A stretch of 64,000 nt of DNA from a virus. The notes beneath the pieces are model-generated. The model did no database searches. It was not told the DNA's origin and saw nothing but the letters and a program-made list of their open reading frames with translations. Below are positions 1 through 64,000 of the stretch, piece by piece. The DNA lies in the IMG/VR virus record IMGVR_UViG_3300041411_000080, positions 248,001-312,000 of that record; one strand, written 5' to 3'. Position 1 is the first letter of the stretch, and the number at the start of each line of letters is the position of its first letter. Made by a program: the position numbers and the translations under genes.

Positions 1-214
1 CTACGTTGGTCCCCGGATGTTTAGCCCGCTCGATGTTAGGGTTCTCAGCCAATCGATCCCAGATCTCTCTGGAGGTCGATACAGTGACATACTTCAAATC
101 AAGACGTGGTTGATGTGCACAGATAGCGGTATCGTAAGCTGCGAGCAAGTCTTCACCTTTAATACCGAAGTGACGACGTAGCATAGCGATCTTACTAAAA
201 GCGGCATGACGCAT
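1..214 (-). CDS. Hypothetical protein, N-terminal 71 residues only
   Basis: An open frame begins at 214 with ATG, preceded by AAAGGAG at good spacing, and runs off the left edge of the window. The visible part (MRHAAFSKIAMLRRHFGIKG at its start) is basic at the N-terminus and soluble-looking. I recognise no domain. It lies just beyond the terminator of the next minus-strand gene, so it is probably the first gene of a separate unit. Confidence 0.75.
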   Translation of the reverse strand, partial: MRHAAFSKIAMLRRHFGIKGEDLLAAYDTAICAHQPRLDLKYVTVSTSREIWDRLAENPNIERAKHPGTNV

Positions 215-227
215 ATTAAACTCCTTT

Positions 228-256
228 AGGGCATAAAGCCCCTCCCGAAGGAGGGA
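228..256 (-). terminator. Intrinsic terminator, UUCG-loop hairpin
   Basis: On the minus strand CCCTCC-TTCG-GGAGGG forms a six-base-pair hairpin, followed by GGCTTTATGCC. It lies directly after the stop of the 264-1559 gene. The TTTATGCC tail matches other terminators in the window. Confidence 0.75.
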
Positions 257-263
257 CCACTAT

Positions 264-1559
264 TTAAGCAACGATGGTTTCCAGAGGATGAGCAATACTC
301 ATCGCTTCGGTTACCAGAGTTTGTCGATCGATCGACATGTTGTTTTTCAAGACAGCAGCACGAACTTGTGCAACGATCTCTGCGTGTTTCTCACCTTGCA
401 GATCATCAGGCAGAAGATCCGGGGTGATGTAACGAGCCAGTGCGTTGTCGAGGTTCTGTTCGAAAGCAGCTTGACGTTCTTCGTTGGTCAGCTCCACCGC
501 CGGAACATCCATGTGCAATAGTGGTGAGGTGAGACCACGACCTAATACAGCAGACGTAATTGGTTCTTCGGCTTGATCCTTCACTTCGCGACTAACACGT
601 TCTACGATCGGAGCAGATGGGTCGGCTTTAGCTTGCATAGCGTTCAGCAGGTTAGCTTGATAGTCAGGCAGTTTCTCACCCGATGCCAGCTCTACGAAGT
701 CTGCCAGTGGGATCTCTTTCAACAGACTACGTTTGTAGCTGTCTTGAGTATCCTGTTGAACCTTACCCAGCATGTTCAGGATGGTAGCACCCAGGACACG
801 TTTGGTACGTGCGTTGCGCATGTTCGGCAGGTGGTTGGACTTAGGCTTGGACTTCTTACGCTTGACCTTACGCTTGGAATCACCATTGTAGTCAGCAACA
901 GTCATCTTGTGCTTTGTAGCGTCAACATTTACCTGACCCGCGGCTTCAATCAGTTCAGCCAGTTCTTGGGTGCCTGGAGTTTCAGGAACGGTCAAGGCGT
1001 CACCCATTTTGTTGTTATGCGACGAGATGATTGAAATTTCACCGCGACGCTCACCGCCGAATACACCATGCTCTTTAGCTTGGGTAAGTTTAGCGATTTG
1101 CTCAGATTGTTCAGTAAATAGGGTCATGATGCCTTTTTCCTTGAGGGATTGTTGGACTGCGAAAGAACCCATTAGTTTTGTTCTTTCTTGAAATTGAATA
1201 TGCCGTACGGCGCCTAAAGTTTTGTACAGCTCAGTAAGGTTTTCCTCGTGTTCATCGTAAAGCTCACGAGCAAGATCCATTACTTCTTGGGAGTCCATGT
1301 GTTGACTTGGGACTGAACCCGAAAAGGAGCTATAGAGCATCTTCAGGTTAGGATCGCCAATCAACTCCCATACCCGACTGTGTACTTGATGCTGATGGAT
1401 ATCGTTATTCAAGGTGGCATACTTCAGCATCGAAGGTTTCATACCCAAGGTGCAAAGCGTGCTACCGGACATGGGCTGGAAGATCTCTTGACAGAGGTTG
1501 TTACCCCGAATACGCTCTGCGTCAGTCCAGGTGTCAGTCTTATACGGGTGCGGCAACAT
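264..1559 (-). CDS. Hypothetical protein, 431 residues
   Basis: The start at 1559 (MLPHPYKTDTW) is chosen over an upstream ATG at 1592 because GGAGG lies six bases before it; it then overlaps the end of the preceding gene by 20 bases. The protein is hydrophilic. A strongly basic stretch (KRKVKRKKSKPK, roughly residues 230-240) precedes a C-terminal half rich in acidic helices. The basic patch could bind nucleic acid, but this is inference. It is the last gene of the minus-strand run that contains the DNA polymerase half. Confidence 0.8.
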   Translation of the reverse strand: MLPHPYKTDTWTDAERIRGNNLCQEIFQPMSGSTLCTLGMKPSMLKYATLNNDIHQHQVHSRVWELIGDPNLKMLYSSFSGSVPSQHMDSQEVMDLARELYDEHEENLTELYKTLGAVRHIQFQERTKLMGSFAVQQSLKEKGIMTLFTEQSEQIAKLTQAKEHGVFGGERRGEISIISSHNNKMGDALTVPETPGTQELAELIEAAGQVNVDATKHKMTVADYNGDSKRKVKRKKSKPKSNHLPNMRNARTKRVLGATILNMLGKVQQDTQDSYKRSLLKEIPLADFVELASGEKLPDYQANLLNAMQAKADPSAPIVERVSREVKDQAEEPITSAVLGRGLTSPLLHMDVPAVELTNEERQAAFEQNLDNALARYITPDLLPDDLQGEKHAEIVAQVRAAVLKNNMSIDRQTLVTEAMSIAHPLETIVA

Positions 1560-1935
1560 TAGCAACCTCCAACAGTCGATCTCGATGATCACATTCAGCG
1601 TGGATATCCGATGTAACTTTGGTCATCAGTGCGCTGATATTCTCAGCGTGTAGCGCATTAACTCGTTTGATGTACTCGTCACGTGGAAGCACTACCTCAA
1701 CATTATTGAAACCACCGTTGAAGGAGCCGTAGCACGTTTCCTGTGTGGATGGTTCACCAATGTCGTTCAGAATGTTGCTCTGGACACAATAGTCCACGCG
1801 CACAGAATGAATCACCCCCGGATATTCTTTATCCTTAGAGATGTGGTATTCCGGTTTCATGTCAGCAAAGTTCGTGAAGACACATTCGTCTCCCTGACGC
1901 ATCAAACGGGTATTGCCAGTTCTTACCTTATCCAT
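1540..1935 (-). CDS. Hypothetical protein, 131 residues
   Basis: Its ATG overlaps the TGA of the upstream 183-residue gene (ATGA-type junction), so the two are probably translationally coupled. The protein starts MDKVRTGNTRLMRQGDECVF and has no membrane segment. A short beta-rich N-terminal half is followed by a helical acidic C-terminal half. No family recognised. Confidence 0.75.
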   Translation of the reverse strand: MDKVRTGNTRLMRQGDECVFTNFADMKPEYHISKDKEYPGVIHSVRVDYCVQSNILNDIGEPSTQETCYGSFNGGFNNVEVVLPRDEYIKRVNALHAENISALMTKVTSDIHAECDHRDRLLEVANVAAPV

Positions 1936-2486
1936 CAGTTATCTTCACTCAGTTTGTGTACGGTATGGTTGTGGTCTTCAGACAGGATTACCCAGTCACC
2001 CGGTTTCAGATGGGTCTTAACCTTAGTGAGTGGATGCACGAAGTCAAAGGTAGCGTAGTCATAAGCACCGAAGTGTTCTGACCAATCCATGACTTTAGTT
2101 TGGAGGATGTGTTCACGTGCCCATTCCAGGCAACCACCCAGAGTATGAACCGGAGTACCGTCAAGCTCACCGTCGCCACAACGCTCTGCAAAGCCGATAC
2201 GGATGGCACCGAAGACTTTGTGATGTGGGTTAGGGATCTTGGAGTAAGCTTCCATAAACGCTTGCAGACCAGCTTCAGTGATGGTCCAGCACTTGTCTTC
2301 ATCACCATTGAAACGAACCCATGCATTCTGTACCAGTTCCTGCATGTGAACCTTAGAAGGGATCTCACCAGCTTCACGTGGGTCGTTTACTACCAGCTGA
2401 TACAGATTGTCATAGACACCACCATCCATCTGTAGTGGGGTCATCATTTCCTTTAGCTTTTCTACATCAGTTTGCATTTGCTGCAT
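1935..2486 (-). CDS. Hypothetical protein, 183 residues
   Basis: The central part reads CWTITEAGLQAFMEAYSKI, which looks like the end of a winged-helix DNA-binding fold; the upstream gene has a similar pattern (FFRITTAGTKIL). The C-terminal 40 residues are beta-rich (GDWVILSEDHNHTV). The start overlaps the end of the upstream gene by 20 bases. A regulatory DNA-binding role is possible, not shown. Confidence 0.75.
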   Translation of the reverse strand: MQQMQTDVEKLKEMMTPLQMDGGVYDNLYQLVVNDPREAGEIPSKVHMQELVQNAWVRFNGDEDKCWTITEAGLQAFMEAYSKIPNPHHKVFGAIRIGFAERCGDGELDGTPVHTLGGCLEWAREHILQTKVMDWSEHFGAYDYATFDFVHPLTKVKTHLKPGDWVILSEDHNHTVHKLSEDN

Positions 2487-2679
2487 CCTCTAATATCTTA
2501 GTGCCAGCGGTAGTTATACGGAAGAACTTTTCATCGCCTTGGAATTCATGCTCGATCAAACCCAATTGAACGCCATGAGCCGTACCACCCCATGTACTAC
2601 ATTTGAATAGAGGTAAAGGTCCTTCGGCTTTAAGTTGTATTAGTGCACGATGTACGTTATCAGGTAAGACTTCTGTCAT
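2467..2679 (-). CDS. Small winged-helix-like hypothetical protein, 70 residues
   Basis: A 70-residue protein with the pattern helix - helix - GLIEHEF - beta wing (EKFFRITTAGTKIL), as seen in small MarR/ArsR-like winged helices. The same ITxAG segment occurs in the downstream 183-residue gene. Its ATG overlaps the stop codon of the upstream 56-residue gene. The fold assignment is by eye and moderately uncertain. Confidence 0.7.
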   Translation of the reverse strand: MTEVLPDNVHRALIQLKAEGPLPLFKCSTWGGTAHGVQLGLIEHEFQGDEKFFRITTAGTKILEDAANAN

Positions 2680-2846
2680 CGCAACATCCCGATATAGTCG
2701 CAGGTGAATGGCCTCGCGTTACACCGATCAATCTCGGCTTGGGTCATGGTAGGCGCTTTAGCCGTAATGATCACCACTTTGTTATTACCGGTAAACTTAC
2801 GCATACGTTCGAAAAGTTGTTTGATCTCAGAATCATTCTTAGACAT
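2676..2846 (-). CDS. Small hypothetical protein, 56 residues
   Basis: Starts at 2846 (MSKNDSEIKQLFERMRKF) after GAGG and ends with TGA inside the ATG of the next gene. It is the first gene after the promoter-like block at 2899-2929 and so heads the cluster running to 264. It is short, basic at the N-terminus, and has cysteines near the C-terminus (RCNARPFTC). Function unknown. Confidence 0.7.
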   Translation of the reverse strand: MSKNDSEIKQLFERMRKFTGNNKVVIITAKAPTMTQAEIDRCNARPFTCDYIGMLR

Positions 2847-2867
2847 GTTAACCTCAAGACGGAATAG

Positions 2868-2900
2868 ATGCTAACGCATCGGTTTAGGATACGTTAGCAT
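2868..2900. repeat. Perfect 9-bp inverted repeat in leader
   Basis: ATGCTAACG (2868-2876) and CGTTAGCAT (2892-2900) are exact reverse complements with a 15-base spacer. The element sits between the promoter-like block and the first gene on the minus strand, overlapping the last bases of the block. It could be an operator, a leader hairpin, or the terminator of the upstream 63-residue gene. Confidence 0.6.
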
Positions 2901-2929
2901 GATATAAACTTAAAAGGGGTTCTATTAAC
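2899..2929 (-). promoter_or_regulatory. Promoter-like block, weak match (TATATCAT)
   Basis: On the minus strand the sequence reads TAATAGAA, TTTTAAG, then TATATCAT with the spacing of the stronger blocks at 6133, 25711, 50369 and 52622. It lies about 50 bases upstream of the start at 2846. Confidence 0.5.
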
Positions 2930-3116
2930 CTAGGGCTTTTAGCACCATGGCTTCAAAGTCTTCTTCGCTCAACCCTACGAGATTAGGTCCCAACTCACGT
3001 ACTAGCTTAAGTACGCGTGTAGCCGACTCAATAGCTGACCAGCTGCAATCATCAAGACCTAAGCCTATCCCGATACCATCAATAACACTGTCAATTTTAT
3101 CTTTCATTTTATTCAT
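2925..3116 (-). CDS. Small hypothetical protein, 63 residues, paralogue of 3322-3513
   Basis: Begins MNKMKDKIDSVIDGIGIGLG after GGGAT. The pattern D-x(3)-DGIGIG followed by ESATRVLKLVREL resembles CISGMGI...TKVTRLLEYLRD in the gene two positions upstream, with a similar C-terminal tail, so the two look like diverged duplicates. Acidic, helical, no known family. Confidence 0.7.
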   Translation of the reverse strand: MNKMKDKIDSVIDGIGIGLGLDDCSWSAIESATRVLKLVRELGPNLVGLSEEDFEAMVLKALG

Positions 3117-3121
3117 TCTTA

Positions 3122-3322
3122 TTATCCCTTCTTGATGAACGTATGATCGAAAGCAAATTCATTTACTACATCAACAAAACTACCATCCATACGAGTTACA
3201 TTGTAAGAGTTAACCGCGTTGGCCTCCTCAAGGAACTTGACGGTCTTGCAAGTATCGGAAGAATCCATTACCCAATTGACTGGCCATTCAAGGCCTTCCA
3301 GCTTGACTGCGACAATATACAT
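3122..3322 (-). CDS. Small hypothetical protein, 66 residues
   Basis: Starts MYIVAVKLEGLEWPVNWVMD after AGGTGA and overlaps the stop of the upstream gene. The predicted order is strand, helix (TCKTVKFLEEANAV), two strands, a compact alpha/beta fold. It lies between the two paralogous 63-residue genes. Unknown function. Confidence 0.7.
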   Translation of the reverse strand: MYIVAVKLEGLEWPVNWVMDSSDTCKTVKFLEEANAVNSYNVTRMDGSFVDVVNEFAFDHTFIKKG

Positions 3323-3513
3323 TAGCTAATCACCTCATGTAGTAAAGCTTGAATGTTACCTTCAGATGTATACTCGATGTTCATGGCATCGTCTCTTAGG
3401 TATTCGAGGAGGCGAGTTACTTTCGTGATCGCCTCCATATTGATACCCATGCCACTAATACAGTCGTCGAGTTTGTCGCACAGGTCGGTTATATCTTCTT
3501 CGAATGTTTTCAT
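3322..3513 (-). CDS. Small hypothetical protein, 63 residues, paralogue of 2925-3116
   Basis: A short acidic helical protein (MKTFEEDITDLCDKLDDCIS) directly downstream of the DNA polymerase half, four bases after its stop. Similarity to the 2925-3116 product is in the SGMGI and TRLLEYLRD regions. The close linkage suggests co-transcription with the polymerase. Confidence 0.7.
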   Translation of the reverse strand: MKTFEEDITDLCDKLDDCISGMGINMEAITKVTRLLEYLRDDAMNIEYTSEGNIQALLHEVIS

Positions 3514-3517
3514 TGGC

Positions 3518-5677
3518 TTAGTAGAAGTCCGAGATGAGACGGGTGTTCTTCTTATCCTGAAGCATGATACCCAAGGATTCCATGATCAGATAGAAGCTAC
3601 CCATCGTGTTAGCGATAGTTTGACGTACGTTTGCTACGCGGGTGATAACCTCAGGAATACCATGGTTCTCAACTACGGACATTGGTACGTGGAAGTTGGT
3701 AATGCCTTTCTTATTGTTCTCGAGTGCCCACTTCTTCAAACGCATAACCAAAGCTTTATCTTCGATCGTATCAAGCCATGCTTCAAAGCGAGTACGGTTG
3801 TCGATAGTCACAGAGATCTTAACGAAGGAATACGGTGGTGCTTCCAAGAAGCCAAACGATGGTTCGAATACTTCTTTCCAGAACTTGTACTTGGCATAGG
3901 TAGCGTTAGTCTCAGACTTGTATGCATCAAGCTTCTTCACTTTACCAGTCGTCAGGTATTCTGCCTTACCAGTATAGATCGAGGTCATGATGTTACGCTC
4001 AATGTCACCAATCTGTTTAAGCATTGCTGGTAAGTCGAGGGTTTCTTCGCGCTTGATTGTAGTGATGACGTGTTCCATCATCTTCTTAGCAGCTTTGTTG
4101 ATACGAGGTGGAACTTTAGAATCTCGTAGCCCAACACCTTTAACTTCCATACGTGCCTTAGCGAACATGATACCCTCTACCGCATCCTGAGACGCGTAGT
4201 AGTGTTTCGATCGGGTAGTCAGGCTCAGTACTGCGAAGTAGTATTCGTTCTTCATAGCAAGCAGGCGGAGCTTCTTGGATGTAACACCCATGTTGATCGA
4301 CTGCAATGCCAGAATGTGCATAACCACTTCGGACACCAAGAACACCAAAGCAAATACCAATCGCTTGGCTTCATCACTAAAGGTCACACGACCAAAGAAT
4401 TCTTCCACCCAGTATTGCATGGTGAACATAGTCGAGTCTGTGTCGGAGATTACTGCTGCACGGCGATAAGCCGTAGGGAACGCGTGGATACTTGGAGGTA
4501 CGTTCTTAGTCAAGAACAAAGCCTTGATAAACAGAATGTACTTATTCAACACTTGGGAGATATTGTTACCGGTAGCGTAGATCAGATCAAACACTTCCGG
4601 GTTTTCTTCAGCGAGCTTCTCGTTGTTACGACCTTTGATCGTATTGAAGTTGATGAAGCTTGCCAGCAACTGCATGTCGCCATCGTATTTGTTGTATTCG
4701 TCTTTAGAGACAACTTGATCTGGTGTACCTACACGAGACAACTCATTCAAGAACCCTTTAACGAGGTCTGGGTTGTATTTGTAAGTGTGGTATAGATCAC
4801 CAACGTACATAATAGCTGCACGGCCAATCGGGGACATACCCGCTGCGAGTTTACGCAGCTGTGCAGTGTATTCAGGGTTGGACCAGTAGTGGGTAGTCGA
4901 ATAGAGGATCATGTCAATGATCTCATCGGCTGTAGGGTAATGCATATTGAAACGCTGCATGCAGTCTTCAAGCATCTTAAGGTCGGTGTTATTGACCAGA
5001 CTGAGCATATTAGCTTTAGTCACTTCTGGGGAGTAGTAGTGACGGTTACCCATGATGAACTTCTCATTGTTTGCGTTAGCATAAGAAGTTGCAGTACGAC
5101 AAGTAGATGTCAGACTCGAGTGGGTAGACTTGTAATAGAGAATCGTTGCAGCACTAACGGTGGCTCCTGAGTAGGAGTTATTGTTAATTTTGAAGTTCTC
5201 TTGTTCGCCTTTACGAACCTGTGCTAATTCGAGTGCTTCAGCTGTACCCTCACCTTCCAACCGCATTTGCTCTTTCTTAACCGCTTTACGGTTAGCAACG
5301 CCTTCTTCAATGTACTTGGCATGAGTAGATGCTCGGATTTCTTCTGGTAGATAAACAGTCATGCTCGGACTGAGCAGCAGTTTCTGCTTCTTTACACGAC
5401 CAAGGTATTGACTGAATCGGACAACCTTCTTCTCCCGATCGCCATTCTCACCTTTGTCCAGAATCATCGTCTTAGGATCGTTGAGTTCGAACTGACCACC
5501 GGGGGCCATAGTCGACTGTACATAAGCCAAGCATTTATCCAGATCATCTCCGGTCATGCTAGAAAGGTACAGCGCTGTGTCACGCATCAGTGGGTTAACA
5601 ATCTCGAGTTCACGCTGATATTCAGAAATGTCTTGGTAAAAGGGATTTGGTTTTACATCGGTGTGAGTTTGTTCCAT
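3518..5677 (-). CDS. DNA polymerase family B, C-terminal half (palm B/C motifs, thumb)
   Basis: A 719-residue divergent family B DNA polymerase fragment. Residues 103-135 (SPSMTVYLPEEI ... NRKAVKKEQ) match the palm segment before the fingers. K163 to A172 (KINNNSYSGA) is motif B. SDTDS at 411-415 is motif C with both catalytic aspartates. TRSKHYY at 489-494 resembles the KKxY motif, and a thumb-like region follows. No motif A (D-x2-SLYPS) and no exonuclease domain precede motif B: the first 100 residues are unlike any family B N-terminus. The gene therefore looks like one half of a split polymerase, with exonuclease and motif A encoded elsewhere. I recall split polymerases in phiKZ relatives such as SPN3US. 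It starts after a strong GGAGG. It would replicate phage DNA, presumably inside the phage nucleus. Confidence 0.8.
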   Translation of the reverse strand: MEQTHTDVKPNPFYQDISEYQRELEIVNPLMRDTALYLSSMTGDDLDKCLAYVQSTMAPGGQFELNDPKTMILDKGENGDREKKVVRFSQYLGRVKKQKLLLSPSMTVYLPEEIRASTHAKYIEEGVANRKAVKKEQMRLEGEGTAEALELAQVRKGEQENFKINNNSYSGATVSAATILYYKSTHSSLTSTCRTATSYANANNEKFIMGNRHYYSPEVTKANMLSLVNNTDLKMLEDCMQRFNMHYPTADEIIDMILYSTTHYWSNPEYTAQLRKLAAGMSPIGRAAIMYVGDLYHTYKYNPDLVKGFLNELSRVGTPDQVVSKDEYNKYDGDMQLLASFINFNTIKGRNNEKLAEENPEVFDLIYATGNNISQVLNKYILFIKALFLTKNVPPSIHAFPTAYRRAAVISDTDSTMFTMQYWVEEFFGRVTFSDEAKRLVFALVFLVSEVVMHILALQSINMGVTSKKLRLLAMKNEYYFAVLSLTTRSKHYYASQDAVEGIMFAKARMEVKGVGLRDSKVPPRINKAAKKMMEHVITTIKREETLDLPAMLKQIGDIERNIMTSIYTGKAEYLTTGKVKKLDAYKSETNATYAKYKFWKEVFEPSFGFLEAPPYSFVKISVTIDNRTRFEAWLDTIEDKALVMRLKKWALENNKKGITNFHVPMSVVENHGIPEVITRVANVRQTIANTMGSFYLIMESLGIMLQDKKNTRLISDFY

Positions 5678-5713
5678 GAGAACCTCCAGAAATACATATT
5701 AGGAGGCTGTCAA

Positions 5714-5756
5714 GTAAAAAAAGAAAGAAGGGAAATGGGCTACCCGAAGGTAGCCC
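5714..5756 (-). terminator. Intrinsic terminator with UUCG loop and T-tract
   Basis: Minus strand: GGGCTACC-TTCG-GGTAGCCC hairpin, eight base pairs, followed by a T-rich stretch of about 20 bases. It ends the 106-residue gene at 5765-6085 and lies before the polymerase gene. Confidence 0.85.
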
Positions 5757-5764
5757 GAATGGGT

Positions 5765-6085
5765 TTACAGATACTTCGAGTAAAGCTTTTCGTTGTAGGC
5801 ATTCAACTCCGCATGATGCACGCCACTGAAGAGGTGGGTGATATCGTTAGCGATGTTGTAGTGCACACCTTTGACGATTTCCTTACGGGTATCGTCATTG
5901 ATGTTGATGGCCTCGAGGTGCTTGTAGCGCTCATCCATAGAACGCTTGAACGCCGTGAGGTCAACGTGGTGGGTATGGACCTGCACGTTCTCACGCTTGG
6001 CCTTTACCGCAATCCATACCGATGCTCCAACAATCAACGTCGTAGCAGTGGCAACACCAGCGAGTACGTAGTTGTTAATTTCCAT
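5765..6085 (-). CDS. Membrane-anchored hypothetical protein, 106 residues
   Basis: The start at 6085 (MEINNYVLAGVATATTLIVG) is preferred over an upstream in-frame ATG because GGAG precedes it by eight bases. Residues 7-27 form one transmembrane segment, followed by a basic KAKR stop-transfer signal and a hydrophilic C-terminal domain of about 75 residues. It forms a single-gene unit, with the promoter block at 6133-6161 and its own terminator. Probably an early inner-membrane protein; function unknown. Confidence 0.75.
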   Translation of the reverse strand: MEINNYVLAGVATATTLIVGASVWIAVKAKRENVQVHTHHVDLTAFKRSMDERYKHLEAININDDTRKEIVKGVHYNIANDITHLFSGVHHAELNAYNEKLYSKYL

Positions 6086-6132
6086 GGTATTACTCCTGAA
6101 AAGGAAGGGATTTGTGTACGTATTGCACAAGA

Positions 6133-6161
6133 GTAATATAGGGATTAAACCGGTTCTAATA
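6133..6161 (-). promoter_or_regulatory. Promoter-like block TATTAGAA / GTTTAA / TATATTAC
   Basis: Minus strand reads TATTAGAA, CCG, GTTTAA, TCCC, TATATTAC, in the arrangement shared with blocks at 25711, 50369 and 52622. It lies about 50 bases before the start at 6085. Confidence 0.7.
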
Positions 6162-6164
6162 AAA

Positions 6165-6198
6165 AAGAAAGGGCATAAAACCCTCTCCGAAGAGAGGG
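6165..6198 (-). terminator. Intrinsic terminator, UUCG loop
   Basis: Minus strand: CCCTCTC-TTCG-GAGAGGG followed by TTTTATGCCC and a T-rich run. It ends the 135-residue gene at 6205-6612. Confidence 0.8.
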
Positions 6199-6204
6199 CT
6201 TTAG

Positions 6205-6612
6205 TTAAACAAAAGTAACCGAGGTAGGATTCTCACCTTGGGCTTTGACTGCGGCCAAGATACGGTCCTTACGAGTTTCATCAAAGTCGTCGAACACCAT
6301 AGTCAGACGTTTACCGTTATGCACCGATAGGGTCCCAGTACGAATCCATGGAATACCAAGGATCTGAGTTTCCCCAGAACTGAAACGGATCTGGAAATAG
6401 TTGTACTGGGTTGGATCTACCGGCGTACCCGATGGGAGTGACTGGTAAACGTTTTGGTTAGCGCCTACTACGTCGAAGCCGAGCATCCGGGCAATGCCAG
6501 CATCGAACACGGCTGTAAGGGTTACGGCTTTAAAGTTGTTACCGTACTGTGCAGATGGGTATACCTCAAAGGAGATTACTGTGCCGATTGGGATCTCTTG
6601 AATAGTTGCCAT
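6205..6612 (-). CDS. Putative SH3 beta-barrel-type phage protein, 135 residues
   Basis: A beta-rich protein (MATIQEIPIGTVISFEVYPS...) with the pattern YNYFQIRFSSGETQILGIPW followed by strands and a C-terminal helix. It resembles proteins I remember annotated as 'SH3 beta-barrel fold-containing' in EL-like phages; this is from memory. A short helix-strand C-terminus ends in PTSVTFV. It is the last gene before a terminator in the minus-strand run from 10985. Could be a virion or host-targeting protein. Confidence 0.6.
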   Translation of the reverse strand: MATIQEIPIGTVISFEVYPSAQYGNNFKAVTLTAVFDAGIARMLGFDVVGANQNVYQSLPSGTPVDPTQYNYFQIRFSSGETQILGIPWIRTGTLSVHNGKRLTMVFDDFDETRKDRILAAVKAQGENPTSVTFV

Positions 6613-6627
6613 GGTGATACCGATTGT

Positions 6628-7083
6628 TTATGGATTCATATCTTTGGGGATAACTACGAATCCAAACGTTCCTTCGAAGTCCAAAGGCATCATGGTAACG
6701 ACTGTTACATTAGGGTGAGTCTTATAGAACTCAGTAAGGATTTCTTTAACCGATACGGCATCAGCATCCTCAAAGAACTCGTCTGGGTAATGAGCATCAC
6801 GAAAGTACTGACGGTAAGTATCACGAATCTCGTACTGAAATGAATCGAAGAATGAGACAGCAACTGTTGTTAACTCAATTGCCAACTCAGCCTTCGTCTT
6901 ACATTTAGCCATTCGACTATAGATACTGAAGTCACCCCTTGGTTCTGAATGAAACTTAAGGCGTAACTCGTAATCCTCGAGTACTCGTCCAGTGGCGTCA
7001 TTAAGATCTATCTTCCAGCGTTCAGCTAGGATAGGTCCCGCCCAAGGGACCATGGTGATAAAGCTATACTTTGGGATGTCCAT
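6628..7083 (-). CDS. Hypothetical protein, 151 residues, paralogue of 7064-7489
   Basis: Starts at 7083 after AAGGCGG, overlapping the end of the upstream gene by 20 bases. The last 35 residues (EFYKTHPNVTVVTMMPLDFE, then GTFGFVV) align almost position by position with the upstream gene's EFQKNEPNFTVQSLIPLDLK, GTFGFVV. Both have an N-terminal helix containing GPILAERW or GPLIAQRF. A clear tandem duplication; no known family. Confidence 0.8.
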   Translation of the reverse strand: MDIPKYSFITMVPWAGPILAERWKIDLNDATGRVLEDYELRLKFHSEPRGDFSIYSRMAKCKTKAELAIELTTVAVSFFDSFQYEIRDTYRQYFRDAHYPDEFFEDADAVSVKEILTEFYKTHPNVTVVTMMPLDFEGTFGFVVIPKDMNP

Positions 7084-7489
7084 TTGTAACCGCCTTAACT
7101 ACGAAACCGAAGGTGCCTTTGAGATCCAATGGAATCAAACTCTGTACCGTAAAGTTAGGTTCGTTCTTCTGGAACTCAGTTACGATCTTAATAACGTCGT
7201 GCATGTCGGGTGTCTCATTACCTTCGATCAACTGCTCAACCAGATCATCATCGTAGAATGTCATGGCGTAGTGATCGAACGTATCAATAACCTTGCGCTG
7301 GAACTTTCTCAGATCTAGGCCGTTAGCTAAAACATGGTCGATAATCCTTAGGACAGCTGGATCTTCTGGACAATCCTCATTGGCATGCATCTCTTTTTTA
7401 TGTTGCTCGAACTCATCGATGAATCGCTGAGCTATGAGGGGACCATTAGTAGGTTCCCCTACAATGAATAGGTTTGTGACTGCCATCAT
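7064..7489 (-). CDS. Hypothetical protein, 141 residues, paralogue of 6628-7083
   Basis: The ATG overlaps the upstream stop. The protein is acidic and helical, with the shared C-terminal motif PLDLKGTFGFVV and the N-terminal motif GPLIAQRFIDEFEQH. Together with the downstream gene it forms a duplicated pair, suggesting two related partners or a heteromer. Confidence 0.8.
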   Translation of the reverse strand: MMAVTNLFIVGEPTNGPLIAQRFIDEFEQHKKEMHANEDCPEDPAVLRIIDHVLANGLDLRKFQRKVIDTFDHYAMTFYDDDLVEQLIEGNETPDMHDVIKIVTEFQKNEPNFTVQSLIPLDLKGTFGFVVKAVTNGHPKV

Positions 7490-8301
7490 ATTAGTCCGTG
7501 CTCCGGGAATATAGCTGGTAGCATTACTACGGGGGCTTCAGCGAGAGTAGTTACTGTATCCTTGATACCATTGAAGGTTACGCGGGGCGCCATGTTACGA
7601 TAACGACTCTCGAACGTGGGGTTAGCGATCTCTTCTACCATAGCTTTATTAAGGGCTTGAGAATATACACCCCATGCTTGGTTAGTTTCTTGTTCTCGCA
7701 GTTCTTTCTTCCTCATCTCCCAACGAGCTAGGACTTCAGGTGAATCATTAATGATCATACCCTTAAGGTCATCTTCCTTAGGATCGTACGACTCAGCATT
7801 CTCTGGGCTTTCACCGAATACCAAGTAGTACGACTCATTGGTGTTGAGGGTATAAGATTCAACCTTCTCGATAGACTGACCTGCACGAGACAGGTCCTCT
7901 ATTACTGGAGAGAGCATCCCAGCCAAGTTACCGCACGCCATTGCAAACAGAGCCGATAAGTAACTCAGGGTTTGTGGGTTCTCGTTGATGTGATCCTGTA
8001 TAAGTTTGAATGAGTCATTTAGATAGTAGCTGAACTCAATAGCTTTTGGGTTCTGCATACCAGCATTGAATTGTAGGTAGTGTTCCAGTGCATCTTTGAG
8101 CAGTCCTTTAATAGACAACTCATCGTACGCCGTTAGAGTTCCTGTCTCATCGAAGAACTCAAGGTGTTGCGGATGACCGACTGGATAACGTGCTGTAGCA
8201 ACTTTGTATGCAGCATTACGAATCACGTCAGCCATCTGTGTTAACGTGTGTTCGATTTCATGATGGTTGATCATCATTCCGATTGTGCGTGATTGATTCA
8301 T
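7486..8301 (-). CDS. Hypothetical protein, 271 residues
   Basis: Starts after AAGGTG. Mostly helical; the N-terminus (MNQSRTIGMMINHHEIEHTL) leads into a region with little low complexity. The C-terminus contains APRVTFNGIKDTVTTLAEAP, which is reminiscent of the first residues of the tail sheath in this window ([10 protein letters not shown]); this may be chance. No family recognised. Confidence 0.75.
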   Translation of the reverse strand: MNQSRTIGMMINHHEIEHTLTQMADVIRNAAYKVATARYPVGHPQHLEFFDETGTLTAYDELSIKGLLKDALEHYLQFNAGMQNPKAIEFSYYLNDSFKLIQDHINENPQTLSYLSALFAMACGNLAGMLSPVIEDLSRAGQSIEKVESYTLNTNESYYLVFGESPENAESYDPKEDDLKGMIINDSPEVLARWEMRKKELREQETNQAWGVYSQALNKAMVEEIANPTFESRYRNMAPRVTFNGIKDTVTTLAEAPVVMLPAIFPEHGLI

Positions 8302-8309
8302 ATTACACC

Positions 8310-8771
8310 TTAAGGAATTATTGGAGCGTCAGTACTAAGTAAAACCCGGAGGACTCTGTTTTCATAGCCTAGTACTTGCACAGTATTTATTTTCCTAGCT
8401 TGGAATTGTATTCTACGTAGCACAACTCCAATCTCTTCATTAAAGGCATCTATTATTAGTTCGACCAATTCATCGTATCGAGCCTTAGTACTGATAACCG
8501 TACCATCGTCATTCATTACACGGCTAATGAACTTACGGGGGTCATGACAATCTAGGTCTTCAACGTGATCAGTCTGGTTGAGCACCGCCGATAGATAAGC
8601 TTCGTCGTAGTAGGCTCTTGTCAGGGAAGGTAGGTTACCTTCGTAATAACGGATAGCGTATTGTAAAGCTGACCCATACTCCTGAACGATGTAGTCGACC
8701 ATCTTCCGGTCATCATTAGGAGATAGGTGCCGGTTGAATCTAGTCGCATCGAAGGTCAGTAGCGTGTTCAT
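8310..8771 (-). CDS. Hypothetical protein, 153 residues
   Basis: The start at 8771 (MNTLLTFDATRFNRH) has GGGA six bases upstream; alternative starts at 8789 and 8798 lack a ribosome site. It overlaps the preceding gene by 32 bases. Helical protein with a C-terminal beta hairpin (NTVQVLGYENRVLRVLLSTD). Unknown function. Confidence 0.7.
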   Translation of the reverse strand: MNTLLTFDATRFNRHLSPNDDRKMVDYIVQEYGSALQYAIRYYEGNLPSLTRAYYDEAYLSAVLNQTDHVEDLDCHDPRKFISRVMNDDGTVISTKARYDELVELIIDAFNEEIGVVLRRIQFQARKINTVQVLGYENRVLRVLLSTDAPIIP

Positions 8772-9111
8772 CAATTGTCCCGATGACATAGAAGCCATCT
8801 TTGATAGTCCGGGAGTAACGCAAAGACTGTATCGGTCCCGGTACATAGGAACCGATTTCCACCATCTGGGCTTGAACGGCATAAAGCACAGAGTACCCCA
8901 CGGAGTCACCCATGAAGTACTGCTGTACGAATTCGCTATCGTCTAATGAGTGACATCCATTAAACCATTGATACTCAATATAAGCTATCATGGCGTCATT
9001 TATATCACTCACCGATAAACCAACACGATCACCTAATAGTTCAACCAGATGTAGTGATGGCCCGTATACCACTTCCGGGGACAGTCTGATCAGGATATTC
9101 TTTATCATCAT
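8740..9111 (-). CDS. Hypothetical protein, 123 residues, unusually long overlap
   Basis: Opens MMIKNILIRLSPEVVYG at 9111, but no ribosome site is visible before it, and it overlaps the preceding gene by 71 bases in another frame. No later ATG is better placed. Either the overlap is real and translation is coupled, or a GTG near 9010 is used. Acidic, with a beta-rich C-terminal half. Confidence 0.6.
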   Translation of the reverse strand: MMIKNILIRLSPEVVYGPSLHLVELLGDRVGLSVSDINDAMIAYIEYQWFNGCHSLDDSEFVQQYFMGDSVGYSVLYAVQAQMVEIGSYVPGPIQSLRYSRTIKDGFYVIGTIDEHATDLRCD

Positions 9112-9508
9112 GATGTTTGATTATCAGATACAGGTCTTCATATTCAGGAGAGGTCACAAAGGAGTGCAGAGCGAGTGTGCCATTGTCCGGCAGGTATGGA
9201 CGTATCGCTTTATGACAGTCAAGCAGATAGGAGACAACGGCTTGTCGGTCATCATCGGAGAGATCCTCTGGTGGTGGATGTTCTTCGTCTGGATCATCAA
9301 GCCTTCTACCAATAAGTTCCTCTGCTGTTTCAGTAATTGTTTCAACATACGTTTCGCCGAGTTCTTTAACTGGGTTGATAACGGCAATCGTAGCGATCGC
9401 GTTTAGGAACTTACCACGGGGTCCGAAGAACCACGAGGCAGTAGCCCAGTGGTCGCTTCCGAACGCTGTTGCATTCCAGTGATCTAATGCAATAAGGATG
9501 GTTTTCAT
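9041..9508 (-). CDS. Hypothetical protein, 155 residues
   Basis: Begins MKTILIALDHWNATAFGSDH with a four-base overlap on the upstream gene. A hydrophobic segment FLNAIATIAVINPV (about residues 34-47) is followed by an acidic, proline-rich linker (DDPDEEHPPPEDLSDDD) and an alpha/beta C-terminal part. The 3' end overlaps the next gene by 71 bases. Unknown. Confidence 0.7.
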   Translation of the reverse strand: MKTILIALDHWNATAFGSDHWATASWFFGPRGKFLNAIATIAVINPVKELGETYVETITETAEELIGRRLDDPDEEHPPPEDLSDDDRQAVVSYLLDCHKAIRPYLPDNGTLALHSFVTSPEYEDLYLIIKHHDDKEYPDQTVPGSGIRAITTSG

Positions 9509-10563
9509 TGGCTAAGGTTAAGTACCTGTTGGGGACGCTCGATATATAGACGCTCCGCGATTACCCGTTCTTTGTCCGGGAGATAGTCATTACGAATGAA
9601 AGCACGCAGTAGGTCTTCTTCATACTTTTCAGTCAGCGAGGTAAATTGTTTCTTGAAGATAGCCAAGATGTTGGTACCGCGATAGTATTCCAACGTATAG
9701 CTTTCGTCTTTCTTGATACTGCTACCCAGCCAACCCAGACCAAAGGCAATGATCAGTTTCGATACCACATCAGATTGGAACTTCTCAAGATCATGGATGT
9801 TCAACATCTTAAGGAGAATACCACTCATCCGAGGTGCTGCTGTCTGAGCCAGTTCGATCTGAGGGTTAACCTTGATCAGTGTGTCGCAGAAGATTCCAGA
9901 GATGAACTCCGATGGATCAGCAAAGAAGTCCGAGATAACCTTACGCCAGAACGGATCAATCTCCACCATTGGGTTCTGTACGTGTGCCATCAGGGCAGCC
10001 ATGTTACCACCGTAACGTAGTTTGAACTGATTGTACAGATAGTTGATCGGGTTGCAGCAGTTTACAGTTACCACCGCTTCGTCATCAGTACTCAGAGCTT
10101 TCGCTTCTTTGTGGTACTCGGTAATGCGATGGTCTTCACCTTCATGCAATGCAATCAGTGTACCTACCTTAACGGCATTCCAATCCGTCCAGCTACCCAC
10201 AGTTACATACCGGTTGATCTGCAACCCGATTTCATAGACCGCACCTTGGAACAGGCTATGACCTTTAATTTCACGGAACATGTCAGTATGAGCTTTAGTC
10301 AGCTTGTTCTTTGGGATACCCCAGAGAATAGACATGACCATCTCAGCGTTGGCTGGATCACCGAGCTTGTGTTCCAGTAGCGCATCCAGCTCATCACGAA
10401 CGACGAAGTAAAGGATGTTAGTAGCTTCACGTTGAGTGATTGTTTTCAGGCCAAGTTGTGGAGCCGTGAGTGCAAGGTGTTCCACGAGTTGTTTGATGAC
10501 ACCTGCTTGGTCTTGAATTTCAAGCACAATAAAACGTTTAGATCCAGACATTTCTTCTACCAT
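9505..10563 (-). CDS. Hypothetical protein, 352 residues
   Basis: A soluble alpha/beta protein beginning MVEEMSGSKRFIVLEIQDQA; the second methionine is an alternative start. Its ATG overlaps the TAA of the upstream gene. It contains ALSTDDEAVVTVNCCNPINY around residues 160-180 and a helical C-terminal half. Among the larger early-type genes here, and without a recognisable family. Confidence 0.75.
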   Translation of the reverse strand: MVEEMSGSKRFIVLEIQDQAGVIKQLVEHLALTAPQLGLKTITQREATNILYFVVRDELDALLEHKLGDPANAEMVMSILWGIPKNKLTKAHTDMFREIKGHSLFQGAVYEIGLQINRYVTVGSWTDWNAVKVGTLIALHEGEDHRITEYHKEAKALSTDDEAVVTVNCCNPINYLYNQFKLRYGGNMAALMAHVQNPMVEIDPFWRKVISDFFADPSEFISGIFCDTLIKVNPQIELAQTAAPRMSGILLKMLNIHDLEKFQSDVVSKLIIAFGLGWLGSSIKKDESYTLEYYRGTNILAIFKKQFTSLTEKYEEDLLRAFIRNDYLPDKERVIAERLYIERPQQVLNLSQ

Positions 10564-10985
10564 TAATACTTAGGAACTGCGAGGAAGATCGTGTCATTAA
10601 TCCGTTGATAATGAGCGTACATTCCTGCATGTTCGGGTTGGAATATAAGGCATCGGTACAAAGCCGACCAAGCGAGATGACAAGTTTCGAATGCACGTTG
10701 CTCGTCATATGTGATATTTCTCAGGTTACGGTGAACCCAAGTATGTTCGAACGAATTGATAGCCCGACAGATCAGGTCATCGATTACGTTCTCACGGTGC
10801 ACTCGGATCTTTTGGTCTCCTATTGAACCTTGCTTAATAAGGAAGGCATGATCAGGGTTATGACCAATCTCCTTTAAGTATCGCGTCTGTGCGATATGGT
10901 TAATAAAGGATAGATCCAGCAGCGGTAATACGGGACGTATGTCGAAGGTCAACATTACGTGGGGGAGAACAGGCTGGTTATACAT
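10563..10985 (-). CDS. Hypothetical protein, 140 residues
   Basis: First gene of the minus-strand unit starting at the divergent intergenic region; GAGGAATC precedes the ATG. Histidine- and arginine-rich (TWVHRNLRNITYDEQRAFET). It is the most promoter-proximal gene of a unit that ends at the terminator at 6165-6198. Function unknown. Confidence 0.75.
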   Translation of the reverse strand: MYNQPVLPHVMLTFDIRPVLPLLDLSFINHIAQTRYLKEIGHNPDHAFLIKQGSIGDQKIRVHRENVIDDLICRAINSFEHTWVHRNLRNITYDEQRAFETCHLAWSALYRCLIFQPEHAGMYAHYQRINDTIFLAVPKY

Positions 10986-11012
10986 CAGTGATTCCTCAAT
11001 TCGTACACCATC

Positions 11013-11045
11013 ATGATATAGATTCCAAATAAAATGTATTAAATG
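11013..11045 (-). promoter_or_regulatory. Promoter-like block (TATATCAT variant)
   Basis: Minus strand: ATACATTTTATTTGGAATC then TATATCATGATGG. It closely matches the variant at 21903-21927 (TTTATTTCAAATT TATATCATGG). It sits in the divergent region about 30 bases before the start at 10985. Confidence 0.6.
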
Positions 11046-11128
11046 CTTCCCCTCGTATAGTATACCCCTTGCGAGTATTGTTACACGGGCGGGAAGGCCT
11101 CTGAAATGCGATATAGGACGTTTTCGAC

Positions 11129-11959
11129 ATGAGCGCTATCCAATATGCGATTAACTATATCCGACCCCGTATTCCGCGTCAGATTCTGGAACAGGTTTTT
11201 GTTAGTAGTAACAACGCTGACCAGAATGCGATGCTTGCACCTCTAACAGGATGTGGTGCAAACGTCTCTATGGAATACCGGATTCGTGAAGCAGTTATCG
11301 AGTCACGTATTAAACCTGATCTGGAGATCATCGGGGGTACGAAGACATTCATTCCTCTGGACTATCCGGTTCGTGCACAATACGTCGATCCGTATACCAC
11401 TATCTACTACGTCCCAGACGAGTATACCCAAGGTCGTCCGATCGTACAGCTTTACAGTATCCACTTTGGGGTACTGGGTTATCAGAACTCTGGCTATGCC
11501 ATGCACTTTAACGAGTCGTCTATGAACTCTGCTACTCGTCAAGTGTTGGATGCAGCTAAGAAGGTTCCTGTGGCACAGACCAGTTACTTGGGTTTGATTA
11601 ACCACAACTCTTTTATGGTTCGCTTTATCTTCATGCCTTCGGCTACTGCTTTCCTAAGCTGTCGTCTAGGTAACGATGAAGAACTGAACAACATTCGTCA
11701 ACCTAGTTACCCAGCGTTTGCTAAGCTGGTGGAATACGCTGTTCAAGCACACTGCTACAATGAGATGTTCATCAGTATGGGTGAGGCTCAATTGAGTGGT
11801 GGTCAAGAACTCGGTGTGTTCCGTGATAAGATCTACGAGTGGGCTGATGCTAACGAGAAATACGATGAACAACTAAGACGTGTTCAGAAGATCCTTCGTT
11901 GCTTTAATGATCCAGAGGGTAACCGCTCTCATATTCGGACCATCACTGCGAGTCAGTAA
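11129..11959 (+). CDS. Hypothetical protein, 276 residues, isolated on plus strand
   Basis: A single plus-strand gene inside a minus-strand region, with its own upstream intergenic space and a terminator after the stop. Starts [20 protein letters not shown]. It is beta-rich in the middle ([20 protein letters not shown]) and helical at the C-terminus ([16 protein letters not shown]). Orientation shared with terminase and structural genes, plus the absence of an early-type promoter block, suggests a late, possibly virion-associated protein. No family recognised. Confidence 0.75.
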
Positions 11960-11976
11960 AAAAGAAAGGTCATATT

Positions 11977-12004
11977 GCCCAGCCATCACGGCTGGGCTTT
12001 ATGC
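11977..12004. terminator. Bidirectional terminator between convergent genes
   Basis: GCCCAGCC-atcac-GGCTGGGC, eight base pairs, between the plus-strand stop at 11959 and the minus-strand stop at 12007. It is followed by TTTATGCTG on plus, with an A-rich run upstream that serves as the T-tract on minus. Confidence 0.85.
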
Positions 12005-12006
12005 TG

Positions 12007-12255
12007 TTACTTGACTTCTACGCATTTACGGACAGTGGATACCGTAGACCAACCCATTTTGGAATGCTGAATGATAGCAGTCTCATCAAGGCGTGTACTC
12101 TCGGTTAACGCCCTTGAAGAGTCAGGGTTATTTTGAAGGTGATCGATGTACTTAATACAATCAGCCATCTTACCGGGAACAACTGTCTCAGTGAGGGTAG
12201 CCGATTGCATACCGAATATACCAAACGCCATGGTTACGGTTTTAAGCCAGATCAT
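12007..12255 (-). CDS. Small protein with hydrophobic N-terminus, 82 residues
   Basis: Begins MIWLKTVTMAFGIFGMQSAT, which looks like a signal peptide, followed by a soluble part with two cysteines (one near the C-terminus, VRKCVEVK). The ATG overlaps the upstream stop by four bases. It is the third of three consecutive small exported-type proteins. Confidence 0.65.
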   Translation of the reverse strand: MIWLKTVTMAFGIFGMQSATLTETVVPGKMADCIKYIDHLQNNPDSSRALTESTRLDETAIIQHSKMGWSTVSTVRKCVEVK

Positions 12256-12482
12256 AGTCCTCTCCCCGCCACTTTATTACAAGCCATGATTTGTTCAGGG
12301 GTAGCTGTACCATGTTCACCAGCCACGGTAGTAATGCAGAACCGGAAAGCAAACTCCGGTGTAGCCTGCCATGCTTTTAACTCAAGTTGCTCTTGCTTCT
12401 TAGCATCGAACTCTTTGCTACTGCAATTGGCGATCGAAGCGATAGCAACAATTGCGAAGGCCCATGGCCAACTAAATTTCAT
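12252..12482 (-). CDS. Small exported or lipoprotein-like protein, 76 residues
   Basis: N-terminal signal-type sequence MKFSWPWAFAIVAIASIANC with a near-lipobox (IANC). The mature part has a C-terminal block CITTVAGEHGTATPEQIMAC that parallels CIRAKAGSVGVTSLDQMQAC in the upstream gene: same cysteine spacing, same ending. Likely periplasmic or membrane-attached. The two genes form a tandem duplication. Confidence 0.7.
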   Translation of the reverse strand: MKFSWPWAFAIVAIASIANCSSKEFDAKKQEQLELKAWQATPEFAFRFCITTVAGEHGTATPEQIMACNKVAGRGL

Positions 12483-12696
12483 ATCCAGTTTCCTTTTGAC
12501 AAGCTTGCATTTGGTCCAGTGAAGTTACTCCAACTGATCCAGCTTTAGCGCGGATACATCCTCGATAGTTAAGCTCGATTTGGGTTGGTACCGATTTATG
12601 TTCAACAGGCTTATGCCGGATGTCGTATGACAATTTCCCGAAGTACACTGTTGCCCCAATGGCTACCGCTAATGCTAACCCGGTTGTTACTTTCAT
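12472..12696 (-). CDS. Small membrane-anchored protein, 74 residues, paralogue of 12252-12482
   Basis: One N-terminal membrane segment (residues 5-20, TGLALAVAIGATVYFG) and a C-terminal cysteine pair 20 residues apart matching the neighbouring gene. The start at 12696 lacks a strong ribosome site, which could mean coupling to the overlapping small frame at 12611-12778. Confidence 0.65.
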   Translation of the reverse strand: MKVTTGLALAVAIGATVYFGKLSYDIRHKPVEHKSVPTQIELNYRGCIRAKAGSVGVTSLDQMQACQKETGYEI

Positions 12697-12778
12697 TCTG
12701 CTTGGTTCTCTTACTTATCTCGAGGAGCAGCTCATAAGCGTCAAACTTAACTTGCTCAATGAGCGCTTTGGTATCCAT
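12611..12778 (-). CDS. Possible small gene, 55 residues, overlapping the next
   Basis: An open frame starts at an ATG fused to the preceding stop (TAATG), a common coupling arrangement in this genome. It begins MDTKALIEQVKFDAYELLLE, a plausible helix, but its last 29 codons overlap the next gene in another frame. Either it is a real overlapping gene or the frame is fortuitous beyond its first half. Confidence 0.4.
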   Translation of the reverse strand: MDTKALIEQVKFDAYELLLEISKRTKQNESNNRVSISGSHWGNSVLREIVIRHPA

Positions 12779-13056
12779 TAGTTAGACTCTACAGCTTTCT
12801 CTAGCCCGAACAAGATCAGCGACAAGATCGGGGTACTACAGTTAGGGATCACCATACCGTTCAACGTACCATCTTTCTCCAGCATAGCGAAGCCTAGATC
12901 GATGCTCTGACCTTTGACCTTATGCGTCAATCGAATACGTTCGTTATGCCGCTTAACATTGAGGCTATTGAATTGATCCAACGACGTGCAAGTCTCAGGT
13001 AGATCCAGATCCAACCAGTCTCGCATGTTCTTGTGCAGCTGTTCTTTGCGATGCAT
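12778..13056 (-). CDS. Hypothetical protein, 92 residues
   Basis: Starts after GAGGA with MHRKEQLHKNMRDWLDLDLP. Hydrophilic first half, then a beta strand and a hydrophobic C-terminal helix (TPILSLILFGLEKAV). No family recognised. Confidence 0.7.
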   Translation of the reverse strand: MHRKEQLHKNMRDWLDLDLPETCTSLDQFNSLNVKRHNERIRLTHKVKGQSIDLGFAMLEKDGTLNGMVIPNCSTPILSLILFGLEKAVESN

Positions 13057-13065
13057 GCTAAGTCC

Positions 13066-13443
13066 TCACTCGTACCAGATATCTTTCATGGCTTTAACAG
13101 CCAGATCAAAACAGTTTGACATAATGTTTTCATTGTCATCACTTGGTGTATCGAGCAAGCGGACTACACCTTCATCATCGATGAGTTGCGAAAGCTCAAT
13201 TCTGAGACCGCTGCCATCCAGTGGGGTACGTACTACATACACCACTTTGTCACCATTAAGGGCTTCGAAGGTATAGCGTAGGAACAGGTCACCATTCTCA
13301 CCGTCGAGATCCAGACGTTCAAAGGACATTTTCCCCAGAGAACCTTTGTCTACGGTCAAGCCATCGAAGTGGTTACCGTTAACCAAATGGATCTCGATCA
13401 ATGAGGTAAACAGATCATCCCAAAACTTGAGCTTATAGTTCAT
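13066..13443 (-). CDS. Hypothetical protein, 125 residues
   Basis: Starts MNYKLKFWDDLFTSLIEIHL after GGAAA. Acidic, alternating strands in the first 80 residues (DGENGDLFLRYTFEALNGDK), then helical. Overlaps the preceding gene by 11 bases. Confidence 0.7.
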   Translation of the reverse strand: MNYKLKFWDDLFTSLIEIHLVNGNHFDGLTVDKGSLGKMSFERLDLDGENGDLFLRYTFEALNGDKVVYVVRTPLDGSGLRIELSQLIDDEGVVRLLDTPSDDNENIMSNCFDLAVKAMKDIWYE

Positions 13444-13888
13444 ATTGAATTTTCCTACGATGGAATAGAAGAGGTTTGGCCCTAAGACCCATGACTAGTT
13501 CAGGTACAACCATTGAAGTTACACATTGCGTGAGATTGCCGGTCTCGAATGGCAGGCGTCTATCAAACTCGGATACCGATTTCAGTTTGATCGGAGTGAG
13601 TGTATGACCACATGCCACGTAATAGCGTTTATAGAACTTCTTATTCAGTCGCTCCTCAATAACAGGATGCGACTGGAACTTAGGTAACTTGATTCGCATC
13701 CCATTAATTTCACGCCAGAGTGGTAGCAGATCGTAATGGACTATTTCTCCGACTTCATAAGCGAAGAGTAATGCCAGTACAGGATCTGGGTTCTCGGCAA
13801 TCTCCCGTATCGTTGTGGTATGGGTTGAAAGTACAAGACCTAAGTCCCCTGCAACGGCACTATCTATCCGTGCTTTGGACTTAGACAT
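13433..13888 (-). CDS. Hypothetical protein, 151 residues
   Basis: Starts after AGAGGTG. Helical N-terminal half, and a basic middle (LNKKFYKRYYVACGHTLTPI) with a possible metal-binding Cys/His. It lies directly downstream of the small membrane gene at 13898-14056. Unknown. Confidence 0.7.
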   Translation of the reverse strand: MSKSKARIDSAVAGDLGLVLSTHTTTIREIAENPDPVLALLFAYEVGEIVHYDLLPLWREINGMRIKLPKFQSHPVIEERLNKKFYKRYYVACGHTLTPIKLKSVSEFDRRLPFETGNLTQCVTSMVVPELVMGLRAKPLLFHRRKIQYEL

Positions 13889-13897
13889 ACTACACCT

Positions 13898-14056
13898 CTA
13901 AAGAGCTGACCCTAGCATCGTTGCTATGGTACATACAACAAAGGACCACTGCCATTTACAGGTAGGGTCGCCCTCCACCCAACATCCGAACCAACAGATG
14001 GCGGTGAAGATCATTCCAATGATTCCCCAGAAAGAGAGGAAATAGGCTAGTGTCAT
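13898..14056 (-). CDS. Small membrane protein, 52 residues
   Basis: ATG overlaps the upstream TGA (ATGA). Two hydrophobic segments, residues 3-25 (LAYFLSFWGIIGMIFTAICW) and about 38-52, are joined by a short acidic loop with a cysteine (EGDPTC). Cysteine- and tryptophan-rich. Fits a small early inner-membrane protein. Confidence 0.7.
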   Translation of the reverse strand: MTLAYFLSFWGIIGMIFTAICWFGCWVEGDPTCKWQWSFVVCTIATMLGSAL

Positions 14057-14253
14057 GCTAAACCTTCTGGAAGGATGGCCGGTACAACGTCTTCATTAGT
14101 ACGGGCTGGATTGTTCTTCTCTTTCTCCAGACGCACAGCAAAGTCGCGTTCTACGTTGTGGTAAGCAGCAGACATCTTTTTCATCTGACGCTTGGTCAAA
14201 CGAGTGTCACCTACGATCTGTGCATTGGTACCTTTGAACTTGGTCTTCTTCAT
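14053..14253 (-). CDS. Small basic protein, 66 residues
   Basis: Strongly basic helical N-terminal half (MKKTKFKGTNAQ, then LTKRQMKKMSAAYHNVERDF) and an acidic tail. Could bind nucleic acid or ribosomes; this is inference. It overlaps the start region of its neighbours by four bases on each side. Confidence 0.7.
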   Translation of the reverse strand: MKKTKFKGTNAQIVGDTRLTKRQMKKMSAAYHNVERDFAVRLEKEKNNPARTNEDVVPAILPEGLA

Positions 14254-14711
14254 TTGTTAGCATCCTGTAGGCGTTGTTGAATTTGTGGATGATCAAAGAT
14301 CGCCCGTTTCAAAGTATAGTAGACGTGAGTATTATGCGCATCAAAGAAACCCACGGTGTAGTTCAACGAGAAGTCTCGTTTGTACCCAAGGTAGTCAATC
14401 ATGAACTTTGCACACGCTGGACTACGTGATACACCTGCGGCACAGTGCACCATAATGTCTTCACCCGGATACTTATCCAAGAAGGTGAGGATCTTTATAG
14501 CATCGATATAATCGAATACACGATAGCTATTGTCTGGCGCTTCGGTGACGTCATCACAGAAGATTCGTTGCACGTCTTTGTGGTGGGTACCGAGAGGATA
14601 AGTGTGTCGCTCGTTAGGAGCTAAGCCGTTCCACTCGTTGAAGCTGACCACTGGCACCGGAGGTTCATACGTCTCGGCTGCCCAACAGTTAAGGACAGTT
14701 ACTTTAGCCAT
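14250..14711 (-). CDS. Dual-specificity/tyrosine protein phosphatase
   Basis: A 153-residue single-domain phosphatase. The active-site loop HCAAGVSRS (residues 89-97) fits HC-x5-R-S, with nucleophile C90 and phosphate-binding R96. An acidic loop at residues 52-54 (CDD) could supply the general acid. The region after the P-loop (PACAKFMIDYLGY) is the usual helix of dual-specificity phosphatases. Predicted to remove phosphate from tyrosine or serine/threonine residues, or perhaps from phospho-RNA. It sits between two small unknown genes in the cluster next to PhuZ, in early orientation, so a host-signalling target is plausible. Confidence 0.85.
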   Translation of the reverse strand: MAKVTVLNCWAAETYEPPVPVVSFNEWNGLAPNERHTYPLGTHHKDVQRIFCDDVTEAPDNSYRVFDYIDAIKILTFLDKYPGEDIMVHCAAGVSRSPACAKFMIDYLGYKRDFSLNYTVGFFDAHNTHVYYTLKRAIFDHPQIQQRLQDANK

Positions 14712-14713
14712 GA

Positions 14714-15031
14714 CTACCTCGCATAGTTTACATTTGGAAGCATTACCAGAGTTTGTTCGTCATCACGGATAATGATATCGAAATTATTATATTGATGACC
14801 ACTGAACAAAGGTAGCTTGAGGGATAACATTACGTTATCAGTGCCTTCGAACTTATGCATGGTGAAATCATCATCGACTCCCCTACCGCCAATAGTGGCA
14901 TGTCCACGGACGACTACTTCACCATCGCCGAGCAGAACGATTGTGTACCGAAGACCCTTCTGGAGGGTAGGTGCTTCAAATACATCAGGGTTGATGTAGT
15001 AAAACCCTTCGCCTCTTTTACAGTTAGACAT
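14714..15031 (-). CDS. Hypothetical protein, 105 residues
   Basis: Starts after GAGG with MSNCKRGEGFYYINPDVFEA. An all-beta pattern (RYTIVLLGDGEVVVRGHATI) suggests a small beta sandwich. Two bases separate its stop from the phosphatase start, so the two may act together. Confidence 0.7.
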   Translation of the reverse strand: MSNCKRGEGFYYINPDVFEAPTLQKGLRYTIVLLGDGEVVVRGHATIGGRGVDDDFTMHKFEGTDNVMLSLKLPLFSGHQYNNFDIIIRDDEQTLVMLPNVNYAR

Positions 15032-15044
15032 AGAAACCTCAAAT

Positions 15045-15074
15045 ACGGAATAAAGCCCTACCCGAAGGTAGGGC
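15045..15074 (-). terminator. Intrinsic terminator, UUCG loop
   Basis: Minus strand: GCCCTACC-TTCG-GGTAGGGC then TTTATTCCG. It lies eight bases after the PhuZ stop. Confidence 0.8.
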
Positions 15075-15081
15075 GTTTTAT

Positions 15082-16056
15082 TTAGACTACCATGCCATCG
15101 TCATCGATGCTGTCGTCTGGATCGAGCAGCGGGTTACGCTGTACGAACATTGCTTGCTTACGGACTTGTTCGGTGCGGGTATCAGCGATACCCTTCATGA
15201 TTTCCACAACGCCTACGGAGTTGATCACGAAGTGCATTTGGTCATCAGTCACATCGGTATCATCAGCTTTCATAATACCGGCAGTGCGAACGATAGGGTT
15301 ACCGAAAGCGTATTCCTTGGACTCATCCAGATACAGGCTGGCTGTAGCGATTGGTTCAGGGATTGCTTCAGCATCTTTACGGCTGGTCTCGATATGCAGC
15401 TCACATACCTGAGGAGCCAGTTCCTTATGCTTGTCAGTGAACCGTACCCAGTTCGATACGTCATGCACATCAAGACGTACATGATTACCGTTGGTCAGGC
15501 ATACCACACGACGGATGTTCTCTGCGACGCTACGGTTAATAGCATCGAAGGTAATACCGTTTACGTTCGGGGTGTAGTTAACAACGATCGGCAACTTCAT
15601 ACGCATGGAAATGGCTTCAAGCGATTTCATGGTATCGATATCGTTTTGCAGAACCTCAGGAGATTCGGTTGCACCGATTACGAAGCTTACGAACGAAGCA
15701 CCGCGTTGAGCCAATTGGTTGGTGATCAATGGAGCAAGAGTAGAGCCCGAGCCACCACCCAACGAATAACCGAGGATGTAGAAGTCAGCTTCTGGCAGGG
15801 TTGCCATGAAGTCCTTGATCTGATCACGGATCAGAGGCAGGATGTACTTACGGTTCTTACCAGCACCACGAGTACCCTTAGTCAGGAACACGTTGGTTTT
15901 CTTGTGAGCGTCAACCAGGTTCTTGTCGCAGGTATCAACACAGTGGACGTTAGGCAAGTCCACCAAATGGGTAGCGATGTTAAGACCAGCACCACCAGCA
16001 AAGATCAAGCAGGTTTTTACTGGATCAGTGGATTTTTCAAAATCGTAAGGTGTCAT
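15082..16056 (-). CDS. phuZ: PhuZ, phage tubulin/FtsZ-like GTPase
   Basis: A 324-residue tubulin-superfamily protein. The nucleotide-binding signature GYSLGGGSGS (about residues 94-103) is the tubulin G-box, and LIFAGGAGLNIATH near residue 17 is the first glycine loop. The C-terminal tail is highly acidic (DPLLDPDDSIDDDGMVV), as in phiKZ-family PhuZ, where the tail mediates filament contacts. PhuZ polymerises in the host cell to centre the phage nucleus and carry capsids to it. Here it is the last gene before a terminator in a unit reading from about 19083. Length matches known PhuZ proteins. Confidence 0.92.
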   Translation of the reverse strand: MTPYDFEKSTDPVKTCLIFAGGAGLNIATHLVDLPNVHCVDTCDKNLVDAHKKTNVFLTKGTRGAGKNRKYILPLIRDQIKDFMATLPEADFYILGYSLGGGSGSTLAPLITNQLAQRGASFVSFVIGATESPEVLQNDIDTMKSLEAISMRMKLPIVVNYTPNVNGITFDAINRSVAENIRRVVCLTNGNHVRLDVHDVSNWVRFTDKHKELAPQVCELHIETSRKDAEAIPEPIATASLYLDESKEYAFGNPIVRTAGIMKADDTDVTDDQMHFVINSVGVVEIMKGIADTRTEQVRKQAMFVQRNPLLDPDDSIDDDGMVV

Positions 16057-16113
16057 CTAGTAAAGCTCCGAGCAATTGATTAGTGAAACATATGGTTCTA
16101 CAACTGAGTAGAC

Positions 16114-16404
16114 TTAAGCCAACAGGTCTACGATTTCAGATCCGTTACGATCTTTCAGGAAACTGGCAAGGTACTCTGCATCGTCCTTCGCCAATGCACC
16201 CAGCTGCCACTTATGTTCTTCGCCCTCGACGATGACTGCACCGCTCTCCGGGCCAGCATTACGAACAATAGCAAGCGCTAGGTTATTAAAACCCTTCAGC
16301 GTATTCACGCCAGTTTCTTTCATCAGCGTATCGATCGATTCCCGATTGAAGCACACTACGGTGTTACGGGAGAAAGCATACTTAATTGGAGATGGAGTAG
16401 TCAC
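16114..16404 (-). CDS. Hypothetical protein, 96 residues, GTG start
   Basis: Starts at a GTG whose bases overlap the upstream TGA (GTGA), with GAGG ten bases before. The protein (TTPSPIKYAFSRNTVVCFNR) is acidic, and its C-terminal half is helical. It lies between PhuZ and the 167-residue gene. Unknown function. Confidence 0.7.
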   Translation of the reverse strand: MTTPSPIKYAFSRNTVVCFNRESIDTLMKETGVNTLKGFNNLALAIVRNAGPESGAVIVEGEEHKWQLGALAKDDAEYLASFLKDRNGSEIVDLLA

Positions 16405-16904
16405 GCAGATAGATCCTCGGGGAAGAATTCATAACGAGATTTTACCTTACCATTCATACGTAAGGTGAAGGTCAGTACACGGTGGTTATTGAAACGCTCA
16501 TAGCTGCCGCCATCACGGATGTGAGATTCGATCAGGCTATACATCAACTTAATTTCAATACGGTCTTTATGGTAACCGATATCGTTAAACCAATGTTGAA
16601 TCACAGACCGTGAAGGGATCTTACGGGTAGGATCAATCTCCGGGAGAGTTAGGTTGATGTTGTGCGTAACCAACCCTTCCGAAGTATAGAACGTGAAGAC
16701 CGTACCTTTACCGAACAGCTTGTTGTTCATGGTGTAGAAACCCTTAAGGTCAATACACTCACGAGAGATTCGTTCGATCTCACGAGCTTGATGGTTAGTC
16801 AATGGAATACCATCTAGATGACATGCTTCCAACAACTGGCCCATATCAATCACTGTGGTCATTGCACCCAAAGCTTCAACCATTACATCTGGTTTAACGG
16901 ACAT
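16401..16904 (-). CDS. Hypothetical protein, 167 residues
   Basis: The start at 16904 (MSVKPDVMVEALGAMTT) follows GAGGAG; the frame extends further upstream without a ribosome site. It contains a beta-rich core (GKGTVFTFYTSEGLVTHNIN) and a C-terminal strand pair. No family recognised. Confidence 0.72.
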   Translation of the reverse strand: MSVKPDVMVEALGAMTTVIDMGQLLEACHLDGIPLTNHQAREIERISRECIDLKGFYTMNNKLFGKGTVFTFYTSEGLVTHNINLTLPEIDPTRKIPSRSVIQHWFNDIGYHKDRIEIKLMYSLIESHIRDGGSYERFNNHRVLTFTLRMNGKVKSRYEFFPEDLSA

Positions 16905-17052
16905 CCGTAGTCTCCTCTTCTTTAGGGGTTTCGATCGACAGTCGGGAGAACTTAGTGCCCACGGTAAGGACCACTTGCTTACCCGCGTCAATAGCGTCTT
17001 GCAGATCGGCGTTCAGATTACTATGCTTTTGATTAGTTTTGAAAGTTGGCAC
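16894..17052 (-). CDS. Small hypothetical protein, 52 residues, GTG start
   Basis: Starts at GTG (17052) with AAGGAA nine bases upstream, overlapping the end of the previous gene by 20 bases and the start of the next by 11. Sequence begins PTFKTNQKHSNLNADLQDAI after the initiator and ends with an acidic KEEETTDVR tail. Coding is supported by overlap geometry and the ribosome site. Confidence 0.6.
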   Translation of the reverse strand: MPTFKTNQKHSNLNADLQDAIDAGKQVVLTVGTKFSRLSIETPKEEETTDVR

Positions 17053-17320
17053 GGCATGAATTTCCTTGATTAAAGAATGGGTCGCTAGCGATTTGAAGTG
17101 CGATGGTTTGCAAAGGATTCTTAACTAGGCCGCCGGTGGTATGGGCAGCGTAACTAACCGATTGACTGCGTGCAGTTACAATGGCTTCAATCTTGGCTTT
17201 GAGAGCGAGTAACTCGTCAGTGCGTAGAAGACCGAGTGAAGAATCACTGTAACTCTGTTTACCACACGTGCAAGGATTATCCCAGCACGCACCACAGTTA
17301 CCTAAAGACAAGTTACTCAT
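17033..17320 (-). CDS. Small cysteine-rich protein, 95 residues, possible zinc site
   Basis: The N-terminus holds CGACWDNPCTCG (residues 9-20), four cysteines suited to binding zinc. A helix (ELLALKAKIEAIVTARSQ) follows. It lies directly downstream of the 583-residue gene, with 11 bases between. Confidence 0.7.
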   Translation of the reverse strand: MSNLSLGNCGACWDNPCTCGKQSYSDSSLGLLRTDELLALKAKIEAIVTARSQSVSYAAHTTGGLVKNPLQTIALQIASDPFFNQGNSCRANFQN

Positions 17321-17331
17321 GTTAATACCTC

Positions 17332-19083
17332 TTAATGCATTTCGATATTGAAGAAGCCTTTGTTGAAACGAACTGTAGCCAAAGGACGATAGCCACCACG
17401 TGCCTGGCGCAGTACACGGAAGACATTAGCTTCAGCAGCATCGACCATGAATGAACGACGCACACCTTGATACTCGAGATGTGGAGTCAACACAGCACCG
17501 ATTTGAGAACCGATAGCACACCGGTTAGCAGCGTAGATCTTGTCGAAGTGGTCACGGTCATACGCGGATGGAGTAACAGTGTTCAACTGCTCTTCATCAC
17601 AACGTGCCAAGAACTGAAGAAACTTATCGTGAATGTTGTGAACATCACAATCAATCACGAGACGGCTTTCTTTCGCACGTCTTGCCTCAGCAAAGATTTT
17701 CGAAAAGGTTGGCCAGATCTCACCATTGACTAGCGCTGGTTCCGACACAGTAGCTTCTTCTACTTCAGTCGCTTCAGGTTTATCGCCAGTGGCGAGTTCT
17801 TCAAGACCGATCAATGCTGCTTCAAGATGACCTTTACTAAACTTCAACGAATCCACAATACGTTGCAACTCAGGTGGGACAATGTCCTTAGCCGATTTGA
17901 CGTAGTTAGGGATCAACGTCGCGATGATCTCGTCGTATTGATCCAGAGGGAAGTTCTTCTTAACGAATTGAATCAATCGTTGAGTGATCTCTTCATCGCT
18001 CTTACCGGTATTGGAACCTTTCAAGATAACACCTTTGATGGTTGGTACTCCGATTGCAGGTTCAGCGACCGGGTAAGTCGCAATCGAGTAATCACCCTCA
18101 TTGCTATTACGGATAACGGTTTTGGTTTTACCGTCCTCATTGTAGAAGTACTTAACTGTTTCCTTGAAGTTAGGACTACGGCTAATATTCGCAGTACGGC
18201 TAGCCTCAAACAGGAAGTCCTCGACTTTACCGATGTTACCATCTTCCAGCCACAGCTCGTAAGCGGTTTTCTCTTGCACAGGTGGGTTCACATTGGTCCT
18301 CAGCATTTGCCAATCTTTACCGAACATGTTAGTACAGATTTGATTGATGATCTCTAGAGATTTACTTTTAGCCAGAAAGTAATCCTCGTACTTTGGAATT
18401 CTAAGTTTCATGGAGAGTCCACTGTTAGGTAATGGTACAGTAATGCCAACCTCTTCAGGGGTCTTCACAGTTTGTGGTTCCAGCGCTTCACTGAATGTGT
18501 CTACGCGCTTAGCGATAACTGGATCAGCTGATCGAGCTAACTGCATACGACGACTACGTTCATCCAGTGCATCGGTATCAACGACCTGCTTACCATCAAC
18601 TACCTTAACGATCTCTGGTAAGACTTGTGGATTAGCATCCTTAGGATGATATCCGATATTGGCTTGATCAGTTCCACGTACAGGGAAGAATAGATCAGCA
18701 AAGACTCTATGGAGCATTGGAGATTCAGACACTTTACATTTATCCTTGGGGAATAGGGATGGAATGATTACGTTGTTATAGTAATCTTGATGTAACTGCG
18801 TTCGTGAACGTAATTGCTCACGATAGTCAGGTAACGCTGTTTGGTACAGCTTATTGACTGCAAGAGTAATCTCTTCTACGTTGTCTGCATTCATCGATAG
18901 TAATAACCAATCGATGGTAGCTTTCACATCACTTGGAATATGGAGTCGCTGTAGCACTCCACGACCATTTACTTCACCAATCAGATCGTCCCCATACTCA
19001 GCTACGACCTTATCCCAGTCACAGTAAGTGTGTAATGTAGATACACGACCATTTGCACGCTTAACGCGATAGTAGTGCTGCAT
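17332..19083 (-). CDS. Hypothetical protein, 583 residues; candidate nuclear-shell protein
   Basis: The start at 19083 (MQHYYRVKRANGRVSTLHTY) has GGAGGGG directly upstream. A large soluble protein with an alpha/beta N-terminal part, a mid-region containing EVGITVPLPNSGLSMKLRIP, a low-complexity acidic linker (KPEATEVEEATVSEP, about residues 445-460) and a C-terminal alpha/beta domain. It is the first gene of the unit that ends with PhuZ and has its own promoter-like box and a GC-rich leader hairpin. The length is close to phage-nucleus shell proteins (ChmA, about 600 residues), and the context would fit, but I cannot confirm this by sequence. Other possibilities are an RNA polymerase accessory subunit or a structural protein. 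Confidence 0.8.
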   Translation of the reverse strand: MQHYYRVKRANGRVSTLHTYCDWDKVVAEYGDDLIGEVNGRGVLQRLHIPSDVKATIDWLLLSMNADNVEEITLAVNKLYQTALPDYREQLRSRTQLHQDYYNNVIIPSLFPKDKCKVSESPMLHRVFADLFFPVRGTDQANIGYHPKDANPQVLPEIVKVVDGKQVVDTDALDERSRRMQLARSADPVIAKRVDTFSEALEPQTVKTPEEVGITVPLPNSGLSMKLRIPKYEDYFLAKSKSLEIINQICTNMFGKDWQMLRTNVNPPVQEKTAYELWLEDGNIGKVEDFLFEASRTANISRSPNFKETVKYFYNEDGKTKTVIRNSNEGDYSIATYPVAEPAIGVPTIKGVILKGSNTGKSDEEITQRLIQFVKKNFPLDQYDEIIATLIPNYVKSAKDIVPPELQRIVDSLKFSKGHLEAALIGLEELATGDKPEATEVEEATVSEPALVNGEIWPTFSKIFAEARRAKESRLVIDCDVHNIHDKFLQFLARCDEEQLNTVTPSAYDRDHFDKIYAANRCAIGSQIGAVLTPHLEYQGVRRSFMVDAAEANVFRVLRQARGGYRPLATVRFNKGFFNIEMH

Positions 19084-19269
19084 ATCCCCTCCATAGGGCA
19101 TATTCGTGCAGACATAGTCTACACTAAGAATAAGGAATATTATTCGAGGGCCCCTACGGCCCCCTCTCATAATATACTATTTATATCTAAGTAATTCATT
19201 TAAAAAGCAAATTACAAAAGCTCTTTAGTAAACAAGTTTACTGTTGTAAATTGCTTCTCCTAGAATTAC
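19084..19269 (-). promoter_or_regulatory. AT-rich promoter region with GC-rich leader hairpin
   Basis: 186 bases between genes. On minus, TATATTATG at 19168-19176 follows an AT-rich stretch. Immediately downstream is a run able to fold on itself (GAGGGGGCC, GTAGG, GGCCCTC, 19146-19166), then about 60 bases of leader to the start at 19083. No coding frame is visible. A GC-rich hairpin directly after a TATATTA box is not seen at the other promoters here. Confidence 0.5.
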
Positions 19270-19863
19270 TTATGCGGCGGGCGGGGTCACCAGCATCCCG
19301 CTGACCAGCCGATCGAATTTCTCGTCATCGAATACATCAAGCGTTTTGGGACAGGTCTCGGCGATGTCGAGATCCTTTATGCATTCAAGGCTACCTTTGG
19401 CGTATATCCTACCCGATGCACTATGCTCATGATTAAAGCCGCCACATGGAACACGGTAAAAATCAGCTTCAATGTCATAAGCAATGATCTTACCGGGTAG
19501 ACCCTCCAATTTAGGCTTATCGCGCATGATGGTCAGATGAACTGGGTTATCTAGAGTCTCGATCGAAATGAATGTCTCTACGTCAAACTCAGTATCTAGC
19601 TTACGACAACCATCATAGTAACCTTTGTTCGGACGCTCATACAGGTAAGGGCTTGCCAGATGCTCGTCCATCCTCTTTCTGAACCGAGCTACACGATCAA
19701 CTACCTTTGGATCTTCCATTTGAATAAGCCACTTATTTACAGTAGCTTTAAATTCTGGAGACGGTTCAAAGAACCAGAAGGTAGCATTACGGAATGAAAT
19801 GATATTCCAAACGTCGTACAGAGCCCACAGGTGCTTTAACTTACCTTTGCTGATGCGTGACAT
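19270..19863 (-). CDS. Hypothetical protein, 197 residues, SKGK family
   Basis: N-terminus MSRISKGKLKHLWALYDVWN matches the N-termini of three upstream genes and one at 36403. The rest is a larger, unrelated-looking domain with two cysteines around residues 143 and 163. It is the last gene of the unit starting at 21873. The shared first 12 residues suggest a common targeting or interaction tag. Confidence 0.75.
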   Translation of the reverse strand: MSRISKGKLKHLWALYDVWNIISFRNATFWFFEPSPEFKATVNKWLIQMEDPKVVDRVARFRKRMDEHLASPYLYERPNKGYYDGCRKLDTEFDVETFISIETLDNPVHLTIMRDKPKLEGLPGKIIAYDIEADFYRVPCGGFNHEHSASGRIYAKGSLECIKDLDIAETCPKTLDVFDDEKFDRLVSGMLVTPPAA

Positions 19864-20032
19864 TCAATACGTCCTCAATGAGCTTACGATGCGTTGGAAG
19901 GTCTTCTGACGCTACACCTGGAGTCACCGATAGTAAAGCTAGTCCGGCAAAGTACCGAACCCGCATATCCTGAACGGTATTGGCTGTAGACTGATATGGA
20001 AACGACAAACTAATGGCTGGAAGATTAGACAT
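19841..20032 (-). CDS. Small hypothetical protein, 63 residues
   Basis: The start at 20032 (MSNLPAISLSFPYQS) has AAGGG upstream; the frame continues upstream without a usable start. It contains MRVRYFAGLALLSV, a short hydrophobic stretch, then a charged tail. It overlaps both neighbours by 8 and 23 bases. Confidence 0.65.
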   Translation of the reverse strand: MSNLPAISLSFPYQSTANTVQDMRVRYFAGLALLSVTPGVASEDLPTHRKLIEDVLNVTHQQR

Positions 20033-20357
20033 CGGTCGGACCCTTCTCAGTGAATAGTGTAACCATAGGTAACCCATGACGAGGTTGTCCAGTACTCTTG
20101 TCGACCTCAACCACACGTTGTCGTCTAACTGGAACATCCAACGCTAGGTAAGATTCAGGTATACCCATTTCAACCATGAGCTTATTAGCATTCTCAGTTA
20201 ACCTGCGGCGAAAATCCAACCGTTTGGCATTTAAAGCTTTAAGCTGTGAATGCGTAAGAACTGGTTGGCTGAACACCTCACGGAGTTTACCGAGTTGCAT
20301 CAGACCACGGTATACCTGAACTAGATACTGACGCTTACCCTTGGATACTCTGGCCAT
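20025..20357 (-). CDS. Hypothetical protein, 110 residues, SKGK family
   Basis: Starts MARVSKGKRQYLVQVYRGLM after GAGGGG. Very basic in the first 60 residues (KALNAKRLDFRRRL). Shares the SKGK-x2-(Y/F)L N-terminus with 19270, 20335 and 21359. Unknown function; a nucleic-acid-binding role would suit the charge. Confidence 0.72.
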   Translation of the reverse strand: MARVSKGKRQYLVQVYRGLMQLGKLREVFSQPVLTHSQLKALNAKRLDFRRRLTENANKLMVEMGIPESYLALDVPVRRQRVVEVDKSTGQPRHGLPMVTLFTEKGPTDV

Positions 20358-20601
20358 TAGACTGGTACCCCTCTAATATTTCATTTCTGATCTTTTGGAG
20401 AATTGCTTCTGTTGCAGCAGATGGTTTAACGAAAGGTTTAATTTCTACATTTCGTGAATTAGTGCAGAGTGTGGTACTTAAGCTCTGTGCCTTCGCAGCT
20501 AAAGCAAAAAGATCTATTTTACCGTTACGGATAAACTTGTCACGAAATACCATAGCGGCAATATGGTCAACCAGAAACTTTCTTTTACCTTTACTAATCA
20601 T
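20335..20601 (-). CDS. Hypothetical protein, 88 residues, SKGK family
   Basis: Begins MISKGKRKFLVDHIAAMVFR, the shortest form of the SKGK N-terminus. Basic overall. Overlaps the downstream family member by 23 bases. Confidence 0.7.
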   Translation of the reverse strand: MISKGKRKFLVDHIAAMVFRDKFIRNGKIDLFALAAKAQSLSTTLCTNSRNVEIKPFVKPSAATEAILQKIRNEILEGYQSNGQSIQG

Positions 20602-20977
20602 CTATCCAGTCCTCATCGTCTAGTGACGGGTTAACACAATTTTCAGAACGTTTGCGGTGCCACGCATTATCTCGGATGGCAGCTTCTTCGAAGAAGGTTG
20701 TGTAACCACCTACCCCTTCGTAATCACGTTCCCCGGCCTTACCCCATAGGTTCATTCCGGTACGACGATATTCAGCAGCGTCTTCATGACCACCCACCTC
20801 AGTACGGCGATCAGATTCAACTGGATCATTACGTGCCACGGTCTCATCACGGAAGTAGTTATGTGACCATTCACACCCCATTCCGTTAGATGCTGTTCTT
20901 ACTTGTTCGTAACACCGATATTTGTAGCGCTTGAGACCTCGGTTAAGCCCCCGGAAGAGAGTTACTGATGATGACAT
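20594..20977 (-). CDS. Hypothetical protein, 127 residues
   Basis: The start at 20977 (MSSSVTLFRGLNRGLKRYKY) has GGAGC upstream. Rich in arginine and acidic residues, with many tyrosines and tryptophans and a DEDWIDD C-terminus. It overlaps the preceding membrane protein by 35 bases. No domain recognised. Confidence 0.7.
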   Translation of the reverse strand: MSSSVTLFRGLNRGLKRYKYRCYEQVRTASNGMGCEWSHNYFRDETVARNDPVESDRRTEVGGHEDAAEYRRTGMNLWGKAGERDYEGVGGYTTFFEEAAIRDNAWHRKRSENCVNPSLDDEDWIDD

Positions 20978-21131
20978 AGCACGCTCCTGTGTAAACCACC
21001 GCTGAGGCAATGTAGAGTACCCGGCGATCTTTAGCATCCCAGTTAGGACTCAGACTACCCAACATGAAAACGTAGCTGGCAAGAACAACACTAATGGTCA
21101 AGCAAACAATACCGATAATAACCCAAGGCAT
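20943..21131 (-). CDS. Small two-pass membrane protein, 62 residues
   Basis: Two hydrophobic segments: residues 3-25 (WVIIGIVCLTISVVLASYVF) and 39-56 (VLYIASAVVYTGACYVII), joined by a charged loop (NWDAKDRR). Likely inner membrane. Function unknown. Confidence 0.7.
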   Translation of the reverse strand: MPWVIIGIVCLTISVVLASYVFMLGSLSPNWDAKDRRVLYIASAVVYTGACYVIISNSLPGA

Positions 21132-21141
21132 GATCTAATCC

Positions 21142-21357
21142 TTATTTGCAGAAACTGAAGAGTTGGCCGAGCGATGGAGTAGCTGGCTTTGGAGCAGGTT
21201 CATCTGGTTGGTAATTAAGCATCCCATTACTATCGGTAAGCTTAAAACCTTTAACCTCATTAGCCTTGGCAGCTTCTTGTTTGAGTGCGTACTGACGATT
21301 GTGTTCGGCGGTTGCTGCAATCTTACGGATACGGTGGAAACTATTCTTTTTAGCCAT
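21142..21357 (-). CDS. Small basic protein, 71 residues
   Basis: MAKKNSFHRIRKIAATAEHN at the start; the EHNRQYA segment recurs as EHNRAYT in the 69-residue protein at 25466-25675. Proline-rich C-terminus (DEPAPKPATPSL). Starts after GAGG. Confidence 0.7.
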   Translation of the reverse strand: MAKKNSFHRIRKIAATAEHNRQYALKQEAAKANEVKGFKLTDSNGMLNYQPDEPAPKPATPSLGQLFSFCK

Positions 21358-21358
21358 G

Positions 21359-21568
21359 TTACGCCTCGAAGTGATAATTAATTGTTACGGTGGCACCTGT
21401 AACATCATAGGGTTTATTTTCACAACCTACCGGATACATGTTCGTGTACATCTTACCACGGTGATATCCAGTGAGAAGACCAGTCTTGAGATTTTCACAC
21501 AATACAAAATCACTGTAACCGAATAGGTCACGGAGATAACGGAACTTACCTTTAGATATTCGTGCCAT
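21359..21568 (-). CDS. Hypothetical protein, 69 residues, SKGK family
   Basis: Starts MARISKGKFRYLRDLFGYSD, a close match to the other SKGK proteins, followed by a short beta-rich domain. Second gene of the unit headed by 21568-21873. Confidence 0.72.
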   Translation of the reverse strand: MARISKGKFRYLRDLFGYSDFVLCENLKTGLLTGYHRGKMYTNMYPVGCENKPYDVTGATVTINYHFEA

Positions 21569-21873
21569 TAGTTTCCACCATGGTCGTTATTAGGATGCCA
21601 GCGATCCCGAGTGTTGGAGTTAGATCGAGCATCACCACGGAACCAAAGATTTGTTTCAGCATTGGGACTAGCTTCAAGGACCAAGATGTTACCATCGGTA
21701 CCACGTCTCACCCGTCCTGCATACCAACAACATTCTGCATCTCTTTCTTCTCGATAATGCAAAACAGCTTGACGATTAGTATACATAACGAAACGACTTG
21801 GATCTCGTCCCATCATAACTCCATCACGCTGTCCGTGGTAACTAGCAGTTTTTAAATCATGACGTACGCCCAT
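21568..21873 (-). CDS. Hypothetical protein, 101 residues
   Basis: The start at 21873 (MGVRHDLKTASYHGQRDGVM) follows GAGG; the frame extends upstream across the promoter block, which is not credible. Arginine-rich with an NSNTRDRWHPNNDHGGN tail. First gene after the promoter-like block. Confidence 0.72.
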   Translation of the reverse strand: MGVRHDLKTASYHGQRDGVMMGRDPSRFVMYTNRQAVLHYREERDAECCWYAGRVRRGTDGNILVLEASPNAETNLWFRGDARSNSNTRDRWHPNNDHGGN

Positions 21874-21902
21874 GTGAGCCTCGTTAATGAAGATACCCAA
21901 CC

Positions 21903-21927
21903 ATGATATAAATTTGAAATAAATTGT
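21903..21927 (-). promoter_or_regulatory. Promoter-like block (TATATCAT variant)
   Basis: Minus strand AATTTATTTCAAATT followed by TATATCATGG, near-identical in layout to 11013-11045, and 30 bases before the start at 21873. Confidence 0.6.
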
Positions 21928-21929
21928 GT

Positions 21930-21961
21930 TGACGACATAAACCCCTACCCGAAGGTAGGGG
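21930..21961 (-). terminator. Intrinsic terminator with TTTATGTCGTC tail
   Basis: Minus strand: CCCCTACC-TTCG-GGTAGGGG followed by TTTATGTCGTC. It ends the 119-residue gene. The tail is not complementary to the 5' side, so it is conserved as sequence rather than as stem. Confidence 0.85.
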
Positions 21962-21967
21962 CTATTA

Positions 21968-22327
21968 TTACGCTGCGGGGAGCCACACACTCAAGTCATA
22001 CACACCGGGCTGCGCTTTAAAGATGTAGGCTGTTACAGATTCAGCATCTGTACCTTCACCTGGCCGCAGACCGATTACAACGGTATCTTCCCCATTCAAC
22101 AGTAGACGTTGTGTACGTACTGTCTCAAGGCTAACACCGTCGGCGTCGACGACTGGAGTAAACGCTTTAGATTCTTCAACGAAATGAATCTTGTCTGGGA
22201 TCGTAGTAAACGGAGCCATGTTAAACAGCTTCATAACCAAACGCTTCATTACAGCAAGGGGAAGCATTTTAGCAGTAGCTACAGCAGCTAAGTCATACTC
22301 GAATTTGTCAGCAATTGAAAAAGCCAT
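21968..22327 (-). CDS. Hypothetical protein, 119 residues
   Basis: The start at 22327 (MAFSIADKFEYDLAAVATAK) has AAAGGA upstream. Helical N-terminal half with KMLPLAVMKRLVMKLFNM, then a beta-rich C-terminal half. It overlaps the preceding gene by 20 bases. Unknown. Confidence 0.72.
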   Translation of the reverse strand: MAFSIADKFEYDLAAVATAKMLPLAVMKRLVMKLFNMAPFTTIPDKIHFVEESKAFTPVVDADGVSLETVRTQRLLLNGEDTVVIGLRPGEGTDAESVTAYIFKAQPGVYDLSVWLPAA

Positions 22328-23123
22328 TCTGTGGTCCTTTCGTAGTAAAGTACGTGTGGTATGCGCGAAGGATTGGGTTATCCAAATCCATCTCCTGATA
22401 ACGGATGCGTACCTCAGTATCAGTGGAGTGGTCACGGTAGGCAACCCCTACAATCGTGAACCGTTTCAGGTCTTCAAGTTCTTCGTTTTCAATGCGAAGG
22501 AACTTAACCCCGATCTTACGGAAGCGCTTCAACAGTACATCTGTACCATAGGCCACTTTCGAAACGATATCGGGAAGTTGGATAGGCATGTCGCTATAGA
22601 AATCATTCCATTGATCTTTCGTCATCGGTTCAGCATGACGGAATGTCGGTAGGTAATCGGTTTGGAATACGATAACCCCCAGATCTTCTTGTATGGGTTT
22701 GTGAATCACATGAGACTTCATCGGTACACGAGACAACTTGTACAATGTAGTCGTATTCGTTTCTTCCATGGCCTCTAGGAGGTCCTCCATGGCACGATTA
22801 ACGCCACGGTTATACACGAGTTCTCTGAAGCGCCAATCGCGCTCAAAAGCTTGCTCAGGAGATTCCTTGGTGAATTCCTTAGTCACACTGTATTCGATTG
22901 TTTCGCCAGTAATGTTATCAGTCACAATGAACGCATAAGTCATTGCATCTATACCGGTCCACTGAACTTTGAATTGTTCAGGCTTGCATGGTACTACACC
23001 TGCACGCTCGTCTTTCAAATAGACAAACATATCTTTCAGGTGAGCCCAAGTGTCACAAGGGCATCCGAGATACTCAAACGGAATGTTTGAATCTGGGACT
23101 CCTCTAGGGTTGCAACAACTCAT
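22308..23123 (-). CDS. Hypothetical protein, 271 residues
   Basis: The start at 23123 (MSCCNPRGVPDSNIPFEYLG) has GAGGT upstream; cysteines at residues 3, 4 and 22 could form a metal site. A long alpha/beta protein with no recognisable motif; the central EQAFERDWRFRELVYNRG is a charged helix. It heads the two-gene unit ended by the 21930 terminator. Confidence 0.72.
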   Translation of the reverse strand: MSCCNPRGVPDSNIPFEYLGCPCDTWAHLKDMFVYLKDERAGVVPCKPEQFKVQWTGIDAMTYAFIVTDNITGETIEYSVTKEFTKESPEQAFERDWRFRELVYNRGVNRAMEDLLEAMEETNTTTLYKLSRVPMKSHVIHKPIQEDLGVIVFQTDYLPTFRHAEPMTKDQWNDFYSDMPIQLPDIVSKVAYGTDVLLKRFRKIGVKFLRIENEELEDLKRFTIVGVAYRDHSTDTEVRIRYQEMDLDNPILRAYHTYFTTKGPQNGFFNC

Positions 23124-23164
23124 GGTTACAGACCTCGATAAAGTTATTGGATACAAATGATAAA

Positions 23165-23202
23165 AGAAAAAAGAAAGCTAACCCCCTCCATTACGGAGGG
23201 GG
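23165..23202 (-). terminator. Intrinsic terminator
   Basis: Minus strand: CCCCCTCC-gtaat-GGAGGGGG followed by TTAGC and a T-rich run. Ends the 238-residue gene at 23209. Confidence 0.8.
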
Positions 23203-23208
23203 CTATTA

Positions 23209-23925
23209 TTACGCGGCTTCTTTCTTACGTTCGGATACGATGTTACGGATCTTGTAAATCATCTCCGAAGGGCAACGCAGTGTTGGAGTACCTTCTGGTA
23301 CCCGTTGCGCAACCCACTCCTCGACCATGTCCCATTGCACCAACCCACTAGTAGGGTTAATGTACAGAACCTTCACGCCGTTAATGACGTGAATCAGAGG
23401 AGATACCCAGAGTTGATATTTGGCAATAGTGCCGATCATCTTCGATGGACCACCCGTGTCCTGCTTGTAAGTCCAACCTTCTTTAACGACTTCGTCATAC
23501 AGACGATGAACTTCGTAGCTGGAGTTGATCTGCACTACCAGATCTACCGAACTGTAGTCCTTACCGTCTTCTGGACTTTCAATGCGGATGACCTCCTCAG
23601 GTAATGCTTCGTAACCGATCGGCATACCGAGCAACCAGCGAAGAGCGGCATTGATTTGACTGGGCAGATCCTTTTGTGGAAACACCGACTCCAGCACCTT
23701 GGCTTCACCGAGGTAGAAAGCCAGCTGCATGTTGACGTGTTGTACACTTACTTCTACCCAGCGATCACCCAGCTTGTATACCAAGCAACGATCACCGATA
23801 TTGGTGAGGATAGTGTGGTAAACATCCATACCGTCGATATCTACCTTCTTTGCCGTACGGACGAAACGGTCATGGAACGCCATTACTTCTGCCATTACAA
23901 CCGAACCATCAACTAAAAGTGCCAT
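23209..23925 (-). CDS. Hypothetical protein, 238 residues
   Basis: Starts MALLVDGSVVMAEVMAFHDR after AAGGAA. Alpha/beta, with EWVAQRVPEGTPTLRCPSEM and a basic KKEAA end. Part of the four- or five-gene unit from the promoter at 25711. No family recognised. Confidence 0.72.
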   Translation of the reverse strand: MALLVDGSVVMAEVMAFHDRFVRTAKKVDIDGMDVYHTILTNIGDRCLVYKLGDRWVEVSVQHVNMQLAFYLGEAKVLESVFPQKDLPSQINAALRWLLGMPIGYEALPEEVIRIESPEDGKDYSSVDLVVQINSSYEVHRLYDEVVKEGWTYKQDTGGPSKMIGTIAKYQLWVSPLIHVINGVKVLYINPTSGLVQWDMVEEWVAQRVPEGTPTLRCPSEMIYKIRNIVSERKKEAA

Positions 23926-23948
23926 GTTTGTATTCCTTACAGTAAGAG

Positions 23949-24398
23949 TTATTGTTTATCGAATTCTGAATAGTCCAAGCGAGCGATGCCCACTTGATCC
24001 AGTTGTGCGTGACGTACTTCATCGGGTGTACCTGGAACCTTCGCCACCGCTTCTTGTTGAAGCTTCTTCCGACTTGCCTCATAAAGAGCTTCACGCTCCA
24101 ACAAGGTAAGTGGTCGGGCGATAAAACTATGGACGATGAACTTTGCAGCTCGCTCAACTTCCTTGGTCCTCATCGGATAAACCGCGTGACCATACGCCGT
24201 CGTGACGCTAACACTAATGCCATCGTTATTAGCTTCCAGGCGGATCGTCCGGGCCATATTGGCGCGCCTGTAACTAATACCGTTCGCCACGTGATAAGCG
24301 TCGAGGTCAAAATCCATTGACCCCATCAATTCAACAACCCGTTCAGAAACAACTTGAACGGCCATGTTCACGGTATGATAAGTAACCTTACCCATCAT
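23949..24398 (-). CDS. Hypothetical protein, 149 residues
   Basis: Starts MMGKVTYHTVNMAVQVVSER after GAGGTGG, with its start inside the upstream stop. Basic helix near residue 105 (LLEREALYEASRKKLQQEA). Unknown. Confidence 0.7.
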   Translation of the reverse strand: MMGKVTYHTVNMAVQVVSERVVELMGSMDFDLDAYHVANGISYRRANMARTIRLEANNDGISVSVTTAYGHAVYPMRTKEVERAAKFIVHSFIARPLTLLEREALYEASRKKLQQEAVAKVPGTPDEVRHAQLDQVGIARLDYSEFDKQ

Positions 24399-24733
24399 AC
24401 CACCTCTTCGATTACAGATGGATCAAAGCTATCTTCCAGAAAGCCGATAATCTCATCAGTGATCTGCTTCAGGTCTTTACGGTCGTAGTCTTTATACGTA
24501 ATGACCGCATCCTTGGTAGCGTTGTTGACGTAAGTAACCCGCGCTAAGCCACCCTTGATGTGTCGTACCGTAATTTCTTTAAAGCGTGCCATGGTGTTGA
24601 AGGCCAACCCATCTTCGATGATGTCTACGAACACCCGCTTGTACGGCATATCGTTACAGCTACCTTCATGGTTGAGGGCGGCCAACAATTGTTCGTTGAA
24701 GCTGAATACGGGAGACGGCATGAATCTTAACAT
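24395..24733 (-). CDS. Hypothetical protein, 112 residues
   Basis: Begins MLRFMPSPVFSFNEQLLAAL after AAAGGAC. Alternating strands with TKDAVITYKDYDRKDLKQIT and an acidic helical end (DSFDPSVIEEVV). Unknown. Confidence 0.7.
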   Translation of the reverse strand: MLRFMPSPVFSFNEQLLAALNHEGSCNDMPYKRVFVDIIEDGLAFNTMARFKEITVRHIKGGLARVTYVNNATKDAVITYKDYDRKDLKQITDEIIGFLEDSFDPSVIEEVV

Positions 24734-24750
24734 TTCAAAGTCCTTTAGGT

Positions 24751-25440
24751 TTATTGGAATACGCCACGAGCAACTGGTTCTTCGATCGATTCACCATACA
24801 TCAGCTCGAAGGTTACAGCGTTGACTTGCGGAGCATAGGTAGTCTTACCACCGGACTTCGGATCTTCGATAACAACGATCACGTCATCCAGTTCGGTAAA
24901 TACAGACAACACCTCGTCTTCGCCAACCGTTGCATTGCGAGTAGCCAGATAGGCGTAAACCGCATTGGTGCTGATGTGGGGTGCCGGAAGAACCTTCGGA
25001 GTGATCTCCAGAATGTACATCCGATTTGCTACATACAACGTTTGGGTGATAGGGTGGATGAAGTAGCGACTTTCCGGTGTAGTCGGATTAGTAGCGTACT
25101 TGTTACCGGGACCACCGGGACGAACGATCTTTGCAATGACCTTTTGGGCCGTATGCAGGAAGGTAGTCCACTCGGGGTATTCCTTACCGAACTCTAGCGC
25201 TTCGATGGAGGTGATCTCTTTCATCTCACGACGATCGATCTGGCCATGGATGCGATAGATCAGCGAATGCGTATCCGCAGCACCATCGGTTGGGATCAGG
25301 TTAACCCAGTCCTTGATCTGATACATACGGAACTTGGAGAATCGACCACCGATCCCACAATCCATAAACGCCTGAGCGAAGATCTTGAGGGTACCTTTAG
25401 AAAAGGCATTCAGTGCAGTTTTAGAAACGGTAGCTTCCAT
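24751..25440 (-). CDS. Hypothetical protein, 229 residues
   Basis: Starts MEATVSKTALNAFSKGTLKI after AAGGAA. It contains a short FSKGTLK segment near the N-terminus, superficially like the SKGK proteins, and a mid-region YFIHPITQTLYVANRMYILE that resembles the 23209 product in outline. Probably an early soluble protein; function unknown. Confidence 0.72.
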   Translation of the reverse strand: MEATVSKTALNAFSKGTLKIFAQAFMDCGIGGRFSKFRMYQIKDWVNLIPTDGAADTHSLIYRIHGQIDRREMKEITSIEALEFGKEYPEWTTFLHTAQKVIAKIVRPGGPGNKYATNPTTPESRYFIHPITQTLYVANRMYILEITPKVLPAPHISTNAVYAYLATRNATVGEDEVLSVFTELDDVIVVIEDPKSGGKTTYAPQVNAVTFELMYGESIEEPVARGVFQ

Positions 25441-25465
25441 GGTTAAATTCCTTTAAGGATAAGGG

Positions 25466-25675
25466 TTAGAGGCCGAGGGATTTAGAAGCAAAACCTACAG
25501 CGTCACGTACAATCTCAGTCAGGTCAGGTTGACGAGTGAGTTCGCCAGCGGTATAAGCACGGTTATGCTCACGGGCCAGCATACGCTTGCGTTCTTTGTT
25601 GGACATAGGTGGGAGATAATCGACATCTTCGATGATGTCATGATGTGCTTCTTTTGGGATTGCATTCGGGTTCAT
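25466..25675 (-). CDS. Small hypothetical protein, 69 residues
   Basis: The start at 25675 (MNPNAIPKEAHHDIIEDVDY) has AAAGGAC upstream. A basic central helix, NKERKRMLAREHNRAYTAGE, shares EHNR-x-Y with 21142-21357. First gene after the promoter-like block. Confidence 0.72.
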   Translation of the reverse strand: MNPNAIPKEAHHDIIEDVDYLPPMSNKERKRMLAREHNRAYTAGELTRQPDLTEIVRDAVGFASKSLGL

Positions 25676-25710
25676 TGGAACGTCCTTTAGAGTTGGGCTA
25701 ATACACAGAT

Positions 25711-25740
25711 GTAATATACTCCTTAAACGCCTTCTAATAA
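25711..25740 (-). promoter_or_regulatory. Promoter-like block TATTAGAA / GTTTAA / TATATTAC
   Basis: Minus strand: TATTAGAA, GGC, GTTTAA, GGAG, TATATTAC. Exact match at all three conserved boxes. It lies 36 bases before the 25675 start, in the divergent gap facing the plus-strand gene at 25784. Confidence 0.72.
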
Positions 25741-25783
25741 TACATCTATACCCAATCATCTGATTAATCAAGAGGCTATAGCC

Positions 25784-27028
25784 ATGGCTAAACAAACAAT
25801 GCGGGAGGTAATGGATGAACATTTCAAAGATGTTAAATTCGATACAGCCCTATGCAAACGGATTATCGAGTATTCGATTCGTTTCATGAACCGTAACGAA
25901 GACCACTCTGCTTTCTTCGGTGGTGTGCTGATGGGTGTGAACCCTGTCTACTTCTACGACACAGACCGAGAGATTTGGTTTGATGACGTATTGAAGGTTG
26001 ACGAAGATCTACTGCAACACGACTTCCAGAAAGCTGAAGGCGTAGACCCTAAGAACCAGAAGGTAGCATCAGACGTGATGAACTACACTCCTGGTTACGT
26101 AGCTATGCGACTGATGAAGCAAGACGACATTCCCCTCAAAACGCGCGAGGAGGCGTGCAAGCATGCGTTCCAGGTCCTACACTACAAGTACATCACATCG
26201 TTGCTTGTACGACGTTTCAAGTACCCTGCTCGCCGTGAAGTAGCTGAAGCTTCTTTCGCTGCACTGAATTACAAGTTCGATATCAAGACAATCGGTAGTT
26301 GGGGTGCTCTAGTACGTGATCGTGCTGAAGGTATCATGTCACGGGAATCGATCTATCATGACGTACTGACAGAGAAACCCGGTGTTGATTACGACTACTG
26401 GACTCGTCGGATTGTAACCGATACTCAGACTCGTATTCGTGAGCTGATCAACAAGTACTACTCCGTATACATCGCTACCCTTAATGCTGGCCACACTATC
26501 CGTACAACTTCGGATATCATGGTTAACACTGATGGTGAGATGGCACTGCGAGATAAGGTGAATGGTTATCGTACCTACCTGACTTACATGCACGCTGTGT
26601 GTACTAACAAGGATAACCTGATTAAGCTTGAGCTGTTACCGATTGTTAGTTCTGCTATGCACACCATGCCAGAAGAACAACTGATTAAGTCTCTGGAGTT
26701 CTTGGCTCGTAACTTTAACCAGCCTAAGTCTAAGGACCTGACCAAGTTTGTGGATGAGTCGTTGCTTTACTGCTTCGAATATATGCAGTCGATTAAACAG
26801 TCTGTTGCACGTCAGAACGATCTTAAAGAACTGGTAACCCGTTTGCGTCTACTGTTGATGGCTCCTAAGTCTTCTGACCCACGAGTGTTGTTGATTCGCG
26901 ATATGGGCGACCAGATTGTTAAGAATGCCACTAACTCTCGACATGCTGGTCAAATCGCAGCTACTCGTACAGGCTTGGTCCTTTACCTGATTCTTCGGGC
27001 AATGACGAAACAGTACTATACGAGATAA
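25784..27028 (+). CDS. Hypothetical protein, 414 residues, structural region
   Basis: Starts MAKQTMREVMDEHFKDVKFD. A largely helical soluble protein with a C-terminal hydrophobic helix (RTGLVLYLILRAMTKQYYTR). It leads the morphogenesis region and is on plus like the terminase. In phiKZ, uncharacterised genes lie beyond the tube gene in a comparable position; homology is not established. Could be an assembly or virion protein. Confidence 0.78.
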   Translation: MAKQTMREVMDEHFKDVKFDTALCKRIIEYSIRFMNRNEDHSAFFGGVLMGVNPVYFYDTDREIWFDDVLKVDEDLLQHDFQKAEGVDPKNQKVASDVMNYTPGYVAMRLMKQDDIPLKTREEACKHAFQVLHYKYITSLLVRRFKYPARREVAEASFAALNYKFDIKTIGSWGALVRDRAEGIMSRESIYHDVLTEKPGVDYDYWTRRIVTDTQTRIRELINKYYSVYIATLNAGHTIRTTSDIMVNTDGEMALRDKVNGYRTYLTYMHAVCTNKDNLIKLELLPIVSSAMHTMPEEQLIKSLEFLARNFNQPKSKDLTKFVDESLLYCFEYMQSIKQSVARQNDLKELVTRLRLLLMAPKSSDPRVLLIRDMGDQIVKNATNSRHAGQIAATRTGLVLYLILRAMTKQYYTR

Positions 27029-27086
27029 TACTCAGCGGGACATGATGTGTAGCAATATCGCTACACTACTACTAGAAGGCAATAAG

Positions 27087-27647
27087 ATGTACTCTATCAA
27101 AATCATGTCCCGTGAGAATATGCCAGACGCTGATGTCGGCAAAGGTTTTAAAATGATCCTTGTTGACGCAGGGGATACATTTGAGTTCGGTCATAATGAC
27201 CAAGGTGAACCGATTGTTACCGTCAGTGTTAACAAGGGTGAAGAGAGTAGCTGTATTGAATATCCAGTTACAGGCAATGCCTACGTAATGAGTGAGACAG
27301 GTAAGACTGTAGCATCATTCTGGGCGCGTAACAAACAGACCGTTCGAGTTACCATTGATCCACGTGATCCTGAACCAGAACGAACCGTAAGTGCTATTCA
27401 AGCCGTCGTACGTGAATATAGCGCTGACGGTAAATCGGCATCGCTTGGTCCAGTCGGTCGGGATTCGTATCAAGTTGCAGTCGATCGATTTACTGTTGCC
27501 GATGAGGCGATCACTGACACTACCGATGTAACGACATACAACGCCGAACAACGGTGTATGATCTACCGTACTCGTGTAGGTGTACGTATGAGAAACGGTG
27601 CAACGCAGGCAGAAGCCATGGCTGCTGAGGCACGTTGGATTCAATAA
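27087..27647 (+). CDS. Hypothetical protein, 186 residues
   Basis: The start at 27087 (MYSIKIMSRENMPDADVGKG) has GAAGG upstream. A beta-rich N-terminal half (AGDTFEFGHNDQGEPIVTVS), and a C-terminal half with RVGVRMRNGATQAEAMAAEA. It precedes a bidirectional terminator. Possibly a small structural component; no family recognised. Confidence 0.72.
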   Translation: MYSIKIMSRENMPDADVGKGFKMILVDAGDTFEFGHNDQGEPIVTVSVNKGEESSCIEYPVTGNAYVMSETGKTVASFWARNKQTVRVTIDPRDPEPERTVSAIQAVVREYSADGKSASLGPVGRDSYQVAVDRFTVADEAITDTTDVTTYNAEQRCMIYRTRVGVRMRNGATQAEAMAAEARWIQ

Positions 27648-27649
27648 AA

Positions 27650-27692
27650 CGCAGCATAAAGCCCCGGCCTTTCGGTCGGGGTCTTATGTTGT
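27650..27692. terminator. Bidirectional terminator between convergent genes
   Basis: GCATAAAGCCCCGGCC-tttc-GGTCGGGGTCTTATGTT: CCCCG/CGGGG core with three further pairs, flanked by CATAAA and TTATG. It lies between stops at 27647 (plus) and 27695 (minus). Confidence 0.85.
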
Positions 27693-27694
27693 CT

Positions 27695-27928
27695 TTAAGC
27701 GTAAGCGCTGTTGGCTTCGACTGGTCGAGACCGAACACCGTCTGGCTCGTAACTATCACTGGTGACTGCACTGGCAGACTGGTTGAGTTGATAGAACAAC
27801 CCAACGTCTTCACCTGCGGCTTGGAAGCCTAGCATATTTTTGTATGCGTCAGCTTGATCCGTAACCGCCGATGGAGACTTACCTGTGTATTGGGTTTGCA
27901 CCCTTTGCAGCGGATACGTATTAGCCAT
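27695..27928 (-). CDS. Small hypothetical protein, 77 residues, downstream of tail tube
   Basis: Begins [20 protein letters not shown], with the ATG fused to the stop of the tail tube gene. Low complexity, rich in Ser, Ala, Gln and Tyr. Its position in the sheath-tube unit suggests a virion or tail-assembly role. Confidence 0.7.
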   Translation of the reverse strand: MANTYPLQRVQTQYTGKSPSAVTDQADAYKNMLGFQAAGEDVGLFYQLNQSASAVTSDSYEPDGVRSRPVEANSAYA

Positions 27929-28803
27929 TAGTCAACCCCGTTGTAAGTCACACGGTTAGTAGCAGAACGCTCAAGTTGTTGCTTGAGGCCGATGTTCGCA
28001 GCATTAACGTTGGCACTGATGCCTTCGGTCCAAGTGCGTTGATCGTTAGGGTTCATACCACGGATGTTCATACGCTGGAACAGTTCACGAGCATACATGA
28101 TCACGCCTTCCGATACGTCAGTCATAGCAGCGAACTCAATAGAGAGGTCGAGGTTCTGACCAATCTGGGAAGCATCCTTACGGGACTCCCATGGACCGGT
28201 AGACATTGGGAACATGTTAGTGCAGAGATATGCACTAGTTACGTCTTGGAAGGTTGGGTCCGGTTCGATGAACAGTACAGTAGCACCGTAGAAGGTGGCA
28301 TCGTACTTCTCTACTGGAACGTTACCTTCAGCAACGATACGTGGAACTTTGGTGTTCTCGTCAGCGATACCGTAGGTGATCCACCAGCGAAGGAAACGCT
28401 GAATGGCACGACCTTGCAGTTCCCAGCAACCCAGCGAAGGGTTAGAACGTGCACGGGTAACGTTGGTAGCTACCTGAATAGCTTCACCCGAACCACCCCA
28501 AGGGGCGTCCGCGGTATCAACCTGAATGGTTTGTTGCAGACCATCAATAGTCCGAACGTGGTTTTCAATCAGGGCTTTGAGAGAACGAACCAGTTGCTTT
28601 GGATCTTTCGCATATTGGAAGAACCGAGGTGCCTCCAACAGGAAAGGAATAACGTTCCGACTTACGTACGGAGTGTTACTCGCAAGGTTAGCCAGGTCTG
28701 GACGGAATACGTCTGTACCTGCCTGACTCAAGTTAATGGTGTTCTTCGCCCCACCCGCGCCGTAACCAGTGACGGGCGCCATTGGATCATTATAGCGTTT
28801 CAT
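27928..28803 (-). CDS. Tail tube protein (phiKZ gp30-like)
   Basis: A 291-residue protein ([20 protein letters not shown]...) directly downstream of the sheath gene. Its length matches the phiKZ tail tube protein, and sheath followed by tube is the phiKZ order (gp29, gp30). It would form the inner rigid tube through which DNA passes. It contains [20 protein letters not shown] and a beta-rich centre typical of tube monomers. GAGG precedes the ATG. The assignment rests on context and length more than on a single motif. Confidence 0.82.
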
Positions 28804-28843
28804 TCTTTATTCCTCTAGTAGAGTGCTGTGAGGGAGTTGCCAC

Positions 28844-30952
28844 TTATACAGTGGCAACAGTACCTTCAGTAGCAGCTTCACGACGAACAGTTTCCAGCTT
28901 GAAGTTCATGACCGTACGTGGGTTGTTAGCCGCTACGGTTACGGTGCAAGTCCAGCTGAAGCCGTTGTTGTCATCGGTTGGGGTGATCTCAGTACGAGGA
29001 GTGATATCTACACGACCGCCGAAGAGGTCACGGGTGATATCCAGAATCTCCTGGTCGCAGCGCTCTACAAGTTGTTCTTTAGTCAGGGAAGCGTTACCCG
29101 AGAACTTGGCGTGGATTCTGTGGATCAGGCGCATGATTACGCAGCAGATGTTCACAGTAACCGGCGAGAGCAATACCGAAGTATCGTCAAGCATAACCGA
29201 GCGGTGGCAAGCGTAGTACTGACGACGCTTATTGTAGGTAGTCGATGTGGTTGCACCGTTAACCCACAGGTTCGAAGCAACACGAGCATTGAAGAACGGA
29301 ACGTTCAACGACTTAACGAAGTTAACCTCGTTATTCGGAGATTGGTCCATTTCCATACCCGGACGCAGGATACCGTTACCAGCACCAGCATACTTAGCCC
29401 AAGCCATTGCAACGTCAAGCACTTGTGGAACACGCTTGTTATAGTTGCTACCCATCAACTTACCAGATTGCAGAACAATAGATGCCCGGCAAACAGGGGT
29501 ACCGTAAAGGGTCGACTCAGGGAAAGCTTTCAGACGAGTCATGATCGCGATGCAACGAGAAACTTCGTCACTGGTGGACAGGCCACGGGTGTCGGTTTCA
29601 ACGAAGCTGGTGAACATGCAGTACAGGTCACGACGTGCGCCCAGAACTTGCATCATCTTGTACTTGGATGCCAGAGGCAAACCGGTATCGTAGATGAAGC
29701 CGAACTGATAACGCGCGATGTCTTCGTACTGATCTTCCAGTTGACCGAAGTTGGTGTTCTCCAGGTCAGTCAGGGCGACATAGTTCTCGAAGCTAGTAGT
29801 ACCATCGGAACCGCCGGTTGCAAACACAGTAGCGTTCTTACCAAGCAGTACACCGCCATCCAGAGCGCCCAGCAGTTGGACGGTCATGTACGGATCACCA
29901 TCCAGATTCAGCATGGTCAGGAAGTCGATTTGACCCGGACCTTTAACCTGATCACCGAAAGCTGGGTTAGCCAGCAATTCCGAATCCCAGACAAGCTGTT
30001 GAACCATGGAGATGTTTTCGCGATAAACGAAAACTTGGCTGAAAGGCGAGAACATAGGAGTCAAGCCGTTTTCGATACCGTCATCTTCGTACTGAGCAAT
30101 CAACACTTCGTCGATGGTCAGGTCACGGTCAGTAGACTCAGAGTAAACGCCTTCATCGAAGGATACGTTAACGTAGTCTTCACCCAGTGCAGTCTTGATG
30201 ATCTGCGGGGTGTTCAAACCGTTCATCAGTTCTACGAACTGAACGCGATACATACGGGTATCGAACTGGTCGGTAGCTTGTTCATCGTAGCCTTCGATAT
30301 CCAGAGCAGTAGGTGCCCAGATACGCATACCAAGGTTATTACCCAGAGCACCGAAGAAACTGGTTGGCAGTTCCATCAGAGGATACATAGTCGACTGAGT
30401 GCCATCGATACTCGAAACCATGGTACCAGGCAGAACGCGCTGCATACCGATCTCGGTGTCGTTGTCTTCAATCAAAACGATACGAGCTTTCAGACCTTCT
30501 ACAGTGACGTCAGCCAGTGTGCTTACGCCACCGCTACCAGCCAGAGTAGTTGTTTCAGGATACAGGAAACCGCTCAGGCGAGTTACAGCCTTAGGTACCA
30601 TATCACGAACGATGTCGATTGCCAGAATCAAACGTGCCGAGTTACCAGCATCTTCTGGACGCAGACGTTTTACATAGAAACCATTACCCTGACCCAAGAG
30701 GTTCAGAGCAAGAAGCGATTGTTGGTTAAAGTACTTGCTACGTGGATCGAGCGACATCTGACCATAGATGCCAGCAAAGCCATCATCGGTATCGCCAACG
30801 TAAGTGGTGGCGGTCGGACCAGTCTCAGTGAAGAGACGCAGCAAGGGGGTGTGTTGAGCGTAGGTTTCATCTGGACGAATCAACGCCCGACGACTACGAT
30901 CGCGAATCCCGTTAAATACTACACGCGGGACCGCATTAGTGAAAGTTGCCAT
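28844..30952 (-). CDS. Contractile tail sheath protein (phiKZ gp29-like)
   Basis: A 702-residue protein. The N-terminus [20 protein letters not shown] and the following [15 protein letters not shown] match the sheath N-terminal region of phiKZ relatives. The C-terminal 150 residues ([20 protein letters not shown] ... [20 protein letters not shown]) have the fold order of the conserved contractile-sheath domain. It surrounds the tube and contracts to drive it through the envelope. Starts after GGAG. The tail genes lie on minus, divergent from the plus-strand structural genes at 31083. Confidence 0.9.
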
Positions 30953-31082
30953 CTTTTGGTTCTCCCAAGTATGGAGCTTTGAACTCGATGTTATGAGTGT
31001 TAACTAACAGTCAATCATATTTATTAAACACGATTGATCACACTAGTTAAATTTTACGACCTTCAATAAAGGAGATTCGGTA

Positions 31083-32024
31083 ATGCACACGCTACCGTAT
31101 CAGACTAAAATCTGTAGCATTTATCCACAAAGTCAGCAGGATAAACTTCGACGTGAAGTGAACAAGGCTGCCCTTAGTGTTCCATTCCCTCAGGTAAAGA
31201 CCACAGCTCAATACCTGCTTAAGAATTGCCATTTCGTTACTCCGTTGCCAGAACACGAAGACATCCCTATGTTCACCCAGTATATTGATATTGGGACTCC
31301 TGGGGAACCTAAGTTGCTGGTCGACGGACGACAGTTCATGAAGTATGAACCACGCTCTGGTACATATCGTCTGGTAGCAAACAATGACTGGACTTTCCAA
31401 TGCATTCGAATGGCTTTGAATACTCGGTTGCTGAAAGGCGACGAGACGATGTTCAGTCGTTTGGGTGACATGCCAGCTAAGGTATTTAACCGCTGGGTGA
31501 GTGGTCCGGTAATCTCTAAGTTTGGTCTGCCAATCGAATCGCAGATGGCGCTTTACGTAATTACCGCCTACTACTATTACGCAATGTGCATGCCTGAATT
31601 GCAAGAAACCGATATCGAGAGCCGTACTGAATTCGCTCCGGTCATTTCTCGTATTACTGGTGTACCACCTGATTTCGTTATTAACGTTATTGCAGATGTA
31701 GGTCCGCTGCGTAATGCTGAAGATCTGGCAGAAGCCATGTCGACTAAGTCTTATCAGGAACGTACTGGTAAACTGAAGTTCCAAGACATCTACATTCTGT
31801 TGGCTAACTCGTGGTTCGGTGTACACGCACGTGAGAACGTTGGCGTTGCATTGGAACACTTGCCTACGTACGTTGCAATGCTCTACATGGCGATTGCTGA
31901 CCGTAGTTATCGTAAGACTGTTATTACCCAGCGTGCGGACACAGTTGCTCGTCCACACGAACTGAAAACCTTTACGGATCTTGTGTTCCGTCAAGTGAGC
32001 GAGCAATACGAAAACTTTGAGTAA
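31083..32024 (+). CDS. Virion-type structural protein, 313 residues (phiKZ gp28-like position)
   Basis: Starts MHTLPYQTKICSIYPQSQQD after AAAGGAG. A helical protein immediately divergent from the sheath gene and followed by 880- and 553-residue genes and then, after an interruption, terminase. This matches the phiKZ order 28-27-26-25, where these are virion components. No catalytic motif visible. A head-tail joining or tail role is plausible; the name rests on synteny. Confidence 0.78.
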   Translation: MHTLPYQTKICSIYPQSQQDKLRREVNKAALSVPFPQVKTTAQYLLKNCHFVTPLPEHEDIPMFTQYIDIGTPGEPKLLVDGRQFMKYEPRSGTYRLVANNDWTFQCIRMALNTRLLKGDETMFSRLGDMPAKVFNRWVSGPVISKFGLPIESQMALYVITAYYYYAMCMPELQETDIESRTEFAPVISRITGVPPDFVINVIADVGPLRNAEDLAEAMSTKSYQERTGKLKFQDIYILLANSWFGVHARENVGVALEHLPTYVAMLYMAIADRSYRKTVITQRADTVARPHELKTFTDLVFRQVSEQYENFE

Positions 32025-32036
32025 GGGTGTGACCAA

Positions 32037-34679
32037 ATGGATAACTATCTCTTGCGCTACGCAATTGATAATGTCTGGTGTAACCCAACGCAAGATAAGC
32101 AGTTCACGTACGCTCTACAGAAACTTACCCCGCGCTACGGCATCCGGGGTAATTACGTTGTAGAGCAGACTCGGTATTTCATGCCGACGAACAACAACCG
32201 TGACTACTATCATATCTTCCAGATTGGCCAAGTGATCCCAGCGAATATCGGCATGCCGAAGACGAAGGACACTTGGTTTAACCTGACGACACTTGCGAAG
32301 GATCATCTGACATTAGCCCACGTATACCCAGTCAATGGTGTACGTTACAGCATGTCTGAAACATACGTGATGGTTACCTCTCGGCAGAACCTTTTGGTTG
32401 CTGTTAAGATTAACGATCGTTTCCCTGATTTGGAAGACCAACCGATCTTTATGCACCTTTACCATAATGCCTTCTATGACTCAGAACGCAGTGGTGCAGT
32501 TAATCGTCGTTGGCTACATGCTGAATCTATCGTGGCTGCTAACACAGAAGCCATTCGTCAGTTCCAAATCCGCAACGCTGACCGTATTGCCGCTGATGGC
32601 GGAGTCGGTATGTATTTCGTTAACGGTAAACCAGTTAATGAGATTAGTGTTGTAACAGCTGTACCCGGAGATCACTGTGATTTCATCTTGGACCCAACCA
32701 TTAAGAAAGTGGTTGACTTTAAGATCCAAGATCTCCAAACGTTTAACAGTACTCTAGACACCGAACGTAAATACATCCTGCACTATCCGGGACAAACAGA
32801 CGTAATCGATTTCTATGATGACTGCACAGCATTGTTGGTTAAGCGCGGCCCTACCCCTGATCAATTCAAGGGACTTACGTACCACCACAACAAAGGTACT
32901 TGGCTGAGACAACTGACCCACAAGGATTACAGTATCTCGGTAAGTAACATCCAGGAGTTTATTGCAATGACTCCTGAGTGGTCTGGTCTGGATGACATGT
33001 ACGTTAAGTTGTACATTCGGGATGGTGGCTATAACCGACCTCTGGTTGCAGACTCTCATCGGATCTGGGAACTGTATCGACTGACCTCTGCTCAAATCCT
33101 TCAGAACATGACGGGTGTTGATGCCACTAACCCATTGTGGCGTGCAGAGAACCTTGAACGTTCTTATTACGTTCAGTTCATGTCAGCTCAACCTAGCTTT
33201 GTGTATCCAATCACCTACAACGATCCGGCACTTAATAGTGAGGGTAAAGTAGAAGCACAAAACTTTGCAGCAGAAGTCTTCGGTTATCACGAATGTGCTA
33301 AGCTCATGAACGATAACCCTGCTAAGGTCGTCGTAGACCCCAATACGGGCGTTCGTATGGCACAACTGGCGTTCTACTACTGGCGCAATGCAACGTGCTT
33401 TGAATACGACGATAAGGGCGTTCTGTTGGAATACCATTATCACGTAGGTGGTAAGGTGTATGTCCCTAAGAATCCTAATTGCGCAATGGTTGAATGCGTA
33501 ACCGGTAAAGGTTCTGATAACTTGAACGGTTATTACGGTAACAACGAAGTAGCCTTGAAGTATGGCTATAACTTCCGCGTTTACGTAACAAAGGTTTGGG
33601 GTGGGGTTCCATCGAGTGAATGGCAAGACATTACCGATCTACCGAACCGTGGTGATTGGGGTTACTTCGTAGACGATCTGTATGCTCCTAAGTGGGTATG
33701 GACTGTTCCTGAATCTCAGTGGATGGGTTACCTGCGTACCGATGAATATTTCTACCTTAAGGAATTCGTCTTCAATGACGATCCGGGTGTTATTCGGTTA
33801 GCAATCTCTGCATGGGAACAACAAGGTGGTCAACTGGTTAACAAAACCATGGAGATCCCTTTTGGTCAGCTCGATACGTTCTTTAACTATCGACCTATTA
33901 TCCAAGGGCTGGATTATCTCATCGACGGTGAGTTGGTTGGTATCCATAACCTCGAGTACCGTGAAAACGGATTGCAAAAGGTTCTGTTGCGGGGTACTGG
34001 GTTCTGTTCTCCAGACATGAAACGGTACGATCCAGCTGAGTTTGGTTTCGTTGAATACGGGGTGCTGTCTAACGATTCGGACTACCATATCCACTCGCAC
34101 AAAATGCAGCGGATTATCGTAGATGGTCACTACAAAGACTATCGCGATGTGGTATTCGAAGAAGACCGTAATGGACGGGTAGTTGAGGGCGAACGTAATG
34201 GTTCACCTTATCAGATTCAAACACCACAGGTAACTTTGAAGACCGTCTTTAAAGACGATAAGAAAGCCCGCGTGGAAGATGACCTGAGAGATCAACAAAC
34301 TAGTGAAGCTATGGGTTTCTATTTCCCTAAACGGGATCGACCTAACCCGGACGTGTTCACTAACCATTACCATGTCTATTCCGCGTTCTCGAACAAAGTC
34401 GTGCAGGATATGCTGAAGGGGCGACTGAAACCTCCTTTTACAAATGGTCGCTACACTGACATGGATATCGTGAACACAATGAAGTCGTACGAGTGGCTAC
34501 AACCACTTGACATCCTTAATCACGATTACAACACCAACCATGTGAAAGTATATCCACATTGGAACTCTAGTCCCATCGGGCTGACGCAGGATCAATACGA
34601 CTTCTATCGTCGTGTTCTGAAACTGTATCTACGCCAAGATATGGAACTGTCTCCATTCTTCTTCATCACGGGGGCTTAA
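32037..34679 (+). CDS. Large virion-type structural protein, 880 residues (phiKZ gp27-like position)
   Basis: Starts MDNYLLRYAIDNVWCNPTQD, 12 bases after the previous stop. Mostly beta-rich and tyrosine/tryptophan-rich throughout, with an extended C-terminal segment. No enzymatic motif. Four bases separate its stop from the next gene, so the three genes form one transcript. Probably a baseplate or tail structural protein by position; precise role unknown. Confidence 0.78.
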   Translation: MDNYLLRYAIDNVWCNPTQDKQFTYALQKLTPRYGIRGNYVVEQTRYFMPTNNNRDYYHIFQIGQVIPANIGMPKTKDTWFNLTTLAKDHLTLAHVYPVNGVRYSMSETYVMVTSRQNLLVAVKINDRFPDLEDQPIFMHLYHNAFYDSERSGAVNRRWLHAESIVAANTEAIRQFQIRNADRIAADGGVGMYFVNGKPVNEISVVTAVPGDHCDFILDPTIKKVVDFKIQDLQTFNSTLDTERKYILHYPGQTDVIDFYDDCTALLVKRGPTPDQFKGLTYHHNKGTWLRQLTHKDYSISVSNIQEFIAMTPEWSGLDDMYVKLYIRDGGYNRPLVADSHRIWELYRLTSAQILQNMTGVDATNPLWRAENLERSYYVQFMSAQPSFVYPITYNDPALNSEGKVEAQNFAAEVFGYHECAKLMNDNPAKVVVDPNTGVRMAQLAFYYWRNATCFEYDDKGVLLEYHYHVGGKVYVPKNPNCAMVECVTGKGSDNLNGYYGNNEVALKYGYNFRVYVTKVWGGVPSSEWQDITDLPNRGDWGYFVDDLYAPKWVWTVPESQWMGYLRTDEYFYLKEFVFNDDPGVIRLAISAWEQQGGQLVNKTMEIPFGQLDTFFNYRPIIQGLDYLIDGELVGIHNLEYRENGLQKVLLRGTGFCSPDMKRYDPAEFGFVEYGVLSNDSDYHIHSHKMQRIIVDGHYKDYRDVVFEEDRNGRVVEGERNGSPYQIQTPQVTLKTVFKDDKKARVEDDLRDQQTSEAMGFYFPKRDRPNPDVFTNHYHVYSAFSNKVVQDMLKGRLKPPFTNGRYTDMDIVNTMKSYEWLQPLDILNHDYNTNHVKVYPHWNSSPIGLTQDQYDFYRRVLKLYLRQDMELSPFFFITGA

Positions 34680-34683
34680 CACA

Positions 34684-36345
34684 ATGGCTGATTTTGACAA
34701 CTCGAACTTTTATAACCCGGATCGAGGTTTTCGTACTTGGCTCAAATCGGATATCCTGCTTGAAGCAGGGCAAACGAATAAATGGGTTGCCAACGTCAAT
34801 GACTTGGTAATCAACTACGACAAAGGTTTCGAACGTGTAATCGATGTCGAGTTCGGTACATGGGTTCCTACCCTTGAGGATTGGGAACCTAAGAAACACA
34901 CTGATCCAGACGGTGAAGAAAACGTACTGGTTGGAGTTGGCCCAGGCTATAGCTCCGAGTCGTATCGTTGCTTTATCGACACTTCCGTTACCCCACACGT
35001 TCTTGCACCCGATGCACGTCTCCATTTCTATGGTTCGATGATTGCCTCGTATGCGGTGTTTAAAGGTAGTGACATTGACAGAGACACTGGGGAAATGATT
35101 TCGGCCTTCTACGACCCCTCTGGGAACTTCGTAGGGCCATTCATTCCCGTTGAGTCCGCTACTATCACAGGTCAGGTAGTTTCGACTATCAAATCTCCGA
35201 TGGTTGGCTTCTCTACAGTTGACTTGGAAGATGGCGAACGTGTAACACTGGTTGCTTACGACAGTAAAGAAGGCGTGGTTAGCTACGCTCAATTGCTGGT
35301 CATGAACACTCAGGTATTGCGTCAGACTGACCAATCGAAACGTTACGTTGAAGGTATTCAGATTGATACTCCTTTCCTCTCGGCTTCTGATCCTAAGGTT
35401 ATTGAATTCCCATTGAACGTAATGGTGAAGTCTCTGCCGATGCAAGGGTTGGTCAAGTATCGTGGTGGTAAGCAGGTGCGTCTGGACGTAGGTATCCCAC
35501 CAATGAGTATTCTTGGGTTGGAGAACTACGTAGCTACAGCAGAGGGCCAAGAGTTCCCAATGACTCTTCGCTACCAACTTGCAGCTGACGAGATCAGTTA
35601 CAAGAACGTACCTACTGTCGACCGTGCTATTACCGAAGAGTATATCGCTCGAACCGTACCAGCAGACAATGCTTATAGCTGCCGTCTGTTTGTATACCCT
35701 ACTTGGGTCAACGCAGCCATTGGCTACCGTCTGGAGTTCTGGCTGTACAACTTGGATCGTCAACGCTACTACAACGTTACACCTTACGTTGAACTGGGTG
35801 TTAACTCCGCTCCATATCGTCCACGTGCTTACGGTGAGCTTCAAACGCTGACCTACGCTATCAACCTGAATAAGGTAGATGGTCGATTTGCACCATTCCG
35901 GTATGTGAGTGAATTCCAGATTGCATTGCTTAACTCCGGTGAAGGTAACGCTAACTGGGAAGTCTACCCACGTCCTAACGTTGATGCTGCTTATGGCCGG
36001 GATCTGAAAGCAGATGTCGATTACGTAGCTACCAACATGTGGGATCTTCGTTTGGCTAACGGTGCACAGTCTAAGACTCAGTGGCTGCAACGTATGTACT
36101 ACAATGCAGAACCTTTGGTCAATACTGAGGTAGAAGAGTTCCCTCCTGAGCCTACCCACTTCATCCTGCACTTCTTGCATAACCAATACAAGTTCAGTGT
36201 AGATCAGTGGCAAGACATTCTGCGAGTGAACAACGATTTGAACAACGGTGAACTCATGGGTATCCAATGGGTTCGTGAAATGTTCGATACCGATCTTCAA
36301 CTGGCTTACACGGGAGTACCAATCTTCCGTCGTTCTAATCCGTAA
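34684..36345 (+). CDS. Virion-type structural protein, 553 residues (phiKZ gp26-like position)
   Basis: Starts MADFDNSNFYNPDRGFRTWL. Beta-rich like its neighbour, with a C-terminal part (QYKFSVDQWQDILRVNNDLN) that turns helical. Last gene of the three-gene plus-strand structural unit before a bidirectional terminator. Structural by context. Confidence 0.78.
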   Translation: MADFDNSNFYNPDRGFRTWLKSDILLEAGQTNKWVANVNDLVINYDKGFERVIDVEFGTWVPTLEDWEPKKHTDPDGEENVLVGVGPGYSSESYRCFIDTSVTPHVLAPDARLHFYGSMIASYAVFKGSDIDRDTGEMISAFYDPSGNFVGPFIPVESATITGQVVSTIKSPMVGFSTVDLEDGERVTLVAYDSKEGVVSYAQLLVMNTQVLRQTDQSKRYVEGIQIDTPFLSASDPKVIEFPLNVMVKSLPMQGLVKYRGGKQVRLDVGIPPMSILGLENYVATAEGQEFPMTLRYQLAADEISYKNVPTVDRAITEEYIARTVPADNAYSCRLFVYPTWVNAAIGYRLEFWLYNLDRQRYYNVTPYVELGVNSAPYRPRAYGELQTLTYAINLNKVDGRFAPFRYVSEFQIALLNSGEGNANWEVYPRPNVDAAYGRDLKADVDYVATNMWDLRLANGAQSKTQWLQRMYYNAEPLVNTEVEEFPPEPTHFILHFLHNQYKFSVDQWQDILRVNNDLNNGELMGIQWVREMFDTDLQLAYTGVPIFRRSNP

Positions 36346-36363
36346 GAACGCAAAAAAAAATAA

Positions 36364-36399
36364 GGCATAAGCCCTCTCCAATCGGAGAGGGCGTTATGT
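36364..36399. terminator. Bidirectional terminator with CATAA...TTATG flanks
   Basis: GCCCTCTCC-aatc-GGAGAGGGC, nine base pairs, flanked by GGCATAA and GTTATGTC, with an A-run upstream on plus that is a T-tract on minus. It lies between stops at 36345 and 36403. Confidence 0.88.
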
Positions 36400-36402
36400 C
36401 GT

Positions 36403-36570
36403 TTAGCAGTAGATCGACATGTAAGCTCGATTCTGTCGGTCCATGAATCCTGACAGATGAAGTTGACGTGCTCGGATGATAGCACGACGAGTGATAGCCA
36501 TATCTTGCGCAGCCTCACCCACGATACGAATCAGATACTTCCGCTTATTTTTATTAAGCTTATTTGCCAT
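36403..36570 (-). CDS. Small basic protein, 55 residues, SKGK-like N-terminus
   Basis: Starts MANKLNKNKRKYLIRIVGEA. The K-x-K-R-K-Y-L pattern matches SKGKRQYL and SKGKRKFL of the 19270-21568 family, here as a stand-alone short protein. Very arginine-rich (ITRRAIIRARQLHLSG). Last gene of the minus-strand run from 42390. Confidence 0.68.
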   Translation of the reverse strand: MANKLNKNKRKYLIRIVGEAAQDMAITRRAIIRARQLHLSGFMDRQNRAYMSIYC

Positions 36571-36586
36571 CTTTTAAATCCTCAGG

Positions 36587-36928
36587 CTAATACGGTTGTT
36601 GATATTGCAGCTCACGCTTGAAGTACGGTTGATACTCAGCCATCAACGATACGAGTCGGTTGTGCCGAGAACGAACTACAGCTGCATGACGTTTTGACCC
36701 TTGGCTCACTGCGCGATCTAGATCACAGAAGCTCAGAAGAAATGTGGAATAAACGACGTCATTCTCATCCTTCTTAAATAAGCGATTGATCACCCGACGT
36801 TTCCGATAGTACTCCAGTCGCTTTAACCAGATCCCACCTGTCTCAGGGAAGAATTTAATAATACCCAGTGCAACGATAAGAGCGAACGCAGTTAAAGCAA
36901 TCAGGTGGTAGGGGATGGTTCCGAGCAC
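36587..36928 (-). CDS. Membrane-anchored protein, 113 residues, GTG start
   Basis: GTG start at 36928 with GGAA upstream. One N-terminal membrane segment (residues 8-24, LIALTAFALIVALGIIKFF) and a highly basic cytoplasmic domain (YYRKRRVINRLFKKDEND). Overlaps the preceding gene by 28 bases. Function unknown. Confidence 0.7.
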   Translation of the reverse strand: MLGTIPYHLIALTAFALIVALGIIKFFPETGGIWLKRLEYYRKRRVINRLFKKDENDVVYSTFLLSFCDLDRAVSQGSKRHAAVVRSRHNRLVSLMAEYQPYFKRELQYQQPY

Positions 36929-37170
36929 GGCAGTGGTTCCGAATAGATGTGAAGTTCAGGTGAACCCGAATCGCTTTCACGAAAAGAGAATTGACCTTGT
37001 TCCAAACCGAGATGCATAACGACCATAACCATCTCGGCCATATCAAGTTTACGTGGTAATCCGATACGCCACTCACGACGATTACCAGTAGCTACGGGAT
37101 TCCATTCAAGTGAATCAATGGAGACACGTAGTTTACTAATGAGGTCGGGGTGATCAGAGAGCATACCCAT
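36901..37170 (-). CDS. Hypothetical protein, 89 residues
   Basis: The start at 37170 (MGMLSDHPDLISKLRVSIDS) has GGTGG upstream, formed by the end of the previous gene. A mixed alpha/beta protein with a proline/serine tail (EPLPCSEPSPTT). Unknown. Confidence 0.68.
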   Translation of the reverse strand: MGMLSDHPDLISKLRVSIDSLEWNPVATGNRREWRIGLPRKLDMAEMVMVVMHLGLEQGQFSFRESDSGSPELHIYSEPLPCSEPSPTT

Positions 37171-37171
37171 A

Positions 37172-37663
37172 TTAATCCACCGGCAGATTGATGCGCGAAA
37201 TAACAGTGAAAGCCCTTTGAAGGATTTCACGCTGGAGACCTTTTTCAGACAAAGAGTACAGTTGATCCAACCGTGCCACATCTGCCCATTCGGTGATTAC
37301 TCGACCACTAACCTTCATCACCTGAACCGAACTAGCCGCTTGGTAGACCCGCACATTGATTTTTTCGGGCTGGCGGCTGATCTGGTTATCGTGCATGAAG
37401 TCAAACGAATCGACCTGCTCAATAAGATCTGATTCACCATCTTCCCACTGCAAACTGATCGCGTTGGCGTAGGGGTAGACCTTCTTAGTAACTGAAGTAT
37501 CCACAGTCACAGACATTTTGAAGTTACGCATCGCGGTTGCAAAGTCTGGTACATGTACAGAGACTGTAGGCTGGTTGCCAGGGAACGCATCGAACAAAGC
37601 CACGTGTGGCAGCAAATTGCAGTCAAGTTTAGGTGTAATCAAAATGAGATAATCTTTTTCCAT
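37172..37663 (-). CDS. Hypothetical protein, 163 residues
   Basis: The start at 37663 (MEKDYLILITPKLDCNLLPH) has GAAGG upstream. Beta-rich first half, helical C-terminus (EKGLQREILQRAFTVISRIN). It lies one base before the next gene. Unknown. Confidence 0.7.
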   Translation of the reverse strand: MEKDYLILITPKLDCNLLPHVALFDAFPGNQPTVSVHVPDFATAMRNFKMSVTVDTSVTKKVYPYANAISLQWEDGESDLIEQVDSFDFMHDNQISRQPEKINVRVYQAASSVQVMKVSGRVITEWADVARLDQLYSLSEKGLQREILQRAFTVISRINLPVD

Positions 37664-37664
37664 G

Positions 37665-38069
37665 TCAGATATCGCCTTCAGCTTTGTAATAGTCTTTTGG
37701 GGCATCATGTTGATTCATGTAAGCGTAGTGCTCAATCATGTTACGATGATTCTTGGTGTACTCGGAGCAGAACGATTCTGTAATACCACGCATGTCTTCA
37801 GCCCACTTATCGTAGCTGATCTCACCCGGCTTAATCCCCGAAAGGATCTCATTCAATCGAGGGATGATTTCCGAGACATATTCACATTTAATGAACGGTA
37901 ACCATGGAAGATCATCGTACAGCTGGGTGATCATGTTCATGGACGCTTCTAAGCTGTACTCTTCAGCATCGAATACACTCACAAGACCAGCATAGCAACT
38001 ACCATGACGATCGAACGACACCAGTGCGAAGTCACGCCTTATTTTGAACGAGTCTACTTTAATCGACAT
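37665..38069 (-). CDS. Hypothetical protein, 134 residues
   Basis: The start at 38069 (MSIKVDSFKIRRDFALVSFD) has AAGGGA upstream; the longer frame has no credible start. Acidic helical protein with a KYDKWAED-like region and a C-terminal YYKAEGDI. Unknown. Confidence 0.7.
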   Translation of the reverse strand: MSIKVDSFKIRRDFALVSFDRHGSCYAGLVSVFDAEEYSLEASMNMITQLYDDLPWLPFIKCEYVSEIIPRLNEILSGIKPGEISYDKWAEDMRGITESFCSEYTKNHRNMIEHYAYMNQHDAPKDYYKAEGDI

Positions 38070-38079
38070 TGCATGTCCC

Positions 38080-38331
38080 TTAGTGCTGATATTGATAGTG
38101 CATGATACGCGGTTCAGTTTCGGCTTCGAAAGCGTCACCGATGCAATGCCATTCCCAGTCATTGTCACGAGGGTCCATCTCAATCGGGCAACCGCCGCCA
38201 TCACGGAGAGCCTGATCTTGATTGAACCCATGCATGAGTTGTTCACACTTACTTTGAGTTGGGGCACACATGAGAACCATGGTCACCATACCCGAACTTT
38301 GGTCATCACGTTTAGCGAGAAACAATCTCAT
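38080..38331 (-). CDS. Hypothetical protein, 83 residues
   Basis: MRLFLAKRDDQSSGMVTMVL after AAGGAT. Contains three cysteines, at about residues 22, 29 and 48, and histidines near the end (CIGDAFEAETEPRIMHYQYQH region). Possible metal binding; unproven. Confidence 0.65.
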   Translation of the reverse strand: MRLFLAKRDDQSSGMVTMVLMCAPTQSKCEQLMHGFNQDQALRDGGGCPIEMDPRDNDWEWHCIGDAFEAETEPRIMHYQYQH

Positions 38332-38341
38332 TATTGAATCC

Positions 38342-38548
38342 TTAGTTATTATGATCGAGTGCAGCCAGAACCATCTGACGACCTACGTGTGCACCGGCTT
38401 GATACATGCCATCACACCATGCCTTGTCAAACGGATTAGTAATTTTGTGCAGTCCCATGTAATCATAGAACTGTTGACCCCAACGAGTACCGAGCGCCTT
38501 GTCATAGACGAATCGATAGTACGTTGAGGCCGGGACAGTCATCGCCAC
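38342..38548 (-). CDS. Hypothetical protein, 68 residues, GTG start
   Basis: GTG at 38548 is six bases after AAGGAG; an ATG two codons later is too distant from that site. The protein (AMTVPASTYYRFVYDKALGT) is aromatic-rich with a C-terminal helix. Unknown. Confidence 0.65.
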   Translation of the reverse strand: MAMTVPASTYYRFVYDKALGTRWGQQFYDYMGLHKITNPFDKAWCDGMYQAGAHVGRQMVLAALDHNN

Positions 38549-38558
38549 TTTTAACTCC

Positions 38559-38810
38559 TTAGAAGTAGAAACCTACACGGTTATCGCGGATGGTGACATT
38601 CTTCCAGCCAGCCAGAATGATCATCTCTTTAACCAACTCTACTTCTCTTGAATCGAGGTGAACTACCAGATTAGTAATCACCTCATCACCCTGATCGAAC
38701 TCAAGGTCCGTCAGACGGGTAAGGCGAATCGACCGATTGATCTCTTCGAGTGCAGTCTTGCAATCGGCGGTCAACAGTTGTTCCAGTTTCTGGTTACGTT
38801 GAATAAGCAT
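38559..38810 (-). CDS. Hypothetical protein, 83 residues
   Basis: MLIQRNQKLEQLLTADCKTA at the start. A helical N-terminal half, then strands ITNLVVHLDSREVELVKEMI and NVTIRDNRVGFYF. It overlaps the upstream stop. Unknown. Confidence 0.65.
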   Translation of the reverse strand: MLIQRNQKLEQLLTADCKTALEEINRSIRLTRLTDLEFDQGDEVITNLVVHLDSREVELVKEMIILAGWKNVTIRDNRVGFYF

Positions 38811-39001
38811 TAGCGGATAGCCTCGTATTGAGTGATAGCTTTGTGACCGTGACGTTTTACTTTGCGTTCGAGTTCATGGCTAGAACAGCCCACGACCCAG
38901 AACTCACCGTCACGACAGTCGTCCATATTTACGTTGAAGCCTTGTTGCATCAACTGAGTGATGGTGCAACCCAGTAGTTTAACGCGCCAGCTAAAGTTCA
39001 T
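38810..39001 (-). CDS. Hypothetical protein, 63 residues
   Basis: The start at 39001 (MNFSWRVKLLGCTITQLMQQ) has AAGGAG upstream. Cysteines at about residues 12, 28 and 38; basic end (KVKRHGHKAITQYEAIR). Unknown. Confidence 0.65.
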   Translation of the reverse strand: MNFSWRVKLLGCTITQLMQQGFNVNMDDCRDGEFWVVGCSSHELERKVKRHGHKAITQYEAIR

Positions 39002-39012
39002 GTTCCTACTCC

Positions 39013-39201
39013 TTATTTGCAATATTTTTGATAGAGGGTGTCAACTTCACGAGCGTACCACTCATGAACGATTTCTCGCTCACGAGTCATCAGCCCACGC
39101 CGGTTATTTACCCAGCGTTCTTGCGACACCTTTCTAAGACGACGTTCATACTCGCGGCGAAGCCAGTAGCTTAGCCAAGCGTACTGCAACTCTTTCCACA
39201 T
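39013..39201 (-). CDS. Small basic hypothetical protein, 62 residues
   Basis: MWKELQYAWLSYWLRREYER after AAGGAGAAAAAGAA. Tryptophan- and arginine-rich amphipathic helices; could be membrane-associated. It overlaps the preceding membrane protein by 31 bases. Confidence 0.65.
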   Translation of the reverse strand: MWKELQYAWLSYWLRREYERRLRKVSQERWVNNRRGLMTREREIVHEWYAREVDTLYQKYCK

Positions 39202-39458
39202 TTCTTTTTCTCCTTGAGCGAATCACGATAAGCTTTTTGATGATCACGAATGTTCATGCAAACCATGCCCAACGCCACGATGATGATACCCGGAGACAAT
39301 ACGGCTCCGAGCAAGGCGTACTCCAGCTCAATACCCACGAGGTCACCCCGGATAATGGGAGTGACTTTGAACAGCAGGGTATTGAGGTTGAGGAGGCTGG
39401 CCAACATACAGAAGGCGAAACCCGCGGTAAACCAAGCTTCTTTCCAAGACGTTTTCAT
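39171..39458 (-). CDS. Two-pass membrane protein, 95 residues
   Basis: Hydrophobic segments at residues 9-30 (FTAGFAFCMLASLLNLNTLL) and 45-68 (ALLGAVLSPGIIIVALGMVC), with a basic cysteine-containing tail (SLKEKKKCGKSCSTLG). Likely inner membrane, function unknown. Confidence 0.7.
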   Translation of the reverse strand: MKTSWKEAWFTAGFAFCMLASLLNLNTLLFKVTPIIRGDLVGIELEYALLGAVLSPGIIIVALGMVCMNIRDHQKAYRDSLKEKKKCGKSCSTLG

Positions 39459-39463
39459 GTAAC

Positions 39464-40261
39464 TTAACCCTTCGCTGCGGTCATCGATACATCGAAGGCT
39501 TTACTGGCCTCTTCGTTCGATTTATAACCATCGTTGACCATCTGGTTGAACTCGACGTCAGTCAAGTCATCGTTATGTTTAATACGTTCACGAATGGTCT
39601 CCATGGATTCCTCGTGAACTACCATACCGTCTTTGAAGACAGTCTTGAGTCCAGACGTATCGCAATTCACACCAACCCCAGATGCCTTAACGGCGTGTAA
39701 ACTGTGGTCCAGCGTATAATCACGATAGCCCTCACTCATGAACGACTGGAGTTCTTCAACAGCAGTGGGTACATCAACTTCAGTCACTGGTTCCTTTGCC
39801 ATTGCTTCACGCAGGTAGTCAGCGAGGGTTTTATCAGCGGCAACATCAGCGCACACGGACTGTGCATCGTCCATTGCATGGTTATCACCATTCGCCTGAT
39901 CAGCGACCATCTGGTTCCAACGTTCCCCTTCAAGATCATGATCTTCGAAAGGGATTTCGTCAGCACGCCGACGACCTTCTTCAGCGATCATTGCGATGTC
40001 CCAGGAGTCCATCAGGTCTTCTTCCAGATCACGATCGAACACATCCATAACGCGATGTCCCGTTACTGTCCAATCTTGATACTCTGTATCGGAATACCAC
40101 GATTCACGGAAAGGCGCATGTGCAATCACGCAATAGTTGATCGTGTCATCTTCTTCGATTACACGGTAGGTACCTTCGGCCGAACGAGTCTTACTCTGGT
40201 AGAACTCCAGGTAATTCAGTTCAGCGATGAAGTTAGACAGCGGAAGCTTTTTGTTAGTCAT
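39464..40261 (-). CDS. Hypothetical acidic protein, 265 residues
   Basis: Starts MTNKKLPLSNFIAELNYLEF after GAGGAT. An N-terminal alpha/beta part, then a long acidic region (YRDYTLDHSLHAVKASGVGV and DDLTDVEFNQMVNDGYKSNE). Low in basic residues. No family; the charge could mimic DNA, which is speculative. Confidence 0.7.
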   Translation of the reverse strand: MTNKKLPLSNFIAELNYLEFYQSKTRSAEGTYRVIEEDDTINYCVIAHAPFRESWYSDTEYQDWTVTGHRVMDVFDRDLEEDLMDSWDIAMIAEEGRRRADEIPFEDHDLEGERWNQMVADQANGDNHAMDDAQSVCADVAADKTLADYLREAMAKEPVTEVDVPTAVEELQSFMSEGYRDYTLDHSLHAVKASGVGVNCDTSGLKTVFKDGMVVHEESMETIRERIKHNDDLTDVEFNQMVNDGYKSNEEASKAFDVSMTAAKG

Positions 40262-40288
40262 TTTAAGATCCTCTAATTAACGCGGGGG

Positions 40289-40528
40289 TTATTGGAATTT
40301 GATGCACTCTACAGTGCGTTCAACGTTTGCAGTGTTAACCTTCTTGGTACTCACCGTAGCGCCACCAGCAACAACTGGATTGCTGAGGGACATTACAGTT
40401 TTAGCCCGATCACACTCAATGTGTGATTGTGGGCCTTCGAACCAGATATGCATCTGATCCACATTGACAACCGAACCCCCGTTAACAGGCGCGCCAGCTA
40501 ACAGGGTAGAGATCAACAAAGCTTTCAT
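40289..40528 (-). CDS. Small exported-type protein, 79 residues
   Basis: N-terminus MKALLISTLLAGAPVNGGSV looks like a short signal peptide. The soluble part has a cysteine pair (ECDRAKT ... VECIKFQ) that could form a disulfide. It overlaps the nucleotidyltransferase-like gene by four bases. Confidence 0.65.
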   Translation of the reverse strand: MKALLISTLLAGAPVNGGSVVNVDQMHIWFEGPQSHIECDRAKTVMSLSNPVVAGGATVSTKKVNTANVERTVECIKFQ

Positions 40529-41232
40529 CGGGCTTTACCTACAGATGTGCTGAGTTTGATTACATGTTTCTCGACATTACTGTGCATGTCGACTTCTGAG
40601 ATCTCCCAGAATTCCAGCGATTGAGCTTTAGGGTAAACCTTAACGCCCCAACGACTATTGTTGTTGTCTTTCACGGTGGTGCGATAAACATCTTCGCCCA
40701 TCTTTTCAAACAACTTCGAACTACCCAGTTCAACCACCATTGCGATTGCGTCCTGAAGCACAGAGTTAACACCCTGTTCAATCTCGGTAGCAATGCCTCG
40801 CTTATCCTGATTAATCCGCGTAACCAGTTTGTTGATGTTGTTGAGGTCACTCCCTTCCTTATTACGGCCAGTTACTGGATTCTCTTGGAACCAAGTATAG
40901 GCCTGATGCAAACTACGAAGATCACCGACCATAACACCATGTTGCCGGATGAAGTTATGTTCTGTCATCAGGGTCAACATCGGGCGAACTTCGATCTTGC
41001 CGGGCAACTCGATGATAGGACCGAGGGTATCAGTATTCACATCGTGATACTGAGAGAAATTAGCCCAGTCTTCCTGACCCAGTGTTACATCGACATCACC
41101 GGTACTGGTGTTGAGACCATGTACTACCATGGCGGTACCGAAGGTGAGGAACCAACGGTCTACAGGAATACCATAGACGGTTGCCAACGATTCAATGATG
41201 TTACGGACTTTAGGGCGGTTGTAATGTTGCAT
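40525..41232 (-). CDS. Nucleotidyltransferase-like protein, 235 residues
   Basis: Residues 28-52 contain FLTFGTAMVVHGLNTSTGDV followed by DV. The sequence G-x5-HG-x4-T-x-D-(V/I)-D has the shape of the active-site strand and D-x-D metal site of the polymerase-beta superfamily, as in AbiEii/MNT-type enzymes. A helical C-terminal half follows. Such enzymes transfer NMP to RNA, protein or drugs. The gene is on minus, in an early-type cluster with a methyltransferase. A counter-defence or RNA-modifying role is possible. Only the first motif is clear, so the class is moderately sure. Confidence 0.6.
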   Translation of the reverse strand: MQHYNRPKVRNIIESLATVYGIPVDRWFLTFGTAMVVHGLNTSTGDVDVTLGQEDWANFSQYHDVNTDTLGPIIELPGKIEVRPMLTLMTEHNFIRQHGVMVGDLRSLHQAYTWFQENPVTGRNKEGSDLNNINKLVTRINQDKRGIATEIEQGVNSVLQDAIAMVVELGSSKLFEKMGEDVYRTTVKDNNNSRWGVKVYPKAQSLEFWEISEVDMHSNVEKHVIKLSTSVGKAR

Positions 41233-41241
41233 GATAAAACC

Positions 41242-41637
41242 TTATTCGGTAGGGTAGACGATTTTGTTGCCTTCGGAATCGTAGGTACAGAGCAGTTCAG
41301 AAACCACGGTGAGCATGTCTGCCAACAATGGTGCTGTTACCAGGTGTTCGTTGTACTGGATGGTAAGACGATCAACAAAGTTATCTTGTGTTCCATCGTA
41401 ACATTTATTGCGACCGAATTTCACCATCCAGCTGAAAGGACCTTTGTATTCAATGGTCCAATCACCCTCAGATTTACTGATCACAAAAAATCCGTTAGGT
41501 AGAGGAATTTCTTTACCCACGAGCTTTTCGAGACAGTCGGTGTAACCGTCATCAAACAGACGGCTAAATACTGCCCGGTGGATGTCGTTCAGAATCCATT
41601 GTTTCTTACGGCTAATTGCTTCAGCTTTGGTATTCAT
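41242..41637 (-). CDS. Hypothetical protein, 131 residues
   Basis: The start at 41637 (MNTKAEAISRKKQWILNDIH) has AAGGAG upstream. Helical first half, mixed second half with GFFVISKSEGDWTIEYKGPF. It lies 11 bases after the methyltransferase stop and 10 bases before the nucleotidyltransferase-like start. Unknown. Confidence 0.7.
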   Translation of the reverse strand: MNTKAEAISRKKQWILNDIHRAVFSRLFDDGYTDCLEKLVGKEIPLPNGFFVISKSEGDWTIEYKGPFSWMVKFGRNKCYDGTQDNFVDRLTIQYNEHLVTAPLLADMLTVVSELLCTYDSEGNKIVYPTE

Positions 41638-41647
41638 AGTTAACTCC

Positions 41648-42253
41648 TTAGTTTTTAATGTAGACCCACCAGGTGTCCCAGATACCGTGCCAACGGATAT
41701 GGTCAGCATGGAAGAGTTTATCCACCGCAGAAACACGACGGAAGTGTGTATCCAGGTATTCATGGAACTTGTCGCAACCAGTGCAACCGCCGTCCCCTTC
41801 ACCCTGATAGATCAGACGTTGACCAGAAACCATTTTACGAGCAACTCGGTATGCGAGGTTCTCGTTATAGTTAGGCCACGTCATTACGATACAGTCAGCT
41901 TTCTTAAGGTTAACGTTAAAGCAACCTTTACGAGTGAACCCGTAGTTAGGACGCTTAGTACGTGCCCAATGAGAACGGCATGGATCGTAAGCGCGATAGT
42001 TGCGACCCAACCCGGAAGCTTCACGGAGATGGGAGGCGATATAACCCGTGCCAGCGAATACTTCAATGACGGTATTGAACTGCTGTAGGAATCGACCAAT
42101 ACGTTTAGCTGTTTCCTCAGTGAGGATACACCACGCGTGTTCTTGAACATGATCCCTTCGGGCCGTCCAAGAACATTCCCAATCCCTTTCTTTAAAGCGT
42201 CTTTCCCATACTGCTTTTGACTCTAGTGCTGGAGCGATATTACCCAAACGCAT
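41648..42253 (-). CDS. SAM-dependent methyltransferase, 201 residues
   Basis: Motif I is VIEVFAGTGYIASHLREA (about residues 62-79), the SAM-binding G-loop. The substrate loop DCIVMTWPNYNENLAYRVAR (about residues 120-139) has the position and shape of a (D/N/T)-P-P-Y motif, here TWPNY. It may methylate nucleic acid; the target is not predictable. A GQRLIYQGEGDGGCTGC segment with paired cysteines follows. It is in the early-type unit from 42390 with no paired nuclease, so an anti-restriction or RNA-modifying role is more likely than restriction-modification. Confidence 0.75.
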   Translation of the reverse strand: MRLGNIAPALESKAVWERRFKERDWECSWTARRDHVQEHAWCILTEETAKRIGRFLQQFNTVIEVFAGTGYIASHLREASGLGRNYRAYDPCRSHWARTKRPNYGFTRKGCFNVNLKKADCIVMTWPNYNENLAYRVARKMVSGQRLIYQGEGDGGCTGCDKFHEYLDTHFRRVSAVDKLFHADHIRWHGIWDTWWVYIKN

Positions 42254-42270
42254 ACTAAATTCCCTATTAC

Positions 42271-42390
42271 TTATTCAGAAGCCCAGCTGAGAAAATTCCA
42301 TACGCATACAACAACGACTACTGCTAGGACTACACCGCATACCACTTCAGTAGTTGATTGTTCGCGACCAAGTTCTTCATTGTAGTACAT
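42271..42390 (-). CDS. Small membrane protein, 39 residues
   Basis: MYYNEELGREQSTTEVVCGV, followed by a transmembrane segment to about residue 34 and a short WASE tail. AAAGGAA precedes the ATG. First gene of the cluster driven by the promoter-like block at 42425-42453. Confidence 0.68.
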   Translation of the reverse strand: MYYNEELGREQSTTEVVCGVVLAVVVVVCVWNFLSWASE

Positions 42391-42424
42391 TTTAAATTCC
42401 TTTAAAGAGATTAGATTCATGTAA

Positions 42425-42453
42425 GTAATATAGGCTTATATTAGCTTCTAATA
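42425..42453 (-). promoter_or_regulatory. Promoter-like block TATTAGAA ... TATATTAC
   Basis: Minus strand: TATTAGAA, GCTAATATAAGCC, TATATTAC. The middle box is degenerate (AATATAA), but the outer boxes are exact. It lies 35 bases before the 42390 start, in the divergent gap with terminase. Confidence 0.65.
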
Positions 42454-42497
42454 CTTACCCTATGAGACTATACTTCAATAACCATAGGTAATTTTCA

Positions 42498-44693
42498 ATG
42501 GATATGCTGCTTTTTGCTTCTGACTGGGACAGGTTCCATACCGCCCGAGCAGACTTTAATACGAAGAACACAACCTTCTTAAAACTCGCTCACTTGTATC
42601 GTGACGAACTTAAGATTAAGAATTGGAAGTTCCATCTGGCTCTGATGCAACCTGAACTATCGGGTGTCGATCCTTATGATGAGACCTTAGATATCACAAC
42701 GAAAGCTAAGATTGCTTTTGAATGTAAATGGAACCCATGGTATTACTTCCGTGAGGTATCCCGTATTCCCCAAGTCGGTTCGGTACCATCCCCGTTCTTG
42801 GCTAACCGTGGTAACATCGCGTTGTACTGGAGTTTCTTTAACCACATTAACTTCGGTCTACTGCAACCACGTCAAACTGGTAAGTCTGTATCAACGGACG
42901 TTCTGATGGTTGGCCTGATGTTCATCTGGGGCTTCAAGACAACTATTAACTTGATCACTAAAGACTCGAAACTGCGAGACGCCAACATTGAGCGACTCAA
43001 GGAGATGAGGGAACTCTTACCTGACTATATCGACATGGTTGACCGTAACGATGCGGACAACTCTGAGATGATGACTTGCACTCGTTTGGGTAACCGTTAT
43101 AAAACTTCGGTAGCTCGTAACGATAAGATCGCTGCGGATAAACTCGGTCGTGGTTTGACCGTACCTATCATGCAGTTCGACGAATTTGCATACATCAGTC
43201 GTATTGAGACTTCCCTGCCGGTAGCACTAGCTGCCGGATCTGCTGCCCGTGATAACGCCCGTAAAGCTAAACAGTTCTTCGGTAACATCTTCACTACAAC
43301 TGCTGGTGACATTACTACCCGAGATGGTAAGTACGCGCACGGCTTCATGACAGGTGGAGCTATCTGGTCTGAGACTTACTTTGACCTTCCTACTCAAGCT
43401 GCGGTTGAACTCGTGGTAGAGAAAGGGACTACAGGTAAGACGCCTCTGATCTACGGTGCATTTAACCACCGTCAGCTGGGCCGTGACGATCTATGGTTGT
43501 TCCGTACGCTGCGTGAATCTAGTTCCTTTGGTGAGATTGCTGACCGAGACTTCTTTAATATCTGGACTGTGGGTGGTGAAGGTTCTCCTCTGACACTTGA
43601 ACAGAAGAAGATCCTTAAAGAAGGTATGCGTGAGCCTAAGCACATCGAACAAAACGATGATGGTTACATCATGCGTTGGTACATCCCACAAAACGAGATC
43701 GCTTCTCGTATGGCTAACTGCCGTGTGGTAATGGGTTGTGACCCTAGTGAACTCCTCGGCGAAGATAACGACGCCACAGGTCTAGTAGGTATCGATACTG
43801 AAACTCACGAGATTCTGTTTGCTGGTCGTTATAATGAAACCAACGTAGCTACTCTGGCTAACTACATTGCTGACATCATTCTCAAGTATCCGGGTGTAAC
43901 ATGGGTACCAGAACGTAAGTCTACCGGTATTAGCTTGATCGACATCGTGATCCTGATTCTGCACTCAAGAGGCATCGACCCATTTCGTCGTATCTTCAAC
44001 CGTGTAGTCGACGAAGCACAACTCATGGAATCGGAATACGAAACTATCCGGGCAACTCCGGTTACTCAACGTACTCCACAGTTCTACGATCGATTCAAAC
44101 GTCACTTCGGATTCAACACCGCAGGTAGTGGTCGTTACTCGCGTAATGCTCTCTACAAAGATTCGCTGGGTAGTTCCGTGGATCTTGGTGGTCGGACTAT
44201 GAACGACAAACAACTCATTACTGAGATGCTCGCCCTTACGATTAAGAACGGTCGTATTGACCACAACAACGACGCACACGACGACATGTGTGTATCGATG
44301 CTGTTGGCTCACTGGGTATGTATCCGTGGTGAGAACTTGGACTTCTACGGTATCAACTCTAAGACGATCTTCTCTCGGGCTACTACACGAGATGTTGAGC
44401 AGACTAACGTTGAGATCTATCGTGACTCGCAATCACGTAAGTATAAAGAAGAGTTCGATATGCTGGTCGAGAAGCTTAAAGGTGAATCCAACAAAATGGT
44501 TATCACCAAACTCGAAATGCGTATCCGTGCTATTTCTCGTTGGATTGATGTGTCTGATGCTGGCGGCGTTGGTATCGATGCCTTGATTCGACAGGTCCAT
44601 GATGAACGTGTTCGTAAGGTTCGTTCTAACCGCTTCGGTGACGTAGTGCGTGAACAGAACCAACGCTTCCGTGGTAACGCTGTAATGATGTAA
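42498..44693 (+). CDS. terL: Terminase large subunit
   Basis: A 731-residue packaging motor. The ATPase part has a Walker A-type loop QPRQTGKS (residues 123-130) and a Walker B PIMQFDEF ending in the catalytic DE at about 225-226. The nuclease part shows VVMGCDPSE (about 411-419), WVPERKSTG and HDDMCVS (about 594-600), supplying the acidic metal ligands of an RNase H-like fold. It cuts concatemeric DNA and drives it into the procapsid. It is transcribed alone on plus, divergent from the minus cluster, and ends in a bidirectional terminator. It corresponds in position to phiKZ gp25. Confidence 0.95.
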   Translation: MDMLLFASDWDRFHTARADFNTKNTTFLKLAHLYRDELKIKNWKFHLALMQPELSGVDPYDETLDITTKAKIAFECKWNPWYYFREVSRIPQVGSVPSPFLANRGNIALYWSFFNHINFGLLQPRQTGKSVSTDVLMVGLMFIWGFKTTINLITKDSKLRDANIERLKEMRELLPDYIDMVDRNDADNSEMMTCTRLGNRYKTSVARNDKIAADKLGRGLTVPIMQFDEFAYISRIETSLPVALAAGSAARDNARKAKQFFGNIFTTTAGDITTRDGKYAHGFMTGGAIWSETYFDLPTQAAVELVVEKGTTGKTPLIYGAFNHRQLGRDDLWLFRTLRESSSFGEIADRDFFNIWTVGGEGSPLTLEQKKILKEGMREPKHIEQNDDGYIMRWYIPQNEIASRMANCRVVMGCDPSELLGEDNDATGLVGIDTETHEILFAGRYNETNVATLANYIADIILKYPGVTWVPERKSTGISLIDIVILILHSRGIDPFRRIFNRVVDEAQLMESEYETIRATPVTQRTPQFYDRFKRHFGFNTAGSGRYSRNALYKDSLGSSVDLGGRTMNDKQLITEMLALTIKNGRIDHNNDAHDDMCVSMLLAHWVCIRGENLDFYGINSKTIFSRATTRDVEQTNVEIYRDSQSRKYKEEFDMLVEKLKGESNKMVITKLEMRIRAISRWIDVSDAGGVGIDALIRQVHDERVRKVRSNRFGDVVREQNQRFRGNAVMM

Positions 44694-44702
44694 AAAAGAA
44701 AC

Positions 44703-44740
44703 AGCATAAAGCCCCTGCGATTAAGCAGGGGCGATATGTC
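44703..44740. terminator. Bidirectional terminator after terminase
   Basis: GCCCCTGC-gattaa-GCAGGGGC, eight base pairs, flanked by GCATAAA and GATATGTCG, with AAAAAAGAAA upstream. Between the terminase stop and the minus-strand stop at 44742. Confidence 0.85.
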
Positions 44741-44741
44741 G

Positions 44742-45197
44742 TTAAAGGTTGTACTCTCGGGTGAGGAGATCTTTGATCGCAGCAGGAGAGGGCTTTGTAG
44801 GCTGTTTGACCAGACGGTACAGAGTAACTCCAATCTCAATAGCTTTACGACGTGCAGGATTAACCCCAGCAACTTTCATTGACTCAAAGAAGATCTCATC
44901 GACCTCTTTACGATTCAACTTCCGTTTGGTAGTTTCCCAAGTCTCACAAAGCTTATCGTGAACGACAGCACATTGACCATGTTTACCCCAGACTGGAATC
45001 AACCACTGTAGGAACTTAGGTACACTAGCACCATCTGACAGATAACCTCTTGGGATGATAACCTTTTCAGTGTGGTCGTTATCCAAGTAATATTCAAACC
45101 CCGGATCAACCCACTTATAGTCACCACCTAAAATCTTAGAGGCTTCGTCAGCGTCGTGTGTTTGGAGTTCCCCTGAGAACCGCGTGAATGAAGACAT
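44742..45197 (-). CDS. DUF1353 family protein, 151 residues
   Basis: The segment IIPRGYLSDGASVPKFLQWL followed by IPVWGKHGQCAVVHDKLC is the family's signature (a (V/I)P-x-G-(F/Y)-x-(T/S)D-x-ASVP strand and an A-(V/I)-x-HD-x-L). Function of the family is unknown; phage members are common and some are virion-associated. It lies after the dihydrofolate reductase on the same strand. Confidence 0.7.
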   Translation of the reverse strand: MSSFTRFSGELQTHDADEASKILGGDYKWVDPGFEYYLDNDHTEKVIIPRGYLSDGASVPKFLQWLIPVWGKHGQCAVVHDKLCETWETTKRKLNRKEVDEIFFESMKVAGVNPARRKAIEIGVTLYRLVKQPTKPSPAAIKDLLTREYNL

Positions 45198-45247
45198 GAT
45201 GCATTCCTTAGTTGGTTAGATACGAGAGAGCCTAAGCCCTCAACATA

Positions 45248-45811
45248 TCATTTCCGCTTAAGGTGGAAGAACTCAAACAGTTCATTACCAGTTTCACCAT
45301 CAAGACACGGCCAAGACTCCTTGACTTCCCAAGGAGGAATTACGGTATCGTGATGAGTGTAGGTCTCGAAGTTATAATCGAAATAAACCTTTTGATCTTC
45401 TGGGGTTGTGTTGTTATCACTAAGAGTACACCAGTTCATCTCGGACAGGTATACTTCATCTACGATCTTAACAGCTTCTTCGTAGATAGCCTTACCACCA
45501 ATGAAGATCAGCTCTTCAACCCCGTGTAGCTTACACCATTCTACTGCATCTGTAATGCTGGGTGAAACACAAGCTACACCATCCATACACTCAGTAGCGA
45601 GGTTTTGAGGGTTAGCCGTGATAACGATGTTCATCCGATTAGGGAGCGGTTTCTTAGGAAGAGATTCCCAAGTCTTCCGGCCCATTGCTATCGCCTTACC
45701 TTTAGTGATATCTTTGAAGTTGACCAGATCAGCTGGACACTTCCATGGGAGTTCATTGTTAATCCCAATGACGTTATCCATAGAACGAGCCAAGATCATA
45801 CTAAGCTTCAT
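45248..45811 (-). CDS. folA: Dihydrofolate reductase
   Basis: 187 residues. The start at 45811 (MKLSMILARSMDNVIGINNE) has GAGGG upstream. Signature regions are NVIGINNELPWKCPADLVNF (substrate pocket with the catalytic aspartate in PAD), AMGRKTWESLP (NADPH loop), PLPNRMNIVIT and FIGGKAIYEEA. It reduces dihydrofolate with NADPH, regenerating tetrahydrofolate for thymidylate synthesis. Close to the ribonucleotide reductase genes, it fits a phage dNTP-supply module. Confidence 0.93.
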   Translation of the reverse strand: MKLSMILARSMDNVIGINNELPWKCPADLVNFKDITKGKAIAMGRKTWESLPKKPLPNRMNIVITANPQNLATECMDGVACVSPSITDAVEWCKLHGVEELIFIGGKAIYEEAVKIVDEVYLSEMNWCTLSDNNTTPEDQKVYFDYNFETYTHHDTVIPPWEVKESWPCLDGETGNELFEFFHLKRK

Positions 45812-46355
45812 TCGATGCACCCTCATGGCTGTGCAGGGTGTAGCCAGTAGGACTATAGGTGAAGGTGTAGGACATATCGAACGTACCAGCTACGTCTTTG
45901 AACTCTGGACGCTGACCAGAGATAACTCGACTCAAGCTGAACTGCTGAATGAAATCGAACCCACCCAATGCAAAGGTGAACTCCTTATCCACACTACCCT
46001 CACGACGCAGAACGCCTTCTAGACGTACTGTACGAGCTTGGTGAAGTACGCTGATGCTGTACTCGATAACAGCCCAACCATCCAGACCCATAGTTACCAG
46101 ATCATCGATCCCATAAGCAGTTACGAGGTATTGGAGTGGAGTGATGTGAGGAGTTTCACGTTTGAGGTCAAGGATATTAACCAGACCATCCATCTGCTCA
46201 AAGGTAACGTCATGGATAACACCTTCTTCAGTCACCACTTTAAACGAACGTCTCAGCAACGTCTCGTTAGGGTTCTCAGAAGGGATCAGCAGATCACGGG
46301 CGATGTCATTCAGGATCTCAGAGTCGGCTACAACTGGTTTGGTAATCAGGGTCAT
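45801..46355 (-). CDS. Hypothetical protein, 184 residues
   Basis: MTLITKPVVADSEILNDIAR after GGAAC. Alpha/beta, with no conserved motif seen; the C-terminus overlaps the dihydrofolate reductase start by 11 bases, suggesting coupling. Unknown. Confidence 0.7.
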   Translation of the reverse strand: MTLITKPVVADSEILNDIARDLLIPSENPNETLLRRSFKVVTEEGVIHDVTFEQMDGLVNILDLKRETPHITPLQYLVTAYGIDDLVTMGLDGWAVIEYSISVLHQARTVRLEGVLRREGSVDKEFTFALGGFDFIQQFSLSRVISGQRPEFKDVAGTFDMSYTFTYSPTGYTLHSHEGASNEA

Positions 46356-46714
46356 GCGATGGGTTCCTTGTATGGGCCATAAAAGAATTCGAAGAGTTGT
46401 TGCTTATACACACTATACCCGAGGATACGTCCATTCTCACGGTAGTGAGTTACAATGTAATCTCCCGGACATACTTCACGGTCAGTGTCAGTTGGATGGT
46501 AGTAAACTGTACTGTTAATCATCCCATGCTCACCCATGTGTTTACTACAGATGGGACATACCAGCAGTGAGTCACTATGCGGTTTAAAGGTAGGATGACG
46601 CTGTACTATGCGTCCTGTGTTGATACGGTTGATTGTACGGTCTTCTGGATGGTCTCCATTACGGAACCATTGGTTAGCTTCCATTACTGGAAGTAAAGCG
46701 GAATAAAGAGCCAC
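46352..46714 (-). CDS. Hypothetical protein, 120 residues, GTG start, zinc-type knuckle
   Basis: GTG at 46714 has GGAG nine bases upstream; the first in-frame ATG has no ribosome site. It contains CPICSKHMGEHG (about residues 53-64), a CxxC with nearby histidines. Otherwise an alpha/beta pattern. Unknown role. Confidence 0.65.
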   Translation of the reverse strand: MALYSALLPVMEANQWFRNGDHPEDRTINRINTGRIVQRHPTFKPHSDSLLVCPICSKHMGEHGMINSTVYYHPTDTDREVCPGDYIVTHYRENGRILGYSVYKQQLFEFFYGPYKEPIA

Positions 46715-46768
46715 CTAGCGATACTCCAAAAATATCATTACATAAACTTAGTACAGCTGGGTATTCTG

Positions 46769-47362
46769 TTATTTCATTGGAGAGTAACTATCGAACGTTA
46801 CAACCGTCTTACTCGCAATGTTATCGCCTGAACCATGATGTTCTTGAATCACAGTACCAGCACCGAAGACTTGGTCATGAACAGCTTGCTGAAGATTAGT
46901 ACGAATACCATCTTTAATAATATCCATCATCTCACCAGCTAACTTCTTAGCCGCCTGTTCACATTCAGCCAGCTCCTTAGCGTAGTCCTTAGTGAAGATC
47001 TCTTGGATCATATCAGGCATGTGATCCATATTGCCCTCAAGATCCAACCAGCTCACGATAGGGGCTTTAGTCTCATCATCCCACTTAACCCCCAGACCCA
47101 TCACTTGGAAGAGCTTGGCTGCAAGTGTATAGCGTTCAACAGTTTCAGGAGGCGTCTTACGAAGACTATCCATGATCATGTCGTACATGAGCATCGTTTG
47201 ACCACTATTGCGGGGATAAACGTTACCGAGATGAAACGACTGGAGTGAACCACCGTTCAGACGTTCATCGGTTATGAACTTACCTGAAGGAATATCGAGC
47301 AATGCTCCAGCATTGAATTTAGGAGCTAGATGCTTTACGTGTTTCGCCAATTCTTTATTCAT
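46769..47362 (-). CDS. Hypothetical protein, 197 residues
   Basis: Starts MNKELAKHVKHLAPKFNAGA after GGAG. Helical, acidic, with a C-terminal beta hairpin (GSGDNIASKTVVTFDSYSPM). First gene of the minus unit divergent from nrdA. Unknown. Confidence 0.72.
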   Translation of the reverse strand: MNKELAKHVKHLAPKFNAGALLDIPSGKFITDERLNGGSLQSFHLGNVYPRNSGQTMLMYDMIMDSLRKTPPETVERYTLAAKLFQVMGLGVKWDDETKAPIVSWLDLEGNMDHMPDMIQEIFTKDYAKELAECEQAAKKLAGEMMDIIKDGIRTNLQQAVHDQVFGAGTVIQEHHGSGDNIASKTVVTFDSYSPMK

Positions 47363-47399
47363 GATAACTCCAAAGTCATATTAAGGGAACTACACCAGT

Positions 47400-47429
47400 G
47401 TAATATAAATCTCAAATAAAATCTGCTAA
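47400..47429 (-). promoter_or_regulatory. Promoter-like block with exact TATATTAC
   Basis: Minus strand: TTAGCAGATTTTATTTGAGATT then TATATTACACTGG. The last box is exact; the 5' boxes are degenerate and resemble the TTTATTT form at 11013 and 21903. It lies 38 bases before the 47362 start. Confidence 0.6.
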
Positions 47430-47532
47430 ACCTTATGCAAGAGGAAAGGATTCTAAAATATACTGACTGTTCAAAGACTATGTTAGAATCTATTTCAATC
47501 AAAACCATCAACACTAAAACTGGAAGTAAGAA

Positions 47533-49824
47533 ATGATCGAAACCATTATCAAACTGGACGGAACCGAAGAAGCCTTCAACGCCGCCAAGCCTAACCGCTG
47601 GATGGAATGGGGGGCTGAGAAACTTAAGGATAAGGTGGATTGGACTTCCATCGTAATGGAGGTAGCGGGTTCCTCCCCTAAGAAAGTAACTTCGCAAGTA
47701 TTCCAGATGTCTTTGATCGAACGTACATTGGCTGGTCGCACGTGGTCTCACTACATGTTGGCGGGTAAACTGTACGCAGCGTGGATTCACAAACACCTGT
47801 ATGGTTCTGACGGCATCCCTACCGTTAAAGCGTTGCACACTCGCATGCAACAAGACCGCTTGATGGTGAAACTGAATTACACCACCCAAGACTACATGAA
47901 GATCCAGAAGTTCATTAACCATGACCTGGACTTTGATCAACCACACTTCGCTCTTCACCAGATCCGCAAGAAATATGCTCTGGGTAACCGAGTTACAGGT
48001 AAAGAATATGAGTCGCCTCAATTTACGTACATGCGCATGGCAATGGCGCTTGCTGAGAACGAGCCTAAAGCAAACCGCATCCAAGTGGTTCGTGACTACT
48101 ACGAACTCTTTGCGCACAAGATGCTATCGGCACCTACCCCTAACTATATCAACCTCGGTACTGTACATCGGGGCTTCGCTAGCTGCTGCCTATTCGCATC
48201 TGGCGATAACGGTACTTCTCTGGCGATCGGGAACTTCATCGGCGACAAAATGACCCAGATGTCTGCGGGCATCGGCGTTAACATCATGACCCGATCCGTA
48301 GGCGATGCTGTACGTAACGGTCTGTTCCTGCACCACGGTAAGAAGAAGTATTACGATGCAATGGGTAAATCCATTGTGGCCAACATTCAAGCTGGTCGTG
48401 GTGGTGCTGTTACTTGCTTCTTTGAAGCATTCGATCAAGAAGTTGAGTTGATCCAAGCCCTGCGTAACCCACGTTCGACCGAAGACCGTCGTAACCGTGA
48501 TATGCACTTCGCTATGCTGGCTAACCGTCTGTTCGCTAAGAAAGCAGCTAAGGGTGAAGATATCTTCGCATTCAACCCGTACACTGCACCTGATCTGCAC
48601 GAAGCCTTCTACGGTAAAGACGTAGAACTGTTCGAAACACTTTACGCTAAATACGAAGCAGACGAGAAGTTCGTTAAGCATTACGCTTCGGCTCGTGAAG
48701 TTCTGAAGACCATGCTGAAAGAAGCTCAGGAAACTGGCGTAGCTTACGTGGGTCAGATTGACGAGATGAACCGTCACACCCCGTTCAAAGATCCTATCCG
48801 CAGTTCTAACCTGTGCATGGAAATCGCTGAGCCTACCGCTCCGTACTACGAGATGCCTGACCTGTTCTCTTCGGAAGACCATGGTCGTGGTGAGATCGCT
48901 ACTTGTTCGCTTGCAGCTGTATCGGTTGAGAACATCCCAGATCTGGCTACCTATAAGAAGGTTTGCTACTACGCTCTGAAGATGATCGACTACTGCATCC
49001 TGAATAGCTCTTACGTGTTCCCTCACTTGGAGTTCACCGCTAAGCAACGTATGAGTGCTGGCGTCGGTATCATGGGTCTGGCTACTCACCTGGCTAAGAA
49101 TGGTCTGAACTATACTTCGGACGCTGGTAAAGATGAGATGCACTTCATTGCTGAACGTCACATGTTCTGCTTGATCGAAGCTTCCCTGAAGATTTCGAAA
49201 GAACGTGGTCTGGCTCCATGGATGCATAAGACTCGCTGGCCTGAAGGTTGGTTGCCAATCGACACCTACAAGAAAGCTGTTGATACCATTAAGTCTGACG
49301 GTACTACATTCAGCAACCTGTTCAAGTGGGAAGACCTGCGCGCCCAGATCATCGAGAACGGCGGTATTGGTCACTCCGTACTGGCAGCTTACATGCCGGG
49401 TGAATCCAGCTCTAAAGCGCTTGGAGGAGCTAACAGCATCTATCCTGTACGTCGTCTGACTCTGTCTAAGAACGATCAGAACAATCACCTGTACTGGGCT
49501 GCTCCGTATGGTGATGATCCTGAAGTTAAGTACCAGTTCGCTTGGGATATTCCAACCAAGGACATGATCGACTGCTACGCTATCTTCCAGAAGTTCACAG
49601 ACCAAGCAATCTCTGCTGACCTGTATCGTCGTATCGTGGGTAACACCCAGATCGATATTAACGAACTGCTGAAAGAATACTTCTACATGGTTAAGATGGG
49701 GATGAAGTCTCGTTACTACTACAACACTGAAACCTCGTTGAACCTGTCGTTGGAAGCTATGGAATCTGCACACAGTAACATTACCGAAGACACTGACTGC
49801 GGTAGTGGTGCCTGCAAGATGTAA
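47533..49824 (+). CDS. nrdA: Class I ribonucleoside-diphosphate reductase, large subunit
   Basis: 763 residues. An N-terminal ATP-cone-like region (IIKLDGTEEAFNAAKPNRWM) implies allosteric overall-activity control. The first active-site cysteine is in FASCCLF. NLCMEI carries the radical cysteine with N and E, and CSLAAVS the second redox cysteine. RYYYNT provides the tyrosine pair of the radical path. The C-terminus DCGSGACKM has the C-x4-C pair that re-reduces the active site. Makes dNDPs from NDPs with NrdB. Transcribed alone on plus, 2.9 kb from nrdB, separated by minus-strand genes. Confidence 0.95.
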   Translation: MIETIIKLDGTEEAFNAAKPNRWMEWGAEKLKDKVDWTSIVMEVAGSSPKKVTSQVFQMSLIERTLAGRTWSHYMLAGKLYAAWIHKHLYGSDGIPTVKALHTRMQQDRLMVKLNYTTQDYMKIQKFINHDLDFDQPHFALHQIRKKYALGNRVTGKEYESPQFTYMRMAMALAENEPKANRIQVVRDYYELFAHKMLSAPTPNYINLGTVHRGFASCCLFASGDNGTSLAIGNFIGDKMTQMSAGIGVNIMTRSVGDAVRNGLFLHHGKKKYYDAMGKSIVANIQAGRGGAVTCFFEAFDQEVELIQALRNPRSTEDRRNRDMHFAMLANRLFAKKAAKGEDIFAFNPYTAPDLHEAFYGKDVELFETLYAKYEADEKFVKHYASAREVLKTMLKEAQETGVAYVGQIDEMNRHTPFKDPIRSSNLCMEIAEPTAPYYEMPDLFSSEDHGRGEIATCSLAAVSVENIPDLATYKKVCYYALKMIDYCILNSSYVFPHLEFTAKQRMSAGVGIMGLATHLAKNGLNYTSDAGKDEMHFIAERHMFCLIEASLKISKERGLAPWMHKTRWPEGWLPIDTYKKAVDTIKSDGTTFSNLFKWEDLRAQIIENGGIGHSVLAAYMPGESSSKALGGANSIYPVRRLTLSKNDQNNHLYWAAPYGDDPEVKYQFAWDIPTKDMIDCYAIFQKFTDQAISADLYRRIVGNTQIDINELLKEYFYMVKMGMKSRYYYNTETSLNLSLEAMESAHSNITEDTDCGSGACKM

Positions 49825-49875
49825 ACAAAAAAAGAAACAACATAAGACCCCTACCCGAAGGTAGGGGCTTTATGC
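49823..49875. terminator. Bidirectional terminator after nrdA
   Basis: CCCCTACC-CGAA-GGTAGGGG between convergent stops at 49824 and 49884, with AAAAAAAGAAA upstream and CTTTATGCCG downstream. Its loop reads UUCG on minus. Confidence 0.87.
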
Positions 49876-49883
49876 CGTATCAG

Positions 49884-50315
49884 TTATTCAACAATGCGGA
49901 GACTATCCTTATTGTTTTTGATCAGCATCCCGATCATCTGATCGAATGCCCCGACCACCATGGCACGTTCCATGATGAATGGTGTAACGCCACGCGCCAG
50001 CAGCGGAGCCACTTCTTTAAAGTAGTGCTCGGTGCCATCGACTTCAGCCAGCTCAGCTACGAGCTTGGTGAATTCACCGGTGGTATCGTATTCGTTGAAA
50101 GGACTTTCCCGGTTGGCCTTCATCAAGATGGCATGCCATGTTGGATAGTCAGGCTTTTCCTTGACCATTTCGATCATGGAGTCGTACATGTCCGCACTGA
50201 TTTGGCGCAGTGTACGGACGAGCGGAAGATCCTTTTCATCAAGGGCTTTCTGAATCAGCTTAGCACCGATGGCGCTTGCACGGTTGTTCAGATCGGCGAA
50301 GGCTTGAGCAGACAT
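49884..50315 (-). CDS. Hypothetical protein, 143 residues, paralogous triplet member
   Basis: MSAQAFADLNNRASAIGAKL after AGGAG. A helical protein with MYDSMIEMVKEKPDYPTWHA, then a central variable stretch, a YF motif in EHYFKEVAPLL and a C-terminal helix. The same plan recurs in 50404-50856 and 50944-51393. Unknown function; early by promoter. Confidence 0.75.
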   Translation of the reverse strand: MSAQAFADLNNRASAIGAKLIQKALDEKDLPLVRTLRQISADMYDSMIEMVKEKPDYPTWHAILMKANRESPFNEYDTTGEFTKLVAELAEVDGTEHYFKEVAPLLARGVTPFIMERAMVVGAFDQMIGMLIKNNKDSLRIVE

Positions 50316-50368
50316 TGTGTAACTCCTGTAGATAAAGTTGAGGTGATATCCGTTTGAATATCACCTTT

Positions 50369-50397
50369 GTAATATAGCGTTTAAAACGATTCTAATG
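50369..50397 (-). promoter_or_regulatory. Promoter-like block CATTAGAA / TTTTAA / TATATTAC
   Basis: Minus strand: CATTAGAA, TCG, TTTTAA, ACGC, TATATTAC, 55 bases before the 50315 start. It separates the first triplet member from the other two. Confidence 0.7.
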
Positions 50398-50403
50398 CAA
50401 GCT

Positions 50404-50856
50404 TTATTTCTGAGCGCGCTCACGCATCAGTTCGATAGCCTGATCCAGATTGTTCAGCTCATTGATGTAATGGGCACGTACTTCATCTACCGATACCACA
50501 CCGTAGAAAGGTGTCACGTAGGTGTCGTAGTACTTCTGTCCATCAAACTTAGCGAGCATATCCATAACCTGCAACAACACGCCAGTCTGATCGAACTTCA
50601 ACAATTCGATCTGGTGATTGGTGTAGTTACTGAAGCTGAACCACGTCAGGTAATCGTAACGCTTGCCGAGGATCTCCACGAGAGCATCACGGGAAGTTAC
50701 CACGTCTGCACGCAGCGCTTCCATGAAAGCTACATCGTTTGCACGGATAGCGGTATCCGACATCTCGGTACTGAAATGCATAACGAAGGACATCGCGTCC
50801 ATGTAGTTGTGAATGTCAGCAACGTTGGTAACTGGGGTATCGGTGAATTTGAACAT
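50404..50856 (-). CDS. Hypothetical protein, 150 residues, paralogous triplet member
   Basis: The start at 50856 (MFKFTDTPVTNVADIHNYMD) has AGGAG upstream. VEILGKRYDYLTWFSFSNYT and KYYDTYVTPFYGVVSVDEV correspond to segments in the two flanking paralogues. Helical throughout. Function unknown. Confidence 0.75.
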   Translation of the reverse strand: MFKFTDTPVTNVADIHNYMDAMSFVMHFSTEMSDTAIRANDVAFMEALRADVVTSRDALVEILGKRYDYLTWFSFSNYTNHQIELLKFDQTGVLLQVMDMLAKFDGQKYYDTYVTPFYGVVSVDEVRAHYINELNNLDQAIELMRERAQK

Positions 50857-50943
50857 GTTGTAACTCCTGTAGATAACATTGACGGTAGCACTCACCATTG
50901 AGCACTACCTTTTAGTTACAGCGTTTTAGGCTGTGGGCGTAGT

Positions 50944-51393
50944 TTACTGCTTTTCTTCTGGTACCGCAATACCTTTTTCTTTGTCTTCCTCGGCCCAGAT
51001 CTCACACATCATTACATGCTGTTCCGCCAGCTCGAGGACGTCTTTATCCAGTTGTTCTAGGTTGAGGTACGGAACTACGATGGTATCGAAATACTCATGT
51101 AGGTCCAGATTGCTCAATTCGGTGTGCAGTGCCATCAACGCTGCCAGTTCGGATTCACTGAAGAATTCCTTACCACCGATGTTGGCACTGACGTCCAGGA
51201 AGTAATCGCGCCATGCATCAAAGGTAATACCTTCTTTGACCATATCACGAATCTTGGCAACAACCTCACTACCACGAGTCATGGCGGCGAGCATGAAATC
51301 ACGCTCTTTATCGGTGCCCATCAGTTCAGCCATTTTAGAGCCGAAGATGTGACCGGACGCAGCACAGATTTCATTAACGCGTTGAGCAGTCAT
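50944..51393 (-). CDS. Hypothetical protein, 149 residues, paralogous triplet member
   Basis: The start at 51393 (MTAQRVNEICAASGHIFGSK) has AAGGAA upstream. IRDMVKEGITFDAWRDYFLD and LHEYFDTIVVPYLNLEQLDK match the triplet pattern. The C-terminus is acidic (AEEDKEKGIAVPEEKQ). Confidence 0.75.
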   Translation of the reverse strand: MTAQRVNEICAASGHIFGSKMAELMGTDKERDFMLAAMTRGSEVVAKIRDMVKEGITFDAWRDYFLDVSANIGGKEFFSESELAALMALHTELSNLDLHEYFDTIVVPYLNLEQLDKDVLELAEQHVMMCEIWAEEDKEKGIAVPEEKQ

Positions 51394-51413
51394 GTAACTT
51401 TCCTTCAAGGAGA

Positions 51414-51773
51414 TTAAATTGTGGTTTCGCCTTCGGTCATTGCTTGACCAAAGTACATCAACATCAGGCCGCCAGCAATAGCCAGTTCGTCACGATTGCA
51501 ATCACCGAATGCGTAACTGCGCACACCATTGAGATTAGTCAGCGAACGAATGGAACACCATTCGAAAGACAGACTTTTCTTACCGACGCGCATGTCGATC
51601 TTGTACTGACCTTTCTCACGATCGATTGGAATGACTTCGATCTGACGATCGTTTTCCCAGATGTTCATGGCTGGGATATCTTTACCGCATTCAACCCAGA
51701 CTTCACCCATCAGTTCGTTGATGATGGTCATGAGACCCTTTTCCATTGCATCTGTTACCGGACATATCGACAT
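51414..51773 (-). CDS. Hypothetical protein, 119 residues
   Basis: MSICPVTDAMEKGLMTIINE. Alpha/beta with beta strands around IEVIPIDREKGQYKIDMRVG and a C-terminal hydrophobic helix (ELAIAGGLMLMYFGQAM). Starts within two bases of the upstream stop. Unknown. Confidence 0.7.
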   Translation of the reverse strand: MSICPVTDAMEKGLMTIINELMGEVWVECGKDIPAMNIWENDRQIEVIPIDREKGQYKIDMRVGKKSLSFEWCSIRSLTNLNGVRSYAFGDCNRDELAIAGGLMLMYFGQAMTEGETTI

Positions 51774-51775
51774 TT

Positions 51776-52210
51776 TTAAAACTCGTATTTAGCTTTGATC
51801 CATGGGAAGTATTGATCGTAGGTACGGATAGGACCGACGACCGTAATAGCTTGAATGTTCTGACGACGACTGAGACGACTTACCGCCGCAACCGTACGTT
51901 GATCACGACGAATGATCCGAGCTGGAATGGCATGATAACCACTGACTGGCCAGCTCACGAACATGTCATTGTTTGCATCCACCTGAAAAGTGAAGAACGT
52001 GAACTTCTCAGGACTTTTAAGCTGTGCTCGACGTTTAGCCAGGAAACCAGCGATGCTATCGACGTAAGCTTTCATTGGCTCTTCGAGAATGACCTCTGCA
52101 TTGCAGTCAGTATCGACTGGCATTTGATCATCAGGGATAACCTGAACGGCCACGCCCTTACCGACCAGAGTCGTATCAAGGTGCAGACGATAATCAGGAT
52201 CAAGTTGCAT
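51776..52210 (-). CDS. Hypothetical protein, 144 residues
   Basis: MQLDPDYRLHLDTTLVGKGV after AAGGAG. Beta-rich, with a basic stretch (IRRDQRTVAAVSRLSRRQNI). Unknown. Confidence 0.7.
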   Translation of the reverse strand: MQLDPDYRLHLDTTLVGKGVAVQVIPDDQMPVDTDCNAEVILEEPMKAYVDSIAGFLAKRRAQLKSPEKFTFFTFQVDANNDMFVSWPVSGYHAIPARIIRRDQRTVAAVSRLSRRQNIQAITVVGPIRTYDQYFPWIKAKYEF

Positions 52211-52221
52211 GGTGCTACTCC

Positions 52222-52587
52222 TTATTTACAGAGATCGATTACACGGTCGACGTTAACGATCTTCGCTACACGCCACAGTTTGAAGTATTCACGAATGTGC
52301 TTCTTGGTGCAGTGGATCAGACCACCAAAGTGGACATCACCTACAATCACCACATTACAATTCTCACCGTCGCGCAATACCAGCTCCGAGAAGTTATCAT
52401 CTTCATCAAAGCGCAGTTCGAATTGCGGACGAACCAACTGTTCGAATTCAAAGATGATGTCGCCAGCGTTGGCACGTTCGACCATGTGGTTAATAATCCC
52501 TACGGCGTAGAGTGCAGCCTCATGGCTTTGCTTACCAGTGAACAGATCACGGGTAATACGTTTGATATCGAGTTTCTTCAGTTTCAT
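52222..52587 (-). CDS. Hypothetical protein, 121 residues
   Basis: MKLKKLDIKRITRDLFTGKQ after AAAGGAC. Basic N-terminus, acidic helical centre (FEQLVRPQFELRFDEDDNFS) and a C-terminal part with VIVGDVHFGGLIHCTKKHIR that vaguely recalls a metallophosphoesterase GDxHG loop, but no further motifs support that. First gene after the promoter-like block. Confidence 0.7.
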   Translation of the reverse strand: MKLKKLDIKRITRDLFTGKQSHEAALYAVGIINHMVERANAGDIIFEFEQLVRPQFELRFDEDDNFSELVLRDGENCNVVIVGDVHFGGLIHCTKKHIREYFKLWRVAKIVNVDRVIDLCK

Positions 52588-52621
52588 TACAAAAGTCCTT
52601 TAAGGGTTATGATTCACAAAA

Positions 52622-52650
52622 GTAATATAGGCTTTAAACGGGTTCTAATA
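52622..52650 (-). promoter_or_regulatory. Promoter-like block TATTAGAA / GTTTAA / TATATTAC
   Basis: Minus strand: TATTAGAA, CCC, GTTTAA, AGCC, TATATTAC. Exact in all boxes. It lies 35 bases before the 52587 start, in the divergent gap with nrdB. Confidence 0.72.
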
Positions 52651-52710
52651 CAAAGATTACTCTGCAAGCGTATGTATTGTAGACAAACACACATCACTTA
52701 AAGGTCCATC

Positions 52711-53874
52711 ATGTCCAAAGTAGATCTCCCGATTAAAATCTTCAATGCTAACAAAACCGACTACGACTCCAAAGAGATCATTCTGGGTCAAGAACCGGGG
52801 CTGTTCGATTCGATCAACAATCACCACCCCGTACTCTTCAACCTTTATAAGCGTTTGAAGATGATGGACTGGGATGAGAACGAATTCCCTTATGCTGACT
52901 GCCTGCATGAGTTTGAGACTTGTGACCGTACGTCTTACGAGATGATGATCAAGACTCTGGCTTGGCAATGGGAAGCTGACGCTACTGCTTCACGTTCGAT
53001 CATTAACGTGTTGGCTCCAGTACTAACTGACTCGCGTGTATTCGCGGGCTACAGTCTGATCACCAGTAACGAATGTCTGCATGCTCTGACTTATTCGGAG
53101 ATCGTGCGTAACTCGTTTAAGAATCCTCAAGTGATTCTGGATGAGATCCTGAAAGTACAAGAAGCTCAAGAGCGTCTGGTAACTGTAGCTAAGGTAATGG
53201 GTGAAGCACACGACGCTTCTCATGCTTACGCTTGCGGCACTATCCCGAATGATCAAGCTCTGTACAACAAGATCTTCAAGTTCCTGCTGGCTCTGTACTA
53301 CCTTGAGCGTGTTCAGTTCATGGCATCGTTTGCTGTGACCTTCGCCTTCGGTAAGATGGGTCGCTTCCAACCGATCGTAATGGGCGTTCAGAAGATCGCT
53401 ATCGACGAGTTCGAAGTACACGCTCAGTTCGGTCAAGAAGTTATCAAGGCTCTGCTGAAAACAGAACGTGGCCGTCTGGCTTACGAACAAACCAAAGAAG
53501 AAGGCACTAAGCTGTTCTGGGAAGTTCTGATGTCGGAAGTTCGCTGGTTGATGTACCTGTTCTCTGAAGGTCGTGAGCTGCCGGGTGTAACGCTGAAGAA
53601 GATGATCCAATGGGTCCTGTTCAACGGTAATGCTGCTGGTACCTTCACTGGCCACAAAGACATGCTGACTGAAGAGCATGCCGCTGAGTTCTTGGCGATC
53701 ACTGGTTTCGAACTGGAATGGCCTGAGAAGAACCCACTCCCGTACATGACCGAATACCTCGATCTTGCTGCAAACCAAACCAGTCCTCAAGAAGTAGACA
53801 ATAACCAGTACATGGTTAACGCTCTGGACACTTCCAACGAACAAGCAGAATTCGAAGTCGACTTCCTCGATTAA
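52711..53874 (+). CDS. nrdB: Class I ribonucleoside-diphosphate reductase, small subunit
   Basis: 387 residues with the diiron ligands in family order: D in WQWEAD, E and H in NECLHALTYSE (whose Y is the radical tyrosine at the usual spacing), E in the helix segment YYLERVQF, then E and H in AIDEFEVHAQFGQ. The last motif reads D-E-F-E-V-H rather than the usual D-E-x-x-H, one residue longer, which is unusual. It generates the tyrosyl radical used by NrdA. Starts after AAGG; single-gene unit on plus. Confidence 0.93.
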   Translation: MSKVDLPIKIFNANKTDYDSKEIILGQEPGLFDSINNHHPVLFNLYKRLKMMDWDENEFPYADCLHEFETCDRTSYEMMIKTLAWQWEADATASRSIINVLAPVLTDSRVFAGYSLITSNECLHALTYSEIVRNSFKNPQVILDEILKVQEAQERLVTVAKVMGEAHDASHAYACGTIPNDQALYNKIFKFLLALYYLERVQFMASFAVTFAFGKMGRFQPIVMGVQKIAIDEFEVHAQFGQEVIKALLKTERGRLAYEQTKEEGTKLFWEVLMSEVRWLMYLFSEGRELPGVTLKKMIQWVLFNGNAAGTFTGHKDMLTEEHAAEFLAITGFELEWPEKNPLPYMTEYLDLAANQTSPQEVDNNQYMVNALDTSNEQAEFEVDFLD

Positions 53875-53897
53875 CATACTTTCTTGTAATAGTATGT
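53874..53897 (+). repeat. Hairpin element, copy 1 (ATACTTT...ATAGTAT)
   Basis: ACATACT (53874-53880) pairs with AGTATGT (53891-53897) across a 10-base loop, immediately at the nrdB stop. The same element in nearly the same words follows the stop at 61879. Confidence 0.6.
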
Positions 53898-53980
53898 AAC
53901 GGAAGCGATAACGTTACTCCATTAGCTCCCTTGTGGAATGCATGATGGTTCTCCTTTAGTGTTGGTTTGTGGGTTGGTAA

Positions 53981-54011
53981 AGTTCCTCCCTTCGGGGAGG
54001 ACTTTATTTTG
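53981..54011 (+). terminator. Intrinsic terminator, UUCG loop
   Basis: CCTCCC-TTCG-GGGAGG followed by ACTTTATTTTGCC. It sits about 110 bases after nrdB and 24 bases before the next gene. Confidence 0.78.
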
Positions 54012-54034
54012 CCTCGAGCTTTAAGGATTCAAAA

Positions 54035-54259
54035 ATGATTGTTATTAGCGAAGACCGATTAGCCCTACAGCAAGGAATCTATGACGATGTATTGTCAGAT
54101 ATCCTACCTGTGGTTAAGGCTAAGTGTAAAGGTGTTGCTCGGATCATAGTAGTCAAGCGAAAGCTTACTCCTACTGAAACTGAGTTCACTTGGATATTCA
54201 AAGGCACCAACAACGAAACCGAAGTTTACCATACATTCACAATTGAAGGAATGCAATAA
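54035..54259 (+). CDS. Small hypothetical protein, 74 residues
   Basis: MIVISEDRLALQQGIYDDVL after AAGGAT. A compact alpha/beta protein with TEFTWIFKGTNNETEVYHTF. Its TAA overlaps the ATG of the next gene. Unknown. Confidence 0.7.
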   Translation: MIVISEDRLALQQGIYDDVLSDILPVVKAKCKGVARIIVVKRKLTPTETEFTWIFKGTNNETEVYHTFTIEGMQ

Positions 54260-54510
54260 TGACCCGTAATGAACAACTGATTAATACCATCCGTGACCTG
54301 CTGGGTGATGCCGACATTACATGGCAGGAACTGTTGCAGAAGATCCACACCAGCCACAGTGATATCAAACATGTCTATGGTATCCGTGACCATCAGGCAG
54401 ATATCTTGTCGTTGTCTATTAAGTGCAATGATCGTACCTTGATTACCTGTAACTTTGTACGTGAACCAATCGAACCGCCTCAAAGCTGGACGCTACCAGT
54501 CGAGCTGTAA
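54259..54510 (+). CDS. Small hypothetical protein, 83 residues
   Basis: MTRNEQLINTIRDLLGDADI after GAAGGAA. Helical N-terminal half and beta C-terminal half (ADILSLSIKCNDRTLITCNF). It is coupled to the preceding gene. Unknown. Confidence 0.7.
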   Translation: MTRNEQLINTIRDLLGDADITWQELLQKIHTSHSDIKHVYGIRDHQADILSLSIKCNDRTLITCNFVREPIEPPQSWTLPVEL

Positions 54511-54511
54511 G

Positions 54512-54550
54512 ACGAAATAAACCCCTCCCGTTAAGGAGGGGCTTTATGAC
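54512..54550. terminator. Bidirectional terminator
   Basis: CCCCTCC-cgttaa-GGAGGGG flanked by ACGAAATAAA and CTTTATGACGTTATG, between convergent stops at 54510 and 54552. Confidence 0.82.
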
Positions 54551-54551
54551 G

Positions 54552-55787
54552 TTATGGAACGAGTTCCAATACTGGACGCCAACCGTAACCGGAAGTCGGA
54601 GGAGTTGTATCACTAATAGCCCACGAAGTCTGGATACTAGTAAACCCTCGGGTCGTACCACCGTAAACATGCGTGAGAACACCTGGTCGTACAGCACCAT
54701 TTGCAACGCATAGGTCAGTGTTATTATAAGCTGCCCAGAAGTTGGTGTTAACAACAACGGTAGAGTTATCGTAAACCGAGTACATGTAACGGTTCCACTC
54801 GGCATCCGTCATCAGACGGCACTTGTAGTTCTTACCTCCGATAGTAACCAACTTACCATCCGCTGTGTTACTGATACCAGCAGCGTTAAGTACCGAGCGG
54901 TTAATACCATCGCGGAAACTCTTCTGCGCGATGTAGAGTTCTTTACCGTTCTCTACAAACTTCATCCACGCGCCAGCGCCGGATACTACAGTACCGACAG
55001 TCACGCCAGCTAAGGTCGACAGATCAGCTACGTTGATCAGTTCCTCGGGTTGTACCAGTCCTTTATACGGGGTTACTGGAACTGGCGGCGTGGTACCTTT
55101 CTCAACCAACATCGGACGCCAACCGTAGTACATCTCGGTATTGTTGTCACTAGTGTACCAAACACCCATGACGTTAGGAACGTTGTTAGTGATAGGGTAG
55201 CACAAACCACGAACAGCGTGTCCAGTATTGGTGACAATTTCCTTCATGTAGGACATGCCACCCGGTGGGAAAGTATTGATCGCCTGAGTTTCTGAGATAA
55301 GTGGGATACCCAACATCTTCTCAGTATAACTACCCCAGTTCTCACGAGTAGCTGGAAGTTGGTTAGCCCGTTCACCAGCATAAACGTTGTAGATGTAACG
55401 ATCCCAAGCACCGCCACCGTTAGCATTGGATGCAGCTAGGTTATTAGCTTTCATACCAGTCATGAATTCAACGAGGAATGTCTTCCCACCGATAATGATT
55501 TCTTTACCAGTCTGAGCTGTGTTAATAGCTGGCCATGTTAATGCAGCGCGTAGCGGTTTCTTGGCGATGTAGATATTGTATCCGTTGTCTTCAACAAAGT
55601 GTAGCCACCCGGCATCACTGTTAATAGATACACCAGCGGTTAAACCTATTTGGCTTGCTAACTGCGAACCGGTAATGAAGTTCTTAGCGCTCACCACCCC
55701 TTTAAATGGCGTCCCAGCCGGAAAGGGTAAATTACTGTCATCCGAAGCGGGGGCCTGATTTCCAGACACTAAGAGTTGTTCTAGCAT
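54552..55787 (-). CDS. Tandem-domain virion surface-type protein, 411 residues
   Basis: Two copies of one domain of about 200 residues. Copy 1 (residues 28-229) has AGWLHF, IYIAKK, IGGKTF, a W-x-RYIY motif and GWRPML. Copy 2 (241-411) has AWMKF, LYIAQK, IGGKNY, EWNRYMY and GWRPVLELVP. They are joined by a proline linker (GTTPPVPVTP). The N-terminus MLEQLLVSGN parallels MIELLIV and MIELMLT of the single-domain proteins at 60523 and 61172. Repeat organisation and GWRP endings suggest a carbohydrate- or receptor-binding decoration protein. Starts after AGGAAA; encoded on minus, opposite its relatives. Confidence 0.75.
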   Translation of the reverse strand: MLEQLLVSGNQAPASDDSNLPFPAGTPFKGVVSAKNFITGSQLASQIGLTAGVSINSDAGWLHFVEDNGYNIYIAKKPLRAALTWPAINTAQTGKEIIIGGKTFLVEFMTGMKANNLAASNANGGGAWDRYIYNVYAGERANQLPATRENWGSYTEKMLGIPLISETQAINTFPPGGMSYMKEIVTNTGHAVRGLCYPITNNVPNVMGVWYTSDNNTEMYYGWRPMLVEKGTTPPVPVTPYKGLVQPEELINVADLSTLAGVTVGTVVSGAGAWMKFVENGKELYIAQKSFRDGINRSVLNAAGISNTADGKLVTIGGKNYKCRLMTDAEWNRYMYSVYDNSTVVVNTNFWAAYNNTDLCVANGAVRPGVLTHVYGGTTRGFTSIQTSWAISDTTPPTSGYGWRPVLELVP

Positions 55788-55877
55788 GATAGGTTTCCTG
55801 AGGATATTTATATAAGCATAGGATTAAGCCAATACCTACCCGATTATGATATGTTTAAGATTATCTTTGGAGCGAGT

Positions 55878-58220
55878 ATGAATTCGCTAGACCTTTTGAT
55901 CCGTCGAATTAAAGACCGGATAACCGTTTCTAATGAAGATGCGGTTGATATAGTAAAGCAGTACTGGGATGACGCCGTAGATACAGTTAAGGGTTACTGG
56001 CAGGACGTTGACGAGGCGATCGTAGAAGAAACGGGCATTCCCCGAGCTTCTCTATCACAGCTCTTAGACGACAACCGGCAAGCTCATAGCTATGCTAACG
56101 TTGGCGGTAACTCAGGGGTAGCCAGTTACGATCTTGGAGATGATTGGTTTCTAGTGAACTTCACAACTGGTTCTCGATACCTCTACACCACCAAGTCTGC
56201 TACACGCGAACAGATTGAAGAAATGAAACGGTATGCTAATGATGGTAAAGGTCTGAACTCCTACATCATGCGTACTCTTAAAACCAATTATGCTGGACGA
56301 AACGTTAAAGGAGAGATCCTCATTAAACCGGGGATGGAACATTACTCTCGCCATGCATTTAAACGAATCGAACTATTAGAGGCATACCGAAGTACCATGA
56401 ACACACAAGTCGTAAGTACTGAAGGGTTGATTGCCGATATTAAGAAATTCTTCGGAGTATCGAACAAATCCGCTAGAAAACTCTTTATTGACAACACTTT
56501 CGGCTGGAGTGTAATAGAACACATTGAGCGCGATATCCTGAGACCAGAATGGTTGAAAGACCAAACCTACAACAAAGGTGAGGTTAGTGGTAAGAGCGTT
56601 CTGAAGTATATAGGTAAAAACGGTAAGGTTGATATCACTGGTGCAAATAAACAATTGGATGCTTTCCTTGCGGCGCGCATACGAGTTAAGAAAGCTACCG
56701 ATGACTGGCGCCGTAAAACTAAGCCAGTTGCCGATATACTGATGCAAAACGCTAGAAAGCTAACGCCTGAAGTCTATGCCAGTGCCAAAGCAGCCATGGA
56801 TAAAATCCCAGTCGAGAAATATGACGTGAACTATCCAACTACCCCAGTGGTGGGTAATGGTAAACGTCATGAGAATCCTAAGCGGGTAGATTTTGTTTAC
56901 ACACCAGTTGACCAGCCGATACCGGCACTCGATGAGGGTGAGGCTCTTAAATTAGCTGCGGATATCCAACGGTCGATTGACGAGTTTAAGAAAAACATGA
57001 CGGGTGCACCAGATGAATGGCCCGATATCATGCATGCCATGGTTTATACCATGCAACCCAAGAACTACGGTGGTGTTCCTTACGACGATTGGAATTCTCT
57101 TATTTGGGATATCCTTAGCCCAGACACTAACGAGACAACTCACTATAGCGGCATGATCGCAAACCGACTGTACTGGGATGCAATCGTGGGGTTAGTTCGA
57201 TATCTTGATGTATCAATCAAAGGGGACACTATTATTTCTGGTGAAAATTACACACCTTCGAATGTTAAAGAGGCTAATATGCATCGCACGCTGCTAAGAT
57301 ATAAAGACCAAATTAGTAAGGCCGGCCAAGACGGTCTTGATCCGGTGGCCAGACAGTTTATGTCGGTAGGTCTTGAGTCATTGGGTGGTGAACCATTGTC
57401 AACCCATGGTACCAATGCTCCAACCAATAGCTCTGAAGCGTTTAATGACCCAATGGTCCCCTCTATGGAAGACCTGCTTGGATCAATTAAGAAGTTCTTC
57501 ACTAAAGGTAAGGACACCGCTATCTACGATACCGTAGGTAAAGGCTTCCTTCAAGATCTCGTGCACGAAGTGAAGAAGTATACCGATCCTAACTGGGTTA
57601 AGACCCTAGGTGTAGTAGAACCTCAGAAAGTAAGCGTGGATGGTGCTAACCTTATTGCCGATTTTGACAAAGTCGTTCCAGAGTTTATTAAAGCCTGTCA
57701 AGCCAACCGCGTGGAACACCACAAAGTGACCGAGCAAGCATTCAGTAACATGGAAACCGTGATGGACATGGTCAAACGTAAACAGCTTGATAACTCAACT
57801 AACGTTGAGAAAGCCATTACGATCATGAAAGCTACTCGTCAACTGAAAGCTCCTAAGGTAGAAGTACCTAAGGTGACTATGCAGAAAGGTGAAGTCAAGA
57901 CCTTGAACGCTGAACAGATTGTTGATCACGCTAAGAAGGTACATGCCTTGTTCGATGTTCTGGGTGCCGATCTGACATTCGTTAAAAGGTGGAATGATAA
58001 CTTCATTAACACCCATGCTTGGATGGATTGGAAGTACGTAGGTAAGTCCAACTACAGCGAGCTGTATCAACAAGTAAAAGATCCTAAGTTTACTGAACTG
58101 TATCAGAAGGCAATGGAAAATGTTTACGACATGCATCGTGTAGGCGTGGAGTTCCATAAACTACAGCCTTACATCATGGCCGTATTCCAACTGATTGAGA
58201 AATCGGTTAAAGACAAGTGA
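55878..58220 (+). CDS. Fused inner-head polyprotein with KTSC domain, 780 residues
   Basis: The start at 55878 (MNSLDLLIRRIKDRITVSNE) has GGAG upstream. Residues about 71-141 form a KTSC domain (VASYDLGDDWFLVNFTTGSR). S-x-E motifs, the cleavage type used by phiKZ-family head proteases, occur at SNE (18-20), STE (180-182) and SME (529-531). STE and SME are each followed within a few residues by IKKFF. Residues 468-531 are a second propeptide (KYKDQ-type, DQISKAGQDGLDPVA) near-identical to the start of the next gene. An in-frame ATG at 57279 with AAAGAGG before it could start the second unit separately. Likely packaged in the capsid and processed into three or four products. Confidence 0.78.
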   Translation: MNSLDLLIRRIKDRITVSNEDAVDIVKQYWDDAVDTVKGYWQDVDEAIVEETGIPRASLSQLLDDNRQAHSYANVGGNSGVASYDLGDDWFLVNFTTGSRYLYTTKSATREQIEEMKRYANDGKGLNSYIMRTLKTNYAGRNVKGEILIKPGMEHYSRHAFKRIELLEAYRSTMNTQVVSTEGLIADIKKFFGVSNKSARKLFIDNTFGWSVIEHIERDILRPEWLKDQTYNKGEVSGKSVLKYIGKNGKVDITGANKQLDAFLAARIRVKKATDDWRRKTKPVADILMQNARKLTPEVYASAKAAMDKIPVEKYDVNYPTTPVVGNGKRHENPKRVDFVYTPVDQPIPALDEGEALKLAADIQRSIDEFKKNMTGAPDEWPDIMHAMVYTMQPKNYGGVPYDDWNSLIWDILSPDTNETTHYSGMIANRLYWDAIVGLVRYLDVSIKGDTIISGENYTPSNVKEANMHRTLLRYKDQISKAGQDGLDPVARQFMSVGLESLGGEPLSTHGTNAPTNSSEAFNDPMVPSMEDLLGSIKKFFTKGKDTAIYDTVGKGFLQDLVHEVKKYTDPNWVKTLGVVEPQKVSVDGANLIADFDKVVPEFIKACQANRVEHHKVTEQAFSNMETVMDMVKRKQLDNSTNVEKAITIMKATRQLKAPKVEVPKVTMQKGEVKTLNAEQIVDHAKKVHALFDVLGADLTFVKRWNDNFINTHAWMDWKYVGKSNYSELYQQVKDPKFTELYQKAMENVYDMHRVGVEFHKLQPYIMAVFQLIEKSVKDK
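57303..57362 (+). repeat. Direct DNA repeat, copy 1 (inside polyprotein)
   Basis: About 60 bases starting AAAGACCAAATTAGTAAGG match 58255-58314 with few differences; the first 19 bases are identical. It encodes the DQISKAGQDGLDPVA segment. Confidence 0.8.
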
Positions 58221-58227
58221 GGTTAGC

Positions 58228-59217
58228 ATGTCTATCACTACCCTAACGAAATACAAAGACCAAATTAGTAAGGCTGGTCAAGATGGTCTTGATCCAGTGG
58301 CATGTCAGTTCATGCAAGCTGGTTTGGAGTCAATGTGTAATGTGTTGACAACATCATTGGAACATCAGGATGACAGTACCGCTACGCAGCGACTAGAAGC
58401 GATCGTTGACAAACAACTGGTGTCTAATGAAGGCATCTTCGATAACATCAAGAAATTGTTTGGCGGTAAACCAAAGCCTAAGGACGATGGTCCTGTTCCA
58501 GAAGCAGCTATCGAAATTAGTTCTGTCGATAAAGCTGAAGCATTTGTTAAGTCTACAGATACTGAAATCCCAGCCAAGACGGTAAGTAAAGGTTATAGTG
58601 CCTTGTTCCTTAAAGGCGGTAACTATAATCCTAATTGGCTTAAAGACCTAACCAAGGATTTGACTGAGTATGAGAAACTCATCCGCGCAACCGTTAACTA
58701 TGAAAAGGTAATGAAGCGTTGGCACGACAAATATAAATCGCAGCTGGACAACTTCGTTGGTGACACTGAGCGTCAACCAGAATTCCTGGCCGTACTTAAA
58801 CAATACGTGAAAGATCAACCCAAGCCATGGATCGAACTTTATCCATCAAATCACGACTACCTGATCTTCGGTAAACAGTTGGACGATGGTGAGGACTTCG
58901 ATCGGGATGTTCCTGGGTCCGCTGGAACCACCGCCGTAGATATTCCAGAACAATCAGCTACCCAAGTAAGGCAGGTCGTTAACAAAGTTGTGACGGTTTA
59001 CAATGATCTTTACAACGTGATCTACGATATGGGTTACTATGGTGCAGACTTCACCGATGCTCCTTTCCGTGGCTATGCGTTCGATGAGGAAGTGGTCGAG
59101 GAACTTAATAAGCTTCGCATTCACGCACATGCTAACAATAACCCAGTTGATTGCGCCAGTTCGATCGATAGTCGCCTGAGTACTATTCTCTCGTGCTTAG
59201 GTAACTATGTGAGTTAA
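58228..59217 (+). CDS. Inner-head protein with propeptide, 329 residues
   Basis: The start at 58228 (MSITTLTKYKDQISKAGQDG) has GAGG upstream. Residues 1-68 mirror the internal propeptide of the previous gene, ending in SNE (66-68) followed by GIFDNIKKLFG. Further on, NPNWLKDL matches PEWLKDQ and PNWVKTL in the polyprotein. I take it to be a processed inner-body protein of the capsid, as in phiKZ relatives. It follows the polyprotein after eight bases and ends at a terminator. Confidence 0.75.
   Translation: MSITTLTKYKDQISKAGQDGLDPVACQFMQAGLESMCNVLTTSLEHQDDSTATQRLEAIVDKQLVSNEGIFDNIKKLFGGKPKPKDDGPVPEAAIEISSVDKAEAFVKSTDTEIPAKTVSKGYSALFLKGGNYNPNWLKDLTKDLTEYEKLIRATVNYEKVMKRWHDKYKSQLDNFVGDTERQPEFLAVLKQYVKDQPKPWIELYPSNHDYLIFGKQLDDGEDFDRDVPGSAGTTAVDIPEQSATQVRQVVNKVVTVYNDLYNVIYDMGYYGADFTDAPFRGYAFDEEVVEELNKLRIHAHANNNPVDCASSIDSRLSTILSCLGNYVS
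58255..58314 (+). repeat. Direct DNA repeat, copy 2 (start of 329-residue gene)
   Basis: Second copy of the repeat at 57303. High DNA-level identity, including synonymous positions, implies recent duplication or gene conversion. Confidence 0.8.
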
Positions 59218-59223
59218 CTTAAC

Positions 59224-59252
59224 GCCTCCCTTCGGGGAGGCTTTATGTCGTC
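59224..59252 (+). terminator. Intrinsic terminator with TTTATGTCGTC tail
   Basis: GCCTCCC-TTCG-GGGAGGC followed by TTTATGTCGTC; no matching CATAA on the 5' side. Ends the inner-head unit. Confidence 0.87.
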
Positions 59253-59337
59253 AAGGATTACTGACCTGTGAAATCGTACGTAGCAATCCCGCTACATTAA
59301 CTGATACCAAATCCCATTGGGGAACAGGATACAGAAA

Positions 59338-60192
59338 ATGATGAAGCTAAAAGAAGCAGAACCCGTTGACGAAGTTGTACACTATAACCCACACCACCTG
59401 ATCGAAGGTGATGCTGCGGAATATGATCCGAACTCTAAAGCTCGGAACGCGGGTCAATATAAATACCAACTGCTTGATGCACTATACCACTACTTCGATC
59501 CAGAGCCACACGGCGATAATGACGATCCAAAACCAGATACTGAAGGTGAGAGACCAGACTCATTGGTAGGTCACTCGGAAGCTATCGCAAAACTATTGGG
59601 CGGTGGGTTCTACCTAGACGCAGGTGATGATCCGCTGAATGCGTGTGCCCTCAGAACAGAAGTAGGTTTTACTCAGTTTCGAGATAGTACCACATTTATT
59701 GGTGGTGAGATCACCCGTGGACACCTACCTCAAATCCGACGTTGGTGCTACGCTCATCTCGGTAATGCCATTTATCTCGATGCAACTGGTTATTCGGATG
59801 AATGGGAAGTAGGTAAAGAGCAATCAGCATTTGAACAATTGATGTCTCTAGCTGGTCGTACCAAGGAAGTCATTGACGATGGGATCTGCAAGAACTGGCC
59901 AACGAATTCCAAAGCTGTGATGAACTTCATCAATGCTAACCAGACTGATCCGATCTACAGTATCAACCGCATCTACGAAGAGAGTGAACAGGTCGAAACG
60001 AAATGGCTTATCGAAGGGCGGTTCTTGGCAGAAGAACTAATCAAGATCCCAGGGTTCCAACAGAACTTTAACAAGCTGGTTATCTTCGGCGCGATGCGTT
60101 ATATCCTCGCAGGTGAGATAAACCTGAACAAGCTCTACCGCTTGATGGCTAAGCTTGGCCGTATCAATACCAAACTTTACTTCGTAGGTTAA
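59338..60192 (+). CDS. Hypothetical protein, 284 residues
   Basis: The start at 59338 (MMKLKEAEPVDEVVHYNPHH) has AGGAT upstream. Contains KPDTEGERPDSLVGHSEAIA, LGGGFYLDAGDDPLNACALR, and a helical C-terminal half with QNFNKLVIFGAMRYILAGEI. The first 90 residues resemble phage proteins of a short nucleoside-modifying or dATP-handling type only superficially; no motif confirms this. It is coupled to the next gene. Confidence 0.7.
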   Translation: MMKLKEAEPVDEVVHYNPHHLIEGDAAEYDPNSKARNAGQYKYQLLDALYHYFDPEPHGDNDDPKPDTEGERPDSLVGHSEAIAKLLGGGFYLDAGDDPLNACALRTEVGFTQFRDSTTFIGGEITRGHLPQIRRWCYAHLGNAIYLDATGYSDEWEVGKEQSAFEQLMSLAGRTKEVIDDGICKNWPTNSKAVMNFINANQTDPIYSINRIYEESEQVETKWLIEGRFLAEELIKIPGFQQNFNKLVIFGAMRYILAGEINLNKLYRLMAKLGRINTKLYFVG

Positions 60193-60194
60193 TC

Positions 60195-60455
60195 ATGATC
60201 CCAGTATTGGACTTAAAGAAACTTCGCGCAGCTGTTGAGAACCAATCTCCAGAAGAGCGTCGACGTAATCGACAACAGTCGCAAGAACTACTCAAAGCTG
60301 CTATTCGCTCGATTGATGAGTGCAAGCGAATCTGTGAAGAGAAAGGCATCCCCTACGTACCTTGCGTAGCTGCTGATCCATACGGGTCAACTTACTTCAC
60401 TGGTGCAACTCGTCGACCAACTCAGGTTCGACTAGGCGATATCTGGAATAAGTGA
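60195..60455 (+). CDS. Small basic hypothetical protein, 86 residues
   Basis: MIPVLDLKKLRAAVENQSPE. A basic, glutamine-rich helix (RRRNRQQSQELLKAAIRSID) and a cysteine-containing C-terminal half (CKRICEEKGIPYVPCVAADP). Unknown. Confidence 0.68.
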   Translation: MIPVLDLKKLRAAVENQSPEERRRNRQQSQELLKAAIRSIDECKRICEEKGIPYVPCVAADPYGSTYFTGATRRPTQVRLGDIWNK

Positions 60456-60460
60456 TAATA

Positions 60461-60491
60461 GCCCCTACCTTCGGGTAGGGGCTTATGTCGC
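60461..60491 (+). terminator. Intrinsic terminator with CTTATGTCG tail
   Basis: GCCCCTACC-TTCG-GGTAGGGGC, nine base pairs, followed by TTATGTCGCA. Ends the two-gene unit. Confidence 0.87.
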
Positions 60492-60522
60492 AATGTTATA
60501 GACTTTCAAACTGGTGAGTGTT

Positions 60523-61164
60523 ATGATCGAACTATTAATAGTTGAGGAAAAGATAGTAACTGGTCCTATTCCAGGTACTCCCACGCTTTTAGCGGGTAAC
60601 GATCAACTAGGTTGGTATGGTGAAGTGCCAGTAACAGATTTTATAAATGGTCCAGATCTAGCTACACGCGTGGGTCTAACTTTGGGTACTAGTCAAAACC
60701 CAACCGGAGCATGGCTAAAGTTTGCCTATCAAGGTAAAATACTTTTTATTGCTAAGCAAACATATCGCCACTCTATATCGATGGATGCTTTCCTCAATGC
60801 ACAGATTGCAACTGGCAATAGAACTGTAACCATAGGTGGTCGAACCTACCGGATAAGATTGATGACCGGTACTGACGGTGCAGGTGAACTGGTAACCGGT
60901 GGGGAATGGAATGCACTGATGTATCGCGTAGCTGCCGGTACACAAATTCCCGCTGAAGATAAGTGGGCGAACTACACCACATCTGAAATGAGTTATGGTT
61001 CAGGCGGCAATGGCTATATTACCTGGTGTCGTGAAGTTAGAGCCTCAGCAGGCGCTATATACGCCACACGTGGTAACGGCAGTATAACAGCCATCCATGG
61101 CTATACCAAAGCCACCGCATCTTTTCAATATGGTTGGCGACCAGTACTTGAGTTAGTTCCATGA
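60523..61164 (+). CDS. Single-domain GWRP surface-type protein, 213 residues
   Basis: The start at 60523 (MIELLIVEEKIVTGPIPGTP) has GGTGA upstream. Contains one copy of the domain: WYGEVPVTDF, GAWLKFAYQG, ILFIAKQTYR, IGGRTYRIRL, GEWNALMY and ending GWRPVLELVP. The closest relative by layout is the second domain of the 411-residue gene. Likely a virion decoration or receptor-binding protein. Confidence 0.75.
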   Translation: MIELLIVEEKIVTGPIPGTPTLLAGNDQLGWYGEVPVTDFINGPDLATRVGLTLGTSQNPTGAWLKFAYQGKILFIAKQTYRHSISMDAFLNAQIATGNRTVTIGGRTYRIRLMTGTDGAGELVTGGEWNALMYRVAAGTQIPAEDKWANYTTSEMSYGSGGNGYITWCREVRASAGAIYATRGNGSITAIHGYTKATASFQYGWRPVLELVP

Positions 61165-61171
61165 GGTTACT

Positions 61172-61879
61172 ATGATTGAATTAATGTTAACGGTCCCTAA
61201 GCCAGTGGTCAACCCTTGGCCGGCAGGTATCCCTGGACCGCAGACCATAGCTACAGGTGATCAGAATATCGGTTTCTTTGGTGAAGTGTCGGGTACTGAT
61301 TTTATTACTTACCCTGATCTACAAACCGCAGTTGGCTTTACAACTGGCAACGCGATGAACCCGACTGGTGGATGGCTAAAACTAGCTTATAAAGGGAACG
61401 TCCAGTTCATCTCTAAACTTAGTGTTAGGAACAACGTTTCTTGGGCAGCTATGAATACGCTGGGTATTGTATCAGCCGCTCAGAATAAATTGATTACTAT
61501 TAAAGGTAAGGTTTACCGTCTACGCCTGATAAATGGTGTCAATGTCGACCCGTATCCAGTTAACGCCGATGATGCCACTGGTGGACCATACACAACTGGT
61601 ACTGAATGGAACCATCTTATCTATGGATTGCTATCAACCGCAGTTGGTGCACAGAACCTAGAGGGTCCGGCGTTGGCCACCTACGGTACTACTGATTTGG
61701 GACTGTCTCCATTTGGCAACGGTACGAGTATCCTTGTTAAGGAACTGGGTCCGGGTCCAGTGTCTATGGTTCGTGGTAACGCTAGTGGTGCTGTGCGTGG
61801 ACTTTATCGTTATGCAGCGCTAGCTAACGCGGATACGATCCGTGGATGGAAACCTGTGCTGGAATACGTCAGCGGTTAA
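61172..61879 (+). CDS. Single-domain GWRP surface-type protein, 235 residues
   Basis: MIELMLTVPKPVVNPWPAGI after GAGG. The same domain with an insertion near residues 130-150 (NVDPYPVNADDATGGP). Ends GWKPVLEYVSG. Seven bases after the previous gene, so co-transcribed. Third and most diverged member of the set. Confidence 0.75.
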   Translation: MIELMLTVPKPVVNPWPAGIPGPQTIATGDQNIGFFGEVSGTDFITYPDLQTAVGFTTGNAMNPTGGWLKLAYKGNVQFISKLSVRNNVSWAAMNTLGIVSAAQNKLITIKGKVYRLRLINGVNVDPYPVNADDATGGPYTTGTEWNHLIYGLLSTAVGAQNLEGPALATYGTTDLGLSPFGNGTSILVKELGPGPVSMVRGNASGAVRGLYRYAALANADTIRGWKPVLEYVSG

Positions 61880-61882
61880 ATA

Positions 61883-61903
61883 ATACTTTTGTTGCAATAG
61901 TAT
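61883..61903 (+). repeat. Hairpin element, copy 2
   Basis: ATACT-(11 bases)-AGTAT just after the stop at 61879; the wording ATACTTT..TTG.AATAGTATGTA matches copy 1 after nrdB. Confidence 0.55.
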
Positions 61904-61978
61904 GTAGGACTATGAATCCTCAACGATTTCAGGAAGTTAGTAGATTGCTTAAATGTGATTAAAAGCTTCCGCTTATTT

Positions 61979-62065
61979 GGAGAGGTTCCCGAGCGGCTCA
62001 AAGGGACCAGACTGTAAATCTGGCGTCTATCGACTTCCAAGGTTCAAATCCTTGTCTCTCCACCA
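61979..62065 (+). tRNA. tRNA-Tyr (GTA)
   Basis: 87 bases including encoded CCA. Class II tRNA with long variable arm; anticodon arm CCAGA-CTGTAAA-TCTGG; T-arm GGTTCAAATCC. First gene of the tRNA operon. Decodes UAU/UAC. Confidence 0.93.
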
Positions 62066-62083
62066 AATACAGAGGTGTTTGAT

Positions 62084-62248
62084 ATGAAGGTTAAAATTAA
62101 TCCCCGCCCATTAGTCAACCATGGTCCAGCTGATTGTCGCTGTTGCTCACGGTTGAACTGGAAGGATCTTAAACTTGATAAGCAAATTCTCAAAGAAGCT
62201 GTAAACGATGCTGACTACGCCCTCAGCAAACGTGAACAGCGTGCATAG
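62084..62248 (+). CDS. Small protein inside tRNA operon, 54 residues
   Basis: MKVKINPRPLVNHGPADCRC after GAGGTG. A cysteine cluster (CRCCSR, residues 18-23) may bind metal, followed by a charged helix (LKLDKQILKEAVNDADYAL). It sits between tRNA-Tyr and a tRNA-like element. Function unknown. Confidence 0.7.
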   Translation: MKVKINPRPLVNHGPADCRCCSRLNWKDLKLDKQILKEAVNDADYALSKREQRA

Positions 62249-62253
62249 TTACA

Positions 62254-62325
62254 TGATTCTTGCAGCGGCTGCGCCTGAGTAAATGCTGTCTTAACTTAAC
62301 GTTACGGCGTTAGGAGAATCACCCA
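62254..62325 (+). ncRNA. tRNA-like element with acceptor stem and CCA, no canonical T-arm
   Basis: TGATTCT (62254-62260) pairs perfectly with AGAATCA (62315-62321), followed by C and CCA, as in a tRNA acceptor end. Inside are GCAG-cgg-CTGC and TAACG-ttacgg-CGTTA hairpins. There is no GGTTCRA T-loop and no clear anticodon arm. Either a decayed tRNA or a tRNA mimic. Confidence 0.4.
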
Positions 62326-62332
62326 GTTACAT

Positions 62333-62408
62333 TCCATGATAGCTCAGTTGGTAGAGCCCACCGCTGTTAACGGTGTTGTCCCTGGTTCGAGTCCAGGTCA
62401 TGGAGCCA
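62333..62408 (+). tRNA. tRNA-Asn (GTT)
   Basis: 76 bases with encoded CCA. Acceptor TCCATGA/TCATGGA; D-arm GCTC/GAGC; anticodon arm CACCG-CTGTTAA-CGGTG; T-arm CCTGG-TTCGAGT-CCAGG. All stems perfect. Confidence 0.95.
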
Positions 62409-62412
62409 ATTT

Positions 62413-62436
62413 AAAAGAGAACTTCGGTTCTCTTTT
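62413..62436 (+). terminator. UUCG hairpin between tRNA-Asn and tRNA-Trp
   Basis: AAAAGAGAAC-TTCG-GTTCTCTTTT, ten base pairs, ending in T-rich sequence. Could be a partial terminator or a processing signal; the tRNA-Trp lies only 12 bases beyond. Confidence 0.6.
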
Positions 62437-62448
62437 ATTCAGTGTTAC

Positions 62449-62524
62449 ACATGCCTAGCTCAATTGGCAGAGCAGCTGCCTCCAAAGCAGTTGGTTCCAA
62501 GTTCGATTCTTGGGGTGTGTGCCA
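62449..62524 (+). tRNA. tRNA-Trp (CCA)
   Basis: 76 bases with encoded CCA. Acceptor ACATGCC/GGTGTGT with two G-U pairs; anticodon loop CTCCAAA with anticodon CCA; T-loop TTCGATT. Decodes UGG. Confidence 0.93.
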
Positions 62525-62528
62525 AATT

Positions 62529-62816
62529 GAATGTAATGTAGAACTCGGGTTCAACTCCTGAGATTTGGACGGCCCGCCTAACAGGGCTATTAGCTTAAGC
62601 TGGTTAAAGCGGCATTACATTCGACTTAATCCCTGTGCACGGGGATACAATGTTCATGTGGATTACGATAGTGTGAGCGCCTCGTAAGCGTGAGAAGACC
62701 CTAGGCCTCAGGACAGAGGGAAAAGACCCGTAGCCACCGGAGAGAACATTGTAGTGCGTATACTTGGACGTCCCTCCATCGAACTGAAGCGTAGTTGGGA
62801 AACCAGTGTGATATTT
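62529..62816 (+). ncRNA. Structured noncoding RNA with permuted tRNA-like arms
   Basis: About 290 bases, no coding frame. GAATGTAATG (62529-62538) pairs perfectly with CATTACATTC (62613-62622). Inside, in order: a T-arm-like hairpin (62544-62562, loop TTCAACT), a GCCC/GGGC hairpin (62572-62587), and a D-arm-like hairpin (62593-62610, GCTT/AAGC with GG in the loop). Junction spacing fits a tRNA opened at the anticodon stem, but the acceptor strands do not pair. A second perfect ten-base stem, TACAATGTTC (62646-62655) with GAACATTGTA (62744-62753), encloses an anticodon-arm-like hairpin with loop CTCGTAA (62681-62687). The segment ends at the operon terminator. Not identifiable as tmRNA: no CCA end or tag frame found. 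Confidence 0.5.
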
Positions 62817-62846
62817 GAGAGTCCTTCGGGACTCTCTTATGTCGTC
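62817..62846 (+). terminator. Terminator of the tRNA operon, CTTATGTCGTC tail
   Basis: GAGAGTCC-TTCG-GGACTCTC, eight base pairs, followed by TTATGTCGTCT. Confidence 0.87.
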
Positions 62847-62896
62847 TCAAGGATTACCAGACGGTATAGATGTATAGTTAACTAATCGAGGTGAGT

Positions 62897-63067
62897 ATGA
62901 TTACAGATAACCTGTTCGATAAAATCCTAGCTCAGATCGCCCCAACTCGGGAAGAACGCCTAGCTCAGGCAGCTGACCGTAGTCGAGTAATCAACGAGCG
63001 TCTAGCTAAACAACACGAAGCACAGCGAGTAACTCCCGAGCTATTAGCCAAGCGGTGTACGCTATGA
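62897..63067 (+). CDS. Small helical protein, 56 residues
   Basis: MITDNLFDKILAQIAPTREE after GAGGTGAG. Almost entirely one charged helix (ERLAQAADRSRVINERLAKQ). Its TGA overlaps the ATG of the next gene. Unknown. Confidence 0.72.
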   Translation: MITDNLFDKILAQIAPTREERLAQAADRSRVINERLAKQHEAQRVTPELLAKRCTL

Positions 63068-63300
63068 ATCTATTCAGCTTACTGGGTGTGACCAAAGACG
63101 AAGTTGCAAAAATTACATCTAAGCGTTTGAACGCAATGCGGGAAATATTGACTAAGTCCAATAAAGGTTACGTTAGCCACTCACGTGTAGATCAAGAGAC
63201 CTGTCCACACTCCGAGTGGGCTCCCGAAACGAAAGAAAACAACTGGCGCAGCTTCTGCCTTAAATGTGGCGTTAAAGCTCAGGGTAGTTGCCAAGCGTAA
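63064..63300 (+). CDS. Small cysteine-rich protein, 78 residues, zinc-ribbon-like
   Basis: MNLFSLLGVTKDEVAKITSK, then CPHSEW followed 20 residues later by FCLKCG: cysteine/histidine pairs that could bind zinc. Helical N-terminus. Coupled to the preceding gene through ATGA. Confidence 0.7.
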   Translation: MNLFSLLGVTKDEVAKITSKRLNAMREILTKSNKGYVSHSRVDQETCPHSEWAPETKENNWRSFCLKCGVKAQGSCQA

Positions 63301-63317
63301 TCCAAGGAATATTCAAT

Positions 63318-63575
63318 ATGTGCCAACCATGCTGTGATAACACGTACCAGAAATACATTACCGAAACCGGTGATGTGACAGAGACTTTCCTCCAACAGAA
63401 CTACGGCGATAATGCTAAAGTGGTTGCAGTTGAAGATACTACCTCCGAATTAGGTAAATGGATCTATAGTCGTGAACAACGTTATCCGGTCTACCATCAC
63501 GTCGAGGTAGGTACAGCTAAAAGAAAGATCTGTATGTGCGATTGCCATAAAGTCGGATCTAATATAATGCATTGA
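63318..63575 (+). CDS. Small cysteine-rich protein, 85 residues
   Basis: The start at 63318 (MCQPCCDNTYQKYITETGDV) has AAGGAA upstream. Cysteine clusters CQPCC at the N-terminus and CMCDCH at the C-terminus are likely to share one metal site. Acidic helix between. Confidence 0.72.
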   Translation: MCQPCCDNTYQKYITETGDVTETFLQQNYGDNAKVVAVEDTTSELGKWIYSREQRYPVYHHVEVGTAKRKICMCDCHKVGSNIMH

Positions 63576-63582
63576 GGCGAGT

Positions 63583-63816
63583 ATGCAAGATTATCATCGG
63601 ACAATGGACCGTATCATAGCACGTGAGTTTCCTAGGCTATCGTCTAAGAAGCGCGTTTATATTCGGCACCGTGTTTGTCGCTACATCAAGAATTTCAAGA
63701 ATGATAACTACCACGTAGTAATCGGTGCTAATCCAGTATCTGCTGGACACTACACCAACGACGATATCATCTACGTCGGTTCAACTAAAATCTACATCAG
63801 CATATTGGTGGACTAA
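63583..63816 (+). CDS. Small basic hypothetical protein, 77 residues
   Basis: MQDYHRTMDRIIAREFPRLS after GAGGCGAG. A basic helical first half (KKRVYIRHRVCRYIKNFK), then strands HVVIGANPVSAGHY and IYVGSTKIYISILVD. Its TAA overlaps the next ATG. Confidence 0.7.
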   Translation: MQDYHRTMDRIIAREFPRLSSKKRVYIRHRVCRYIKNFKNDNYHVVIGANPVSAGHYTNDDIIYVGSTKIYISILVD

Positions 63817-64000
63817 TGTCAGCCCTAAACCTTATCAAACGCTATACCGCCAAAGCTGCGGGTATCATTGTAGACCGTCACGCTCCAGCACCAACTGGGA
63901 AGCTCACAGAGGACCCACAAGGCGAATGGATGAAGTGGAACGACCTCGCTATCCTTTACAACAAAGGCATCCTGATCGAGAAGACAGAGGCCTTGGATGA
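63816..64000 (+). CDS. Hypothetical protein, N-terminal 61 residues only
   Basis: ATG at 63816 shares bases with the upstream stop (TAATG). The visible part (MSALNLIKRYTAKAAGIIVD, then a proline-containing linker and EWMKWNDLAILYNKGILIEK) runs off the right edge. No domain recognised from this part. Confidence 0.7.
   Translation, partial: MSALNLIKRYTAKAAGIIVDRHAPAPTGKLTEDPQGEWMKWNDLAILYNKGILIEKTEALD

Follow-up and report, generated by a model that had tools for sequence, protein, structure and literature searches.

The window, a stretch of 64,000 nucleotides, is one part of a source virus record of 320,858 bases. The virus is a giant phage of the Pseudomonas type, and for the DNA around the two RNAs described here, E1 and E2, the jumbo phages 201phi2-1 and Viktualia are the nearest named relatives. 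The plus strand, on which all RNA features of the window given below lie, carries a tRNA cluster called by both ARAGORN and Rfam, made up of tRNA-Tyr (61979-62065), tRNA-Asn (62333-62408) and, directly 5' of E1, tRNA-Trp (62449-62524), so that the last base of the cluster is 62524. Two adjacent paralogues of 216 and 235 amino acids (60514-61164 and 61172-61879) stand 5' of the cluster, and the same homologous family is also found near E1 at loci L028 and L062.

Behind the cluster follows the segment 62529-62816, which holds no open reading frame of note. An earlier note, made from the sequence alone, had taken it for a noncoding RNA of the tRNA operon, with the arms of a tRNA in permuted order under a long closing stem, and was right in this: the T-arm, the acceptor-like and D-arm-like hairpins and both long stems are all present. 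The covariation among homologues that it had proposed to look for in the two stems is strongly positive in both. However, the segment is not a permuted tRNA with an extension in a single molecule. It consists of two independent and unrelated RNAs, E1 (62529-62622) and E2 (62630-62753), because homologues carry either one without the other. E2 occurs without E1 in five records (201phi2-1, Viktualia, the large IMG/VR phages G012 and G013, and the short-contig fragment G014), and many phages have E1 without E2. One RNA of 290 nt, in which the permuted tRNA would be followed by a functional extension, would fit the gap of only 7 nt in the window, yet it is highly improbable given that each part occurs alone and that in genome G001 (locus L014) the two lie 1.1 kb apart with two tRNAs, tRNA-Asn and tRNA-Trp, between them.

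The fold of E1

E1 is represented by a 20-row alignment (A1) and by a covariance model built from it (R1), which scores the window's E1 at 97.3 bits and finds one copy in the window's genome. Its two ends form a closing helix in the place of the anticodon stem, in which 62529-62539 (GAATGTAATGT) pairs with 62612-62622 (GCATTACATTC) over 11 pairs, one of them G-U. Reading inwards, the 5' strand is followed by AGAA (62540-62543, columns 15-18 of A1), the equivalent of the variable region, and by a T-arm with a 6-bp stem and the loop UUCAACU (62544-62562). The 3' strand of the acceptor comes next: its inner two positions (62563-62564) pair with 62589-62590, a 6-nt bulge UUGGAC (62565-62570) contains a GGA that is invariant in the family, and GGCCC (62571-62575) pairs with GGGCU (62584-62588), GCCC/GGGC being invariant. 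The acceptor end is sealed by the loop GCCUAACA (62576-62583), whose GCC...AACA is conserved over the 23 loci. The 5' acceptor strand GGGCUAU (62584-62590) then leads through an invariant UA (62591-62592), corresponding to tRNA positions 8-9, into the D-arm GCUU-AAGCUGGUUA-AAGC (62593-62610). Like that of a tRNA, the acceptor stem thus comprises seven pairs; its 3' strand carries a bulge of the general form NNGGAM, and its closing loop is GCC-N(1-5)-AACA. The earlier note had considered the acceptor pairing to fail; the 7-bp stem exists, and was overlooked because the bulge hides its inner pairs.

The thermodynamic and comparative evidence for this fold agree. The region 62529-62624 folds at -34.2 kcal/mol (z -3.6), and one of 200 shuffled sequences did equally well. 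In the 20-row alignment, 22 of the 30 pairs show changes on both sides, and the covariation of 0.508, against 0.166 in shuffles, was reached by none of 500 shuffles and collapsed in controls where one strand was slid by 1-3 columns. Changes on both sides affect all 14 alignment pairs of the closing helix, all six of the T-stem and both inner acceptor pairs, 7:66 (UA 13, AU 7) and 6:67 (CG 16, UA 4), which are kept in 20/20 rows. The outer acceptor stem and the D-stem are invariant or nearly so, and the pair G46:Y67 appears as GU 14 times and as GC five times. Across homologues the closing helix varies from 6 to 27 contiguous pairs and is free in sequence, while the bulge, the GCCC/GGGC stem, the GCC...AACA loop and UAGCUUA are nearly fixed. 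Since the closing helix is variable and the acceptor end is not, E1 seems to do its work through the tRNA-like end.

We further put the halves of E1 back into the order of a tRNA, supplied them with CCA and a borrowed anticodon loop, and submitted them to ARAGORN. Un-permuted in this way, 15/20 sequences were called as tRNA when the bulge was removed and 2/20 when it was kept, against 0/20 in natural order and 0/400 of the shuffled controls. In L015, L018, L027 and phage Astolliot the letters of the T- and D-loops drift, and a standard elbow is therefore not universal. Simple tRNA mimicry leaves both the GGA bulge and the GCC...AACA loop unexplained. A pseudoknot between the GG of the bulge and the CC of the loop is possible; both are invariant and hence give no covariation signal. 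One might also see in the exposed GGA, invariant and flanked by Y and G, a sponge for the GGA-binding regulator CsrA/RsmA. We hold this to be extremely improbable: there is a single GGA site, no A is conserved before it, and the tRNA fold would be left unexplained.

E2 and its 3' flank

The core of E2 (62630-62753) is described by a 7-row alignment (A2) and a covariance model (R2, 159 bits for the window's E2). It opens with a hairpin (62630-62645; 5/6 pairs covary), followed by the second ten-base long-range stem that had been recognised from the sequence, formed by 62646-62655 (TACAATGTTC) and 62744-62753 (GAACATTGTA), where 9/10 pairs covary. Inside it, the 5' strands of an inner helix (62658-62667) pair with 62729-62737 (4/9 pairs covary) and enclose a nearly invariant inner core (62668-62728), including an anticodon-arm-like hairpin (62675-62691) whose invariance leaves no covariation signal. 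Altogether 18/25 pairs show changes on both sides, and the covariation was reached by 0/500 shuffles. Because this core of about 60 nt is almost invariant even though the flanking helices have changed completely between phages, its sequence suggests a specific binding or catalytic site.

Rfam gave no credible match to E2. It is a structured RNA of 201phi2-1-like jumbo phages, and would most simply be read as another stable RNA that these phages cut out of their tRNA operon. Its 3' flank (62756-62850) is common to 201phi2-1, Viktualia and L061, and partly to L014. This flank contains a hairpin (62817-62836) at which the operon had been thought to terminate; its shape is conserved, but it lacks a U-tract and we do not call it a terminator. 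A match of RAGATH-32 to the flank (16 bits, E 0.23) is not credible. In Viktualia, an insertion of roughly 150 nt with hairpins separates the E2 core from the conserved flank (L006:2630-2800).

Distribution and surroundings of E1

Including the window, E1 is present at 23 distinct loci in about two dozen otherwise different phages, mostly within tRNA operons, where it is mostly unannotated or covered by spurious reading frames. Distant blastn matches to its core came from Cronobacter phage GAP31, Enterobacter phages EC152 and FENT2, Salmonella phages NINP13076, KE22, KE23 and GSW6, and Pseudomonas phages pf16, Psa21, RVTF4, Astolliot, Milchi and Peetri; scanning IMG/VR by pattern turned up about a dozen contigs more. 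Model R1, built from 20 of the 23 loci with no YrlA among its rows, detected a single full copy in every E1 record searched. No copy was detected in 201phi2-1, Viktualia, T4, KVP40, rv5, PVP-SE1 and phiKZ, the absence from the last five of these being established at stricter filters. The distribution is thus patchy, and in the collections searched it is restricted to phages: the E1 pattern gave a single, spurious match in 84,980 bacterial and archaeal genomes, and no E1 was seen in E. coli genomes. An exact T-arm pattern, when run against viral contigs, returned only chance matches in unrelated DNA, and a looser one did the same except at loci also found by the core pattern.

At about ten of the 23 loci a tRNA stands within 0-7 nt of the E1 closing helix on at least one side, and no tRNA was called near E1 at L012, L023, L024 and L027. 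Among the proteins encoded beside E1 no family recurs beyond close relatives, hence E1 apparently needs no partner protein from the phage. It behaves as a tRNA-sized unit of tRNA islands. Its tight spacing between tRNA genes at many loci would also suit a cis element of the operon, that is, a rigid structure that separates the flanking tRNAs or guides their processing and has no role in trans. We regard this as distinctly unlikely, considering the four loci with no tRNA called nearby and the invariance of bulge and loop, which exceeds what spacing would need.

Some tRNA-like sequences of these phages are unusual. At L022, a unit 3' of E1 (5460-5535) has an acceptor, a T-arm, CCA and a long variable arm, and apparently no D-arm; a tRNA match at L022 5407-5530 is spurious and fuses the 5' half of E1 to another, downstream tRNA-like unit. 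The tRNA gene 'tRNA-OTHER' of phage Milchi (L064:1647-1840) measures 194 bases and contains, close to its anticodon, a long insert that may be an intron. Directly 5' of E1 at L008 and L011, a tRNA-like 3' end with CCA (1383-1484 in both) is called as tRNA neither in the record annotation nor by ARAGORN.

E1 among known tRNA-like RNAs

ARAGORN and Rfam (RF00005) make no tRNA call at E1, which has no anticodon loop and, as had been noticed before, no CCA. With permuted tRNA genes, such as those of Cyanidioschyzon and Thermofilum (PMC3978253), it has in common that the 3' half precedes the 5' half, that the two are joined at the acceptor end and that the acceptor pairs. It differs from them in its long, variable closing helix of 6-27 pairs and in the absence of an anticodon loop, of conserved loop sequence and of a splicing motif. 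The review describes permuted tRNAs in algae and archaea and does not mention phages (PMC3978253). E1 could still be imagined as a permuted pre-tRNA that RNase P cuts between A62583 and G62584 and that is trimmed at the 3' side to GCC plus A, giving a charged tRNA-like molecule in two pieces, as in two-piece tmRNA. The 7-bp acceptor, the G-C-C directly after its 3' strand in all members and the closed loop where permuted tRNAs carry an intervening sequence (PMC3978253) are all in keeping with such a route. Yet an AACA leader precedes none of the 130 tRNAs of the E1 loci, in which U prevails at -1 (58%) and A at -2 (62%), and CCA is encoded by 115/130 of these neighbours and never by E1, both of which weaken the RNase P route. 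Moreover, the bulge interrupts the stack of acceptor and T-arm, and the anticodon loop is missing, so that we consider this route quite improbable.

An origin as the remnant of a permuted two-piece tmRNA whose tag region was lost would account for the similar arm order, and the T-loop UUCAACU occurs in tmRNA too. Two-piece tmRNAs with a permuted tRNA-like domain (RF00023, RF01850, RF04321) do occur in phages (PMC9004378), and tag-less permuted tmRNAs of jakobid mitochondria appear in the reference list of PMC10085705. In contrast to two-piece tmRNA, E1 has a canonical D-stem of 4 bp and no tag frame; tmRNA models match nothing beyond the bare T-arm and ARAGORN calls no tmRNA. We give this origin next to no weight. 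The T4 species 1 and 2 RNAs (rnaC and rnaD) are small and stable and also stand last in a phage tRNA operon; by eye, however, their T-arm and acceptor-like 3' end follow the ordinary linear order, and R1 matches neither of them. Altogether, E1 is neither a tRNA nor a tmRNA, nor is it a permuted tRNA able to mature for decoding, in line with the earlier note, which had considered it neither a tmRNA nor a plain permuted tRNA.

Our preferred reading, held at just under even confidence, is that E1 is a free-standing, phage-specific RNA, a tRNA mimic of the Y RNA type that would probably serve as a decoy or tether for a host protein that handles tRNA or other RNA. It folds as a tRNA body, with acceptor, D and T arms and an elbow in a YrlA-like permuted order, the helix joining its ends taking the place of the anticodon arm; with the loop sealing the acceptor end it can, as it stands, neither decode nor be charged. 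The fold, the strong selection upon it, the restriction to phages within the collections searched and the setting in tRNA operons are shown, and expression, action in trans and partner are inferred. E1 would be transcribed within or beside phage tRNA operons, and its location between tRNA ends suggests that its own ends are probably trimmed by tRNA processing. Acting in trans, it could then occupy or tether a host protein that recognises the elbow and acceptor of tRNA. One candidate is PNPase, which the tRNA-like domain of YrlA is reported to bind; another is a defence enzyme that cleaves tRNA. The phage would gain either way, from binding PNPase or from competition with an anticodon nuclease. 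A related proposal, plausible though with chances somewhat below even, puts E1 in a class of viral RNAs of its own. It would be a free-standing permuted tRNA mimic that does not depend on Ro/Rsr, would capture one particular host factor, such as PNPase or a tRNA-targeting defence enzyme, with its sealed and bulged acceptor, and would have spread horizontally among unrelated phage lineages, carried within their tRNA islands.

The closest known counterpart of E1 is YrlA. The consensus of RF02553 consists of a closing stem, four bases, a T-arm, a short acceptor hairpin, a GUAGCUCA D-arm and the closing stem again, and E1 shares this whole order, including the 4 nt, the closed acceptor hairpin and the UAGCU D-arm, as a tRNA mimic that has no anticodon and forms a permuted tRNA-like module under a long closing stem. 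Hence, of the earlier suggestion of a new phage tRNA-like RNA, the tRNA-like noncoding nature stands, but the arm order is not new. YrlA is described as a tRNA mimic that DusA and TruB modify, and its tRNA-like domain is reported to bind PNPase (PMC8394870, where the Salmonella structure PDB 6CU1 is cited); it has also been proposed that YrlA may inhibit an anticodon nuclease competitively (PMC7790460). Phage Y RNAs have been proposed in Listeria phage CKA15 and in mycobacteriophages (PMC12282133).

Whether E1 is itself a YrlA has to be weighed against several differences. The gathering threshold of RF02553 (69 bits) was reached in 0/21 genomes; the window's E1 gave no match at E<=10, and Psa21 scored 20.5 bits, below the threshold. 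GNCGAA / UUGAC, which we take to be the Rsr-site motif pair of the basal stem, is present as a paired site at no E1 locus; the UUGAC of four Seunavirus loci belongs to a promoter-like sequence, and the closing helix shows no conserved sequence in A1. A TROVE (Rsr/Ro60) gene was found in one of 19 E1 genomes (G005, locus L018), counting the phages' own genes. Given the score below the cut-off, the lack of the Rsr-site motif and the single TROVE gene, E1 is not filed as a YrlA. Its location in phage tRNA operons, the 6-nt GGA bulge and the GCC...AACA loop also set it apart, and neither of the latter two is seen in the YrlA match of phage Trax.

That match came from the DNA 5' of the TROVE gene in phages that encode a Ro/Rsr protein, 88 of 50,697 records. 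Upstream of the Ro-like gene, RF02553-like RNAs are present in Gordonia phage Trax (44.1 bits), Streptomyces phage Satis (43.0 bits) and Rhizobium phage RHph_TM39 (36.2 and 37.3 bits), all of which, at 36-44 bits, likewise remain under the threshold of 69. R1 finds the RNA of Trax (E 1.4e-4) and one of RHph_TM39 (E 0.007) in the same places; in Brevundimonas phage Papperlapapp it matches more weakly (E 0.089), again upstream of a Ro-like gene. The YrlA-like RNAs and this weaker match lie at L093:369-485, L094:1240-1348, L095:471-585 and 650-724, and L096:839-929; RHph_TM39 may have two. Junctions of tandem tRNAs, which share with E1 the order of T-arm, acceptor, acceptor and D-arm, also score, up to 34.8 bits with RF02553 and up to 24.9 bits with R1. 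As both models respond to such junctions, common descent of E1 and YrlA is not proven, and their likeness may have arisen by convergence from tandem tRNAs. Unlike a tandem junction, however, E1 has a closing helix that covaries and acceptor strands parted only by a short closed loop.

In its strict form, a kinship with YrlA would make E1 an orphan Y RNA, a divergent YrlA that binds Ro60/Rsr of phage or host through the closing helix and gates the access of RNA to PNPase. The shared permuted module speaks for it, as do the Y RNA proposed near tRNA genes in Listeria phage CKA15 (PMC12282133) and phage G005, which encodes a TROVE protein of 516 amino acids with no YrlA near its gene, so that E1 may serve as a Y RNA in this one case. 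Set against the scarcity of TROVE genes, the sub-threshold or missing RF02553 matches, the absent paired motif and the unconserved closing helix, this strict form appears unlikely. In G005 the TROVE gene (L091:694-2244, minus strand, within L092, G005:5500-12500) lies about 12 kb from E1 and near four tRNAs and a tmRNA gene (L092:3691-4084) with the tag GKNKVVTFRKSAKVARKASLAAA.

We found no description of E1 or E2 in the literature, of which the Y RNA part was covered partially; related phage RNAs may be mentioned there. The usual explanations for tRNA clusters in phages are codon supply or the replacement of tRNAs cut by host defences. A conserved, uncharged tRNA mimic in the clusters of Pseudomonas phages and of enterobacterial phages, which differ widely in kind, suggests instead a role as bait or tether for part of a cluster. 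With about 95 nt, E1 is a compact RNA, proven by covariation and directly testable for host partners, and it extends the principle of the Y RNA tRNA mimic to genomes that are mostly without a Ro protein.
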